DNA from: Acanthamoeba sp. SK_2022b
Taxonomy: Eukaryota; Discosea; Longamoebia; Acanthamoebidae
NCBI GenBank assembly: GCA_027943245.1
Contig: JANDJZ010000208.1
Coordinates: 1-64,000, forward strand
Length of the DNA stretch: 64,000 nucleotides
Direction of reading: 5' to 3'
In this document: positions 1-64,000 of the stretch, one piece after another
Layout: the number at the start of each line of letters is the position of its first letter
Numbering within the stretch: the stretch's first letter is position 1
Notes under the pieces: generated by a model
Told to the model about the DNA's origin: nothing
The model's input: the letters and a program-made list of their open reading frames with translations, nothing else
Databases searched by the model: none
Position numbers and translations under genes: made by a program

Positions 1-15
1 TGGTGGTGAGCGTAG

Positions 16-91
16 GTCATTCTGCTGATGAACCTCGCCTTCAGCGGCGGGTTGGTCAACGGCGCCCGGGGAGTCGTGACCGGTAACCATT

Positions 92-172
<81 letters not shown>

Positions 173-1250
173 TCCTCACCGCCAAGTGGCGCGTGGCAGG
201 GTTCGCGAGCGATTCGAGCGAGGTGACGGTGGCCGGCCGCACCACCTCTTCGGGCAAGACCAAGCGCAAGAAGGTGGTCCTCGACGCCACCTACTACCCC
301 ATCGTCCGCTTCGCCACCGGCCTAGAGCGGTGCGTCCCTCCCTCTTCATTTCACTCTCCTTTCCATCTTAGCTTGTGCGTGTGCGTGTGCGTGTGCGTGT
401 GCGTGTGCGTGTGCGTGTGCGTGTGCGTGTGCGCGTGCGCGTGCGCGTGTGCGTGTGTGCGTGTGCGTGTGCGTGTGCGTGCTGCGGGTAGAATCATTTT
501 GCCGGAGGAGTGGAAGTCGGAAGTGGGCCCCAAGAAGGTGGCGTCGCGCACCCAGATTCCGCTCAACCTGGCCTGGGCCTCTCTATCCACAAGTCACAGG
601 GTACCACCATGGACCTCTTGGCTCTCTCTCTCTCATCTCCCTTCCACTTCGTCTGATTGACGGCCCTCCCCTTCACGCGCGCACACGCCAGGCATGACGC
701 TGAGCAAGGTGGAGATGAACCTGAGCCACGTCTTTGCCTACGGCCAGGCCTACGTGGCCCTGTCCCGGTACACCACCACCACCACTCACCCACACAGCCA
801 CAACAAAATAATAATAAATAAAAAACAAAAAATATAACAAATAAACACAATAATAATAAAATAATAACAGGGCCCAGAGCCTGGAGGGCCTCTACCTGAT
901 GGGCTTCGAGCCGGGCAAAGTGCGAGCACACCCCAGGTACGACGCACGCGTCCAATCAAGAATCAAAAGGCGAGAGTTCCATCGGCTCGTTTTTGACCGG
1001 ACCGTTGCCCAGGGTGCTGGATTACTACCGCCGCTTCTCGTCGTCCACCGCGCTCAAGCGGACCGCCGGCGTGCCCCAGCAACGTGATAGGTCGTCATCG
1101 TTATCGTCATCGTCGTCACTCCTCTCGTCGTCGTCGTCTTGGTCGACGCTCGCCGCAGCGCCGGCCGGGGATACGGCGGACGACTTCGCGGCCGACGAGC
1201 GGCAGTACAGGGAGGCGTGGGCAGACGAGGACGAGGTCACGTGGGAGTGA
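16..1250 (+). CDS. PIF1-family DNA helicase, C-terminal part (5' end outside window)
   Basis: This is the 3' portion of an ATP-dependent 5'-3' DNA helicase of the PIF1/RRM3 family, which acts in nuclear or mitochondrial DNA maintenance. Six exons can be chained by phase: 16-82, 200-329, 492-600, 692-767, 871-936 and 1013-1250. They encode, in order, the GLVNGARGVVTG segment, a strand ending FATGLER, an ILPEEW stretch, the HKSQGMTL helicase motif, the AYVALSR motif (motif VI), then a VRAHPRVLDYYR-like end followed by a Ser-rich and acidic tail. The upstream ATPase half lies beyond position 1. One base is missing near 579: the Ala-Leu-Ser-Ile-His-Lys-Ser-Gln motif, spread over the 492-600/692 exon junction, is in frame only if one C is added. 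This is either a sequencing error or a real lesion. Family assignment is firm; whether the gene is functional is not settled. Confidence 0.85.
93..172. repeat. (CA)n followed by (GA)n microsatellite in an intron
   Basis: About 58 bases of CA dinucleotide run directly into about 22 bases of AG, between the first and second visible helicase exons. It lies wholly inside the intron 83-199. Confidence 0.95.
374..481. repeat. GTGTGC-type microsatellite in an intron
   Basis: A degenerate alternating purine-pyrimidine run built mainly from GTGTGC and GCGTGC units fills most of the intron 330-491 of the helicase gene. Such runs can adopt Z-DNA; this is inference only. Confidence 0.9.
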
Positions 1251-1569
1251 GCCGTGTCGTGTGCCCCCAAACGTCGCGCGTTCTGCACTGGCTGCCCACT
1301 TATGGCAACCCTGTTATGGCGCGTGGTGCAGCGATTCGCTGGCCACTCTGTTTGCTGATTGGTTGACCAGCACTTTATCATCGGGGGCTACCAATCAGAT
1401 TCAAACCTGTCGAGCCCATTTTATAGCTGCACCAATCCCGTCGCCGATTACGTCTACTCGGTGGGGGCAGGCCATCAATCAACGTTGGCCCGCACAGGCC
1501 ATTGTACTCAACGCCCTGCTCTCCCGTCAAACGTCGACGAACAGCATCAAGAGATATACCAACGAGACG
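1251..1569. other. Intergenic spacer upstream of the papain-type gene
   Basis: No gene is seen. The stretch separates the helicase stop from the ATG at 1570 and presumably holds the protease promoter. I see no clear TATA box or other motif. Confidence 0.5.
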
Positions 1570-3395
1570 ATGGGAAGACCCTCCTCCATCACCGGCTTCC
1601 TCGTCTTCCTGGCCGCCGCAGCGTGCTTGGTCGGGCTCGCGCCCTGCGCCGAGGCCTACGGCGAGCCGGTTTCCTCGCTGCCGTCCTACCAGGAGCGCAC
1701 CGTGGGCTCCCTCATGAACGCCGCACGCGTCGGTACGCATATTTGGTTGCGTGAAATGGTAGTAGTGGATGAGGGTGGTAGAGGTATATACCAAGATGTT
1801 AAAGTGTTCGTTTCGTCTGACTCCGAACGTGTGTCGCAGGTCCGTCGGCGTTCACGACGGCCTACATGATCCCCGCGGGCTACCCGGCCTCGGGCATCGC
1901 GAGCGGGCTCGCCAGCCAGCAGCCACTGTACTTTGACCCCAAGCTCGCCATCACAGCGTCCGGCCACTCGCAAGACCTCGCAGTACGCATTTCTTTTACA
2001 TTTCTGTTTATCTTATTATAGCGCATAAGAACTTAAGTTAAATGCTACCCTTTATGGTTAATGCGAGATATTAAAATTAAATATTTATTTCCCGCAGACC
2101 AACTGCCACGCAGTTCAGTTCAACAGCTGCGACGGCACGGCGTGGTATACACGCGTGCGCAACACCTACACGTGCAACGCCCTCATCGGCGAGGGCATGC
2201 AGTACGCCTACCAAAGCGATCCGCTCACGGCCGTGAACGACGCCATGTGTGGATGGAACCAGGACGCCAGCGGCAACTACGCCTGCTGTCCCTGTACCGC
2301 CTCCCCATCAGTCCCCCCCACGAACTGAACCTCCTCCGGCCGTGCGTGTCGCCTCTGTCTCATGCCCTCCCCCCCCCGCCCACACACACGCAACGCAACA
2401 GCCAGCGGCACGAGCAGCACGGGCAGCACTTGCAATGGACTGAGGAACATGTACCTCTCATCGAGCTACAGCCGCGTCGGCGTGGGCTACGGCGCCGATG
2501 CCCAGACCGGCTACTACTACTGGTGCACCACGCCCGCATTACGCGCGCGCTCGCACGAAACGTACAAGTGCGTACACGAGTAGAGGCCAAGGCCTAACCG
2601 CGTGATCGCGCCAACGCACGCAGGACGCTGGACTTTGGCGCCTGCAACACGGAGACGTACTCCAACCTGATCGCGTCGGGCTCGCACATCATCCAGTCGG
2701 GCAACGTGCGCTTCTTTGCCACCTACTACGACGCCGTCGGCGCGCCCCAGAGCGCCCGCGTGTTCGTCGGCGGCTCGCCTCTCAATCTGCAGCTCGACAC
2801 CGGAAGCGCCAACATGGTACACTCCTCCGCACACACGCTCCATCGCGCGCGCACACAGCGCACTGTTGCTGATGTGACTTGTTTCAGGGCAACTACTACG
2901 CGACGTCTGCTGTGGGCGGCGCGTGCCGGTCATACTACTTCCAGTTCACGTCGGCCAGTGGTGGCGTCTACCGCTACCCCGAGACCGGCTACTTCAACAC
3001 CTACGGCGAGGGCTCGTGCACCCAGGACTGGACCCTCGCTCCCGGTTCGTAATTCAATTTATTTTAAAAATTTATTATTTGTTTTATTTTAATATTAAAA
3101 CAAAGCGTGATTGGTCGTTGCTGACTCGGCGAATGCGCGCAGTTGGCGAAACGGTTACTACTGTGGCGGACCCGCCGCAGAACGTGGCGGTGAGCGGCGT
3201 CACCTCGTCGTCGGCCGTCATCACGTGGTCGGCTCCCGCCACCGACGGCGGCAGCGCTGTGACCGGCTACACCGTCTACATCAGGGCCTACGGCACCGAA
3301 TTCTCGGCCGACACCTCCGGCACCAGCATCACCTTCAACAGTACTCCCAAGACCGCACATGCCCTGTCGCCGATCTCTCTCTCTCACGCGCGCGC

Positions 3396-3445
<50 letters not shown>

Positions 3446-4574
3446 AGGCATCTCGCCGGGCACGTCGTGCTCAGTAGTGGTGGTGGCCCATAACGGCGTG
3501 GGCACGAGCGCCAATTCGACCGAGGTGAGCTTCATCACGCTCGTGAGCAGCCCGTCGCCCTCGCCCTCGCCCTCGGCTTCTCCATCGGCGCCCGCGGCCC
3601 AGTCCCCCAGCCCGACGCCGTCGTCCGCGTCGAGCCCCTCCCCCACGCCGTCGCCCACTGGCACGCCGTCGCCGTCGCCGTCGCCCTCGTCCTCGCCCAG
3701 CTCGAACGGCCTGCCCGCATGCAGCAGCGCCTCGTGTCGTGCGTTTTTTCCCTCGCCCTGCCTCCCATCATTAATAAGGCTGCTGACATCACTCACACCT
3801 ACGCGCGTGTAGTCCCGGCTTCGTTCAACTTCCACACGCAGACCGGTTGCTTCGCCGGCATTCTCGACCAGGGCCAGTGCGGCAGGCACGTCCACTCGCC
3901 TTCTTGTGTGTATACGTGCAACGCGTGTTGCTGATTGGGCGTTGTTATTGTCGACAGTTGCTACTCGTTCTGCGTGGCGAGCGCCAACGCCGACCGCGTG
4001 TGCTGGGCCCAGGGCGCCAGCCCGGTGCTCTCGCCGCAGGAGATCCTCGATTGCGGCAAGGGCTTCGTGTGGTTCGGCAGCACGGGCTGCAACGGCGGCG
4101 ACCCCTACCGCGCGGCCCAGGTCGTTCGGGACAACGGTCTCCCGTCTGCCTCGAGCACGGCCCTCTCCTCCGGCTGCCGTCGCTACCGCTGCTACAACGG
4201 CAACTGCGACGCCTCGCCCACCTGCAACGTATGCGCATTCCATTCATTCCACGTACCACATACCACATTCCATTCTCACTCCACTCAACATTCTACATTC
4301 CTGGCCAGGCTGGTTGTGACGATGGGTCGAGCGCGCAAAAGTACAAGGCCTCGAGCGCTTACCGCGTGACGGGCGTGGACAACGTGAGGCTGGAGATCTA
4401 CACCAACGGACCGGTGACGGCAATCTTTGACGTGTGCCAGAACTTCTACGACTTCTACAACGACCGCAGCAATGCGGCCAAGGTCTACACGGGCAGCTGC
4501 TCGTCTTCGGCCTCCGACTACGTTGGCGGTCATGCTATCGCCATCGTCGGGTACACACGCGACATGAACGCGCG

Positions 4575-4657
<83 letters not shown>

Positions 4658-6020
4658 GCACACCTAACGCTGTGTCTCCACTCAGCTGGGGAACTGATGC
4701 CAACGGTGTCGATTATTGGCTGATCGAGAACTCGTGGAGCACCCAGTGGGCCGACAAGGGTAATCTACCACCGATCCAATTCACCGTCGCATCTTGCTCA
4801 TTACAACACACAACAACAACCACACACCACACACCACACACCACACACCACACACCACACACCACACACCACACACCACACACCACACACCACAAACCAC
4901 ACACCACACACCACACACCACACACCACACACCACACACCACACACCACACACCACACACCACACACCACACACCACACACCACACACCACACACCACAC
5001 ACCACACACCACACACCACACACCACACACCACACACCACACACCACACACATTCATGCAGGCTACTACCGCATGCAGCGAGGCACGAACCTGGCCGGCA
5101 TCGAGAGCTACTTCTCGGCTGCGGGCTTCACGCGGACCAACAAGCGCTTCGGCGCCGTCTCGGCGGCGAGCGAGTCGTCGTCGTCTGCGACCGCGGGCGC
5201 GCCCGTCGCCGTCCCGTCGTCGGCGCCCGTCGCCCTGCGCAGCTCCCAGTACGCGCTGGAGCTGTGGCACCTCAACGCTCACAAGGACGACTACTCGGGC
5301 AAGTCACTGCAACTCCCGGCCAACAACAACACGTCGTCGACCGCCAAGCGGCAGTCGGCCGCCGCGCAGCCGGTGGGCTCGCTGACCACCAACTCGGGCT
5401 TCACCGTGTCGAGCGTCAACCAGGCCACGCTGCAGGTCACCTCCGGCCAGAGCGTTTTTGTCGACTTTGTGGCGACCAACGGCGCCGAGACCGTCAACCT
5501 CGTGGCCACCGTCAGCTACGGCGCCGCCGGCGGCGCCGCCTCTGCCTCTGGCGTGACCGTCGGTACGTTGTGCGTTGTGTTGCGTGTTGTGTGTTGCAAG
5601 CGTTGTGATTGGCTGACGATCTTGGGGCAGCCTCCGCGGGTGGCGGTGCGGTCCTGAGCACGGGGGCGATCATCGGCATCGCCATCGGTGGCGCCGTGGC
5701 GGTCGTGCTGCTGGCCGGCGTGACCGCTGCCGTCGTCGTGGGCGCCGTCGTGGTCTACAAGAAGAGACAGGCCCAGGAGGCTTTCGACTACGGCGACCAT
5801 GCCGTCGAGGTACATGCCCGCCAGCCAACTTTGCACGAGCGCGGAGGCTCACCCAACGTTCACGTGTGGCGGTGTGGGTGCTCAGATGGAGGCGCAGGGA
5901 GGCATGGCTGCCGCTCCGGCGCCCGAGGCTCCCAAGGCGAAGCGTTCGACGTGGTTTGAGCGAAGGAAGCTCTTCCAGTCCATCACCGGTCGTAGCCCGC
6001 CTGTGCGCGTCGACAACTAA
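1570..6020 (+). CDS. Secreted/membrane-anchored CAP + FN3 + papain-type cysteine protease
   Basis: Starts at ATG 1570 with a signal peptide (SSITGFLVFLAAAACLVGL). Exons by phase: 1570-1732, 1840-1982, 2098-2310, about 2402-2561, 2624-2816, 2888-3044, 3143-3340, 3448-3738, 3813-3885, 3958-4228, 4309-4550, 4686-4759, 5062-5562, 5631-5809 and 5886-6020. The 2310/2402 junction is not resolved in phase. Domains in order: a CAP/SCP-like domain (HSQDLA, GEGMQYAY, SRVGVGYG), a beta-rich segment, one fibronectin type III domain, a Ser-Pro linker, then a C1A papain fold. The catalytic Cys is in QCGSCYSF, where the usual Trp-Ala is Tyr-Ser; the His is in GGHAIAIVG and the Asn in IENSW. A Ser/Ala-rich beta domain, one transmembrane helix (about 5665-5755) and a short basic tail follow. 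No I29 propeptide is visible. The architecture suggests a surface protease; substrate unknown. Confidence 0.85.
3397..3443. repeat. (CA)n microsatellite in an intron
   Basis: A run of CA dinucleotides immediately precedes the TAG acceptor at 3447 within the FN3-encoding part of the papain gene. Confidence 0.95.
3886..3957 (+). other. Non-canonical GC-AG intron at the active-site cysteine
   Basis: The exon ends ...TGCGGCAG and the intron begins GCACGT. The acceptor is GACAG at 3953-3957. Only this GC donor joins Gln-Cys-Gly to Ser-Cys-Tyr-Ser-Phe and keeps the papain active-site motif intact. The donor otherwise fits the AG|GTACGT consensus of the neighbouring introns with one T-to-C change. 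Confidence 0.8.
4576..4656. repeat. (CA)n microsatellite in an intron
   Basis: About 80 bases of CA lie in the intron between exons 4309-4550 and 4686-4759 of the papain gene. Confidence 0.95.
4820..5051. repeat. 7-bp minisatellite ACCACAC in an intron
   Basis: About 33 near-perfect head-to-tail copies of ACCACAC, with one A variant near 4893, fill the intron 4760-5061 of the papain gene. Because 7 is not a multiple of 3, both strands stay open in several frames and create long spurious reading frames. Confidence 0.95.
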
Positions 6021-6217
6021 GCGCAGTACCGATTTGTTTATTATTTATTTATTTATTTATTTATTTCAAGACTAAAGCCAGATTAATTTTAAGGCCGAAT
6101 CATGGAATTGCGATGCCCACCTCAAGACTCTGAAAACCGAGAAAGTCTAAGCGATGCACGTGACACTACATATTTTAGCTCGTCGATCAAGAATCTAATT
6201 TATGGCACACTCGGGAG
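6021..6217. other. Convergent intergenic region with ATTT repeat
   Basis: A (TTTA)n run at about 6036-6067 follows the papain gene stop. The remainder separates two convergent genes and probably carries both polyadenylation regions; an AATTTA-rich stretch is visible near 6190. Confidence 0.5.
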
Positions 6218-7069
6218 TCAAGGTCCTGTTCGTTTCGGGCGAAGCTCGTCCAAGATGACAAAGAGACGCTGTGCGTGACAGGCTCTTACCGTACCAGCGG
6301 TCGCATAGACGCAGACCTTGACGTGCACGGGGGCATTGCGGATATCGTCGGGAGCCGTCCAGTACGTGCTTATGTTGCCCATCGTGTTATAGGCGGGGAA
6401 CTCGGCCCCCCAAAAGGAGTTCCCGTGGGAGTCACAGAGGAAGACGCCAAAGCCGGACACTGTGCTGACTCGTGCTTCGGCCGTGATGTGGTAGCGAGCA
6501 CCTGGTCTCGGGGTGAAGGTCTCCTGCATACCCGGTATCGCTTGAAGACCACCCCACCCTGTGGCGACTTCGAAACTCGACCCTGCTGGCCCGTAGTCCT
6601 CTACGCGAGCCACCTCAGTCACTCTGTGGGTACTCCGAGCTTCCAGCTCCTCGATCCGATGGAGGAGTCGAGTGAGCACCGAGTCAAGAATCTCATCCCT
6701 GGCTGCGAGCCTACCCCCAAGCGAAGGCGGCGCAGGTTCGGACGAACTGGGCATGGGCGGAGGGCAGGACGGGGAGGGTTGTTGGACAGGCGGCGCAGGT
6801 TCGGACGGCGAGGGGCCTTTTTGAGCAGGCTGTTGTGGTTGTTGTTGCTGCTGCTGCTGCTGTTGTTGTGCAGTCGCTGTAGGGATGTTGGTATTGACGT
6901 TGGTATTGGTGCTGGCGTGGCTGACGGTTGGCTTCGAGTCGGTCGCCTGATTCAAGTGGATACTGACATTGGTTGTTGAATGGTTGGAAGGAGGAGCAGC
7001 AGGAGCAGCTGTCTGGCCTCTCCCCGCTAGTAAGCCCAGGGTAACTGGAAGGAAAGATGAGAGCTCCAT
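6218..7069 (-). CDS. Hypothetical secreted protein: Gln/Pro-rich region, short coiled coil, C-terminal beta domain
   Basis: Single-exon frame of 283 residues. The first ATG is at 7069 (MELSSFLPVTLGLLAGRG); the open frame further upstream has only a TTG. Residues 1-25 look like a signal peptide. Next come an Asn/Thr-rich segment, a poly-Gln tract of 10 (near 6855-6880), and a Pro/Ser-rich linker. A short heptad-like helix (LTRLLHRIEELEA) follows, then about 120 residues of alternating beta character with conserved-looking Trp and Gly (GWGGLQAIPG, NSFWGAEFPAYN). Coiled coil followed by a beta domain is the usual layout of trimeric C1q/TNF-like or stalk proteins, but no family signature is visible, so this is only a suggestion. 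It is convergent with the papain gene. Confidence 0.65.
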   Translation of the reverse strand: MELSSFLPVTLGLLAGRGQTAAPAAPPSNHSTTNVSIHLNQATDSKPTVSHASTNTNVNTNIPTATAQQQQQQQQQQPQQPAQKGPSPSEPAPPVQQPSPSCPPPMPSSSEPAPPSLGGRLAARDEILDSVLTRLLHRIEELEARSTHRVTEVARVEDYGPAGSSFEVATGWGGLQAIPGMQETFTPRPGARYHITAEARVSTVSGFGVFLCDSHGNSFWGAEFPAYNTMGNISTYWTAPDDIRNAPVHVKVCVYATAGTVRACHAQRLFVILDELRPKRTGP

Positions 7070-7240
7070 CTTACGTGATATGGAATGGATGCAGTAGGGA
7101 GTGGTTTGTCTGCGCCTGCCGCCCTCAGCTCTTTCTATCTGCTCGCAGAAGCTACAACCACAACATTCTTCTCTGCACCGCACTTCTTTCAAATTACACG
7201 TGCCTTTGCTCCCCAATCAATTAATTGTAGTTGTTGCCAA
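7070..7240. other. 5' region of the secreted-protein gene
   Basis: AT-richer than its neighbours. It likely contains the minus-strand promoter of the gene starting at 7069. No clear motif seen. Confidence 0.3.
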
Positions 7241-8110
7241 AAAAACCAATTTTGTAATTCTTTAATTTTTCAGCGTAACGGCCTGGAAAAATCGTGCCCT
7301 CTGTCGTTGGTGCTTGGTTGGCCATCTGTTCATGTTAGCATCATGCCAAAAAAGGCACATTTTTCTCCTCACAGGCTGGCCAAGCTGTTGAGCCTGGGTT
7401 GTTGTAAATCATTGCCCAAAATCATTGGCAGATCAGCAGTTCAACAGTGGGCTGGGGTGCAAGAACTGATGCACATCAGGTAAACACCTCTCTTGTGGTT
7501 TTGTGAGTGAAGATCTATGATAGTGAAAAAGTGACACCTCTAAATGTACATGAAAGGATAGGTGCTTTGGGTCAAGTACATCTTTGGGTTGGGGTGGTTG
7601 AACCAATGCGCATCAGGACAACCATCTCTGGTTGTTTTATGATGAAAAAGGTAAGGTGGTGAAAAAGTGACATCCATGGATGTACAGAATATGCATGGGT
7701 TCCACTTGGGTCATGTACATGCATTTTTGGGTTCATGAAACAGTGACATTGTTACTTTTTTCTGAACACTGTGTTTGTTGGATCCAAAAGGTAATATAGT
7801 GGTAAAGTTTCATCAGTGAATGTAGAATATGGATGGGTAATACCCTTTGGGTCATGTACATGCATTTTTGGATTTGTCATAAAGAGACATTGTTACTTTT
7901 TTCTGAACACTCTTTGGTAAGGTTGGCTTCCTTCCTGATAACAGCTGGAAGAGGCCAAACCATCAACTTCTTGTTAACACTCCCACAAAATCCACCAACA
8001 AGCAGATCAAGAGCCAAGGAGCAACACCTCCAAGAGGATGCTGTGTTGCAGACATTGACAAACACCAGGCCAAAGAGGAGTGAGTTTCACAACAAATGAA
8101 CTGACCTTCT
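7241..8110. repeat. Low-GC repeat-derived DNA (family R remnants)
   Basis: No gene. The stretch carries two local near-copies of a segment (about 7676-7780 and 7822-7912) that share GTCATGTACATGCATTTTTG followed by GACATTGTTACTTTTTTC and TGAACAC. The same GTTACTTTTTTCTGAACACT box recurs near 16555 (inverted) and 43029. Palindrome-like GATGCACATCAG and AATGCGCATCAG motifs occur near 7469 and 7600. These tie the region to the repeat family at 16.3-18.4 kb and 42.3-57.1 kb. Confidence 0.65.
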
Positions 8111-8765
8111 GAAACGTTACCCAAACAACTCTTCTCCACTACCTTGGCTTGGCAAGCCTCCTAGTTGAACAGATCAGTGTGTTCTTTACCACCATTTGCT
8201 CAATGTGCAAAGGAAAGATGCAGCCTTGGTCTGGATTATTTATTCTTTTTTATTCTTTTTTTACAGCTTCACAATTTTTGCAGCTTGCATGCGGCTATTA
8301 CGGAAGCACTCGGTTATTTGCCGTTTCCAAATTTCGGCCAATTCCGCTGTCTGGGAGTAGTGGATTTCGCCCTCTGAAAACTAAGTCTTTTGTGGGTCGC
8401 CCCCAACGTTAGGACATAAGTAGTTAAGTTTAAAACAGCAGTGCGCAGGGGCAACGTTGGCACAGATATCGACCTCTCCAAGATGTAATTCGAGCGCGAT
8501 AGCTTTCGCTACTCACCTCATTGCCTTCTTTGGCAAGCCTAGCAAATCTTATCTAGATTAGATAAGCCTTTTATGCAACGTTGGCCGGCACGCTGGTCAC
8601 CATATGTGGTGGCCATGTGGTCCCCAAAAGCGGCCACAACGTCCAGCCAATAATCTCTGTGTTGAGAAAAGGTCGTAGCTTCCACCCAATTGCAACGAAC
8701 CAGACCCAACCTGACCGCAACCCGGCCGTTCTCGAGTGAACCAGAGCTCTGTTCTAATAATCGTG
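8111..8765. other. Intergenic region upstream of the M11 protease gene
   Basis: No convincing gene. There is a T-rich tract near 8246-8275. The last 200 bases presumably hold the promoter of the gene starting at 8766. Confidence 0.35.
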
Positions 8766-11700
8766 ATGAGGCCGAGTGGGGCCAACTCTGCGGCAGTAGC
8801 CATCGTGCTGGCGGCCTTGGTTGTTTTTCTCCTTCAGCCTGGCGCCGTCGCAAGCCACAGCCACCAGACCACCTCAAGAGCATCCCTCCACTCGAGCTCA
8901 ACAACCGTTGTTGGCCCCACCGCTGCTCTGCACACGGTGTGCGGAGAAGGCTGCGATTTTGTCAAGGTGAGCCATGCGCTCACCGCAGCAGCGCAAGACA
9001 CCGTGGTGGTGGTCCACTCGGGCGATTACACCGAAGCCGTGACAGAGCCGAACAGGCCAGCAGCCGTTGTGCGGGCCGACAACGTCACTCTCAAGTATGT
9101 ATCATTCTACCCCTCCCCCGGGGATTCCCAAAACCGAAACGAGAACAAACAAGAAAACCACTCAACGCAGAGTGGAAGGCCACGTGCGGATCCGAGGAAA
9201 TGGCGCACGACAGTGGCTGGTTGTGGCGGCGCCGCTCTTCACAATACAAGGTGGTTGCCTTGAAGTCGTCAATGCAGGTTCATTCATCCTCCTCCCCCTT
9301 CCTCCTCCACCACCTCCTTGGTACAAGTTGCCATTATTGGTCGTAATAATCAGATTCATCAACAAAGGCATCCGAGTGGGCGAGGGCAGCACGCTGGTGC
9401 AGGACCTTGCCAGCTTGCGGATCACCGTCACAGAGCTGCTCGCTTCGGGGGTCCAAGTGGCCGAAGGGGCAACCTGGCGACAGGAGGAGCACAGCCTCAC
9501 CACCATCACCTCCGGACGCGCCCAACAACAACAAGACGACCCTTGGACGCCTTGGTCCTTGTGTACCTGTCGCCCCCGACCTTGCGCTGGTGATGGTGAC
9601 CGGGGGAGGGGGGATGGCAGGGCAAAGGTTGTATCGGCTGGCTGATTGATCGATTGGGGGCGGGGGCGGGGGGCGGGGCATTGGAGCGAGCGGAGTGCAC
9701 CTGGAGGGCGGGGCCAAGTGGCAACAGGAGGGCGAGCTGTCGCTGTTCTCTTACGCCGCCATCGGTATCGTTTTTTCAACCCCACTGTTACGCGCGGCAG
9801 GCCAAAGTGATGCTCAGACGTGGTGGGGCTAGGTGTGTGGCTGTCAGGATCGTCGTCCCGGTGGGAACAGACCGGGCCCGCGAGTGTGACCGTGGTGGGC
9901 AAGCTCGACGGTAGGCAACTCCAGCGCATCGGACGCATACCTGTCGAGATGACACAAGATTGACTTGGTGTGTTTTGTGGTGCTTGGCCTGCGCCTGCTG
10001 AGGCAAGGTCGTCAAGGGAACGGCGCCGTCTTTGGAGAGGGAGTGAGGTTAGTCGGACAGGGCGCCACCTGGAACCAGCGCGGACCGCTCTCCCTCTCGG
10101 CAACCAACGCCTCCAATGGTGGGTTCACTCGCTCTTCCTCTTTGCTTCATGCCCCACTCCCAGCACTTGGCTCCACTCCCAGAACTTACCCACTCAACGT
10201 GTGTGCATGCACATTGCGTTACAGCCATTTACGTCTCATCAGGGTCTCTCTGGCTTAAGGAAGCGGGTGCGCTGGACTCTGCTCAAGGTCAATTGGAGCG
10301 ACAGACAGGAGGAGGAGGAAGAGGAGGAGGTGACGATGGAGCAGTTGGCCAGCACATCGACGACATCGTCCACGTGCAAGTCTACATGTCTCGTCCGCCC
10401 ATGCACAACCGCACGGCCATGGAGATGTGGCGCTCGACCTTCCCCGACGGCCGCTTGCTCGAGGCCCACAGCGTGGAAAGCTTTGGCCGCAGATACTACA
10501 CCGTCTGTCCGACAACAGGAACGCGAGGCCGGCATGGCACGTGGGACGCCGAGGCCTCCTATCGTCTGACGGGCTTCCGCATGCCTGGAGCGAGGTGCAC
10601 CTACGCCCAGCTCGACCGGCTCGACCCTCCGCCGCCGCCGGTGGCCTCCTCGCACCACCGGCGATCGCGGCGCCACCTGGACAACTCGGCGTGGAGTCTG
10701 GGCGTGCGGCCAGCTGTGCTGCTTCGCCTTGCCTTTATTGACCAGCCCAACGTCACTGCCACGGCATCGCTGTTTCCGCAGGCCGTCATCGAGCAGGAGC
10801 AGACCATCCAGCGCCTGAGCAGCGGACTCGTGACGTTTGACATTACCTACAACCAAGACTGCATCTATGCTGTGAATTACACGACGGCCCAGGCCAATAA
10901 TGTGGGAGTCGACTTCGGCCTGGTTATGGACTACGCTCTGCAGGCGGCGCTCAACCACTCGATCGCTGCCTGCCGCATGAGCCGGGCCGACTGGGACGCG
11001 TACCTTCACCACGTCGCCGTGCTGCCGTGGTTCGCCGCAGGACATTTTGCCGGGGTAGCCGGTGCCCCCGGCATCAATGTATTGCTCAACGGCGATCAGG
11101 GTCTCTGGATTCAGGCCTTGGCTCACGAACTGGGCCACAACTTTGGGCTTCAGCATGCCAGTCGCTACGACCTGGTGGCGGATTCGTCCGTTCTCTACGA
11201 TTATGGAAATCCGTACGACACCATGGCCACAGCCGAGGGTGTCACGATGTACCTAGCCGGTGCTCAGGACGCTCTGGGCTGGGTGGTCAACAAGGTCTCG
11301 TACCCGCTCGACGCCTTCGACCCGACTGGCCCGCCCACAGTGTCCACCTACACGCTGGCGCCCATCGATGCCGACAACGGCCCTCTCCCGCTCGAGACCG
11401 TGCGCATCCCGTCGATCGACGCCACCTGGGGGCACATCGACGGCTGGATCTACCTCAGCTGGGTCCCCTCCATAAATACCTCCCCCGTGTGCCGTGGCGT
11501 GGTGATCACGGAGCAGAGCCTGACGCTCAGCTGGGATGGGTATGCGACTGTCTTTGCCAATGGCGACCGGAGCCTGCTGCGCGACGTGTCGCCTGGCACG
11601 CTGAGTCTGCGCGACGGCTACGTCAACGCGTCGTCGCCTTTCGTCTACGGCATCGGGGGCCGGGCGCCGGTGCTCATTGAGGTCACCAGTGCCAATCCGC

Positions 11701-14700
11701 CGGCGTCTGGAATCCCAATTCGCATCACCCGCCTCCGCCCCAACGGCGAACCGATCGAGGGCCGCGGCTGCACGTCGGCCGGCTGCCAACTCGGTGCCAA
11801 CGACATTCCGGTGCTCGTCTGCAGCGCGTCGCAAGTGCAAAGCCTGAACGTGGTGGGTCAGAACGTGGTGGTGCTGCGAGTTGATGCTCCGTACCAGATG
11901 GCCGCCCTCATCAGCGTGAGCCCGTGCGGGAGCGAGCTGGGCGTCTTCCGCTACTTCCCTCCCGGCCAGGCCTTCTACGGCTGTCCGCCACGCTCCGGCG
12001 CCGACGACGCGACTGTGGACGGATGCATGGGCATCGAGGTGGGAGTGGGCCCGTCGGAGCCCATCTGGGTGGCCGTGAGATCGGACGCAGGCTCGTTCAC
12101 GGTGTCCCTCACTTGCGGTGCAACCGTGCCCACCACGCCGCGTCGCATGCGCTTTTACCAAGCAGGAGGCAGCCTGCAGGGGCTCTGGGAGCGCTTTGGC
12201 TCTGCAAAGCACTATGCAACGGTCGGCTGGGGCAACACCGAGTTACACCTGGAGTACTCCCTCACCGACGGGCCAGTGGGAGGTCAATGGGACAACAGCG
12301 TCAGGCGGGTGCTGTGGGAAAACGATGGCGGTTCCGGTTTCATGAACATCAGATCCGACCAAAGCGAGAGCCCGGTGATGTGGAACGGGCGGGACATGGG
12401 CGAGGGCGTGGTGCTGAACGTGTCCTACGCGTGCCCTCGTCGCATGTACGCCGCCGGGCCGGGTCAGTGCGCCGCCTGCCCGCCCTTCATGACCACCAAC
12501 CGTGCGGGCGCCCTCACGTTGAACGAGTGCAAATGCCTGGCCGGCTATGTCCTCGTGAGTGGCAGCTGTCAACCCTGCCCTGCCGGCACGTGGTCGGGCG
12601 ACGGCATCAGCTGCCAGCAGTGCAACTCCAACGTTAGCCGGACAGCGAGCCCGATCATATCCTACTGCGCAAATCAGGTGCCCGCGGGCTATTGCTCCCG
12701 GTTCATACTCACCAACATGACCACGACGTGGTTCGGCAATTCCTTTGACGGCCTCTACCAGTACGACAGCAGCTACGAATCAGGCTACCCGGTCTACCGT
12801 CTCAAGCGCAACACAACAGACTTGTGCACCAGGGGGGATGCCCACCGCACCCGCTGGTTCTACTGCGACACGTGGGCAGATACGTCGCCGGCGATTATCG
12901 AAACCGATTTTCACCACCCGCCCCAGAACTGGCAGAAGGGCAACTTTTTGACGATTGAGACCTCCACCGGGAGGCTCGGCGTCCTGGACTCGGGTCTGCT
13001 CTTTCAACAACCTGGTTACCCGTTCCTCACCGTCACCTGCCTGGACCCATCGCCCTCCCCATCGCCCTCCCCCCAATGGCTCACCCCTCCGGGCGCCCTC
13101 CTCCTCAGCAGCGCCATCAGCGACTTCCCCATGGGCATCTACAACCTTGTGGGCTCCAACTACAGCGTGCCCGTCTACGGCCATCCGGCTGACATGTATC
13201 TCGCCTGGCACGGTCCCTCTCGCACGTGGGGCTTCACGCAGCGCCCCGACCTCGACGGCACTGCGCGGTGGGCCGTCACCGACCCCATGGCCGGCCAGCT
13301 CGGGACCAGTGTGTCGGTTCGCTTGTACGATCCGGCAACTCAGGCCTTCTCGTCGGCCGCCGTGGTCATCTCGATCACGACGGTGACAGCTTCGCCGTCA
13401 CCTTCACCCTCTCAAAGCCCCACGCCATCGTTTACACCAACGCAGTCGCCCTCAGCCTCGATCACACCCACTCAGACACCGACACAGTCCGCTTCACCTT
13501 CGTCATCTCCCACCTTCTCGTCATCGCCGTCATCAACACCGTCGCCCACGTCTTCGATGACCCCCACAAGGTCACCGACAACCACGCCGTCTATCTCACG
13601 CTCGAACAGCCCCTCAGCTTCAGTGACCCGAACGCCTTCGCCTTCGCCCACTATGAGCCCCACTCCATCCGTGACATCCACTTCGTCGCCTACGTCGTCT
13701 TCAAGCACCACGCCAACCTCGTCTGCTTCATTCTCGACCACCCCCACGACATCACCTTCACCAACACAGTCGCCGTCGTCTTCTCTCACTCCCTCAACAT
13801 CGGTAACTCCAACGCCGTCAATCTCCACCTCTCACAGCTCCACACCAACGGTATCAGCCTCATCGTCAATCAGCCCTACATCATCACCGTCACCGACCCT
13901 ATCACCGTCGCCCTCGAGGAGCCCCACGATATCGGCGACACCAACATTGTCGGCTTCACCATCTCGAAGCTCCACGACATCACCTTCGCCGACACGGTCG
14001 CCCTCGTCCTCCGTGAGCCACTCGACAACGCCAACAATTGGGACCTCACACAGCCGCACACCCTCTTCGTCGAAAAGCGCCACGACGACGCCATCCAAAT
14101 CCTCCTCCCACAGCCCGACAGCATCAGCGTCTCCTACGCTGTCGAGGAGCCCCACACCGACGGCGTCACCTTCTCAAAGTCCCACAAGGAGCCCTACGCC
14201 CTCAGCTTCACCAACGCCGTCGCTCTCACCATCGGCTTCGAAGAGCCCCACAACATCAGCGACGTCAACGGCTTCAGCTTCGTACTCGACCAGCCCCGCA
14301 ATGTCGACGTGGCCCACTTTGTCCACAACTTCCTCGATATCAGCAACACCAACGCCGTTGCCATCGTTCTCCGAGAGCCCCTCGACATCACCGACGCCAG
14401 CGCCATCGTTCTCTGAGAGCCCCTCTACATCGCCGACGCCAGCGCCGTCGTTCTCCGAAAGCCCCTCGACATCACCGACGCCAGCGCCATCGTTCTCTGA
14501 GAGCCCCTCGACATCGCCGACGCCAGCGCCGTCTTTCTCCGAGAGCCCCTCGACATCACCGACGCCAGCGCCATCGTTCTCTGAGAGCCCCTCGACATCG
14601 CCGACGCCAGCGCCATCGTTCTCTGAGAGCCCTTCGCCATCGGCGACGCCAGCGCCATCGTTCTCCGAGAGTCCCTCGACATCACCGACGCCAGCGCCAT

Positions 14701-16088
14701 CGTTCTCTGAAAGCCCCTCGACATCACCGACGCCTGCGCAGTCGTTCTCTGAGAGCCCCTCGACATCCGCGAAGCCAGCGCCATCGTTCTCCGAGAGCCC
14801 CTCGACATCATACTCCACCAGTCCCACGATAGTGACTTCACAAACGCAGTCGCCGTCGTCCTTGAGGACCCCCACAACATCAGTGACGCCGACACTCTCG
14901 GCTTCATCGTCTCTCAGCGCCACGTCATCAGCGTCGCCAACACTGGCCAGCCCCACGAGATCAGCGACAACAACACTGTCGCCGTCGTCGTCTGCGAGCC
15001 TCACGGCATCAGCGTCACTGACGCCCTCGCCCTCGCCCTCCACCTCTGGCGCCCCCTCAGTGGTCCTGCTCTCTGACACAGTGGCCAGCTTCGACGATGC
15101 CGCCCCTGGCGCTTGGCTCAACTCCACCAGTTCTACCAGTACGCGTTTACTGCCGCCCTACCTTCTCTCTCACTGTCCTCCACATGGGGTCGGCTGACAG
15201 GCCAGTGTGGTTCACAACGCAGAGCATTGGGCACGGTTGGCGCTGATCGGTTTCCGCGCCGGTTTGCCACTGGCGCCTCTGACCGTGGTCAGCCACACGC
15301 GCGACTCCACCGTCAGCGGCTCAACTGGGCTGACCACCGTGCTCTACAACACGACCTTGGCGGGCACCGCCGCCCTCGTGCAGCAGCAGTTCGAGTTTGG
15401 CACGGCCTCGCGCTCGGTGGCCTTTGCCGGCACCACCTACACGGTGCCTGCTCGCTCCGTCAAGTTCTCGTTGCGGCTCGACCGGTGGCCGTCGACATCG
15501 ACGTCGGGCTCGTTCGAGGTCACCTATGCGCTGGACGTGGGTGCGCCGGTGGGCAGCATCCACTCGTGGACCAACGGTGACATGACCCTCTGGAGCCTGG
15601 ACACAGCCGGCGGCGGCGAAGGCACCGTGGTCCAGTTCAGCACCTTCCACGTGGCCGAGTTCGGCGCCAGTTCCGACGTGCGCTCGATCACCGTTTCGGC
15701 TGGCGTCGACACAGGCGACAACCGGCGGGTCATCTTGACCTTGACCTTCCCCTTCTTCACGGGCTCGCTCCACTACGATCCGTTGGTCTACCTGGCTTCT
15801 ACGGCCGGCACTTCGTCTGTCGACAGCGCCAGCGGGGGCGTCTCGTCGCCGATGATTCTTGCCGTGGCGGTGGGCGTGCCCGTGGCGCTGCTGGCGTTCG
15901 TGGCCATCGGCGCGCTGGTTGGCCTCTTGGTGTGGAAACGGCGGCTGGCGCCCAAGCCGGTGCAACAGCGACGGGCCTCGTCGATTCTGCGCGACATCTC
16001 CATCCAGCACAACCAGCTGTTCCAGCCTCACTTGGCCACCAAAGAGGATCTCCACGCGTTCAATCGGCTCAACTGGGAGGATGCCTAG
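8766..16088 (+). CDS. Large M11 gametolysin-like metalloprotease, membrane anchored
   Basis: Starts at ATG 8766 with a hydrophobic signal (VAIVLAALVVFLLQPGAV). Clear exons are 8766-9094 and 9171-9277, then several short ones to about 10120, a long exon 10243-15138, and a last exon from about 15201. The boundaries of 9350-10120 and the last junction are uncertain. The N-terminus resembles a pectin-lyase-like start followed by repeated beta-strand units. The metalloprotease domain carries HELGHNFGLQHA (11124-11159) and a downstream NPYDTM turn typical of peptidase M11. A Cys-rich GCC2/GCC3-like module (CPAGTWSGDGISCQQC), a Ser/Thr/Pro stalk of about 550 residues and a conserved globular domain come next. 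The protein ends in one transmembrane helix (about 15850-15930) and a basic tail ending LNWEDA. The C-terminal module is shared with the gene at 57-64 kb. Predicted cell-surface or shed matrix protease. Confidence 0.82.
14350..14811 (+). repeat. 42-bp in-frame minisatellite (14-residue unit) in the stalk
   Basis: Eleven consecutive copies encode a unit close to APSFSESPSTSPTP. The variant copies change single codons (SPSATP, AQSF, SAKP). All copies are the same length, so the frame is kept. Confidence 0.93.
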
Positions 16089-16144
16089 GCCTTGCGCTGA
16101 TGTTCAAAGCCTGTATTCTCTGTGGGGGACAGGCCTCGCCGTCT

Positions 16145-16175
16145 CCTGCTCTCTCTCTCTCTCTCTCTCTATCTC
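16145..16175. repeat. (CT)n run after the M11 stop
   Basis: A short CT dinucleotide run in the presumed 3' untranslated region. Confidence 0.8.
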
Positions 16176-16329
16176 TCGCATTCTACGGCAACAAAGAACC
16201 CTTTCCCCACGAGGAGCTAGTTACGCATAGTTGTTGGCAGGCGACTGGTGTGACGACGGGCAGGAGTCACCCAGGAGGGTTACCCCACGTCAACAGTCCA
16301 ACTTAGTACGCAGGTGATTTAGGCCTTGT

Positions 16330-18370
16330 GAATGGAGTGTTTGAAAACAAGTAACAGTATCACTTTTTAACAAACCTAAAAACTGGTGTACATGATGCCA
16401 AGGTTCAGAAAAATGAACATCTATCCAGAGTTATTACAAATTTCAAATGATAAAAGTAGGGTGTCTTGAGACACCCCTGCTCTTTCATAAAATGGAAAAC
16501 CACATGCAAGGACAGAACTATGGGGCACAGCTCCTTCAGTTCCATGAAATGGAGTGTTCAGAAAAAAGTAACAATGACTCTTTTGACAATGTACACTTTT
16601 TCTACATAAACTATAAAAAAACACATGGATATATGTACAAGGCCTAAATAAAGCTTCATTTTATGTACACAGAGGCAACAGTGATGTTGTGTAAAAATGG
16701 TACAACTCAGCACCATTTTAGGGGACCAAGATGCGAGACTTGAGTAATTTACGAAAATAAGAATTGTAAGTAACAACATCAATGAAACCCAAGTTTATTG
16801 AAAGTTACAGAATCGGAGACACTTAGCCCAAGGACTTGCAAGACCTATTTGATGTGCTGGAAGAAGAGGAAGAAGAGCATGCCTTCACAGCGCTCATAGC
16901 CAGGGTGATGCTTTAGAGTGGAGAAGGTTGAGCATTTCCCCATCATCTATCCATTGGTGGCACTGATGGTGGAGGAAGAGACAGGGATAATGCCATGGTA
17001 GAGGGCAGGGGCAAGCGAGAGGTAGAAGGTGGGAGCAGCATTGTGCAAGATGTGGACAGGTTTGGCATTCTGTCCAGAAAGGTATCAAGCCAATTCCTTG
17101 CACATAGGAGATAGGGATGTGATGAAGGAAGCACTGGTGCAGGAATGCAGGAAGGCTGCCGGCACCAGATGCTCCTCATGTCCACAGAAGAGTGAGAAAA
17201 GATGGCTGTTGAGACAGCTCACTCACCCAACTAAAAATTGTGTGCGCCTTGTGCTGAGCAAAACTGTACATCAGAGGGAAGGGCAAGGGCAAGGGCAAGG
17301 GAAGGATTTGGTATGGAGCTCCTGTCAATGGCATTGTTGCTGTTAGCCACCAGATTGGACATCATAAGATTATGTGTGAATAACTTTTAGACCAGGCACC
17401 TTCAGTATGGTTTACAAACATACTACAGTCTCAGCTTTACAGGCTTAGACCAGGCACCTTCAGTATGGTTTACAAACATACTACAGTGTCAGCTTTACAG
17501 GCTCAGACCAGGCATCTTCAGTATGGTATGCCTCATTTCTCAACACTGAGTTATGGTCAGCATCCATGAAGAAGTGGAACTGAATGACCCTCAAACCCAT
17601 TGAGGTAAGGGCTAAGCCAGCTTTTCCAATCCAAACTGTGCCAACATGATGAAAAGTCAGAGCGGCGACCTCCCAAGAACAGGCATGTTCTTGTAGGGCC
17701 TGCATTTGGCTGAGAGCAAAGAAGTGATCAGTGGTAAGGATCAATGGTGAGAATGCAATGATGGAAATGGGTAAAGAGATTGGTGATTGTGAGGTTGGAA
17801 TCCTTGGGCCATAGTGAATGAGGGTGGAGGTAAAGATGTCTGAGCTGGGAATGATCAGTATGCTGCCCAAAGGAGGCCAACATATCTTGGTTTCGCAGAC
17901 AATTTGTAAGTCACACAAACAGAGATTTAGGAATCTGTGGCCAAGCGCTACAAGGCCCATCCCTACGAGAAGTGTATACAAGGGTTTTGGGACTGATGCA
18001 CATTGGTTTTTTTGACTGATGTGGATGAAGTGGCTCCCACCTTCTACCTTTCACTTGCCCATGCCCTCTATGGCATTCTTCCTCTCTGTTCCTCCACCAT
18101 CAGTGCCACCAATGTTAACTCCCTCACCAACTTGCTTCTTGGCTTTTTAGTCCAGAGCCTGGATGACAGTGACATGCTCAACATCACTGCCTCCTCCACT
18201 CTACCACATCATCCTTACTATGCACCTTCACAGTGCTTACAGCCTCCAGCTCCCCACTCTTCTTCCTCTTCTTCCAGCACATCCAACTGGTCTTGCAAGT
18301 CCTTGGGCTAAGTGCCTGCTTTTCTGTAACTTTCAATAAACTGGAGTTCATTGATGTTGTTTCTTATGCT
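16330..18370. repeat. Repeat-derived region with fragments of family R
   Basis: No intact gene. An inverted copy (about 16795-17030) and a direct copy (about 18020-18355) of one coding module are present. The direct copy reads VAPTFYLSLAHALY, SSTISATN, LLGFLVQSLDDSDMLNITAS and ends SCKSLG then stop, followed by CTGTAACTTTCAATAAACTG. A further minus-strand fragment at 17481-17560 encodes DHNSVLRNEAYHTED, matching NSVLCNKPYHTEGEW at about 55757. Composition is lower in GC than the flanking genes. The inverted GTTACTTTTTTCTGAACACT box lies near 16552-16575. Confidence 0.75.
17389..17533. repeat. 58-bp direct tandem repeat, 2.5 copies
   Basis: AGACCAGGCACCTTCAGTATGG recurs with a 58-base step, with starts near 17389, 17447 and 17505. 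The intervening ACAAACATACTACAGT and AGCTTTACAGGC are also conserved. Confidence 0.88.
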
Positions 18371-18429
18371 GCAGTAATTCTTTTATTCCACGCACCTTCC
18401 TCAATACTCACATCTGAAACTTTACAACT

Positions 18430-19082
18430 TTACAACTGGTGGAGGAAAATTCCTAAAGGCTTAAGCTGGTTGATTAGGGCTAGCGCTAGGGTGAGGAAGA
18501 GGGAGAGGGCGAGCTGGTTGGCGAGGTTGGTGGTGAGTGATGTAGATGGTGACAGTTCCAGAGAATCACACGACACCGAGATGTTGAGCTGCAGCTCCGA
18601 GCTGCTGGAGGCCAGGCTCACATCGTCACAGAGGAGAGACATCACATTACTGTTGAGGCAGTAAATGTCCTTTCGCTTTGAAGCGTCGTAGTTGGAATCG
18701 TATATGATATAACTAAAGGCGGTGCCATTCGATGAGAATGAGTACGAATTGTTCCAATCGTATCTGCGGTTGGTGGATTAAAAGAAGTGGTTTGATTAAA
18801 AAAGAAGTAAGCGACGTGCTGTCGACTGCACGTACTGGCTGCCAAAAGCTGGGCTTTGGGTAAAATGGTCTTGCAATTGCTGCGCCACCCAAGAGGTGTT
18901 TCCTGCGCTGTGAGCGCTTAAACACTTGCACTGAACAAGTAGCTGGCAGTTGTCGGCCTCACTCCCTGCACCAGATACGTTCAACTTGAGGAAAGTTCTT
19001 TGAAAGCAACGAGAAGGAAGGAGCCGGCACCTGTAATGAGGTGACAAGTCAAGAGGAAAGCAACTATCAAGACGTGCACCAT
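18430..19082 (-). CDS. Small secreted protein sharing the N-terminal domain of the adjacent glycosyltransferase fusion
   Basis: Three exons join without phase conflict: 19031-19082, 18836-18965 and 18430-18763, giving 171 residues. Exon 1 is a signal peptide (MVHVLIVAFLLTCHLIT). The mature part has Cys-rich N-terminal residues (NCQLLVQCKCLSAHSAG), a FTQSPAFG turn, several N-glycosylation sequons, and a block YDASKRKDIYCLNSNVMSLL followed by CDD. A second Cys pair and a hydrophobic stretch near the end (NLANQLALSLFLTLALALI) could be a membrane or lipid anchor. Introns 1 (phase 1) and 2 (phase 2) match those of the divergent gene starting at 19272, whose first 120 residues resemble this protein. 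No known family was recognised. It likely acts at the cell surface or in the secretory pathway. Confidence 0.68.
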
Positions 19083-19271
19083 GCCGACTGGATAGCTCTT
19101 CTGTATAGGCGTATCTGCTTGCTCCGCACAACTGACATGTAAGGTAATGTTTCCTTATCAGCTGTCCTTGCGCATAACCCAGCTTGTTTGGTGGTGGTTC
19201 GCTTGTAGAAAAAAATCAGGCCAAGTTGCCGGGCTAGCGCACCGGTAGTGGGGCTTGGTCTCAATCTATCC
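19083..19271. promoter_or_regulatory. Bidirectional promoter between two related divergent genes
   Basis: A 189-base spacer separates two divergent ATGs (19082 minus, 19272 plus). It must contain both promoters unless untranslated leader introns extend further. No TATA box is obvious. Confidence 0.5.
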
Positions 19272-22200
19272 ATGACGGGACCTCGCCTCATCTACCTTGT
19301 ATTACTTGCTGGTCGGACTTCCCCACCCAATGAGAGGCACCCTACTCTGGCCTACCTGAACGTTCACCTTTACAGCATTCCTGAAGCACTCAGCAGGCCC
19401 GAGTGACCTGCATGTCGTTGCAGACTGCTCCTCGTCTGGGCTCTTGGCGACCAGCACTGACGCTCTGATTCACACACAACTCTCCAATCTCTACTCAACC
19501 TCAGAAACATTCGGGCCAGAGTACGTCTAATGAGAGTACCCCAAGGAACAACTAACTTACGCTGTGTATACGTACAAAGCTACACGGTGTCTTCTGTTGT
19601 CAGTGACCTTCGCGAACAGTCGGCTACTATCACCTACGGACTGAACAATGTGGACTACTCCGAATCCAAAGCCCAGACAGGTATGGTGGTCCACCTTATC
19701 TCATGCTGAGAAGAGTAACTGAATAGACTTTTTGCTTTAAGTGCGGTGCATCAACAACCGCGTGTTGCTTGCACTTTGCACTGCCGATGACGCGTTAGTT
19801 ACCTCCACGATTACCCTTAGCGCGGCAGGTACGGAGTCGCGCAGTAAACGCGCATCGAAGGTCATCGCAGAGCGGCAGCTTCGGGCAAGTTTGCCCCTGG
19901 CCCTCCCGACGGAGTTACCAAGAGAGCTGCTCAGCACAGGAGACCTCGTAAGGGAGTCCCTGACTGGACAAGCCCCTGCCCTCACTCTAGCGGCGCCCGA
20001 TGTGGCCATCGTCACAATGATCGGCGAAACCAGCGTGAAGGCCTACTCGGACTACTCGGACTACCATCGCCTGGCACAGCTCACCCTGCAATCGATGACC
20101 GATTATGCCACGCGCTGGGGCCACCCCCTGTTCTATCTGCACTCGCACATGATGCAGCAGGCCAAGCACGCCTACTGGGCCAAGATCGATCTCATGGAGC
20201 ACTACCTACGACTCGGCTATAAGTACGTCCTGTACACCGACGTCGACGTGCTATTCCTGCAGATGGACACGCCCCTGTCGACATACATCGTTCCGGGCAA
20301 GGACATCATCAGCGTGAGCGAATGTCGTCTGCGTAATGGCACCAATCAGGCCATTCGGAGCGGGTTCATGATCCTGCGCAACTCGGAGGCCACGCTCGAC
20401 TTCCTGCGCGTGTGGAAGGCCTCCTACGAGCACTACAAGGATGTCGAGAACCCCGAACAATCAGCCCTCGAGGCGCTTTCCACCGTGAACCAGTACGCGC
20501 CGCTGTTCCACCTTCACTCGTGGCGCACCTTCCACGCCTACGACACTTGTGACGGGTATCAGTGGGCCTTCTCTATGCACTTCCCCGGCGGCAACAAGGT
20601 TGGCCGCGTCGGTCGAACCACCACCTGGCTGGCTCGCCACGCTCCGGGCGTCGGCTTCAACTCTCACTCAGCCCAGCAGTCCCTCTCAACTCTGTTCGGA
20701 GGCCTCCCATCTACCGTCGAGCTGGCTGCCAACATCACCAAGGCGAGCCTCGACCTGAGCAACCCAGCGGTGAAGATCTTCGACGCTCCCAAGGCTCGCG
20801 TGCAGGAGTGCATGTCGAACAACCGCAAGGCCGGTCACATCCATCAGTTTGCCTATGACGAAGCCCACCACCGACGCGTGCTCGAGTACGATGTGGCAAG
20901 CTACTTCTTCCCGATCCCCACGGTCATCTACTTCACCGTGCCCGACGCCAACGACGTGCCGGAGAAAGTGGCCTCCAACCTTCGTCGCTGGGCCGACATG
21001 AATCCTGGCTTCACGGTCGTGGTCTACGGTGATGCCGAGATCAACTCCCTGACCTTGGAGTTCCTCGACATCGACCCTCAGGTGTGGAAGGCCCTCACTC
21101 CCGTGCAGAAGAGCGACATCTGGAGGTACCTGGTGGTATTCCTCTTCGGCGGCTGGTACATGGACTCGGACGTCGAGTGTGTGCGACCCATCGCCGAGTG
21201 GGGCCACCCGGCCACGTCGACTCTGGTCGCCGGCGTCGAGGCAGAGAACGTGCTCACTCCGGGGGCTTTTGACTGGGGTGGTCGCCGGATGGTGTTGTCC
21301 CAGTACGCCTTTGGCGCCGCCGCGCGACATCCCGCCCTCGGCCAGCTCCTGCGCTTCATTCTAGCCAACTCAGAGCAGCTGCTGGCCATCCGCTCCCCCT
21401 CAGTCTCCCCCGACGACCGGCTCAGCTTCATCCTCTCGACCACCGGCCCATGGGCGTGGACCGACGCCGTCACGCAGTTCATGTGCTACTCCGACTCATA
21501 CCCGATCGACATGAAAGACCCGCTCAACACAGCCGCTCATCTTGCCGGTGGAGGGCACGTCGTCAACTCCCACGTCTTCTCCATCGCCGGATTCGGCGCT
21601 GGACAAGACCACTCCTCCTCGCCCTCGCACGATCCAGAGCGATCTACAACGACTCTTGTCAACGTTTACCATCGCTTTGGCGGCTCGGTGGCCTTCCATG
21701 GCAAACGCTGGAACGCCATCTCGGCGGGACAAGAAGAAAAGCCTCAATCAGGCAGCGATGTCGGCCAGTTCCAGACTGAGGCCTCGCCTGAGTCCAAAAC
21801 GGCAACCTCAACCGTCGAACAGTCGTCCGGTGAAAGCAAGCCCACACCCCATGGGAGAAGTGTGCGCATGATCATCGTCGGGTGGCACTCGGTGCTTGTT
21901 GCTCCGCTGGCAGGTGCAGCACGGGCTTTTGAGCAGCTGGGCTACGAGGTGTCGACCGTGAGGATTCTGAGGCAGGAGCGCACGCTGCCCCAGCTGTTCG
22001 ACGCCCTGCGCGAGGCCGACGTACTCCTCTGGTGGAACTGGCGGCAGCCCAGCCTCGATGACCTGCTCGTTCTGCGCAAGATGCTGTTCAATCAGCTGTG
22101 GGTGGTGTTCAACTGGGACGACCCGCACGCCTTCACCGAAGCCAACTCTGACATGAGGGCCCGCGCCAAGGCGTGGGACCTCGTGTTCACGTCGGGCGAG

Positions 22201-22863
22201 TACACGGTGCCCCACTACCTGGCCCTCGGAGTCAAGGAGGCCCACTTCCTGCCTCCGCCAGTCGAAGCCGAGCTCTTCTACCCGTCAGCCCAGGATTCGG
22301 ACGACTACTCCATCGGCGAGCACGCCGGTTGCGACGTCAACTTCGTGCTGACCAACCTCTACAACGAGTTCCCAACCTCGGTCATCAACCGGACGGCTCT
22401 CATTCTCGCCCTTGCCGACGCGGCCGATCAGGAGGGGTTCAACTTCGAGGTCTACGGTCCGGCCAGGGTCAACATCTCTCCGGCGCACTACAAAGGAGAG
22501 ATCTCCTACGATAAACAGAGGCAGCTGTTCGCATCGTGCCGCCTCACCATCAACACGCACGTCAACAACGGCTTTGGCGCGCGCTACGCCAACGAGAGGG
22601 ACGTCATCGTGCCGGCCTCCAGCGGCCTCCTTCTCGTCGACGCCGACACGCCCAGCATCCTGCAGAGCGACAGAGACTGCCTCATGATGGACAGCACCGA
22701 GCCTGAACAGATCGCCGCACAAGTGGTCGCCATCCTGCGCGACTACGACCGCTACCGACCCATTCGCTGGACCGGCGCCAGAACCGTGCACGAGCTGTAC
22801 TCGCAGGCAAACTTTGCCTCGGCCATCGACGCTCGCATCGTCAACTACCTCGAGAGAGAGTGA
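19272..22863 (+). CDS. Triple glycosyltransferase fusion (GT34-like + GT32/OCH1-like + CgeB-like)
   Basis: Exons 19272-19311, 19376-19520, 19580-19680 and 19742-22863 join in phase. Exon 1 is a hydrophobic signal or anchor (MTGPRLIYLVLLA). Next comes a short domain shared with the divergent neighbour (CINNRVLLALCTADDALVTS). Three catalytic modules follow. Module 1 has YATRWGHPLFYLHSH and YVLYTDVDVLFL (DVD at 20239-20247), like GT34 alpha-galactosyl/mannosyl transferases. Module 2 (about 20920-21560) has NPGFTVVVYGD and DIWRYLVVFLFGGWYMDSDV, the GT32/OCH1 layout with a DxD. Module 3 (about 21870-22860) has VVFNWDDPHAF, WDLVFTSGEY and HFLPPPVEAELFYP, like CgeB/GT1-type transferases. Expected in the ER or Golgi lumen, building a surface or cyst-wall glycan. 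Module families are from motif recall; substrates are unknown. Confidence 0.8.
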
Positions 22864-22983
22864 TGTCCCTATACCCCCCCCCCCAATCTCTCTAAGTTGT
22901 GGCTCAGTCTTTACAAGCTTGTCTAAGACGATAGCAAGAAGGACTACTTCTTTGTTTGCCAGTCGTGCCAAGCGTGTTTGCTT
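22864..22983. other. Short convergent spacer
   Basis: It separates the glycosyltransferase stop from the stop of the minus-strand coiled-coil gene. It includes a C-run of about 10 near 22875. Confidence 0.6.
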
Positions 22984-25900
22984 TCATGTACGCTGCGGTG
23001 GTCGCCTTGAGCCAGTCGAGAAGCGCTGATGCTGGCGCTGCTGCGCTGTTGTCCGCTTGGTGGCCGTGCATTCCTCGCGGTAGTCGTCGCCCCACAAGGC
23101 TCTCCTCTTCTCTTCGAGCGACATCCTAAGCAGGTCCTCGTCGATCGCCGTCCCCTCTTCGGCCGCTCTCCGCCGCGCTCTCGCCTCCAACACCTGTACA
23201 CCAAACCCCCCCCCCAACACAGACATCATTAGACATGACCTGTGGCCATCCCCCGCATCACGCGGAGACAGCACCGCAACGAGAGCCTGCAGCTGCTGGA
23301 TCTCTTGGCTGGGCTCCACGCTCTCGTCGACGCTCGCGTCGTCGAGCCCGGCGTCGATCGGCTTGGCCAGGTCGCGCAGGTACTCGGCTGCCAGGGCCTG
23401 CATCGCGGCCCGCTGGTCCTCGTCCTCGTCTTTGTTGCCGCCGCGGCCGGCTGCGGGAATCGACTCCCTGCGTCGCAGCTCCCGGCCGGGTCCGCGCTTG
23501 TTCTCGGGCGCGGCGCGTCGTCGCTGCTTGCCCGCGACCCTCTCCCTCTCGGCCCTGTCCCTCTGCCACCGCCACTCCTTCTTGGCGCGGGGCCTAAAGT
23601 CCAGCACGACTTCGTCGACCTCGTGCTCCCTCTCCTCGCTTTCGCTGTCGCCGCACTCCTCCCTTTTGCTCTCCCCGCTCTTGGGCCTCTCCTGGGGCCC
23701 GCCGCAGGCAACGCCTGGCCTGGCCTCGCTCGCCTCGTCCGCCGGGCCCGCATTCACAATGATGGTTGGGCTCACCTTGCCGACGCAGTCCTCCTCCTCC
23801 TCCTCGTGTCGGGCCTCTGGCGCGTGACGCTCGCCCTCGTCGCTGTCTTGGACGCTGACCTCCTCCGCCTCGTCGAATCGATCGTCCCACGTGTCTATGA
23901 CGATGTCGTCGTCCGCGCTACTCGCTCCTCCATCGCTCTCATCGCACTGCTCCACCTCCTTGTCCTCCTCCTCCTCCTTCGCCTGCGACTCGTCATCGTA
24001 TTCGTTGCGGTCGTCATTCGAGTCCGTGGCCGTCTCCCTCCCTCCATCGTTGTCGCTGTCGCTGTCGCTGTCAAAGACGAGTGGCCCTCGCCTCGCCTTG
24101 ACCACGGTCGCCGTCCCAGCAGCTGCCTTACTTGGCCTCCGCTTCGAGCCCCACAGCGTGTCCTTGACCACGATAATGGCCCCAGCGTCGACTTGGCCGC
24201 CACTGCCGCTCCTGCGCCGTGTGGCTCGATGTCGCTCCTTGGCGCCCACAACGTCAGTGGACCGCATCTGGTCGACCCGCTTGCGGCGCTCCCTGTTCAG
24301 TCGCTCCAGGAACTGGCGCTCGTGACAGGGCGGGAGGGCCGAGGACTCGCCGCCCCACCTCCGCAGCACCTCCTCCTCGACCACCGGCATCCGCGTCTTC
24401 TTTGTCTTCTTTGTGTTCTCCACATTCTTTGCCTTGGTCTCCTTCCCCCACTTCTTGGGCAAAAGGCGCTCGTCTTCTCGGGGGTCACGCCGCCTCGTTA
24501 CCACCGTTAGTTTCTTGTTGACCGGTTGTTGTCGTTGTTGTCGCTTGCTCTCCCCTTGCTGTTGTTTCTCCCGACTCCTCGCCTCTCGCGCCATGCTCAC
24601 GGCCGCCTCTTTCGTGGACCGCGCATCGGTAGTTCGAGCCTTCTCGATTTGCCTCTTCTTCGGCGCGTGGTCATCGTCATCGCCGGCATCGTGGGCTATG
24701 GCGGGCCTCGCCTCCGCTTCGTTGCAGAAGTTGAGTACGACCGTCCTGCTGATCTTAGCAGCGTCGCGGGGTGGCCGCGCCAGTGGCACTGTGTCATCCT
24801 TGACTGGCAGCGCCTTCCTGTCCTTGTTGGACTCGCCACTCTGCTTGCCGCCAGACGCCTCTGGCGCGGCCACCTGGCCACTGCTCTTGCACGCTTTCGC
24901 CGCAGCAAGCCTGGCCTGCTCTCGCTCGGTGAGATGATCTACAGGGTGCTCCTTGAGTCTGAGGTTCTCGATCTGCTTCTTGGCCACCTCCTCGGCCACG
25001 CTCGTTCGCATGAGCATGCCCATGTGCCGCTTCCTGAGCGCCTTGAGCTCCTCTGCAATCGCCACGACCTCAGGCGCCCGAGCGTCGGCGCCTTTTTTTG
25101 TTGACGCGAGAAACAGCTGCACGTGGGCGCACAAGGATGAGAAAGGTAGAGGATGGGGAGGGGGGGGAGTAGGTCAACGCTACGCACTGTGTTTTCGAGC
25201 TTGATGATGTTCGTTTTGATCTGCTCCAGGGCGAGCTCTTCTTCATACTGTTGTCTTTTGATTTGCTTCTCTACTTGCTTTTGTGTCTCCTACACAACGC
25301 ACAGGCATGAGGAACGTGACGTCTGTCGAACGAAACGTAGGAAGATAGAGAGAGAGAGAGAGGGCGTGGTGGCGCCAACAGTAAAGGTTGCGTACAGCGA
25401 GTTTGCCCTTCATCTGTTCTTGATGGAGCTCCACGATGTAGGCCAGCTCTGCTCCTCCTAGGGACGACGCCCGTCGGCCGGTCATCTTCTTGGCGACTTC
25501 GTCGAGGGCGAGCGCGTCCATCTCGCGTATACCCAGCGCTCTGCCAGATTGGGGGGGGGGGGCGAGTGCAACGCAGCACGATGAGCTCCAGCACCAAAGT
25601 GGCAAGGTCAACGCCGGCTGTACCTCTGTCGGGTGGCAGGCATGTGTAGAGACTCGCGACGCTGGTGCCCACCAACGCTGTTTCCCTTTTCCTCATCATT
25701 GGACTTTTGTGATGAGACCGTGGGCGGGTGAGCAACACATGCCAAGAGCAAAGGTACGAGGAGCACGGTGTGGACGCACGTGGGTGTAATGAGAGTTTTC
25801 CTTGTTGTCGTCGCGCTCATCGCCGTGCCGCTTCTGCATCTTTTCGATGAGCTCGAGGATAGCTGCGTGGTTGGCCTGCTTGCACTTAGCGGCCCCGACC

Positions 25901-26196
25901 TCTCGAGCCTTGCCGTTGAAGTGATGTGCTAGCCCAAGATTTTTCATGTACCTGCACAGCGTAGATCAAGATTTGCAGCTCCGTTGAGGCAAAGTGGGCA
26001 GTTCGTACCGGAGGATGGTGCTCTTTCTCTCGTCGGTGCTCAACCATTTGCCCAGCGCGAAGCTGGGGTCGTATTTGGGGAGGAGAAATGCAAAGATCTC
26101 CACCGCTTCGAATGTCTTCGACGATTTGAGATTTTGAGTTTTGGGGTACCCCAAACTGTGCAATCTCTCATAGACTTTGCTTTCTGTTCCAGCCAT
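22984..26196 (-). CDS. Large charged coiled-coil protein, possibly augmin HAUS6-like
   Basis: Six exons join with consistent phase: 26009-26196, 25780-25951, 25624-25703, 25396-25540, 25188-25289 and 22984-25116, giving 939 residues from ATG 26196. The TTG-initiated extension upstream is not used. The first 110 residues are globular (LHSLGYPKTQ, FEAVEIFAFLLPKYDPSF, ILRYMKNLGL, AAILELIEKMQ). The FEAVxxFLxxKxDPS pattern recalls the calponin-homology-like N-terminus of HAUS6, but this is weak. Helical segments rich in Glu, Lys and Gln follow (VEKQIKRQQYEEELALEQI), then a long low-complexity region with acidic Ser-Asp runs and basic Arg blocks, and a short helical C-terminus. Likely cytoskeletal or nuclear. 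It sits 84 bases downstream of the histidyl-tRNA synthetase stop on the same strand. Confidence 0.72.
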
Positions 26197-26280
26197 CTCC
26201 TCCGATTCACTCGATTTCAAACCCTATTAGTTTTGGCCGTTGCTATATTTCCCGCCATTTTTGCCGCCAAGGAAGGCGCA

Positions 26281-27783
26281 CTAAGGCTGATCAAGACGGC
26301 TTCTCAAGAAGTGACACAGCTCCGTGCGTGCTACGGCGGTCTGTTCTCCGCTACGCATGTCCTTGACCGTGGCTGAGCCGGCCAGCAACTCCAAGTCACC
26401 GAGGATGACCACGAACGGCACCCCGACACCATGGGCGGCGTCGAGCTGCTTGCGGAGCGAGCGGCCCGCGGTCTGGTAGGCCAGGTGGGTGGCGATCTTG
26501 GCGTCCCACAGCTCCCGGGTGAGGGCGAAACGGTCGGCGTCTGTCACCCGACCCACCGTTACGACCACGGCGTCGGCCCTGGATGCGTTCGGGCCCGCCC
26601 CCGGCGCCTGGCTCTCCAGCGCTCGAGTCATGATGCCAAAGATGCGTTCGATGCCGATGCTGAAGCCCACGGCGGGCAAGTCCTCGCCCGAACGACGGAA
26701 GCTGCCCACGAGGCCGTCGTAGCGGCCGCCTCCGCAGATCGACCCGGCGTCCGACCCGGCATCGCTCACCGCCACCGCCTCGAACACCACGCCGGTGTAG
26801 TAGTCCAGCCCACGCACCAGGCTCAGGTCGAGCTTGAGCGTCACGGAAAAAGGCTCCCCGCCGCTGCCGCCGCCTCGGTCGACTGGCGATCGGTGGAAAG
26901 AGGCCACGAAGCCGGGCGGCGCGAGGACGCGGACGTGGGCGAGCATGAGTTCGAGGTCGTCAAGAGCGGCGCCCACCTGGGCCGAGCCGGCCAGCAGCGG
27001 GTCGGCGCGGAGGAAGGCGATGAGATCAGAGGCCTCGGGGAAGCGCTCGGTGGCCGATGACAGCGACACCACGTAGCCACGAAGCCGGTCCGCCACGGCC
27101 GCGTCGAGGCCGCGCACGTCGACCAGCTCGGCGCGCACCTCGTCCCACGAGCGCTTGTCAAGCTTGTCCACGGAGCGCGCCACGGGCACGAGGAGCTCGC
27201 CGGGCACGCCACACGCCGCGAACAGGCCATCGAGCAGCTTGCGGTGGTTGATGCGGAGGGATACGCGGCCCAGCGCCTGGTGGACCGCGCGTGGCAGTGA
27301 GCGGAAGATCTCGCCGATCATGACGGCGCACTCGGCGTCGGGCACCATGGCGTCGGCCGGGCCGGCATAGTCAAAGTCGCACTGATAGAACTCGCAGTAG
27401 CGGCCCTTGGTCATTCGAGGCGTGTCGCGCCTGTAGACCTTGCCGATGCAGTAGCGCTTGAACGCGGGCAGGTCGAGCGAGGCCACGTAGCGGGCAAAGG
27501 GCACCGTGAGGTCGTAGCGCAGGGCCGTGCGCTCCCCGCTCCCGCTCTCGCCCCCCTCGGACACGATCTCGAAGACCTCCTTGCTGCCCTCGCCGTAGTT
27601 GCCGCGAAGTGCGTCGACCAGCTCCATGATCGGCGTGTCCATTGTCACCGCGCCGTGGGTGACGAACACGGCCTTGATGCATTCGATTGCCATCTCGCGG
27701 GCTCGCACCTCGAGCGGCGAGTAGTCCCTGGTCCCTGTGGGCGTCTTCGTTGGTCTCAGATATGGTGTGGTGGAGGCCTGCAT
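26281..27783 (-). CDS. HARS: Histidyl-tRNA synthetase
   Basis: Class II aminoacyl-tRNA synthetase that charges tRNA-His, 500 residues in a single exon. ATG 27783 is chosen because the frame further upstream opens only with GTG. It begins close to the catalytic core (TPTGTRDYSPLE). Motif 1 lies in the first 80 residues. Motif 2 is GKVYRRDTPRMTKGRYCEF with the RYDLTVPFARYVA strand before it. The histidine A motif is LVRGLDYYTGVVFE, motif 3 is AVGFSIGIERIF, and the C-terminal anticodon-binding domain is around LAYQTAGRSLRKQL. A WHEP domain, present in animal cytosolic enzymes, is absent. Whether it serves cytosol, mitochondrion or both cannot be decided; no clear presequence is visible from this start. 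It is head-to-head with histidine ammonia-lyase. Confidence 0.95.
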   Translation of the reverse strand: MQASTTPYLRPTKTPTGTRDYSPLEVRAREMAIECIKAVFVTHGAVTMDTPIMELVDALRGNYGEGSKEVFEIVSEGGESGSGERTALRYDLTVPFARYVASLDLPAFKRYCIGKVYRRDTPRMTKGRYCEFYQCDFDYAGPADAMVPDAECAVMIGEIFRSLPRAVHQALGRVSLRINHRKLLDGLFAACGVPGELLVPVARSVDKLDKRSWDEVRAELVDVRGLDAAVADRLRGYVVSLSSATERFPEASDLIAFLRADPLLAGSAQVGAALDDLELMLAHVRVLAPPGFVASFHRSPVDRGGGSGGEPFSVTLKLDLSLVRGLDYYTGVVFEAVAVSDAGSDAGSICGGGRYDGLVGSFRRSGEDLPAVGFSIGIERIFGIMTRALESQAPGAGPNASRADAVVVTVGRVTDADRFALTRELWDAKIATHLAYQTAGRSLRKQLDAAHGVGVPFVVILGDLELLAGSATVKDMRSGEQTAVARTELCHFLRSRLDQP

Positions 27784-28134
27784 AGTGCTCGATGTTGTTG
27801 TCTCTCCTGAAAGCGAGCTCCTTGGGCTTGGGCAAACAGCAGTTCTAGAAGTCACGACTTCATAAATTCACGAGTTCTTGAAGTCGGCTGGATGGATGGC
27901 AGTCACGTCAGGATTCGCCCGAACCTGAACGTCCTCTTGGAGCGGTAGAAAAGGTGACCCGTTTGCCTAAAATGCCCCAAAGTTGTGGAATAGAGCAACG
28001 CCTTACGGCGAATCCTGAACAGGAATTGGTTGGCTGGCCAAACTCTAGAACTCGTGAAGTGCGGAAGTCGACATTCAGGGGAAGGGACATGAGTCAAGCG
28101 CGCACAACCCAATAAACCAACCAGCAGCTGAAGG
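27784..28134. promoter_or_regulatory. Divergent HARS/HAL promoter with two nested pairs of inverted 12-mers
   Basis: The 351-base spacer contains TTCACGAGTTCT at 27867-27878 and its exact inverse at 28047-28058. It also contains TCAGGATTCGCC at 27908-27919 and its exact inverse at 28007-28018. Both pairs are centred at about 27963. The distance from outer to inner site is 29 bases on the left and 28 on the right. A local CGACTTC...GAAGTCG pair (about 27855-27886) is also present. The symmetry suggests shared control of the two flanking genes (inference). Confidence 0.65.
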
Positions 28135-29906
28135 ATGCAGGCCACGGTACGTCTTATGCGTGCAGGAGTTCTCTTGCGTGAAGTCCTCACTCCCAATCTT
28201 GTGTATGTCCCGCTGTGCGTTGTTTGCAGGACAACACCACGATTAGCCTAGACGGAGAGACCTTATCTCTTCAGGACCTCGTCGCCATCATGGAGCGCCG
28301 TGCCACAGATGTTGATCTTTCCCAGGCCGCGTGGGATCGGGTGGACCAGTCGGCCCGAGCCGTACAACGCATGGTCGATGACCACAAGGTGGTCTACGGT
28401 GTCACGACAGGCTTCGGCTCGCTGAAGAGCGTGGTGATTCCGCCCAGCCAAGCCGCCGAGCTACAGTACAAGCTCATTGTGTCGCATGCCATCGGGGTAG
28501 GACGGCCGGTGGAACCGAGCATCGTACGCGGCATGCTGGCTCTGCGCATCAACGCCGTGGCCCGTGGCTTCAGCGGGGTACGCCCGGAGGTGGTGCGGGC
28601 CATGCTGGCGGCACTCAAGGCCGATGCTCTGCCTGTGGTCCCCTGCCAGGGCACAGTTGGCGCGTCGGGCGACCTGGCGCCGCTGTCTCACCTGGTGCTC
28701 GGGCTCATGGGCCTCGGAGAGATGCTCGATCCTCGGACGGGAGACGTCGCCCCGGCCTCGGAGGTGCTTAAGGCTCTTGGGCTGAAGCCCATCAATTTGG
28801 GCCCCAAGGAGGGCCTGGCCCTCAACAACGGGACCCAGTTCATGACCGCTCACGTAGCCTACGCAGCGCACTACGCAAGACTGCTCTACAAGCAAGCCAC
28901 GGTAGTTGCCGCATTAACGGTGGAGGCGCTGAGGGGCACCAACCGAGCTTACGACGCCCGCGCGCACGACTGGGCGAAGCCCCACCCGGGTCAGGTCGAG
29001 ACCGCCCGTCAGCTCAGGTGGCTCTTGGGCACCAGCGTCTCGGCCTCTTGCGCGCCCACGTGTCATCAAGGGCATCATCGCCACGAAAAGGCTCCATTCA
29101 CCCACGACGGACCAGCGGCAGCCACTCCCCAAGGACCGTCGACCATCTTTGAGAGATATGGCAGCAAGCACCTACAGGAGGCCTACTCCCTGCGCTGCAT
29201 CCCGCAAGTGCACGGCCCGGTGGTGGAGAACGTGGAGCGGGTAGCTGCCACGGCCACCGTGGAGATGAACAGCGCCAACGACAACCCGCTCATATTTGGC
29301 GAGGAGGAGATGGCAGAAGCAGTGTCGGCCGGCAACTTTCACGGCCAATACGTTGCCGACGCGGCCGACAATCTGGCCCGCGTGCTGTCGACCCTGACCA
29401 ACGCCAGCGAGCGGCGCATCGAGCGGCTGGTGAACGGTCAACTTAACGGACTCGGGAGCTCCTTCCTCACCAAGAAGGACGAGGTCGGGCTCAACTCGGG
29501 CTTCATGATCTGGCAGTACATGGCCGCCGGGCTCGCGGCCGAGAACCGAGTGCACGCGGCCCCTGGATCGGTGCATTCGATACCTACATGTGAGAACCAG
29601 GAGGACTTGGTCTCCATGGGCGGCTATCCCGCTCGGCGGACTTTGGTGATCATCGACAACGCCTTCCACGTTCTGGCGGCAGAGCTCGTCATCGCCTGCC
29701 AGGCGCTTGAGCTCACTCCCGATGCACAGACCACAGTTCCTCTCCGTCGCGTGTACGACCTAGTCCGCGGGGCAGGCATCAAGGCGGTGTGGAGCGACTC
29801 TTATATCAAGCCCTACGCCGACATCGCCTTCCAACTTTTAAGGCGCGGTCAAGTTCTGAAAGCGGCCTACCACGGCACCCCAGACCTGATACACAAAAAC
29901 CACTGA
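28135..29906 (+). CDS. HAL: Histidine ammonia-lyase (histidase)
   Basis: Converts histidine to trans-urocanate and ammonia, the first step of histidine breakdown in the cytosol. Exon 1 is a tiny 12-base exon (28135-28146, Met-Gln-Ala-Thr), joined to 28230-29906; phase and AG|GT signals agree. The MIO prosthetic group forms from Ala-Ser-Gly at 28662-28670 in GTVGASGDLAPLSH. Other family marks are YGVTTGFG, LALNNGTQFM, QEAYSLRCIPQVHG, NSANDNPLIF, FHGQYVAD and NGLGSSFLTKKDEVGLNSGF. Between LRWLLGTS and RYGSKHLQEAYS there is a segment rich in His, Pro and Ala (about 29041-29150) that is less typical and could be an insertion or an unrecognised intron that stays open. Divergent from the histidyl-tRNA synthetase gene. 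Confidence 0.94.
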
Positions 29907-29982
29907 CCTTTCTCGGGCATAGTTTAAGAAGCTTGCTCGCTAGTTGGAGGAGCAAAAGCGGACATAAAATGAGCACGGAAAC

Positions 29983-32168
29983 TTACTTCTCTTCGTAGAT
30001 GCCCACCTTACCCGTTCTGGAGCGGCCGATCGCCAGTTCGGCGGCCGTGTAGCCTTCGTTATCGAGAAGCTCGGGCTTAGCCCCTTCTGAGATCAAAAGA
30101 TCGCACATAGGACGCCATCCTGCGGCCGACGCCAGCATTAGAGGGGTGCGGCCCATCTGCTCCTTGGCGTTGATCCACTGAACCAACCCCTCCGCGCCCA
30201 CGCGGTTCGACAGCGCGTCGATCAGAAGCCTGGCAGAACGTCTATCGCCGTTAAGTGAGGCGTGGTGAAGAGGAGTCCAGCCGTCGTTGTTGGCTCTGGT
30301 TGGATCGGCTCCAAAGGAGAGCAGGAATCGGACCACCTCAAACTGCTGCATCGTGGCTGCAATGTGTAGGGGCGAGTTGCCGGTCCGAGCGTCAGTGTGG
30401 CCGGTGTGGCCTCTTCCCTGCGCGGTCATGTGTTCGAGCAGGTTGAGGAAAGTGGCCGAATGACTGCCCAACAGAAAGACATCAGCGTCGGGGAGGCCCT
30501 GAAAGCGGTTGCGCGGCAGCGATAAGGCCATCTCGACCACCTGTCGGTGGCCGTTGTAGAAAGCCCGCTCTAAGGCGGTAGCGCCCCAATTGTTCCGGTG
30601 GGAGAGGCGTGCGCCCCGCTCGAGTAGGTCCCACGCGATCAATGCGTGTCCGTTCTCCATGGCCAAATGGAGTGGGGTCTGGCCCATACAGTTCGTAGCT
30701 TCGATATCCAGGTATGGTGTCCTAAGGTGACGTCGCACAGAGGTGATGTCGCCCTGTTCGCAGGCTTCATGCAGAGTAATGACAGTGGTCAGCTCCTTGT
30801 CACCAAGCAACAGCTTGGTGGCAACATCCAGCCGCATGAGCACTTCGTCCATGGAATCAGGCCGGCGTCTTGGCTCCAGTTCGAGGCAGTCTCTCAGCAA
30901 CTCTTCCATCCTCGTCACGAAGCCAGGCGGCGCGCGGTGCAACTCCTCGCTCTTTGCACGCAGAGTGTCGAACACAATCATGCCGAAATGATAGATGTCC
31001 GATTGCTCGGTGTAGTGACCGTAACCGCCGACAACCTCCGGTACCCACACCTTGCTCACATTGTGCACGGTCGAATCGAATGACATGCGTTCGCCTATCA
31101 GTTGTATCGCCGTGCCCATGTCAATGATCACTCCACGACCATCCGGAGTAACCTGGCGCATGTCCACTTGTGTTAAGAAGAAGGAACAGATGCAGCGCAA
31201 TAAATCAAGAATTACCATAACGTTCTGAGTGTGCAGGTCTCTGTGGATATACTTGAACTGGTGATCGTGCATGCTCCTGAGACCCAGGCCTACGTCCTTG
31301 ATGATACGCATCAGGTCGGCGAGGTTCTGTGCCCTCTCAGAGATGAAAGTTTCCCACGTGCACAGTCGTGTGTCATTGACGAGGATCGCGAGGTAACTTT
31401 TGTGGGGCAGAATAAGCCAGAGACCTTTGCTCCTTGTGGAGAGCACATTCCTATGCTTGATGCGCCTAAAACCACCGGTCACGAGTTCAATCACAGCTAC
31501 TCCATGGTTTTTGATTGTTGTCTACCTGAGCGCGGCCTGCTCGGACAGCCAGGAAGAGGGGGTGTAGCTACTGGTCATCTCCACAAGCTTTATCACCTGC
31601 TCCCTCGCCGTCGAGCTCTGCTTCGTGTGCAACGCACGGTAGATGTTGCCGTGGTAGCCCGACCCGAGAGCCTCATAGATCTCATATCCCTTGCTACGGA
31701 ACAGACTCTTGATGACCTCCGCTTCTTCCGCACTACAGCCGCTGATCAGGTTGACTGTGTCCTCGCGCGTCTGCACGTTCAATATGAAACGTGCCGCAGT
31801 ACGTTTTTGTGGGTGAGCTGCTGTACCTCGAGGTTGATGGTGCGCCCCGTGATCTTGTCATGGTCATCACCTTTGAGTAGAAAGCCAGGGGGCATCTGAT
31901 ACCCCATGTCGTGCCACCCTCTCCTTGAAAGAGCCGCGATCCATTGGCCCTCCCAAGCCAGAGACAAGCTCTCGAGGTCCGTAAGCGAAGTAGAGTGTGA
32001 TGTCTTGGGGGTACGGTAGCTGCGAGGCATGTGACGGAGGAAATGGATGAGGGGCAGGTCGGTGTAATGTGTGGGAGGCACGTGCAACGAAGGGTCCTCC
32101 ATGAAGTCGAAGCTATGCTGATGTAAGCAAAAGGAGACCGGGTAAAAACCTGATGTCTTGACTTCCAT
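29983..32168 (-). CDS. Protein kinase with C-terminal ankyrin repeats
   Basis: The N-terminal exon (31803-32168) encodes about 120 residues of unknown function from ATG 32168. A very short intron (31771-31802) joins TINLEVQQLTHKN to TREDTVNLISG. The kinase N-lobe follows, with a glycine loop GSGYHGNIY and a Val-Ile-Lys strand. The junction near 31480-31530 could not be resolved in phase. The catalytic loop is YIHRDLHTQN; an in-frame intron of about 50 bases probably separates it from the metal-binding Asp in VIIDMGTA, where DMG replaces DFG. The C-lobe has SDIYHFGMIVFDTL. At least three clear ankyrin repeats follow (GQTPLHLAMENGH, GNSPLHIAATMQQ, GWTPLHHASLNGD) and a fourth (GRTPLMLASAAGW). 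Catalytic Asp and Asn are present, so activity is likely. It is head-to-head with an SH2 protein, which suggests a signalling link. Confidence 0.82.
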
Positions 32169-32291
32169 CAGGCGAAAATTGTTTGCATTTGCTGTCGTTG
32201 GCTAAACCTACATGAACCTCTCAACGAGCTGGGCGAGCTACACTTGTTCGTATGACCCCAGAACCTGTTTATTTCATCTTTATTGGAGCTG
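32169..32291. promoter_or_regulatory. 123-bp divergent promoter, kinase / SH2 gene
   Basis: Only 123 bases separate the two divergent ATGs (32168 minus, 32292 plus). No TATA box was recognised. The spacing alone implies shared or overlapping promoter elements. Confidence 0.5.
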
Positions 32292-33797
32292 ATGAGCAGA
32301 CTGGCGTTGCCCAGGGCCACCATTGGCAAGAACGTGAAGGCCAACGTTCCCAAAGATCTCACGTTTGAGTTCCCGCTGAGCCTGGTAAACAGATACGCTT
32401 GGTTAAGCTTCACCAAAGAGGACCCAGTTGAACCGGGAACGCTCTACTGCCTGCCACACTTGTGCTGCACGAAGAAGTCCGGTGGGGGATATGAAGATCT
32501 GCTCTCCCCGGAGAAGGAATCCTTGCACGTGGGCGGCATTGGGGCAGCTCGCCTCAAGATGGAAGAGAAGGTCAAAGCTTCTATCGTACTCACGAAGACA
32601 AAGAGAATGCTGGTTGAGTCAGGACAACGCTTGGCTGTGCGTTTCAGCCTTGAGGGGGTGCATGGACTGCTGCCCGATATCTTCGCTGATATCTACATGG
32701 AGAACGACCCGCGGCTGAAGCGTGGTAAGCGAGCAAGGGTTGAGGCCGACATGGAAGCAGAAACCATGAGCAGGAGTCCCCACTGTGCCACCCAAGACAG
32801 ATATACAGGTACCTACTGCTTCACTCTTTCTCAGTTTTATATAAACTCTCCTTCTGCTGAACATGACCAGCTCCTGCGACATCATGCCAAGCCTCCACCC
32901 CCGTGATCCCTGATGGATCAAGCATCGCCTCTTCAGTGGCTACGGTATCGGTCGTTCCCGGTGAGGAGTTGTCCATCTCTAGCGCCCTTGCATGGACGCC
33001 TGTGGAAGCCTGCGTCATGCGCGTGGCGTATTGGGGTAACGCAGTCAACAAGTGAAGCTGACTGGCTCTGAATCTGAGTCTTTTCTCCTCCTAGATGTTT
33101 ACATGAGGACAAGCCACCCGTTGGCCCTCCTCAGGGAGCATCTAGAGCTTCTCAGAGAGCTTTGTGTGCCTACCGAGTTTGAAAGATGGGCAGAGACTTG
33201 CCCTGGCCCCAGCTTGTCTAGTGTACGTGAAGTTGTTTATTCGTGGATGTGACTGCGTTGCTGTCATAGTACCTACGCCTCGCTAGTTGGCACAGGCATT
33301 CAGGTGCCCCAGCTTCTTCGGGCGTTTTGCCGACGACGACGCTCTGAAGCCAGCTGCGGTGGCAGAGTCACTGAAGACCTCGGACGGCCGCTACGTTTTC
33401 TGGCTACGCATGAGCGCCACACTCCCCTGCTGCTTCGCGCTTGCCTTGTGCAACTCCCAAGGTTGCCATGTAACCCGTCTGTTCAGCACCGACCACGGCA
33501 TCTGTGACGAAAAGGGACGCCTTTTCGGCATCGACATCTTGGAGGTGGTCAAGCTGCTCAAGGCCACAGGTTTTGTGCCGCACCCATTCGTTTCCGACAC
33601 CTACAAGGTATCGTCAGCTCCCACTCGTGGCTGCCTTATTCTCACCCCCCCCCCCTCTGCTCTCTCGTCATCAGCTACTTCTCCTGCTGGAAGAGTCCGC
33701 GGCGTTCGAGCAAGTTCAACAGTTGACTGGCGATCACCCGCCTTACCCTGATAACGATCGTTTGCCTTCGCTCCTGCGTGACCTGAGGTTCTACTGA
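32292..33797 (+). CDS. SH2-domain protein (STAT-like layout possible)
   Basis: Exons 32292-32808, 32871-33035, 33095-33222, about 33291-33608 and 33675-33797 join in phase. The C-terminal SH2-like domain is FFGRFADDDALKPAAVA, then GRYVFWLRMSATLPCCFALA with the phosphotyrosine-binding Arg in the LRxS motif, then LCNSQGCHVTRLF. A short tail (DHPPYPDNDRLPS) follows. The N-terminal half is a beta-rich domain (DLTFEFPLSLVNRYAWLSF, KASIVLTKTKRMLVESGQ) ending in a basic patch KRGKRARVE that could be a nuclear signal. A beta-rich, possibly DNA-binding, domain before a C-terminal SH2 resembles STAT proteins, as known in Dictyostelium, but the fold is not certain. It shares a 123-base promoter region with an ankyrin kinase. 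Confidence 0.7.
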
Positions 33798-33969
33798 TCA
33801 TCCACAGGCGTCGAGCCCCAAGAGCGACATTTAGCGTGGCCACGTACCTGCCATTTTTGAGACAGGAGGAAGAGCAAAGAGCTTTCCGAGCTGCCGTTGT
33901 ATTGCTTCAGGGATCTTTTATTGGCCCCGACATAGGTTTGTTGCAAGAAGAAGGTGACGCGAAGGCAAC

Positions 33970-35356
33970 ATGTCGTACATCTATCTGGAGCAAAGTGACC
34001 TTGTGTGGGCCGCGCAGCAGGGTTTGGTGTCGGCTGGCGAGGTTGCGCCGCTGTGGCCTGCCCTCGTGCAGAGGACGCAGGGCAGGGGCGGCCTCAACCT
34101 GGCGCAGGTGGCCTTCTACGCCGGCTCGCTCCTCATCATTGGCGCCCTCACCTGGTTTATGAGCGTTGTGTGGGAGTCGAGCGAGTTCCTCTTCTTCTTG
34201 GCGCTGGCCTACGTCGCCCTCTTCGGCGCTGCAGGAGTCAAGCTGTGGTTCGACGGGCCGGCTCAGTTCGGCATCCCCCAGGCCGTCGGAGGCCTCTTCG
34301 TGACCATTGCTGTGGCCGTGTCACCTGTTGCCACCTTTGCTGTGCAGCGCTACTTGAACGACTGGCCCATCAGCCATGGAATCCTCATCGAATTGACCCT
34401 CATCGTTGGTGGCGCAGCGGCCATCTACTTCATCCGCTTCCCGTTCCTCACTGCCCCCATCGCAGTTGGCCTCTACTGCATGTCCACGTTTGATGCTGCC
34501 TGGATCATCTGGCAGGATCCCACCACGACGCAGCATTGCCTCATGTCATTCGGATTTGGCCTTGCGATGGATGCGATCGCTTTCGGCATCGATCGCCAGA
34601 AGCTTCAGCAGGACTACGGCTTCTGGCTGTATCTCTTTGGCACTGCTGCCAGCTTTGGCGGCCTCACCTGGCTCTTCTTTATCTCCTCCGCCCTCCTCGG
34701 TCCCTACAACTGTGCCTACGCCATTTTCTCTGGCCTCTCCATTGTACTCCCCCTTCTTTCTTCCTCTTCTCTTCTACAAGACTGGACTATTCGATTGATT
34801 GGTCTTGATGATCTACCATGGTGTTGCTGCACAGGTGGCTGGTGCTCTGGCCAACCGGCAGAGCGTGGTCGTATTCGGCTCGCTGGGCGAGGCCGCCTAC
34901 GTGCTGTGGCTCACCACCGACCTATTCTACGACTCTTGGTCCTATCCCTTCGTCCTTACCGCCGTCGGGCTCCTCATCATCTTCATCGGCATTCAAGTCC
35001 AGAAGTACATCTCGAACCGTACGTGCCCACGCTGGCTCCTGGCCTCGTCCTCCTCACTCCTCACTCATGTCCTCACGCCATACAGAGACCGTCCAACAGA
35101 AGGAGGCCATCGAGCAGGACACCGCCGCCTCGCTGTATGCTCCCGCCCATCCCTCAGCTGTGCCTCCATAGGAGGCAAGGCCACGGCTTTTCGCTCAGCA
35201 GTTTGCTGTGTGTGTTGTGTGGCATGCAGGTTCGAAGCCAAGGACCAATTCGTGCCGGCCCACTACATGCCGCTTCCCATGCACGCGCCGCAGCAGCCCT
35301 ACTTCTTGGTGCCCACCTTCCACGCGCCCCTCGCGCAGCCCAAGAGCGAGGTTTGA
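33970..35356 (+). CDS. Multi-pass membrane protein, bacterial DUF2157-like
   Basis: Exons 33970-34743, 34835-35018, 35086-35134 and 35230-35356 join in phase. Retaining the last intron would end the protein at a stop at 35171 instead. The N-terminus is a short soluble segment (DLVWAAQQGLVSAGEVAPLW) followed by at least eight hydrophobic helices, e.g. VAFYAGSLLIIGALTWFMSV, FLFFLALAYVALFGAAG and TAVGLLIIFIGIQVQKYI. The cytoplasmic tail is Pro-rich (HYMPLPMHAPQQPYF). The pattern of a soluble start before a YxGxLLIIGALTWFM helix resembles bacterial DUF2157-type membrane proteins. Function unknown; a bacterial origin is possible but unproven. Confidence 0.75.
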
Positions 35357-35704
35357 GTGGAGAGCTGCGGTCTCGCGACCTCTCGAAGAAGTTGATGTTA
35401 TTTTATTTTAGTTGTATTTTCTTGTCGCGTTTGACAAAAAGAAATTTAATGAAAAGAAAAAGAAAATACGAGAGGCGGGGCCGGGAGTCGAACCTAAGCA
35501 CTCAGGGGAAAACGGGGCGGAAAGTGGAGAAGATGAAGGGGAGAAGGAGGGCGAAGGCTACCTGTTGGTCAGGAGAGGATAGAGCGATGGCCACGGGGAA
35601 GGACTGCAACGCGAGAGGGCTGACGGCCTTGAAGAGATGAAGAAAACAAAACAACGCCAAAGAAGGAACGAGCAGACGACAACACCCACGTAGCAGGAGG
35701 CAGA
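35357..35704. other. Intergenic spacer
   Basis: No gene recognised. A T-rich stretch at 35396-35425 may serve polyadenylation of the membrane-protein gene. A GGTTCGACTCCCGG-like stretch on the minus strand near 35484-35500 resembles a tRNA T-arm but lacks a pairing partner (see rejected items). Confidence 0.4.
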
Positions 35705-36123
35705 ATGAGCGGCGGCAAGATGATTGTAGAGATAGAGACACTGCCCTTCCCTGAGGGCAACTCGAGGAACAAGTACTACAACGTGGAGGAGGCCATCTCC
35801 ATCGTCGAGAAGTCTGGCCTCAAGTACGAGGTGAACCCACTCAGCACCACTCTGGAAGGTACGCACGTCGTCGGCGCACAACAGATGGCGCCACGGCGTA
35901 GACGCGCGAGGGAGTCGACTCAAGGACTTGACGTGCAGGGAGCGCTGACGAGGTGTGGAGCGTGCTGAGACGCATGCACGAGGCCACGCTCCAGGCCGGC
36001 GCCGAGAAGGTCCACACTAACATCAAGCTTTGCCAGGCCAAGCAGGACTCCAAGTACAACGAAGACAACATCGAAAGCCTGACGAGGAAATACAGAGGAC
36101 AGACCAAGCCCACGGGCATGTAG
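35705..36123 (+). CDS. MTH1187/YkoF-type thiamine-binding-like protein (UPF0045)
   Basis: Two exons, 35705-35858 and 35939-36123, give 112 residues. The core (MIVEIETLPFPEG, YYNVEEAISIVEKSGLKYEV, STTLEG, DEVWSVLRRMHEATLQAGAE, VHTNIKL) is the ferredoxin-like MTH1187/UPF0045 fold. Bacterial and yeast members form tetramers, and some bind thiamine or related ligands. The last 30 residues (KQDSKYNEDNIESLTRKYR) extend the domain with a charged helix. Cytosolic by lack of a signal. Family confidence is high; ligand is unknown. Confidence 0.85.
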
Positions 36124-36392
36124 TGACACTAATCAACCAAGCAGGCGCGAGCGAGCAGGGAGCGAACGAGATAAGAACGCGACTGCGGATGATTGTTGAG
36201 GCAACAATAAATCAGATTGATAGCTGAGCCACAAGGGGCAACACCCTGAGGAGGATGAAGCCCTCGCTGAAGATGAGGAAGGCATTCTAGAATCTGCAGA
36301 GGAAATTGCAAAGGCGTGTGGGTGAGGAAGGATCGTTAAGGCACGTGAGAAAACTACATACCATGGTACAGAGCCTGACGTGATGACAGGCT
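36124..36392. other. Convergent spacer
   Basis: Region between two convergent stops. An AATAAA at about 36206 lies 80 bases after the plus-strand stop and is a plausible polyadenylation signal. Confidence 0.55.
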
Positions 36393-36787
36393 TTATGGGT
36401 TGAGGAGACCAGCGAGCTGGCCTTCCTCCTCGAGATTGAGCGCCTCGTCGTAGCCCTATTTTTTGAAGAGGCCACCTCAGTTGTTTTGAGAGAACATAAA
36501 ACTTGGATTGCATGCACTTGGCGAAAACGTACGCCAATGTACTGGCCATTGATGAAAAGCTGAGGCAGCTTCCTCTGACCGCTCCTCTGGTGCATCTCCA
36601 GACGCTTCGCCTCATCGCTGGCCACATCGAAGCACTCGTACTTCACCTTCTTCGTATCGAGCAGAAAAATGAGGGACTGCTGATCCTTCTTCACAGGCAG
36701 TGAGGCGGTAGCGGTAGTGATAAAGAGCTCCACAGGCACCGTGGCGCCGCACTGCTTGCTAGTAACGGAAGGGGCGACGTAAGCCAT
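36393..36787 (-). CDS. SH3BGRL-like thioredoxin-fold protein
   Basis: Two exons, 36533-36787 and 36393-36455, give 105 residues from ATG 36787. The sequence follows the SH3-binding glutamic-acid-rich-like family: a beta strand (VPVELFITTATASL), a KKDQQSLIFLLDTKKVKYE helix and strand, then KLPQLFINGQYIGGYDEAL and a C-terminal EEEGQLAGLL helix. The glutaredoxin-type Cys pair is absent at the active-site position, as in the family, so a redox activity is unlikely. The single intron falls exactly between the two Gly of the cis-Pro loop region. Divergent from the PB1 gene. Confidence 0.85.
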
Positions 36788-37160
36788 TTTGTTGTTGTTG
36801 ACACACGCGAGATGATTGATCTGAAACGCGGCGTACAAGCCGTTTGTTCAAAGTTCCGCTTATTTACGAAACTGTTTCATCGAGTTATTACAAATTTTCG
36901 TTGCGCCCGCGAAAACTGTCGGATAGGTTGCCAAGGCAAGGAATTAGCAGCGAAAAAGTGTTTCGGGCTGAGTCCGATTTGGCCCGCAAAACAGGCCAGT
37001 TCCCTTAACAAACAGTCCTTTCGGGGAAGACCGGACGGTCTGGTCGGGTATAAAAAGCCCGGGCCAGACCGCCTATTCTTCATCCAACACTCACAGCGCC
37101 GTGGCTCACAGTAACACGCAGGACACAAGCACAATACCGACCTTCAACAACAACACCAAG
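36788..37160. promoter_or_regulatory. Divergent promoter region, SH3BGRL-like / PB1 gene
   Basis: A 373-base spacer between divergent ATGs (36787 minus, 37161 plus). A clear TATA element lies on the plus side at 37049-37057, about 110 bases before the PB1 start. GGCCCGGGC-like GC boxes flank it. Confidence 0.6.
37049..37057 (+). promoter_or_regulatory. TATA box (TATAAAAAG) of the PB1 gene
   Basis: TATAAAAAG in a GC-rich context, 112 bases upstream of ATG 37161. It is the clearest core promoter element in the window. Confidence 0.7.
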
Positions 37161-38126
37161 ATGCAGACAAGAAACAACATCACCACCTACGTCAAGATCA
37201 CCTCTACCACTGAGAACCGCATGGTGGGCATCACCGCCGACGCCAGCTTCGCCGAGCTTGAGAGCCAGGTGAGGAAGTCATTCCGGACTGGCGAACGAGC
37301 CCAGCTGGACATGCGCTACGTCGATGACGAGCAGGACCGCGTGTGCGTCTCCTCCGACGAGGAGCTGCGCTACGCTCTCCAGTTCTTCCGCGACAGCAGC
37401 AGGACCCTGCGCCTCTACCTCAACATCAGCAACAACGACCCAACGATAGACGCCGCCAGCACCTCCAACAAGGCCAAGGAGCGTCATCAGATCGACAGTG
37501 CCAGCTCTAACGACGAAGCTGCTCAGGAGTTGAAGACCAAACTCGCCGGCCATGGAGTCGACGTGCCTGAGCAGAGGTGCCGCAAGATCCTGGCCCGCTG
37601 GAACGGCAACGTCGATCTGGCCGCCGAAGCCTTCCGCCTGCGACAGCAACGCAAGAGCGAATGGCTCGCGGCTCGGGGGGCCGGTGTCATGCCCCCTCCA
37701 GGCTTCTTCTTCCCCGGCCGCTTTGGCTGCAAGAAGGGCAGAGGTCCTCACCACGGGCCGCACCACGGGCCTCACCATGGGCCTCACCATGGGCCTCACC
37801 ACGGACCTCACCACTTCAAGCATCATCAGCGCCGCCACCACACCGACGAGACCGAGTTCGAGCCCCGGCCTATGGGGAACCACGAGATGTGGAGAAGGAG
37901 ACACCCGCGCTCGAGCACCGTCGAGGCCCTCCTGCTCCACAGGTTGGAGGACTGCCAGCGTGGGTGCCGCAAGGGACCGCACGGTCGCCACCCTCCTCGT
38001 CCGTGCCAGTTCTTCCCGCCCGGCCCTGCCTATCCCCGTCGCTTCGGTCATCCGGGCTTCGGCGTGCCTCCTTCCCTTGGCCCCCGCTTCCACCACTGCC
38101 GTAACCGCGGCCCGATCTTCGCCTAG
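37161..38126 (+). CDS. PB1-domain protein with UBA-like region and His-Gly-Pro repeats
   Basis: Single exon, 321 residues; ATG 37161 is used because the open frame before it starts with GTG. Residues 8-95 form a PB1 domain (TYVKITSTTENRMVGI, FAELESQVRKSF, RYVDDEQDRVCVSSDEEL, LRLYLNIS), with the acidic OPCA segment DDEQDRVCVSSDEE. Residues 130-170 (LKTKLAGHGVDVPEQRCRKI, ARWNGNVDLAAEAFRL) look like a UBA/CUE helical triplet. Next come six Pro-His-His-Gly units (37750-37815), a His/Arg-rich segment and a Phe/Pro/Gly-rich tail. PB1 plus UBA is the layout of p62/NBR1-type autophagy adaptors, but no ZZ domain or LIR was recognised, so that role is only a possibility. Confidence 0.78.
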   Translation: MQTRNNITTYVKITSTTENRMVGITADASFAELESQVRKSFRTGERAQLDMRYVDDEQDRVCVSSDEELRYALQFFRDSSRTLRLYLNISNNDPTIDAASTSNKAKERHQIDSASSNDEAAQELKTKLAGHGVDVPEQRCRKILARWNGNVDLAAEAFRLRQQRKSEWLAARGAGVMPPPGFFFPGRFGCKKGRGPHHGPHHGPHHGPHHGPHHGPHHFKHHQRRHHTDETEFEPRPMGNHEMWRRRHPRSSTVEALLLHRLEDCQRGCRKGPHGRHPPRPCQFFPPGPAYPRRFGHPGFGVPPSLGPRFHHCRNRGPIFA

Positions 38127-38351
38127 GCCAGCCGGACCTGAGCCGCCAAAGGGTGGCTTATTGCCACATTCACATGTTTTCAACGATTTAGAATGAATTA
38201 TTCAATACAATTTTGTGACAACAGCTCCAGGCGTACACATTGCCCAAGAGAATCGCTTTGATCCACATTTTACCAGTTTTTTCATCAGCAGAGCTAGCTT
38301 CATCTTCTCCTCTCCGTATCGCTTCGCATAACCAGCCCACGCGTGCGTGGA
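38127..38351. other. Convergent spacer
   Basis: Region between the PB1 stop and the AlkB stop. AT-rich around 38190-38215. No gene. Confidence 0.6.
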
Positions 38352-39440
38352 TTAAGAAGACTGGAGCAGACGAAAGGTAAGGCTGACTCTCGGCCCGTGT
38401 GGTGCAGAGGATCGTGGGAGAGAATGGCGGTATCGCTCCTGCGTGTTTCCCTTCATGAGCAGCAGGCTGCCCTCCTCCAACGTTACCTGCGCGATGACGT
38501 GTTTGCAGGACTCATCGAGAGTTCGGACGTAGAGAAGCTCACCTGCAGGATGCGCTTGGTCTTGTCGTGCCGTAGGCAGAAGCGTCTAGCGGCTCCCAGG
38601 GACACAGTCGCGATCGTAGAGTGTTTCACGATGGATTCCTCCTTGTCTTGGTGCCTGGTACTCAAGCAATCAATCAGTCTGGAAAAGATAAAATAAATAA
38701 TAATAATAATAAAACAAGTAAAATATCATAGGATGTTTACCACCCAATATAATCGTTCTCGTCGTTGTACAGGTTGCAAAACACGAAGTTGAACCTCTGT
38801 TGCGCCAACCGCTCAACCATGGGCTTCAGATCGGCGAGGAATGGCGGCCAGCCCTTGCCCTCCCGCGTGATGTTGGTGTAGCTGTAGCGCACGCCTGAGC
38901 GCAGGTCAGTCATCCCTAACGACGTAGATGCACTGGCCGGGGATGACCCAGCATCGAGCGTTTATCCTTACTACCTGCGTCGCCAAACGTGCACACTCTA
39001 CGCGGCGTAACCAGCGGCGCGTCCTCTGGTCTCGGCTGCACTCCCTGCCCAGGGAGCTCCCCGCGTGCTTGTGTGCCGAGTTGTCGCCGCGCTCGCTCCT
39101 CGCTGCGCGCAAGCGCGCCCGCTCTGGCGCGCAGCGAGTAGGGCTGGAGGCTGTCCCGCTCCCACTCCACCCCCGCGGCAGACACCCCGCCTTCCGGGTC
39201 TGCTGGCAGCAGCGCGCCCAGCAGGAGCCGGGTCTGGGCGGGCGAGAGGAACGCGCGATGGTACTCCACCACCGCCCCGGTGCCGTCGTCCAGCAGCAGC
39301 ACCCCGCCGCCCGCCTCTCCTGCGCCTTCCGTGCCTGCGGACCTGGGGGGCGCACTGGCAGAGAAGGCGCGAGCGGCAACCTTGCTACGGCGTGGCCACG
39401 TCCAACACGGCACGCCTCGCGTGGTGAGCCTCTGCCTCAT
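38352..39440 (-). CDS. AlkB-like 2-oxoglutarate/Fe(II) dioxygenase (ALKBH2/3 type)
   Basis: Four exons, 38975-39440, 38741-38894, 38543-38654 and 38352-38486, join in phase to 288 residues from ATG 39440. It should repair alkylated bases in DNA or RNA by oxidative demethylation. Visible marks: PRRVCTFGDAG and VRYSYTNIT, WPPFLADLKPMVERLAQQ, FNFVFCNLYNDENDYIGWHQ with the HxD iron ligands (His-Gln-Asp), IATVSLGAARRFCLRH, then LLLMKGNTQERYRHSLP with the second iron His, and the 2-oxoglutarate Arg in RVSLTFRLL. The N-terminal 90 residues are Ala/Arg-rich and may hold a mitochondrial or nuclear signal. Head-to-head with a secreted beta-helix gene. Confidence 0.9.
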
Positions 39441-39638
39441 TTTTAAGGGGGGGGGGAAGTGTTCTTGTCAAGAATAAAAATGATTATTTAATATGCATTG
39501 ACAAAAATGGTAGGCAAGCCTTTCCGCTAGGAAACGTTGGTGACGTCAGCGTGCTGCGCTGGCAAGCGAAGAGAGGGTCGTCAGCGAGAGGGTCGCTTCT
39601 CGACTCGCCACGACCAGCAACTTCACTTATCGCCAGCA
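39441..39638. promoter_or_regulatory. Divergent promoter region, AlkB / secreted beta-helix gene
   Basis: A 198-base spacer between divergent ATGs (39440 minus, 39639 plus). It starts with a G-run (39448-39456) on the plus strand. No TATA recognised. Confidence 0.4.
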
Positions 39639-40953
39639 ATGCTGCGCTTCAGGATCTTCCTGCTCTCTGCTTTGCTCTCGTTTCTCTTCTTGAGCGTTTT
39701 CGTCCACCAGTCTCGAGCAGGTCCCACCCCTTCTCCAACATATAGCGTGGTGTAGTGCGCTTGCAACTTCGTGAATGAACGTCCCGGGAGACCCTATCCT
39801 GATATGTCGTATCTCATCTTATTAGATGATACCGAGTCGTCTGAGCAACCTCACGTCGAGGGAGCAGACCAACAAGAGGAGTTAGCTGAGCAACTGCCCG
39901 TCAGCGAAACCGCGGAGCCAACACCCGTGGAGGTGACGGAGGAGGAGGAGGAGGAAGAGGACTGCATCGTACGCATGAATGGCGAGTGCTTCGACGACCT
40001 CGAGGAGGCCACCCACGCCGTTAACATCGGACGACAGGCCGGCAAGCCTGCTAAGCCCAAGAGCACCCTCGGCCGACACAACTGGTCGCGCAAGAAGGTT
40101 GTCATCGTGCTCAAGAGCGGCACCACCCACAAAGGGCCCTTCGTGCTGAGGCCCGACCGCGACCTCAAGTTCGTGGCCATTTTCTCCTCTGGCCCCGGTG
40201 CGATCCCAACTTGGTTCACCAAGCACCAATACCCTTCTCACCCTCTCACGTGTTCAAAAATGGCGACGAACACCAGAGCGCGCGATCATCGACTGCCAGC
40301 ACAACGGCAGGGCGGGCCTGCTGTTCGAGAATGTGATCAACTCAACCTACCTGAACTTGCTCGACATGCGCAGGTGCTCCCCCGCGCTCCACTTTGGGCC
40401 GAGCTACAAGGGCCAGGAGATCGTTATCGAAAACTCGACCTTCCACGGCAACGACCCCGACCCCGTCCACAACGCCATGGCCCTGCTCATCGACTCGGAC
40501 AAGGCTTTCGACCACCCCGACAACGGCCTGCCCTTGCGCTACACCGACGATGAGGTGCGTGAGGCGTGGCTCTCCGAGGCCAAGGGCCTCACCGAGTTCC
40601 CCATGATGCTCGCCCGCGAGGACGCCCAAGACGTCGCGCGACTCAACCTGATAATAACCAAGTGCCAGTTCCGCGTGGCGCTGCACGAGGAGGGGCTCCC
40701 CGAGCCGCTCGACGCCATGATCACCTGGGACAACGGCATGGACTACTACCTCAACAAGATCTACAAGAAGGTGGGCGTCAGGACCGAACGGTTCAGGCTG
40801 GACCACCAAAAGACCCACATGTTCACCCTCCGGCGGATGGGCGGCGGCGGACGCAACTCCCAGTGGGACATCCAGCCCCCGTTCCGCCCCAACGAGGTCG
40901 ACCACAACTCGCCCTCCTTCCGCCGCCTGCTCGCCCGTAACGGCATCTACTAG
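39639..40953 (+). CDS. Secreted right-handed beta-helix-like protein
   Basis: Exons 39639-39720, 39826-40197 and 40277-40953 join in phase to 376 residues. Exon 1 is a signal peptide (RIFLLSALLSFLFLSVFVHQ). An acidic segment (VEVTEEEEEEED) precedes a region with pectin-lyase-like features: KSGTTHKGPFVLRPDRDLKF, then IIDCQHNGRAGLLFENVIN, LNLLDMRRCSPALHFG and IVIENSTFHGN, i.e. successive short strands with an Asn/Gly-rich turn each. The rest (MITWDNGMDYYLNKIYKKVG) is less repetitive. Catalytic residues of a defined pectinase were not recognised, so it may be a structural or carbohydrate-binding beta-helix. Expected outside the cell. Confidence 0.7.
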
Positions 40954-41170
40954 GCAAGCAAGCAAGCAAGCATCGAGAGAAAAGGGAGATTGGGCTGTGT
41001 GTTGGGGGGGGGGGTGAGCGTGCGACACGACACGCGTGACGCACGAGCCGTGAACGAAGAGCTGGAGTTAGGACATGTCAATCGCGTGCGTTATGTTATA
41101 ATAACACGAAGAAGAAGAAGAAGTGTGTGGGCTCCGTGATGATGATAAGATGAAGGTGAAGTTGATGCAA
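40954..41170. other. Convergent spacer with GAA and G runs
   Basis: Holds (AAGC)n near 40953-40972, a G-run near 41006 and (GAA)n near 41106-41122. No gene. Confidence 0.6.
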
Positions 41171-42269
41171 TCACTTCCTGGCAAAAGAGACCACCATGAG
41201 GTGCGTGGGCGTGATCTTGAAGTGCTGCAGACCGGTCATCGCCACGGCAGCCTCCATCTCCGAGTTGAACTCCACGAACGCGATGCCCTGCTTGCCCGGC
41301 ACCATGTCCACCTTCTTGAAGCCAGGATACCTGACCACCACGACAACGAGTCAACAACGACAACGAACGTTAGCGCGCCAGTTCTGTGCGCGCTGTGGTG
41401 TAGACCACGCGGGCTGGGAGTGGGTGGGGCGGAGGCGTACTGCTGGAAGAGCATGGAAAGCATGAGCTCGGTGGTCTGGTCGGGCAGGTTCTCCACGAAC
41501 AGCAGCTTGTTGGGCGGGTTGGGCTTGGGCTGGGGAGGAGCGGCCGGTCCGGCCGATCCACCGGGGGCAGCCTGCCCGGGCGCCAGCGCAGCCTGCGATG
41601 CCTCGTCCTTGACCTTCTACTCCCACCCATCCACAGCCGGTGAGCGCGTGATCGGCGCCAAGGCGAGGGGGGAGAGAGAGAGCAAGACCGCGGGCAGTAA
41701 GTGGATGTGTGGGGAGCGAGCGTGTACCTTGGCGGGCGTCTCCTTCTTCTTGGGCTTGGGCTTGGGCTTCTCCTCTCGTGGCCGCTTTTCGCGGGGCACG
41801 AAGGTGCCTTTGATCTTGGCCACCAAGTCGGACTTGCTCTTGGCATATTGAATGTGCTGAAATGAAATGATGAGCAAGGCAATTAATGGCTCATTGACCC
41901 CCGCGAAAATGCAATTCTGAAAGCGAAAAGAGTGATTGGCACGGACCATGGGCTTGTCATAGAAGACAAATGATTGGAGGGCCTTGAGGGCCGTCGAAGC
42001 TGAACCGATGTCACGGAAGATCACGAAGGCCTGACCGCGCAGCTTCAGGGACTTCTGAGCTACAATGTCAAGCACTGTGCCATACTGCGAGCACAATCCG
42101 TAGAGTGCCTTTCGCAGCTCTGCGCATGGAGACAAGAGCATTGACGTTAAATTGGCCCTGCTTAGCAAAGGGGCAAGTAAGCCCGATTTAACGGCGCACC
42201 ATCTCGCTTCACTTTCTCATTGAGGTTATTGATATAGAGCGTCTCATTCGGCGGTACTTCGGCTTCCAT
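41171..42269 (-). CDS. U1A/U2B''-type spliceosomal RNA-binding protein
   Basis: Five exons, 42200-42269, 41947-42119, 41856-41728, 41441-41613 and 41171-41330, join in phase to 234 residues. The N-terminal RRM is the U1A/U2B'' type: PNETLYINNLNEKVK, then ELRKALYGLCSQYGTVLDIV, RNP1-like LRGQAFVIFRD, and the hallmark HIQYAKSKSDLVAKIKGTF after the loop. A Lys/Pro-rich linker (KPKPKPKKK) and an Ala/Pro-rich stretch precede a second RRM (NKLLFVENLP, KQGIAFVEFNSEM, HFKITPTHLMVVSFARK). It binds a U1 or U2 snRNA loop during pre-mRNA splicing in the nucleus. Which of the two paralogues it is cannot be told; many protists keep a single SNF-like protein for both. Confidence 0.93.
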
Positions 42270-42280
42270 TTTGCTATATG

Positions 42281-43350
42281 TTCTGCGTGGTCTGCGAGGC
42301 ACGAAATCAAGATCGCTGTGGCAGAAAAAAACTTATCTTTTTCTTTTCTCTGTCGACATGTTATGCGCGAGTTTGTGGCAGATGAGGGATACAGGACTCA
42401 ACCAGCTGCTATCTTCGCAGGGGAGCACACACTGGGTGGTCAGACTGCACCAGTGCCATCTCAGCCATTTAAATCTTTGAGAGATGGAAGGAGGTCACCA
42501 GGCCAATGCTAAAGGACACAGCATCATCAGGGCTGTCTTCACACTCAATATTTCCATTGTAGCTAGCAAGGTGTTTGTTGGTGGCCCTCTCTCTGTGTTC
42601 CCCTCCAAACCATAAGGTGATGTCACTGAGGTTGAGCTGGTTGTTGTTGGATGCCTTGAAGATGTGGTCAGTGACCTCTTGGTCACAAGTGTTATGGAGG
42701 TGCTGTGTTGCTGGCCACACGGTGTAAATGTGATGTCCTTGAGTCCTGGCCTGGCAGCCTCCCTACATGGCTGTGTCTGCCCCTTATGGCCTGTCCTCAG
42801 TGTGGACTGGGCACTCCTGTGTGCTGTGCACCATTTTTATAAGACACCATGCTTCTGCTTGTGGTCCTTCTGGCTCAGCCTGGCAAATCACACACCCCCA
42901 GCACATTGCATGGATTGTGTTTAAATTTTGTTGTTGTTGTTGTTGTTTTTTTTTTTTTTTTTAAATGAAAAAGCTAGATTGTGAAAAAGTCACATCTGTG
43001 GATGTACATGAGTTCACCTTGGGACATTGTTACTTTTTTCTGAACACTCTGTTTTATGTATTGGGACTGTGATTTTAGTCTTGCCTTGTGTGCCCAGGTT
43101 GAGCCTGTGATCCTCTTCTGGGCACTAAGGCAGCACAGTCAGCCTGTTTGTCTCTCAGGTATTGAGTGTGGGCACACTGCATTGAGTACTTCGTTTTTAT
43201 TGGTGAGTGCAACATTGTAGAGGTTGCAATGTGCAGCTGGAACACCAAACACCCCTACACATGAATGCCCACCCAGCTGGTTTTGTTTATTGGACCCAAA
43301 GTTTCAGATGTGTGGGTGCTTTGAATAAAAGAATTAGCATAAGAAACAAG
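42281..43350. repeat. Family R repeat, left part (interrupted by the LINE)
   Basis: Lower-GC DNA without an intact gene. It contains GACATTGTTACTTTTTTCTG then AACACTCTG at about 43024-43052, the same box as at 7.75 and 7.89 kb. There is a (GTT)n/T-run at 42925-42962. Deleting the LINE and one copy of its target duplication joins it directly to the DNA from 50563 on. Confidence 0.65.
43338..43350. repeat. Target-site duplication of the LINE, 3' side
   Basis: CATAAGAAACAAG, identical to 50563-50575. Confidence 0.92.
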
Positions 43351-43457
43351 AGAGAGAGAGAATTTGCGGGACAGAGGGACGGACAGGAGGAAAAGCCCGT
43401 CTGAGTATGGGGCTAGGGCGCTGGGCCTCCTCCTGCGTCCTGGTGTGGGGGCGGGGT

Positions 43458-46400
43458 TTAAGGGACTTGCGGTAATCTGCGGCGTATTTCCTTTTTTATG
43501 TCCAGTACCCGCTCACGCCTGCGGTTCCACATGGTGTGGGCCGCCCTCACGATGGTGTTTTGCATCTCTTCGATGCAGGCTGCTACTTGCTTCGGGTTGA
43601 CTCCCCACTCTATCAGGGCTGCCGGGAGAGCGAACGGGCAGAAACCTAGAGCTCCCATGTGTTTATTGTAGCCCGCCAGGGCGTTGGTGGCGGGCGACCG
43701 CGCCTCGGTGTCCACCCCGGCCAATGAGAACCAGGGGACAAGGTGTACGTCGGGCTTGCCGGTGTACCTCCTGGCGATGTCCAGGATTTTGGCGTCATGG
43801 CTAGAGCGCAGGTCGGTGGTAGCTACGCAGGAGGTATACACGTGGTGGTGCATCTCTTTCTTGGTACCGCTTTCCCTGTACATTACGGCCGTGTCGGGCC
43901 CACAGGCCGTTTCCACAGTGCATAAAGGGCAGCCCTGGTGGCAGTGAGCAGCCCAGTCCACAATCCATTTGCGGCTGTCCTCTGCCCTAGGGTTTTCTCT
44001 GGTGAACCAGGTACATCCATTGGGCGATCGCTGCCAGTAGAGATGGATCCTTTCAGCGTTTGGCGCTTGTGACTTCCACCGCGCGCTGTAGGCCCATCTT
44101 CTGACTCCCCTGCTATTAAAGTCCCTTGGTAGCCCCGACCTCCAGAAGTCTGTTGATCTATCCTGTAGGAACTCGCCTCTGGAGGCCCGGTTGGCCTGGG
44201 CCCTCCACCTGCTGTCGGTGGTAGCCTTGCGGGACAGCAGCTCCAGTCCGGCCTCCAGCAGGGATCCGTCGCCTCTTACGAGGGATACGTTGTCGAGGGA
44301 GCTGGCCGCGCTTCTCCGGTATACCAGGGTGTGTTTGTGGCGGGCGGTGGAGGCCAGGCCATCTGCGATGACGTTGCCCCGCATGAGGATGTTGAAGTCG
44401 GGTCCATGGAGGTTGTGAAGGTCTGCAAGTTTGGCCTCCCACCGTTCTAACCCCTCGCCTCCCGCTGCTCTTCTTTCTTCGCCTTTCCGTTCGATGTGGC
44501 TAGGCACATATGTGAAGGACACCTGGAAGCCTTGCTTCCTCCGGCTGTTGATGGCCTTGGCAATGTTTAGGATGACGCTTCTACCATCGGTATCCGCGTA
44601 TCCGCTTTTCTTCCCACCTGCCAATTCTGGAAGTTGTGGATGGCACTCACTGCGCTCATGCAGTCCGTGGCTACTTCTATGTTGTGTTGGCCTGGCGTGC
44701 GCTGCAGTGCCACCAGTATTGCCACTAGCTCTCCTACAAAAGAGGAGCCCCCCCAGTGATGAGAACCTTCTCCTGTAGGCTGGCCTCATCCCCAAGGTAT
44801 ACTCTGGCTGTTGGTATCCCATCAGTGTAGCTTCCGTCGGTCCAGACTTGTACTGTGTTAGTCGCCCTGTTAAGGTTCAGCGCCGCCATTAGTGCGTCAC
44901 TGGGAGTGTGTGGTGGGAGTGGCTCGCTTGTAGGGATGGCCCTAGTACTTATGTTGGTCATCATGGCCCTCATAGCAGTTATTTCACGTGTGTCGCCTGG
45001 AGGGGGACGCCCTGGGGCGAATAGGGTTGACAGGTAGCTTTTGAGGTTGCTGGCCCCAGTTGGAAGCTGATCCCACTTGGTTATGCCTAGCTGGTACAGC
45101 CTGTGGACAACTTGATTTGTTTCGGAGCACCCCACATGTATCTGTTCAGGGTCTCGGACATTGACGTGTGGCGTTAGGTCTAGGTCTCGGAGGGAGGCCC
45201 TCCATCTGGTGATGGCGTCCCCGACCTGGCGGGCTCCACCCATGCTGGCCAGGATGGTATCCGTTGTGATGGTATTACCATTTACCAGTTGGGTGGTTGC
45301 GCTCCTGTGATGGAAGGCCGCGAGGCCCACCAGGCTCCTCAGCCCCAGACCCCCTCTCTGAGGTTCGATAAAGATAGGGTCCAGGTCATAGTGGGGTGGT
45401 AGGCCTTGTCTGTGGCGCACTGCCTTGGCAAGGGTATTGTCCAAAGTCGACAGGAGATCCTGGTCATAAGGGACGACAGGCATGCTATATGCCAGGAGGG
45501 CCACCGCGCCTGCATTGAGGACATGTACCAACTGGTCAGGTAGTATACGCTTGTACTGGATGGTGTTGAGGAAGCCGTGCACTTTTCGTGTTACCTCCAC
45601 CGCCTGCTTGCTCCAGTCAAGTGTGAGGCTCACCCATACTCCCAGGTATTTATAGTGCTCCCTGGGGCCCAGTTTTTGTAGCGGGATGCCCTTGTAATAG
45701 AGGTTCAGTGACCCGTTGTTGGAGTTGGTGGTGTAGCCCAATTTACTACAGTTGATGGTGAGGTTGAAGTGATCATAGAAGCGGACCAGTTTACTGTAAA
45801 TGTCTTGAATGTCAGCGTGGTCTTTGCCAATCAGGACAATGTCATCACAGTAGGCCAGCGCAGGTAGGTGCAGCCCGGTTGCAAAGCGGTAGCCAGCTGA
45901 CTGGTCTTGTTCCAACCAGGCCAGGAGCGGGTTCAGGAAAATAATGAAGAGAAGGGGGGAGAGACCGTCCCCTTGTCTAACTCCCCGTTCATAGGGGATC
46001 TTTTCAGTGAGTTCACCATTCAAGCGTAATTGTATTGTACTGTTGGTATATATGTTTTCAATTGTGAGGGCGAATTGTTCACCAACACCATATTGGTGGA
46101 GCGTCTGGGTGAGGGCGCTGTGCGATACACTGTCATACGCCTTGCTGAGGTCGATGTAAGCCAGGTGGATTTCCTTTCCTGAGGCCTGGCTGTCCTTGAG
46201 TGAGTCAATCAGTGCCCATAGGCAGTCTTGGGTTGAGTGACCTGGGCGGAAACCGTTTTGCAGCTTACTTAGTACTATTCCATTGAAGGCTTTGTAGAGG
46301 TGAGCAGTGAGCACGCTTGTGTAGACCTTGTATTGTACTTGGAGGAGCGTGATGGGGCGGTAGTTGCCTGGGTGGGCTTGGTCGCCATCTTTGTACAGTA

Positions 46401-46829
46401 GTGTCACTGCTGCTTCCCTCCATTTGGCGGGCGGGGCTTGTCCTTGCAGACATGCATTGAAGATGTGCTTCAGCACCTTCAGGTAAGGCTCCAGTAGTAG
46501 CTGTAGGACCCTAGCTGGGATCCCATCTGTGCCTGGGGTTGTGTTATTGAGTCTGGATATAGTGGCGGTGATTTCTGGTATTGTTATGGGTGCGGTCAGT
46601 GCCAGGCAGTCAGCTTCTGATATTCTGGTGATGTGGTGGAGCCAAGGTGCTGACCCTTTCTGGTTGGTCACACGCTTAAATAAGGTTCCCCACCATCGGG
46701 CAAACTCCCTATGTATAACTGCTTTGTCAGTGCTGCATTCTGGTCCTCCTGCGGTCTGGTAGGTCACCTCCTGTATGACATGCTTCCGCTCTTTCCCTGC
46801 ATGCAGCATGCGCCAGAAGCCTTTAGGAT
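43458..46829 (-). pseudogene. LINE ORF2, reverse transcriptase and RNase H part (frameshifted)
   Basis: The open RT frame is 44734-46809: fingers FNACLQGQAPPAKWREAAVT and GNYRPITLLQ, thumb-side GFRPGHSTQDCLWALIDSL, motif A AYIDLSKAYDSVSH, motif B GVRQGDGLSPLLFIIFLNPL, motif C ALAYCDDIVLIG. RNase H starts with QVWTDGSYTDG. It is then carried by other frames (GELVAILVAL, VATDCMSAV, then FTYVPSHIE and GNVIADGLAS in 43458-44822), so at least two frameshifts interrupt it, one probably in the C7 run at about 44749-44755. A Cys/His-rich C-terminal segment (CPLCTVETACG) follows. Not expected to be active. Confidence 0.9.
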
Positions 46830-46834
46830 TTCCA
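46830..46834. repeat. Target-site duplication TTCCA of the solo LTR, left
   Basis: TTCCA; its partner is at 47165-47169. Confidence 0.85.
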
Positions 46835-47164
46835 TATTGGAGTAGCTACGCAGTTGTAATAATAACTCAAGTCCACAAACCAGTTGTAAAGAGTAGAAGA
46901 CCGTTGAGTAAGTAGTTTATTGTATGTAGAGAGATAAGAGAAATAAGATTTGAGTACAAATCTTGGTTTTGTTCACCCTTGTGGAATTTCATATAACTTC
47001 CACGCCATCCCCATATGATTTCCATAAGGACCAATGGATATAAAAGGTCATCTTCCCTTATCCATAACACCTACCATATACTGATAATTGTTTTTACCCA
47101 CCAGATCGAGCAAGTGAATGACTGTTGTCAGTTATACACAGTTGATATTGTCAGTTCTCCAATA
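46835..47164 (-). mobile_element. Solo LTR (330 bp) inside LINE ORF2
   Basis: The insert begins TATTGGAG and ends CTCCAATA, an 8-bp terminal inverted repeat, and is flanked by TTCCA on both sides. Removing it with one TTCCA restores the minus-strand frame Gly-Tyr-Gly-Asn-Pro-Lys-Gly-Phe-Trp across the endonuclease/RT boundary. It is AT-rich. Read on the minus strand it has a TATA-like TTTTATATCC and a downstream AATAAA, fitting LTR promoter and polyadenylation signals. A 5-bp duplication fits LTR-retrotransposon integration. No internal coding region is present, so it is a solo LTR; a non-autonomous DNA element is the less likely alternative. Confidence 0.87.
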
Positions 47165-47169
47165 TTCCA
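47165..47169. repeat. Target-site duplication TTCCA of the solo LTR, right
   Basis: TTCCA; its partner is at 46830-46834. Confidence 0.85.
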
Positions 47170-48580
47170 TAGCCTGCCTTTATTAGGTTTCTTGTGTAAT
47201 TTGCCGCACTGGCTCTTGCTATATCCTGGTGCGCCTTATTGATGTCCTTGGTGATCCTCTGTCTGCGCTCAACCATTGCCTGCAGGCTTTGTTCTATTGC
47301 TGTTTGGTCAAAGGTGGTGCCCACTTGCAGGTTGTATGTTGCTAGTTTCACACGGCTTTTGGTGCCCAATCCTGGTGGGCTCTTGTGGCAGAGGGCTGTT
47401 GCCAGGGAGTTGATTCCCTTGCTGAGGACTTGTCGTTCCGCCCAGAGGAGTTCATGGCGGGCACTTGCAAAAGGTCCCTTGTGTTTACCCTTTTTTGGGA
47501 CCAGGGTAGTCTCCATGGCCATCATGATGGTCTGGTTGAGTTTGTCTTGCAGTGAGTTCCAGTCACCAAGGTGTGTAGTCTGGCCCATTTCATGCTGCCA
47601 TTGTTTGTCAGCCAGGAGGTTCAGTTTTGCAGAGAGGTTCTTCTGGGACTCCAGGTCATCCAATAGGTATAGAGGGAGGCCAATGTGGTTTGATCTGATT
47701 GGTGCATGGTGTGCAGGTAGTTGTCCTGCGTGAAGGTCTACTTGGATTGCTGCATGGTCTGTGTTGATGGGTGCATTAATGATACTAGTGTCCTGTATAC
47801 ATTGACCTGCTCTCTTATTGGCAAGGCAGTAGTCAATTCGGGTGGTAGTAATACGTGGTTGCATGTCACCCTCTGCTGTTTTGCTTACTTGTCGGAATGT
47901 ATGTTTACTGCAATCAGGGTGGATTTTCCTATGTATGTCCACCAGTATCTTTGAGTTGACCAAGTGTCTAACTGTCCAGTTTCCAGGTGTCAGCCGGCTG
48001 GATCCATAGTTGGTCCACTTTTCGCCTGGTGATAGGGTTGCATTCCAATCTCCAAGTAGGAGGAGGGGTGATTTTCTGTGGTTTTTCTGTGTAATGGGGA
48101 CAATGTATTTTTCTACGAACTTATTGTTCTTGACACGATTGCCTGAGGGTGCATACACATTGTATACTGAGAGTGTAGCAGAGTTCAATCTGATTTCTGC
48201 CTGAAAAAGCCGGTGGCAAGTAGAGCCATTGTTTTTTGGGGTTTGTTGAAATTTGGCCTGGTGTGCATGCTCTTCAACCTAGGTTTTATCTGTGTGCTCC
48301 TGCTGTGCCTAGTGTGGCGACTTTTTTGCTTGGAGTTGGTTTCAGTCTTGGATTTTAGGTTCCAGAAGATAGAGACTCCATGTTGGGCAGCCTCCTTTTC
48401 AATGTCATGATTTGGGGTTTCCTGCCACCGTCCTACCTCTTGTAGGCCATCATCATCCATTTGTTGTCCCTCATCTTTTGGCATAGTGTGGGGATCTCCC
48501 TCCAGTTTTTTCTGATGTTGAGTGAGACTATTGAGGTTATGGTGGCAGTCAGTGGTGTGGTTAGAGGCTCAGGGCCTGTG
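47165..48580 (-). pseudogene. LINE ORF2, APE-type endonuclease part (frameshifted)
   Basis: Endonuclease motifs run across three frames: SLNIRKN and the following helix (about 48433-48550), VGRWQETPNHDIEKE (about 48400), then LSVYNVYAPSGNR, SPLLLLGDWNATLSPGEKW, TRIDYCLANKR and NTDHAAIQVDL in the open frame 47151-48188. The catalytic Asn, Asp-Trp-Asn and Asp-His are intact. Breaks lie near 48435 and 48190. The frame runs into the LTR at 47164. Confidence 0.87.
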
Positions 48581-48915
48581 CCTGTTGCATTCACTGTTGG
48601 GAGTGAGACCAATAGTAGAAGCAGGATGAGCAGTAGTTTTCTGGTTCGTCTGGTGGGGCCACCTGTAGAGGATGTTGGGTGTTGTGGTAAGGTTCTTTGG
48701 AGGTGTTGGTGTTGAACATGGAGGTAAATGGGTATGAACGGGGCAATTTTATTAGGTATTGGTTTGGTCGCAGGCATGGGCCGAGAGTGGGTGGGAGATA
48801 TGAAGATGGCAAGGAGGCCCAGAAGAAGGCCCAGGGCCAAGGACCTCTTAACCCTGTTGGGATCTTGCTCTTGCTGTGGCAGCTCTCTCCAGTCTCTCCT
48901 TGATCCTCCTCTGGG

Positions 48916-50553
48916 TCACAGCAGCGTGTTCGTGGGCCAACCCTTCTTCCTCAGCAATTGCTTGCCTTCTATGGTCGGCAGCCTCCCTGGCCTTCCTCTC
49001 CCGTTCTCTGGCTCGGGCTGCCATCCGGTTGGCCCTGGATTCTTCAGCTTCCTGCCACTGTCATCCTGTTCATGAGCGTTTGTATTAGTTAGGCAGGGTT
49101 GGTTGTCTAGTACCTTCTTTATCTGATCAGCTGAGGCTGGCTGGATGAATTGGATGGGTGGGAGGCCTGACAGGAGTGGAGCTGGTGAGGTAGCATTGAG
49201 TTTATCCTGGTTCTCCTCTGAGCTCACCGTGATCCACACATAGTTGAGGTAGACTCCCTTTTTTTTAACAAATTCTACATCCTTGACCTCCACGCCTGAG
49301 TAGTGGTGGATGAGGTCTTGGAGTTCCTTTGGTTTTACCTGTATCAGGACCCCCTTGGCGTTGACCACAAAGCGGGGTTCATTTAGGTCTAGCCAGCTCA
49401 TGAGGAAGTATTCCTCATAGTTGACTTGTATTCCTCCTATCATCAGTAGGGAGGTCACCAGGGCTGGTGTAGCAGTGGTGAGGCGCCAGGTTGGGGTATG
49501 GGCGTGGTCTATTCTTTTGATTTGAATGTCTCTTGCCACAATTGGCAGGTCCGAGGCTTCCTTGATCCTGTCAATGAGGCCTTCCAGAGTGACAGCATGA
49601 GGTATGTCTGGGTTACCTGCCCATAGAGCCACTAAGGCACTTACTGGTTCTCCATTGAGTAGAAACGTGACTTGTTGAACCTGCCTGGGAGTCCTTCCTC
49701 TGCCCAGAAGTCAGCAGTGGCTTGGCGTTCTCCCTCAATGGCTTCATCAGTAGTAGAATTCATCATAATAGACAGCTCCTTTCTGTCTTGATTGTAGGAG
49801 GCCAACCTGACGGCGTAGTTGATGAGCTTGGTCTCTTGAATAACTCTTAGGATCTCTTTGTACTGGTTGGCTTCCACCTCTTCCCAGTACAAGGTGTGTA
49901 GTTTGGTTGTTTCATTGATTTCCTTAGCTCCTTGCCAGGTGGGTGTGGACTCATCCTCTGCCTCAAAGCTGCCTGGCGACCTATCAGTTCATGGGCGCTT
50001 GGTGAAGCGGCTGGGGGATGTGGGTTGTGCCTCCATTTCTGGTTGGGTGAGGCTCGGGTTGGGGGATTATTGGGGGTGAGGCGGTTGGGAGGGCATGGTG
50101 TTTGTTGGTTGGAGCTCTGTTCGGGGACAGGTCTCTTTTTTTTTGGTTTTTATTCCATTTTTCCTTACTCCATGTGAAATTGTTCCTTTTTTGGTTTGGG
50201 TGGTACTGTTTGTTGGTTTGGTATGATACAGTCCTCTTCTCAGCTGGAGGGGGTTTGTTTTCCTCCAGGTGTGGGGGCGGCCCTTTGCCTCTCTGTGGTC
50301 TGAGGGGCAAGGCACCATGGGCGGGGTTTGTTGTATTGTGTGTAGCTAGCTTGGGTTCATGTGGGTTGGAGGGGAGGGGTTCAGTTTGATTCGTCTTTTT
50401 GTGCTCGTTGGTCTTTTGTAGGCGCCATTCCGCTGCCTGGTGGTGTTTTGAGGGCCTCCAGGTCGACCCTGCGCTGTTATGGCTAGCGTGGCCTTTTTTA
50501 TTTGTACAAGTAGTTACAGTTTCATCTGCAGCCATGCCCTCTCCCGGTTCCAT
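48916..50553 (-). pseudogene. LINE ORF1 (broken into three frames)
   Basis: Starts at ATG 50553 (MEPGEGMAADET). The first part (to 49984) is Pro/Asn/Lys-rich and disordered (PQRGKGPPPHLEENKPPPAE). A frameshift and a TGA separate it from a helical part (LYWEEVEANQYKEILRVIQE, 49641-49892). A further stop leads to the last part 48916-49632 (HAVTLEGLIDRIKEASDLPI, LIQVKPKELQDLIHHYSGVE). No CCHC zinc knuckle was seen. Probably a nucleic-acid-binding ORF1 protein by position. Confidence 0.72.
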
Positions 50554-50562
50554 TTTTCGTCC

Positions 50563-50575
50563 CATAAGAAACAAG
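50563..50575. repeat. Target-site duplication of the LINE, 5' side
   Basis: CATAAGAAACAAG, identical to 43338-43350. Confidence 0.92.
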
Positions 50576-50583
50576 TTCATTAG

Positions 50584-50702
50584 ACTTGGGGGAAATTATT
50601 ATCCCTGCCTTTTTCCTGAAGTTTCCAGGCTGAAATTTCATAGAAGAAAGCTGAACAACTAATCTTAGAGCTTATGTTTGTAGACAAAGCTTTTGGTGCG
50701 AG
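50584..50702 (+). repeat. Left arm of a long inverted repeat
   Basis: GACTTGGGGGAAAT...CAAAGCTTTTGGTGC, about 119 bases. It matches the inverse of 53974-54093 with only a handful of differences. Confidence 0.9.
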
Positions 50703-53589
50703 AAGCAAGATCTCAAGATGAACTCACCAAGGCTGTGGAAGAAATGGAAAAACCGATGTGCAATGGCACAAGGAAGCAATTGTCACTCAGATTGAGCCAA
50801 AAGTGGAGTTGAGAAAACAGCAACAGTGAGGGCAAAGTGGAAGAGGAGGAAGATGAAGAGAGCCCAAACCAAGTGCATCTGAAGCATTGCCCAAGGTGAA
50901 AAGGCTGAGGAAGAAGAAGGAGATCATCATTGATGATGAAGATCCTGTTGAGATGCAACACTTGATGGCCCATCCTGCTCCTGAGGTTGAACCATTCAAC
51001 CAGGGCAAGAACTCTCCTCAGCCAAGCTGCTGAAGATGAGCAACATTCAACTGGGTACACCTCCATTCTGATTTAGTATCATATACAAGCGTAATATGCT
51101 CATAATTTGTACATATTGTTTAAGAATTACCTAGTGGTGGATGAGTTTCATGTGCTTCTTTTGTGTTGACAAAATCCGATGTGCATCAGTTCTTTTGTGT
51201 CAACACAATCATTGGAATATTATGTGTTGACACAGTCCAATGTGCATTGGTTCTGTTTTGACCCCACTAACATGTATTTTTGTTTCTCTGCAGACTTGGC
51301 TATCAGAGAAATCTCCAACTTCCAACAACACACAATGATCTTGACCTCAGTGATCAATATGTAACTTACAGCTGCATTGACCCTGTGGAACTGCACTCCT
51401 GTTGGCTGGTCCATGGTGACTGAGGCCCTCTTCACAAATCATCCCTACTCTGCCCACCTTTCCACACTCTACGACCTTGAGGCCAAGGAGAGCTCTGAAG
51501 CCCACATTGATGCTGAGGAAGCTGTCTCTACAGCAGCATCCCAAGCTTTGGAAAAGTGAACTCCTTCTGAATCAACCAACGACATGTCAGCTCAATGTAA
51601 GCAGAGTAGCACTTGACTGCACTTGCATCTCTGGTATTGTATTCTGCTTTCTGCTCATGTTTCTTTTTAAATTCTCAATTTTTTTTTCTCTGTCTGTTCA
51701 GACTGCTCCTTCTCCGCGTAGCCAGGCTCGTCCTCATGGCAAAGGTCTTGCTGATGAACCTGACACAACACCTTCTACTCCCAAGTCAAGGTACTATTCC
51801 TTGTTGATTTCATCTCGTTCTCTCTGCTGATACCTCAGGAAGCAGCACTACAACTCCACAAAGCAAGGGCAAGTCTCCCAACACGCAGAAAATCAAGGCT
51901 GATGCTGACAGAATTCAAAAGTTCCTCCCATCCTTGTCCAAATATCTTGAATGCTTGGTCTGCTCATGTACCCATCGTCACAAGATTTCAGTACGCCTCC
52001 CTCCACACCAATGCAGTTTATGTTGACATTTATTCCACACTGATGTGCATGGGTTTTGTTGACATTATGTTGACTTCCAATGCGCATCAGTTTTTTTTGG
52101 TATGACTAAGACATTTTTCTCTTTGGTGTCTGTCTATCTTCATGACTGCAGCATTTACTCTGGTGATGTCAACCTCATTATACTTCTTCTCAACTCAACC
52201 AGAGCTACAGCGTAGGATTCTACATTACCTCCTCACCTGAGCATCTTGCCTGCGCCATCACCAATCTCACCAACAACTCCACCACTCTAATTCTCTTTCG
52301 TGTTCTGCACTTCAACATCTAGTCCTCACATCATTGGATTCTCTGTTGTCATCTTCTCACTCCTCAGATCTCAAGGCAATGTGGAACCCAGAGCCTTCCA
52401 TCCACATTCTAGCACCTCACTGCTATCTTCACCACATCCCCATTGCTCCCATGAAAAGGGAAGTCTCCTGCAACGCTCCTTCCTTTCTCACTGGCCAGGG
52501 CAACAATCACATTCCTCTACCTCTTCCTCTTTACAGCTTTCTTCTTTCCAGCATCTCCTTCCCTAATCCTGTACCCTTCTTCACCACACCTCAAGCTCAT
52601 GAGGCATCCCACACCTTCTTCCTCTCTCTTGTTCCTGCACACTACCATCGCTTTGTTCCCCTCTCCTCTTCCATCATCTCGCCCACCAACATCCCTGTTT
52701 TGAGCAACTGGCTTCTTGGCTTTTTGCTCAAGAACTTGGATGATGGTGAGATGACCCATCTTCCTTCCAGCCAACCACCATGGCTTCTCTCTCAATAGCC
52801 CACACACAGCCCTGCTGCCATCATCATCTTCTTCCTCATCCTCCTTATCTTTCAAGCCTAGAAAATCTCTTGGCTGATAAGCCAGCTTCATCTTTGCTTT
52901 TTCAATAATTTTTTTTTAAATTGAACATTCTAGTTTGCACTTTGCATTGAATTACTGCAAAAAAAAAAATGCCATCACTCTGCTCAGTTTCCTTTGTTTT
53001 TCTGTTGCTAACTTGTAATTTTTAGGTTTTGTGCATAAAATTTCTAAAATCCTGATGTCAGCAGAAGCCTTAGAAAGGCCAGACATTACCCTTCATTCTG
53101 CACACAAACCCCTGAAAAAGTGAAAAGAGTCATTGATACTTTTCTATGAACACTGTGTTGGTGAAGTGACTGACTTGAACAGCCAATCACTTCTGGACAC
53201 TTGGAGAGCTCATTGTCGCTGATAGGATACTCAACCTTGTACTGGGCCACCAGGACAAATGGACAGTAGAATTTGGCACCTCATTTCATCACCCAAAGCC
53301 ATGATGAAACGGATCACAGCAGTTACAGTCAACCTTGGGATCTTCTTGTAGCTTCTTCGGTAAAGTGAGCAACGGTGATGCTCATGGTGGTGTTGGCTGG
53401 CCGTGGGGTGATAAAGTATGGGAGTGGGAGCATCATCTTGCTTTTTATTGTACCCCAAAAAATACAGTGATTTTCATTTGTACCTGGGCCTCAATGTGCA
53501 AGGAATCACAATACCTTCACAACAGCCTCAAACTACCTGGCCCTTGCACATACCTTCCTGGACATGTCGAACCTGTCCACATCTTGTAC

Positions 53590-53895
53590 AATGTGGCTCC
53601 CACCCCTGCCCTCAACCATGCCATTCTTCCTCTTCCCCACCATCAACCATAGTGCCACCATAGTAGCCTCACCAACTGGCTTCTTGGCTTTTTAGTAAAG
53701 AGCCTGGATGACAGTGAATTGCTCAACATCACTGCCTCCTTCTCCACTCTACTGCAGCGTCCTGGCTATGCACCTTCACAGCACTCACAGCCTCAAGCTC
53801 CCCACTCTTCCTCTTCTTCCAGCACATCCAACAGGTCTTGCAAGTCCTTGGGCTAATTGCCTGCTATTCTGTAACTTTCAATAAACTGGTGAATT
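53590..53895 (+). repeat. Copy of the family R 'LLGFL..SLDD' module
   Basis: Nearly identical at DNA level to 18035-18355, including CACTCTTCCTCTTCTTCCAG, CAAGTCCTTGGGCTAA and CTGTAACTTTCAATAAACTG. The reading frame is broken after the LLGFL-equivalent segment by TAG at about 53691. Confidence 0.85.
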
Positions 53896-53973
53896 ATTAG
53901 ACTTGGGGGAAATCAGTAAGAAAACTAGACTGGTTGAAAAAAGGCTTAATATAAATCAAATACCTGTCACATA

Positions 53974-54093
53974 TTCGCACCAAAAGCTTTGTCTACAAAC
54001 ATACGCTCTAAGATTAGTTTTTCAGCTTTCTTCTATGAAATTTCAGCCCGGAAACTACAGAAAAAGGCAGGGATAATGATTTCCCCCAAGTCC
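53974..54093 (-). repeat. Right arm of a long inverted repeat
   Basis: Inverse complement of 50584-50702. A shorter direct copy of its terminus (TTAGACTTGGGGGAAAT) also occurs at about 53897-53914. Confidence 0.9.
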
Positions 54094-57000
54094 ATATTGG
54101 GCCAAGTGCGTTGGATGAGATTTCCCTCATTGTCCAATGCACATCAGTCGAGATTTCACAGTAACAGAATACATTCTGACCATGTCTCTTGATGTAGCCG
54201 TTCCTAGCCATTGGTAGCTAACCATTTGTATTGGTGGAGGTTGTGCTTGTGTGAGCACAATCAATGGCCAATCACTTTCAACACATGTCCATTATTCTTG
54301 TAACCGTTGAGCTTAAAAATCGTTCTTTACACCCTATGTCATTCACTCATCAACAACTCCTTTGCAATGGACCTCCTAGCAATTGATCTTGTTGAACCTA
54401 TATTCTCACAGTCCCTAACCACCCCCACACATTCACCACAGCCTTGCCGTTACAGAAGCCCTGAACAATGATGCCCAAAGAAGAGCAAGTATATCACCAG
54501 CCACACTTGGCTGCAAAGAGCACGATCTTACATGTGTTGTTCAAATTGTTGCATCTCCCTACTAACATATTTGGATACTGAGGATTGCTCAGCTATGTAT
54601 GCAGATCTCAATGAGTCACAGAGAACAACTTCCATTGTGCAAACAATGTCTGCCTGTTGCATAAAGCGCCTTCCAGCCGCATTCAGGTTATGTGTCAAAG
54701 GAGAAATCATCTGTATTGCTGCATTTCTCAAGGTATACTTCTTCACTCTTGTATAATCCTGCACTGTGACGTTTGGACCTTTTCTTACAAGTACTTCTCA
54801 CCAGGTGCATGGTTTTAGCAGGACCAAGTGGCTTTTAGCCAAACGAATTTTTGAACAGGGTGGACGATTTCCAGTTCACAATTTGAGTGGCACTGTTAGG
54901 AGCAGTCCTTCTTCCCTCAACACTCACCTTTGGCTAACTTCTTTTTTTGAGATTGTTGGTGACAGGCTTCCTGATGGTGACATCCATCTCCCCATTGCCT
55001 TGACATGGCGCCAAGTCCACTCCTTATGCTCATCCTCTCATTCTGCTTCTGTCCCTCTCCTTTCCTACTCCTCTATGCTCCAACATGCCCTGTATTGATT
55101 TTGCTCAACAGAGATTATGGGCCCACTCCCCAGCTGCTGCTTCATCAACAACACCAGATGCACCTCAAGCTGTCAGTGGCTGAACGAACTGCCTACAAGA
55201 TACAATGTGAGCAGGCTAGAACCGTCCCAGTACCTATATGAGCCTCATCATTGACTATTCCAACCCCATTTCCTTACCATCTCACATGCCTGTTCCCAAG
55301 ACCTGGATGCATTATGGAAACAGATTTACTTACTCTTTTGGTGGTCTCATTGACCACTACCAGGGCAAGCATCTCTTTCTTCACCCCCAGCCTTTTTGGC
55401 CCAAGGCCTCTCTTTTCTGTCAGCCAGATCAAGCTCAAGTCTGCTTCAATGCATACACCATCGTACATGCTTCCTGCCTTTTGCCCAACAGAACAATAGG
55501 TATGTGTAGACCAAGGCACATCGGATTTTGTCGACAAATAAAAACCGGTTCATTGGTTTTTTTCGTTTCTAATTTTTCCCTTTATCAGGCAACTGCCGAC
55601 CCTGTTGAAGAACGTGTACTCCACCAAAGGAGCTGCTCCCAACTTGCACAACATTGACACCATGTGGAATTGGAAGAGCTGGCTCAGCTCCCACCACAAT
55701 GGTCTTGAGGACACTTGGTCCCTCATGTCTTCCATTTTTAGAGAGATTCTGCCATGAACTCTGTTCTCTGCAATAAGCCTTACCATACAGAAGGTGAATG
55801 GTCCTCTCCCATCAAGCTCCTCAGATCCATACCTCAAGGTACTATATCTGGCATTTCATCTTATTGTGGCTGCACAACAAGTGATATCTTACACTTGTTC
55901 TCTGAATTTGTGCAGGCACTCCTTTCAAAATCCAACCTGCTCCACTGCCTGTTGAGATTATTCAGGATCTTAATGACAACTGTCATGAACCCTTGTTCAC
56001 TGCTCCAGAGCTTGCTGAATGGGCTGATCTGTTTGAAGACCATCAGGCATCCTTGGCTCACACCACCCCTGTCTGTGATACTGCCATTTTTGATGGACTC
56101 TCACCTCATCCTGATGTTCCCACTCCTCAAGATAGTTCCCTGACCAGATTGCAGACACATGTTCATCTTCAACAGAGTAGGACAGCTCCAAGGGTAAGGA
56201 ACTTCAACTTTGCTCCTGGCCTCTGGATTGCTGTTCAACTGGATGAGGATGAGACAACTGATGACTTCTGGATAGCCAAGATCATCTCTGTTCAATGGAG
56301 ATGATTGCTAGTGCACTGGTGGATCTCCACCAATGGTCTGAAGGGACTGTTCCCCATGGTTCAGGTGGTTTTGCATTTAATGAGAGGATGGGTGTCTCTC
56401 TGGAAACACTGTATGAAATATTCAGGCACCTTTGAACCATACATAAAAAAGGCTTTCTCTTCTGTACAATTCAGTCAAGCACACTTTTAACACCATGTAC
56501 AGTGAATTTTGGGTTCAAGCAAAAGAGTCAATGATACTTTTCTCCAAACACTGCGTTCACCACCATGTCCAGGTCCTCCACCACATCCACAAAAAATGGG
56601 GAAACTCCAAGTACCCTTTGGCACACTCAGTGGCTGGAAACACACAGCCCACAACCTCAACCTCCAACGTTTGCCTTCAAGGCAACCACTCTCCCAAGGT
56701 CTACCACAGTGACATCCTCAAGATGCAACGTCAATTCATTGAGGAGGAGTTTTGGCGTCAAATTCGTGACGATTGTTGCTTGGCACAGAGGCGCCAGTGA
56801 CTGGGGAGGGCTCAGCAACACCATCAAATTTGTGAGTACAACTGTATCCAAGCACAATCGCAACTGGCAACATTGGTGGACAGCCTCCCCATCCACAATG
56901 AATCATTGTGGAAATTTACAGGCATTTAAATAGTTGATTCAATATCATTGTGGCTGACAAATCAATATATATATCATTGCCAACCTGGAAAAATGGGGAA

Positions 57001-57124
57001 AAATGGGGACTGTGTATGTGTATGCATTTGGATGGTAACATCAAAATGTGTTGGGTAAAATTGGTAACAGAAAAACTCGCAATAATGTACGCTCTGGAAA
57101 ACAGGAGATCGCGACAGCGCATGC

Positions 57125-60100
57125 CTAGGCATCTTCCCAGTTGTGCCGGTTGAGCGCGTAGACCTGTTCTGGAGTGGTGGTGGAATGCTTGAACAGCTGG
57201 TTGTGCTGGATGGCCATCTGGGTGCGGAGAACCGACGAGGCCCGGCGAGGTTTCACCGGCTTGAGCGCAAGCCGGCGTTTCCACACCAAGAGGCCAACCA
57301 GCGCGCCGATGGCGATGAACGCCAGAAGCGCCACGGGCACGCCCACCGCCACAGCAAGGATCATCGACGACGCGACGCCTCCGCCAGCGCTGTCAACAGA
57401 CGAAGTGGCGGTCGAAGCGAGGTAGACGAACGGGTCGTAGTGCAGCGAGCCCGTGAAATAGGGGAAGGTCAAGGTCAAGATGACGCTGCGGTTGTTGGCT
57501 GGGTCGACCACAGCCGAAACCGCGATCGAGCGCACGTCGGAACTGGCGCCAAACTCGGCCACGTGGAAGGTGCTGAACTGGACGACGGCGTCGTCTCCGG
57601 CAATGTCAAGGCTCCACAAGGTCGTGTCACCGTTGGTCCACGAGTGGACGCTGCGTACTGGCCCAGCCGCGGTCAGCGCGTAGGTAGCCTCGAACGAGCC
57701 TGACGTCGATGTCGACGGCCAGCGGTCGAGCCGCAACGAGAGCTTGAAGGCGCCGGCCGGCACCGTGTAGGTTGTGCCAGCAAAGGTCACCGAGCGCGAG
57801 GCCGTGCCAAAATCATACTGCTGCTGCACCAGGGCGGTGGTGCCCGCCAAGGTCGTGTTGTAGCGCACGGTCGTCAGGGCAGGTGAATTGCTGGTGATGG
57901 ACTCGCGCGTGTGGCTGACCACACTCAAAGACGCCAGCGGCAAACCGACGCGGAAGCCAACCAGCTCCAACCGCGCCCAGTGCTCTGTGTTGTAAACGAC
58001 TCGGGTCTGTCAGACCCGACTCAAGTGGAGGCAAGCGAGGCAAGTAAGGGAGAGGAGCGGGAGAAGGGTGTAAGCGCGTACTGGTGGAGTTGAGCCAAGC
58101 GACAGGGGTGGAATTGTCGAAGGTGGCCACCGCATCGGTGAGCGGGACGACTGTGGGGGCGCCAGATGTCGAGGCCGACGGCGATGTAGTAGGGCTCACG
58201 GAGGACGACGGCGACAGAGTTGTTGTTGCTGATGCCGTGGGAGTTAGCGAGGACGAAGCCGAAGGCGTCGGGGTCGCTGAAGTCATGGGACTCGCAGAGG
58301 ACGACGGCGACCGTGTTGCTGTCGATGATGTCGAGGACAAGGCTGAGGGCGTGGGTGATGTGGAAATATGCGAGATTGATGGTGATGACGTTGGTGATGC
58401 TGATGTCGCGGGGCTGACAGAAGAAGACGGCGACGGTGTCGTAGGGCTCACAGAGGGTGACAAAAGTGTTGTTGGTGATGCCGAGGGGCTCCGGGAGGAT
58501 GAGGCCGAGGGCGTCGAGGGGGCCGATGATACCGTGGGACTCGCTGAGGAAGACGGTGATGATGTGGGGCTTCGGGAAGATGATGCTGATGGTGTCACTA
58601 CAACGGAGGACGACGTTGACAGTAATGGTGTCGATGATGCACTTGGTGACTGAGAAAGAGTCACGGTGGCCGTTGGTAGCTGAGAGACACTAACCGAGGG
58701 TGAGGTCGATAGAGTTGGCGTCGCGGCGGACGAGGTCGATCGAGTGGGTGTGGCCGATGGCGATGCCAACTGAGTGGGACTGGCTGTTACAGATGCCGCC
58801 ACAACTGTGGGAGTAGCTGATGACGTGGGCGTGACTGTGGATGTTATGCTCGCTGATGACGTGGAAGTCGTGCTCGCAGTCGCCGATGGCGTGCCCGACC
58901 AGCTGGGAGAGCTCGTTGGAGACGCGACTGCGGGCGTTACCGACTGTGTGGCCAACGTAACGCTGGCAGTTGGCGACAGGGAGGCAGTGGTCGCTGGCGT
59001 GGTTGACTGAGTGGTTGACGCCGTGACTGCTGCTGTGGCCGACAGAGTGGCTGATGACGTCGGCGTCACAGTGGGTGTCGTGCTCGCTGTCGCCGATGGC
59101 GTGCCCGACCAGCTGGGAGAGCTCGTTGGAGACGCGACAGAGGGCGTCACCGACTGAGTGGCCAAGAGGGACGGAGTAACGCTGGCAGTTGCCGACACAG
59201 AAGCAGTGGTCGCTGGTGTGGTCGACGCTGTGACTGCTGCTGTGGCCGACAGAGTGGCTGATGACGTGGGCGTCACAGTGGGTGACGTGCTCGCTGTCGC
59301 CAATGGCGTGCCCGACCAGCTGGGAGAGCTCGTTGAAGATGCGATAGAGGGCGTCACCGACTGAGTGGCCAAGAGGGACGGGCTAACGCTGGCAGTTGGC
59401 GACAGAGAAGCAGTGGTCGCTGGTGTGGTTGACTGAGTGGCCGTCGCACTTGGAGAAGTCGATCTGGTCGGCGTTGCCAATGATGACGTCGCCTGAGTGG
59501 GAGTGGCGCTTGGCGTGACTGACTGGATGGGTGTGGTCGACGCCGTGACTGCTGCTGTGGCCGACAGAGTGGCTGATGACGTGGGCGTCACAGTGGGTGT
59601 CGTGCTTGCTGTCGCCGATGGCGTGCCCGACCAGCTGGGAGAGCTCGTTGGAGACGCGACAGAGGGCGTCACCGACTGAGTGGCCAAGAGGGACGGAGTA
59701 ACGCTGGCAGTTGGCGACACAGAAGCAGTGGTCGCTGGTGTGGTTGACTGAGTGGCCGTCGCACTTGGAGAAGTCGATCTGGTCGGCGTTGCAGATGGTG
59801 ACGTCGCCTGAGTGGGAGTGGCGCTTGGCGTGACTGACTGGCTGGGTGTGGTCGACGCTGTGACTGCTGCTGTGGCCGACAGGGTGGTTGATGACGTCGG
59901 CGTCACAGTGGGTGTCGTGCTTGCTGTCGCCGATGGCGTGCCCGACCAGCTGGGAGAGCTCGTTGGAGACGCCACAGAGGGCGTCACCGACTGAGTGGCC
60001 AACGTAACGCTGGCAGTTGGCGACATAGAGGCAGTGGTCACTGGTGTGGTTGACGCCGTGACTGCTGCTGTGGCCGACAGAGTGGCTGATGACGTCGGCG

Positions 60101-63100
60101 TCACAGTGGGTGTCGTGCTTGCTGTCGCCGATGGCGTGCCCGACCAGCTGGGAGAGCTCGTTGACGATGCGACAGAGGGCGTCACCGACTGAGTGGCCAA
60201 GAGGGACGGAGTAACGCTGGCAGTTGCCGACAGAGAGGCAGTGGTCGCTGGTGTGGTTGACTGAGTGGCCGTCGCACTTGGAGAAGTCGATCTGGTGGGC
60301 GTTGCTGATGGTGACGTCGCCTGAGTGGAAGCGGCGCTTGGCGTGACTGACTGGATGGGTGTGGTCGACGCCGTGACTGCTGCTGTAGCCAACAGAGTGG
60401 CTGATGACGTGGGCGTCACAGTGGGTGTCGTGCTTGCTGTCGCCGATGGCGTGCCCGACCAGCTGGGAGAGCTCGTTGGCGACGCCACAGAGGGCGTCAC
60501 CGACTGAGTGGCCAAGAGGGACGGAGTAACGCTGGCAGTTGGCGACACAGAAGCAGTGGTTGCTGGTGTGGTCGACGCCGTGACTGCTGCTGTGGCCGAC
60601 AGGGTGGCTGATGACGTGGGCGTCACAGTGGGTGTCGTGCTTGCTGTCGCCGATGGCGTGCCCGACCAGCTGGGAGAGCTCGTTGAAGATGCGACAGAGG
60701 GCGTCACCGACTGAGTGGCCAAGAGGGACGGAGTAACGCTGGCAGTTGCCGACACAGAAGCAGTGGTCGCTGGTGTGGTTGACTGAGTGGCCGTCGCACT
60801 TGGAGAAGTCGATCTGGTGGGCGTTGCAGATGGTGACGTCGCCTGAGTGGGAGTGGCGCTTGGCGTGACTGACTGGATGGGTGTGGTCGCCGCCGTGACT
60901 GCTGCTGTGGCCGACAGAGTGGCTGATGACGTCGGCGTCACAGTGGGTGTCGTGCTCGCTGTCGCCGATGGCGTGCCCGACCAGCTGGGAGAGCTCGTTG
61001 GAGACGCCACAGAGGGCGTTACCGACTGAGTGGCCAACGTAACGCTGGCAGTTGGCGACATAGAGGCAGTGGTCGCTGGTGTGGTTGACGCCGTGACTGC
61101 TGCTGTGGCCGACAGAGTGGCTGATGACGTCGGCGTCACAGTGGGTGTCGTGCTTGCTGTCGCCGATGGCGTGCCCGACCAGCTGGGAGAGCTCGTTGAC
61201 GATGCGACAGAGGGCGTCACCGACTGAGTGGCCAAGAGGGACGGAGTAACGCTGGCAGTTGCCGACAGAGAGGCAGTGGTCGCTGGTGTGGTTGACTGAG
61301 TGGCCGTCGCACTTGGGGAAGTCGATCTGGTGGGCGTTGCTGATGGTGACGTCGCCTGAGTCGAAGCGGCGCTTGGCGTGACTGACTGGATGGGTGTGGT
61401 CGACGCCGTGACTGCTGCTGTGGCCGACAGAGTGGCTGATGACGTGGGCGTCACAGTGGGTGTCGTGCTTGCTGTCGCCGATGGCGTGCCCGACCAGCTG
61501 GGAGAGCTCGTTGGCGACGCCACAGAGGGCGTCACCGACTGAGTGGCCAAGAGGGACGGACTAACGCTGGCAGTTGGCGACACAGAAGCAGTGGTCGCTG
61601 GTGTGGTTGACTGAGTGGCCGTCGCACTTGGCGAAGTCGATCTGGTGGGCGTTGCCGATGGCGACGTCGCCTGAGTGGAAGCGGCGCTTGGCGTGACTGA
61701 CTGGCTGGGTGTGGTCGACGCCGTGACTGCTGATGTGGCCGATTGAGTGGCTGATGACGCGGGAGTCGTGCTCGCTGTCACCGATGGCGTGCCCGACGAG
61801 CCGGGCGAGCTAGAAGCCGACAGCAGGGAGGGCGTCGCTGACTGGAAGGGAGTCACGCTGGCTGTGGGCGACTGAGAGGCAGTGGTCGATGGCGTGGTTG
61901 ACTGAGTGAGCGACTGTGAAGGAGTCACGCTGGCAGTTGGTGACTGAACGACACTGACCAACGGTGTGGTTGACTGAGTCGCCGTCGCGCTTGGCGTGGT
62001 CGATCGAGTGGATGTGGCCGATGGCGACGTCGACTGAGTGGGAGTGGCGCTTGGCGTCACCGACTGGCTGATTGTGGCTGACGCCGTGACTGTTGCTGTG
62101 GCTGACTGAGTGGTCGACGATGTGGGCGTCGTGGTCGATGTCACGGAGGCTGAGGCTGTCGGCGAGGCCAACACGGAGGCAGAGACCGACGGTGTCACTG
62201 ACGCAGTGACCGACTGTAAAGGAGTGACGCTCGACGTGACGGACATGCTGGCAGTGGGAGAGCTCGTGGCCGACTGTGTGGGCGTGGCACTGGTGGACTG
62301 GCTGGTCGAAGACGCGGGAGTAACGTTGGGCGTGGTGCTTGCTGATGGCGTGCCTGACGCGTTGGGCGTGGCTGATGAGCTGGGCGAGCGAGAGACAGAG
62401 GGCGTCGCTGACAACGTGCCAGAGGGCGACGGTGTGGTGGGCTGAGTGGCCGACTGGGAAGGAGTCGCGCTCAGCGAGGCCGTTGCTGCCGGAGCGCCAG
62501 TGGTCGACGGGCTGGTCGACTGAGACAGTGTTACGCTGGCAGTTGGTGACTGAGCGACACTCACCGACTGTGAGGTCGAGGCAGTTGGCGAGGTCGATTG
62601 AGTGGGAGTGGGAGTGGCGCTTGGCGTCACCGAGTGGCTGGCTGTGGCTGACGCCGTGACTGCTGCTGTGGCCGACTGAGTGGCTGATGATGTGGGCGTC
62701 ACAGTGGACGTCGTGCTCGCTGTCACCGATGGCGTGCCCGACCAGCTGGGAGAAGACGTAGGGGTGACGTTGGGCGTGGAGCTTGCCGTCACTGCGGGCG
62801 TGCCCGATATGGTGGACGTGGCTGATGAGCTGGGCGAGCGAGAGACAGAGGGCGTCGCTGACAACGTGCCAGAGGGCGACGGCGTGGTGGACTGAGTGGC
62901 CGACTGGGAAGGAGTCGCGCTCAGCGAGGCCGTTGCTGACGGAGAGCCAGTGGTCGACGGGCTGGCTGGCTGGGTTGGCGACTGAGACAGTGTTACGCTG
63001 GCCGTTGGTGTCTGAGCGATACTCACCGACGGTGAAGTCGACGCAGTTGGCGTCACGCTTGGCGAGGTCGATTGAGTGGGAGTGGCCGATGGCGACGTCG

Positions 63101-64000
63101 ACTGAGTGGGAGTGGGAGTGGCGCTTGGCGTCACCGAGTGGCTGGCTGTGGCTGACGCCGTGACTGCTGCTGTGGCCGACTGAGTGGCCGATGACGTGGG
63201 CGTCACGGTCGACGTTGTGCTCGCTGTCACCGATGGCGTGCCCGACCAGCTGGGAGAGCTCGTTGGTGTCACCGAAGCTATGGCCGACTGTGAAGGAGTG
63301 ACGCTCGACGCGACGGACATGCTGGCAGTGGGAGAGCTCGTGGCCGACTGTGTAGGCGTGGCAGTGACCGGCTGCGTGTACGAAGACGTAGGAGTGACGT
63401 TGGGCGTGGTGCTTGCCGTCACTGAGGGCGTGCCCGATGTGGTGGGCGTGGCTGATGAGCTGGGCGAGCGAGAGACAGAGGGCGTCGCTGGCAGCGTGCC
63501 AGAGGGCGACGGCGTGGTGGACTGAGTGGCCGACTGGGAAGGAGTCGCGCTCAGCGAGGCCGTTACTGACGGAGAGCCAGTGGTCGACGGGCTGGCTGAC
63601 TGAGTTGGCGACTGAGAAAGAGACACGCTGGGGCTCGCAGATGGCGACAGTGTTGATGTCGCTGATGTCGAGGGGCTTGGGGAGGATGAAGCCGAGGGAG
63701 TCGGTGTCGCCGATGAGGGTGACTGAGTTTGTGTGGGTGATGATGTGGAGCTTTGAGAAGGCGATGGTGACGAAGTCGGTGTCGCTGATGCCGTGGGGCT
63801 CACTGATGACGATGGCGACAGTGTCGGTGTCAAAGTCGGTGTCGCTGATGCCGTGGGGCTCACCGAGGACGATGGCGACAGTGTCGGTGACGGTGTCGAT
63901 GATGTTGAGGGGCTTCGGGAGGATGAAGCTGAGGGAGTCGGTGTCGCCGATGAGGGTGACTGAGTTTGAGTGGGTGATGATGTGGGGCTTTGAGAAGGCG
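57125..64000 (-). CDS. Membrane-anchored Ser/Thr/Pro-stalk protein, paralogue of the M11 gene C-terminus (5' end outside window)
   Basis: The last exon is 57125 to about 58000. The stalk exon runs from 58082 to the window edge in one open frame of over 1,900 residues, nearly all Ser, Thr, Pro, Ala and Val. The junction needs an acceptor inside CCCGAG|TC near 57998. The C-terminal module (AWLNST then VVYNTEHWARLELVGFRVGL, FAGTTYTVPAG, LRLDRWPSTSTSGSFEATYA, FSTFHVAEFGASSDVRSIAV) is followed by a transmembrane helix (ILAVAVGVPVALLAFIAIGA) and a basic tail ending LNRHNWEDA. All of it aligns closely with the M11 gene ending at 16088. Whether an M11 domain lies upstream cannot be seen. Likely a heavily O-glycosylated surface protein. 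Confidence 0.85.
58870..61760 (-). repeat. Higher-order tandem repeat in the stalk (units of 198/207/210 and 315 bp)
   Basis: The landmark GTGCCCGACCAGCTGGGAGA (plus strand) starts at about 58891, 59101, 59308, 59623, 59938, 60136, 60451, 60658, 60973, 61171 and 61486. The steps are 210, 207, 315, 315, 198, 315, 207, 315, 198 and 315 bases. All are multiples of three. Long and short units alternate, giving a repeating block of 513 or 522 bases. Confidence 0.93.

What the first reader, a model, noticed from the sequence alone, without database searches (positions are those of the whole stretch)
27784..28134. Histidyl-tRNA synthetase and histidine ammonia-lyase are head-to-head, with symmetric inverted sites between them
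The two enzymes compete for the same amino acid: one charges it to tRNA, the other destroys it. Their ATGs are 351 bases apart on opposite strands. The spacer holds two exact 12-mer inverted pairs (27867/28047 and 27908/28007) sharing one centre at about 27963, with outer-to-inner gaps of 29 and 28 bases. This is seen directly. That the sites bind a histidine-responsive regulator or make the promoter symmetric is inference.
Basis: partly seen in the sequence, partly recalled or inferred. Interest (0 to 1): 0.8.

Follow-up and report, generated by a model that had tools for sequence, protein, structure and literature searches.

The report
Mirror-image promoter between two histidine genes
In an amoeba genome, the gene that loads histidine onto tRNA and a gene that breaks histidine down start back to back, and the short DNA between them carries the same two short motifs in mirror image; the symmetry is real and unusual, but nothing yet shows that it responds to histidine.

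Summary
HisRS (minus strand, ATG 27783) and a histidine ammonia-lyase (HAL; plus strand, ATG 28135 in a predicted 12-nt first exon) lie head to head across 351 bases. Both 12-mer inverted pairs are exact and share a centre within 0.5 nt. No other common-centre double of 9 or more bases occurs in 174,971 bases searched; 0 of 20,000 shuffles held two pairs. In gene sense each side reads GGCGAATCCTGA, 29 or 28 nt, AGAACTCGTGAA-n5-GAAGTCG, 71 or 64 nt, ATGCAGGCC; outside the blocks the halves match at only 5-34%.

Best reading: a compact bidirectional promoter in which each gene has its own copy of one two-part module, so the same factor(s) probably act on both. It may stem from an inverted promoter duplication.

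The histidine-responsive part is not supported: the composite and exact TTCACGAGTTCT occur only here in the 45 Mb assembly, and the second HAL and a urocanase-like gene lack a close copy. Conservation in other Acanthamoeba, start sites and expression could not be tested. Profilins support the genus Acanthamoeba. Interest is moderate; the kind is known.

The parts
26281..27783 (-). Histidyl-tRNA synthetase (HisRS), 500 aa, single open frame, ATG at 27783
   Evidence: ORF; PF13393, PF03129; TIGR00442 268 bits, below its cut-off; listed relatives 34-51% identical, the named ones eukaryotic HisRS
28135..28146 (+). Predicted exon 1 of HAL, ATGCAGGCCACG (MQAT)
   Evidence: splice site inferred, no transcript
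28147..28229 (+). Predicted 83-nt HAL intron GTACGT...TTTGCAG
   Evidence: inferred from GT-AG ends, frame and alignment of the downstream exon to other HALs
28230..29906 (+). HAL main exon (aromatic amino acid lyase; ASG, SHA and NQED stretches as in the bacterial HutH aligned)
27784..28134 (.). 351-bp divergent intergenic region, presumed bidirectional promoter; no second copy found in the assembly
   Evidence: (E up to 10 in own genome: self only)
27908..27919 (-). Inner block, HisRS side (GGCGAATCCTGA in gene sense), 125-136 nt before its ATG
28007..28018 (+). Inner block, HAL side (GGCGAATCCTGA), 117-128 nt before its ATG
27855..27878 (-). Outer block, HisRS side: AGAACTCGTGAA (27867-27878) plus n5 plus GAAGTCG; three GAA at 8-nt steps
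28047..28070 (+). Outer block, HAL side: AGAACTCGTGAA (28047-28058) plus n5 plus GAAGTCG; three GAA at 8-nt steps
27775..27783 (-). HisRS start ATGCAGGCC, identical to the HAL start
   Evidence: (pair I9)
28135..28143 (+). HAL start ATGCAGGCC, identical to the HisRS start
   Evidence: (pair I9)

Best explanation
The 351-bp spacer is a compact bidirectional promoter built from two mirror-image copies of one two-block module, one copy per gene, each in the same order, orientation and nearly the same distance from its own ATG. The same DNA-binding factor or pair of factors most likely occupies both copies, so the two genes share their activating (or repressing) input. Shown: the layout, the exactness, and that similarity is confined to the blocks. 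Inferred: protein binding, promoter activity, co-regulation. The module pair may have arisen by inverted duplication of one promoter, perhaps including the first codons, followed by loss of similarity everywhere except at selected sites.
For: Two exact 12-mer pairs with one centre, the only such double at k=9 or more in 174,971 bases and absent from 20,000 shuffles. Gene-sense order and spacing match on both sides: inner block starts 136/128, outer 95/88, third block 78/71 nt before the ATG. Along the mirror axes, positions outside the blocks match at 24 of 71, 1 of 19 and 12 of 43 (outer centre) and 16 of 71, 2 of 19 and 9 of 43 (inner centre), against 26 of 34 in the outer element and 12 of 12 in the inner: the pattern of constrained sites in an otherwise free spacer. 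Shared ATGCAGGCC at both starts.
Against: Within one genome, blocks picked because they match cannot prove constraint. The end-to-end promoter alignment is only moderately better than shuffles: local 46 against mean 25.4, sd 4.6, largest 49 of 2,000; global 97 against mean 73.7, sd 6.7, largest 115.5 of 2,000. The blocks could lie in transcribed leaders rather than promoters. No other place in the assembly has the composite, so no factor can be proposed by analogy. The genome background is 0.4% of the assembly.
Confidence: 0.6

Rival explanations
1. Histidine switch: one histidine- or charging-responsive regulator binds the twin modules and partitions histidine between protein synthesis and breakdown, perhaps in opposite senses for the two genes.
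For: The two enzymes use the same substrate and share the module layout.
Against: The composite is not found elsewhere in the assembly, nor exact TTCACGAGTTCT; nothing within 2 mismatches close upstream of the second HAL on C720 or the urocanase-like gene on C604. Identical sites in mirror layout predict the same, not opposite, response. One pair of related neighbours can be coincidence among the many divergent pairs of a genome.
Confidence: 0.1
2. Relic of an inverted duplication (promoter plus start codon of one gene copied in front of the other) with no present function of the symmetry.
For: Collinear blocks, shared ATGCAGGCC starts, 12-nt predicted HAL first exon.
Against: Neutral decay should leave similarity spread evenly; here it is 12/12 and 12/12 in the blocks and 5-34% elsewhere.
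Confidence: 0.15
3. The blocks act in RNA: if the leaders are long enough, each mRNA carries the outer block and a short upstream frame near it, which could control its translation.
For: Upstream ATGs at -80 (HisRS) and -46 (HAL) with frames MKS and MSQARTTQ; a longer frame starts at -163 on the HAL side.
Against: Start sites unknown; no Rfam match at E up to 1 in 27400-28500; if each mRNA starts on its own side of the centre it carries one copy, so the mirrored arms cannot pair within it.
Confidence: 0.08
4. Mobile-element remnant (MITE-like inverted repeat) or chance.
For: Imperfect inverted repeat; the DNA strand folds better than its shuffles, z -2.81, 1 of 200 as good, as any inverted repeat would.
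Against: No second copy of the spacer in the assembly at E up to 10; chance made unlikely.
Confidence: 0.05

Closest known systems
Divergently paired genes sharing a promoter (DPGs; PMC2670823, abstract and outline seen)
   Same: Two genes on opposite strands with starts well under 1 kb apart; shared regulatory sequence expected
   Different: Here the spacer carries two whole mirror-image modules; start sites and co-expression are not known
Drosophila ras2/rop bidirectional promoter (PMC1968695, abstract seen)
   Same: Short elements in one spacer bind a protein complex needed for both flanking genes
   Different: There, by the abstract, one pair of sites (A+B) serves both genes; here there are two oppositely oriented copies, and binding is not shown
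Human HARS/HARS2 head-to-head HisRS locus (recalled; two searches gave no paper that I saw describe it)
   Same: A HisRS gene driven from a divergent promoter
   Different: There the partner is a second HisRS; here it is a histidine-degrading enzyme
Acanthamoeba TBP promoter with TPE element at -97 to -77 and TATA box near -30 (PMC11965365, passages seen)
   Same: An Acanthamoeba promoter with an upstream element at a comparable distance
   Different: That distance is from the start site, ours from the ATG; the TPE sequence was not in the passages, so the motifs were not compared

Membership tests
Bidirectional promoter / divergently paired genes | Two genes on opposite strands, starts less than 1 kb apart | tested here: met
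   ATG to ATG 351 bases; ATGs used as stand-in, start sites unmapped; definition from the abstract of PMC2670823
Bidirectional promoter / divergently paired genes | One fragment drives transcription both ways; genes co-expressed | not testable with these tools
   no expression or reporter data
Histidine regulon | Same motif upstream of other histidine genes | tested here: not met
   assembly; loci of the second HAL and of a urocanase-like gene; sites within 2 mismatches lie inside or downstream of the genes or about 1.5 kb upstream. Only these two other histidine genes were looked at; more degenerate sites are not excluded
Histidine regulon | Response to histidine supply | not testable with these tools
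   needs expression data
MITE or other dispersed inverted repeat | Several copies in the genome | tested here: not met
   one match, itself
Histidine ammonia-lyase (as against PAL/TAL) | Best model HAL and HAL-type active-site residues | tested here: met
   NF006871 above cut-off, TIGR01225 just below, PAL model 252 bits; ASG and SHA columns shared by all five aligned sequences, NQED with the bacterial HutH and the Asterias HAL (GQED and KED in the other two). The meaning of these residues is recalled
Conserved regulatory pair | Pair and blocks kept in other Acanthamoeba | not testable with these tools
   searches gave 2 bacterial loci and 0 viral ones, and say that records very near the window's genome may be left out; the protein searches listed no near-identical protein (best 120 of each)

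The most novel reading that the evidence does not exclude
A dedicated histidine homeostat: one factor binds both mirror modules and links the capacity to charge tRNA-His to the capacity to destroy histidine, so a single divergent promoter sets the flux of one amino acid between translation and breakdown.
Probability: 0.08. Interest if true: 0.7.

Novelty: new member of a known kind. Interest (0 to 1): 0.36.

Why it matters
It is a clean, short, testable example of a symmetric divergent promoter in a lineage where, as far as the passages I saw go (PMC11965365), only a handful of promoters have been used or dissected. If the modules prove to be bound sites, they give a route to an Acanthamoeba transcription factor and a simple case of how promoter symmetry arises. 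If the histidine link held, the use and the destruction of one amino acid would be tied in a single promoter.

Tried and rejected
Regulon search: assembly-wide patterns for each 12-mer with up to 1 mismatch gave 116 hits for TTCACGAGTTCT against 315 for the reversed word, and 123 for TCAGGATTCGCC against 54. The second excess is not explained; one reversed word is a poor control for base-neighbour bias, and of its 123 hits I looked only at the six exact ones (two here, four elsewhere).

HAL-HisRS fusion lead: P0226, a metagenomic HisRS, is listed with an aromatic-lyase domain. The match is below Pfam's cut-off, 24.6 against 27.3 bits, and a search with its first 330 residues found only itself. 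Dropped.

tRNA-like or RNA element: ARAGORN found no tRNA in the window; Rfam gave nothing at E up to 1 in 27400-28500.

The HutU-HutH neighbours on C310 looked like a histidine gene cluster of the amoeba, but the stretch carries intronless HutU, HutH and a permease-like frame in tandem, and the HisRS of C730 sits beside an IspG-like frame (HutU by model, other names by recognition). Both look like bacterial contigs in the assembly and were set aside.

Literature: no title or abstract start that I was shown concerns this gene pair. Searches: Acanthamoeba + bidirectional promoter (4 of 4 papers listed), Acanthamoeba + histidine ammonia-lyase (3 of 3), HisRS + bidirectional promoter (6 of 7), HARS2 + HARS + bidirectional promoter (2 of 2), HAL + HisRS + head-to-head, and wider ones of which I saw only the top: 12 of 931; 10 of 11; 10 of 17; 8 of 809; 2 of 2. 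Six papers were opened: abstract or outline of PMC1968695 and PMC2670823, passages of PMC9818230 (only a reference-list line on another gene pair), PMC11965365, PMC7281194 and PMC12210455.

Full report
What is there. The window lies in a 44.9 Mb assembly of 1,129 contigs (C377:1-64000). Of five profilin matches in it I compared three with the PDB: they match chains 1f2k, 1acf and 1prq far better than any other profilin. That these are A. castellanii proteins is recalled, so the genus Acanthamoeba is well supported, the species not. HisRS runs leftward from an ATG at 27783 and a histidine ammonia-lyase (HAL) runs rightward from an ATG at 28135. The HAL start needs a 12-nt first exon and an 83-nt GT-AG intron; the downstream exon then aligns with other HALs from near its first residues. 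Among the best 120 of 7,997 HAL relatives, those with names are HALs of animals, blastoclad and chytrid fungi and Capsaspora, and others are unnamed metagenomic proteins, at 35-47% identity. Among the best 120 of 7,996 HisRS relatives, those with names are eukaryotic HisRS, mostly of animals, at 34-51% identity. No near-identical protein was listed in either; close kin are either not held or left out, and state such an omission for the contig collections.

Other copies in the assembly. For HAL there are the window gene, a paralogue on C720 split into three matches, as an intron-bearing gene would be, and a HutH on C310. C310 also carries HutU and a permease-like frame in tandem and looks bacterial. 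A urocanase-like gene on C604 shows three weak matches, 29.7-39 bits, below the model's cut-off. For HisRS there are the window gene, a copy on C730 that looks bacterial, and exon-sized matches on C352, C248 and C832 that I did not resolve.

The symmetry. Both 12-mer pairs are exact and share a centre (27962.5 and 27963). Written in the sense of each gene (HisRS first, HAL second), the two sides read: GGCGAATCCTGA, 29 or 28 nt, AGAACTCGTGAA, 5 nt, GAAGTCG, 71 or 64 nt, ATGCAGGCC. The outer block holds GAA at exact 8-nt steps on both sides: 94, 86, 78 and 87, 79, 71 nt before the ATGs. Outside the blocks the mirror halves match at 24 of 71, 1 of 19 and 12 of 43 positions on one centre, and 16 of 71, 2 of 19 and 9 of 43 on the other.

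Is it chance? Non-overlapping 12-mer inverted pairs occurred in 64 of 20,000 dinucleotide shuffles; none had two (the looser count, which let arms overlap, gave 445 and 108). In 174,971 bases, 14 single inverted runs of 12 or more within 400 nt were found, and one common-centre double at each of k=9 to 12, this one. The sample is 0.4% of the assembly and partly chosen by other criteria, so I do not claim uniqueness in the genome. A looser test, aligning the two promoters end to end, is less striking: local score 46 against 25.4 plus or minus 4.6, the largest of 2,000 shuffles being 49; global 97 against 73.7 plus or minus 6.7, the largest being 115.5.

Is it a regulon? Exact TTCACGAGTTCT occurs twice in the assembly, both here. 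Exact TCAGGATTCGCC occurs six times, two of them here. By my arithmetic, assuming the window's G+C of 57% throughout, about 3-4 and 6 copies would be expected by chance, so neither exact word is enriched; with one mismatch the second word is commoner than its reversed control (123 against 54), the first rarer (116 against 315). The composite of both cores occurs only here, with 1 hit for its reversed control; the extended outer block only here plus one 3-mismatch site, against 2 hits in its reversed control. Of the four other exact inner words, each lies in at least one stop-to-stop frame of 60 codons or more, which says little in G+C-rich DNA; one stands 14 nt before an ATG inside a longer open frame. 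At the second HAL (L029, match from about position 3097) sites within 2 mismatches lie about 1.5 kb upstream, inside, and downstream of the matched exons; at the urocanase-like gene (L040-L042) the two sites lie within the span of the matched exons. The spacer has no second copy.

How it most likely works. The layout is that of two promoters back to back, each with its own copy of the same module at nearly the same distance from its gene. The simplest mechanism is that the same factor or factors bind both copies, giving the two genes a common input; because the copies are oriented alike relative to their genes, the same response, not an opposite one, is the natural prediction. The exact match of the blocks in a spacer that is otherwise unlike suggests selection on the blocks. 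The shared first nine coding bases and the collinear blocks make an inverted duplication a plausible origin. None of binding, promoter activity or co-expression has been shown.

Verdict. The interpretation that goes beyond symmetry is unsupported by the genome-wide tests that could be run, and the strain comparison that would decide it could not be run. I rate it a new member of a known kind (divergent gene pair with shared promoter), of moderate interest.

Noticed in passing
G000 contigs C310 (178500-186000, L028) and C730 (33000-41000, L030): Intronless bacterial-type gene runs (HutU-HutH-permease-like; HisRS beside an IspG-like frame): probable bacterial contigs in the amoeba assembly.
   Followed up: partly
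G000:C720:14596-16404 (L029): Second HAL, split into three matches of 47-53% identity, without the two-block module close upstream.
   Followed up: partly
window 28230-29906, residues about 270-303 of the HAL main exon: Insertion of about 30 residues absent from the four relatives aligned; a frame-preserving intron or a true insert, unresolved.
   Followed up: partly
window 27852-27863 (-) and 28089-28115 (+): Short upstream frames MKS and MSQARTTQ before the HisRS and HAL starts.
   Followed up: no
window 27843-27850 and 27875-27882: TTCTAGAA and TTCTTGAA, two heat-shock-like TTCnnGAA pairs on the HisRS side (motif recalled; read by eye).
   Followed up: no
window 28161-28172: A 2-mismatch copy of the outer 12-mer lies inside the predicted HAL intron.
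   Followed up: no
window 29983-31494 (-): Open frame with kinase-like and ankyrin-repeat-like sequence, convergent to HAL (by eye).
   Followed up: no
G000, 123 places: TCAGGATTCGCC with up to 1 mismatch is about twice as common as its reversed word (123 against 54); cause not examined.
   Followed up: no
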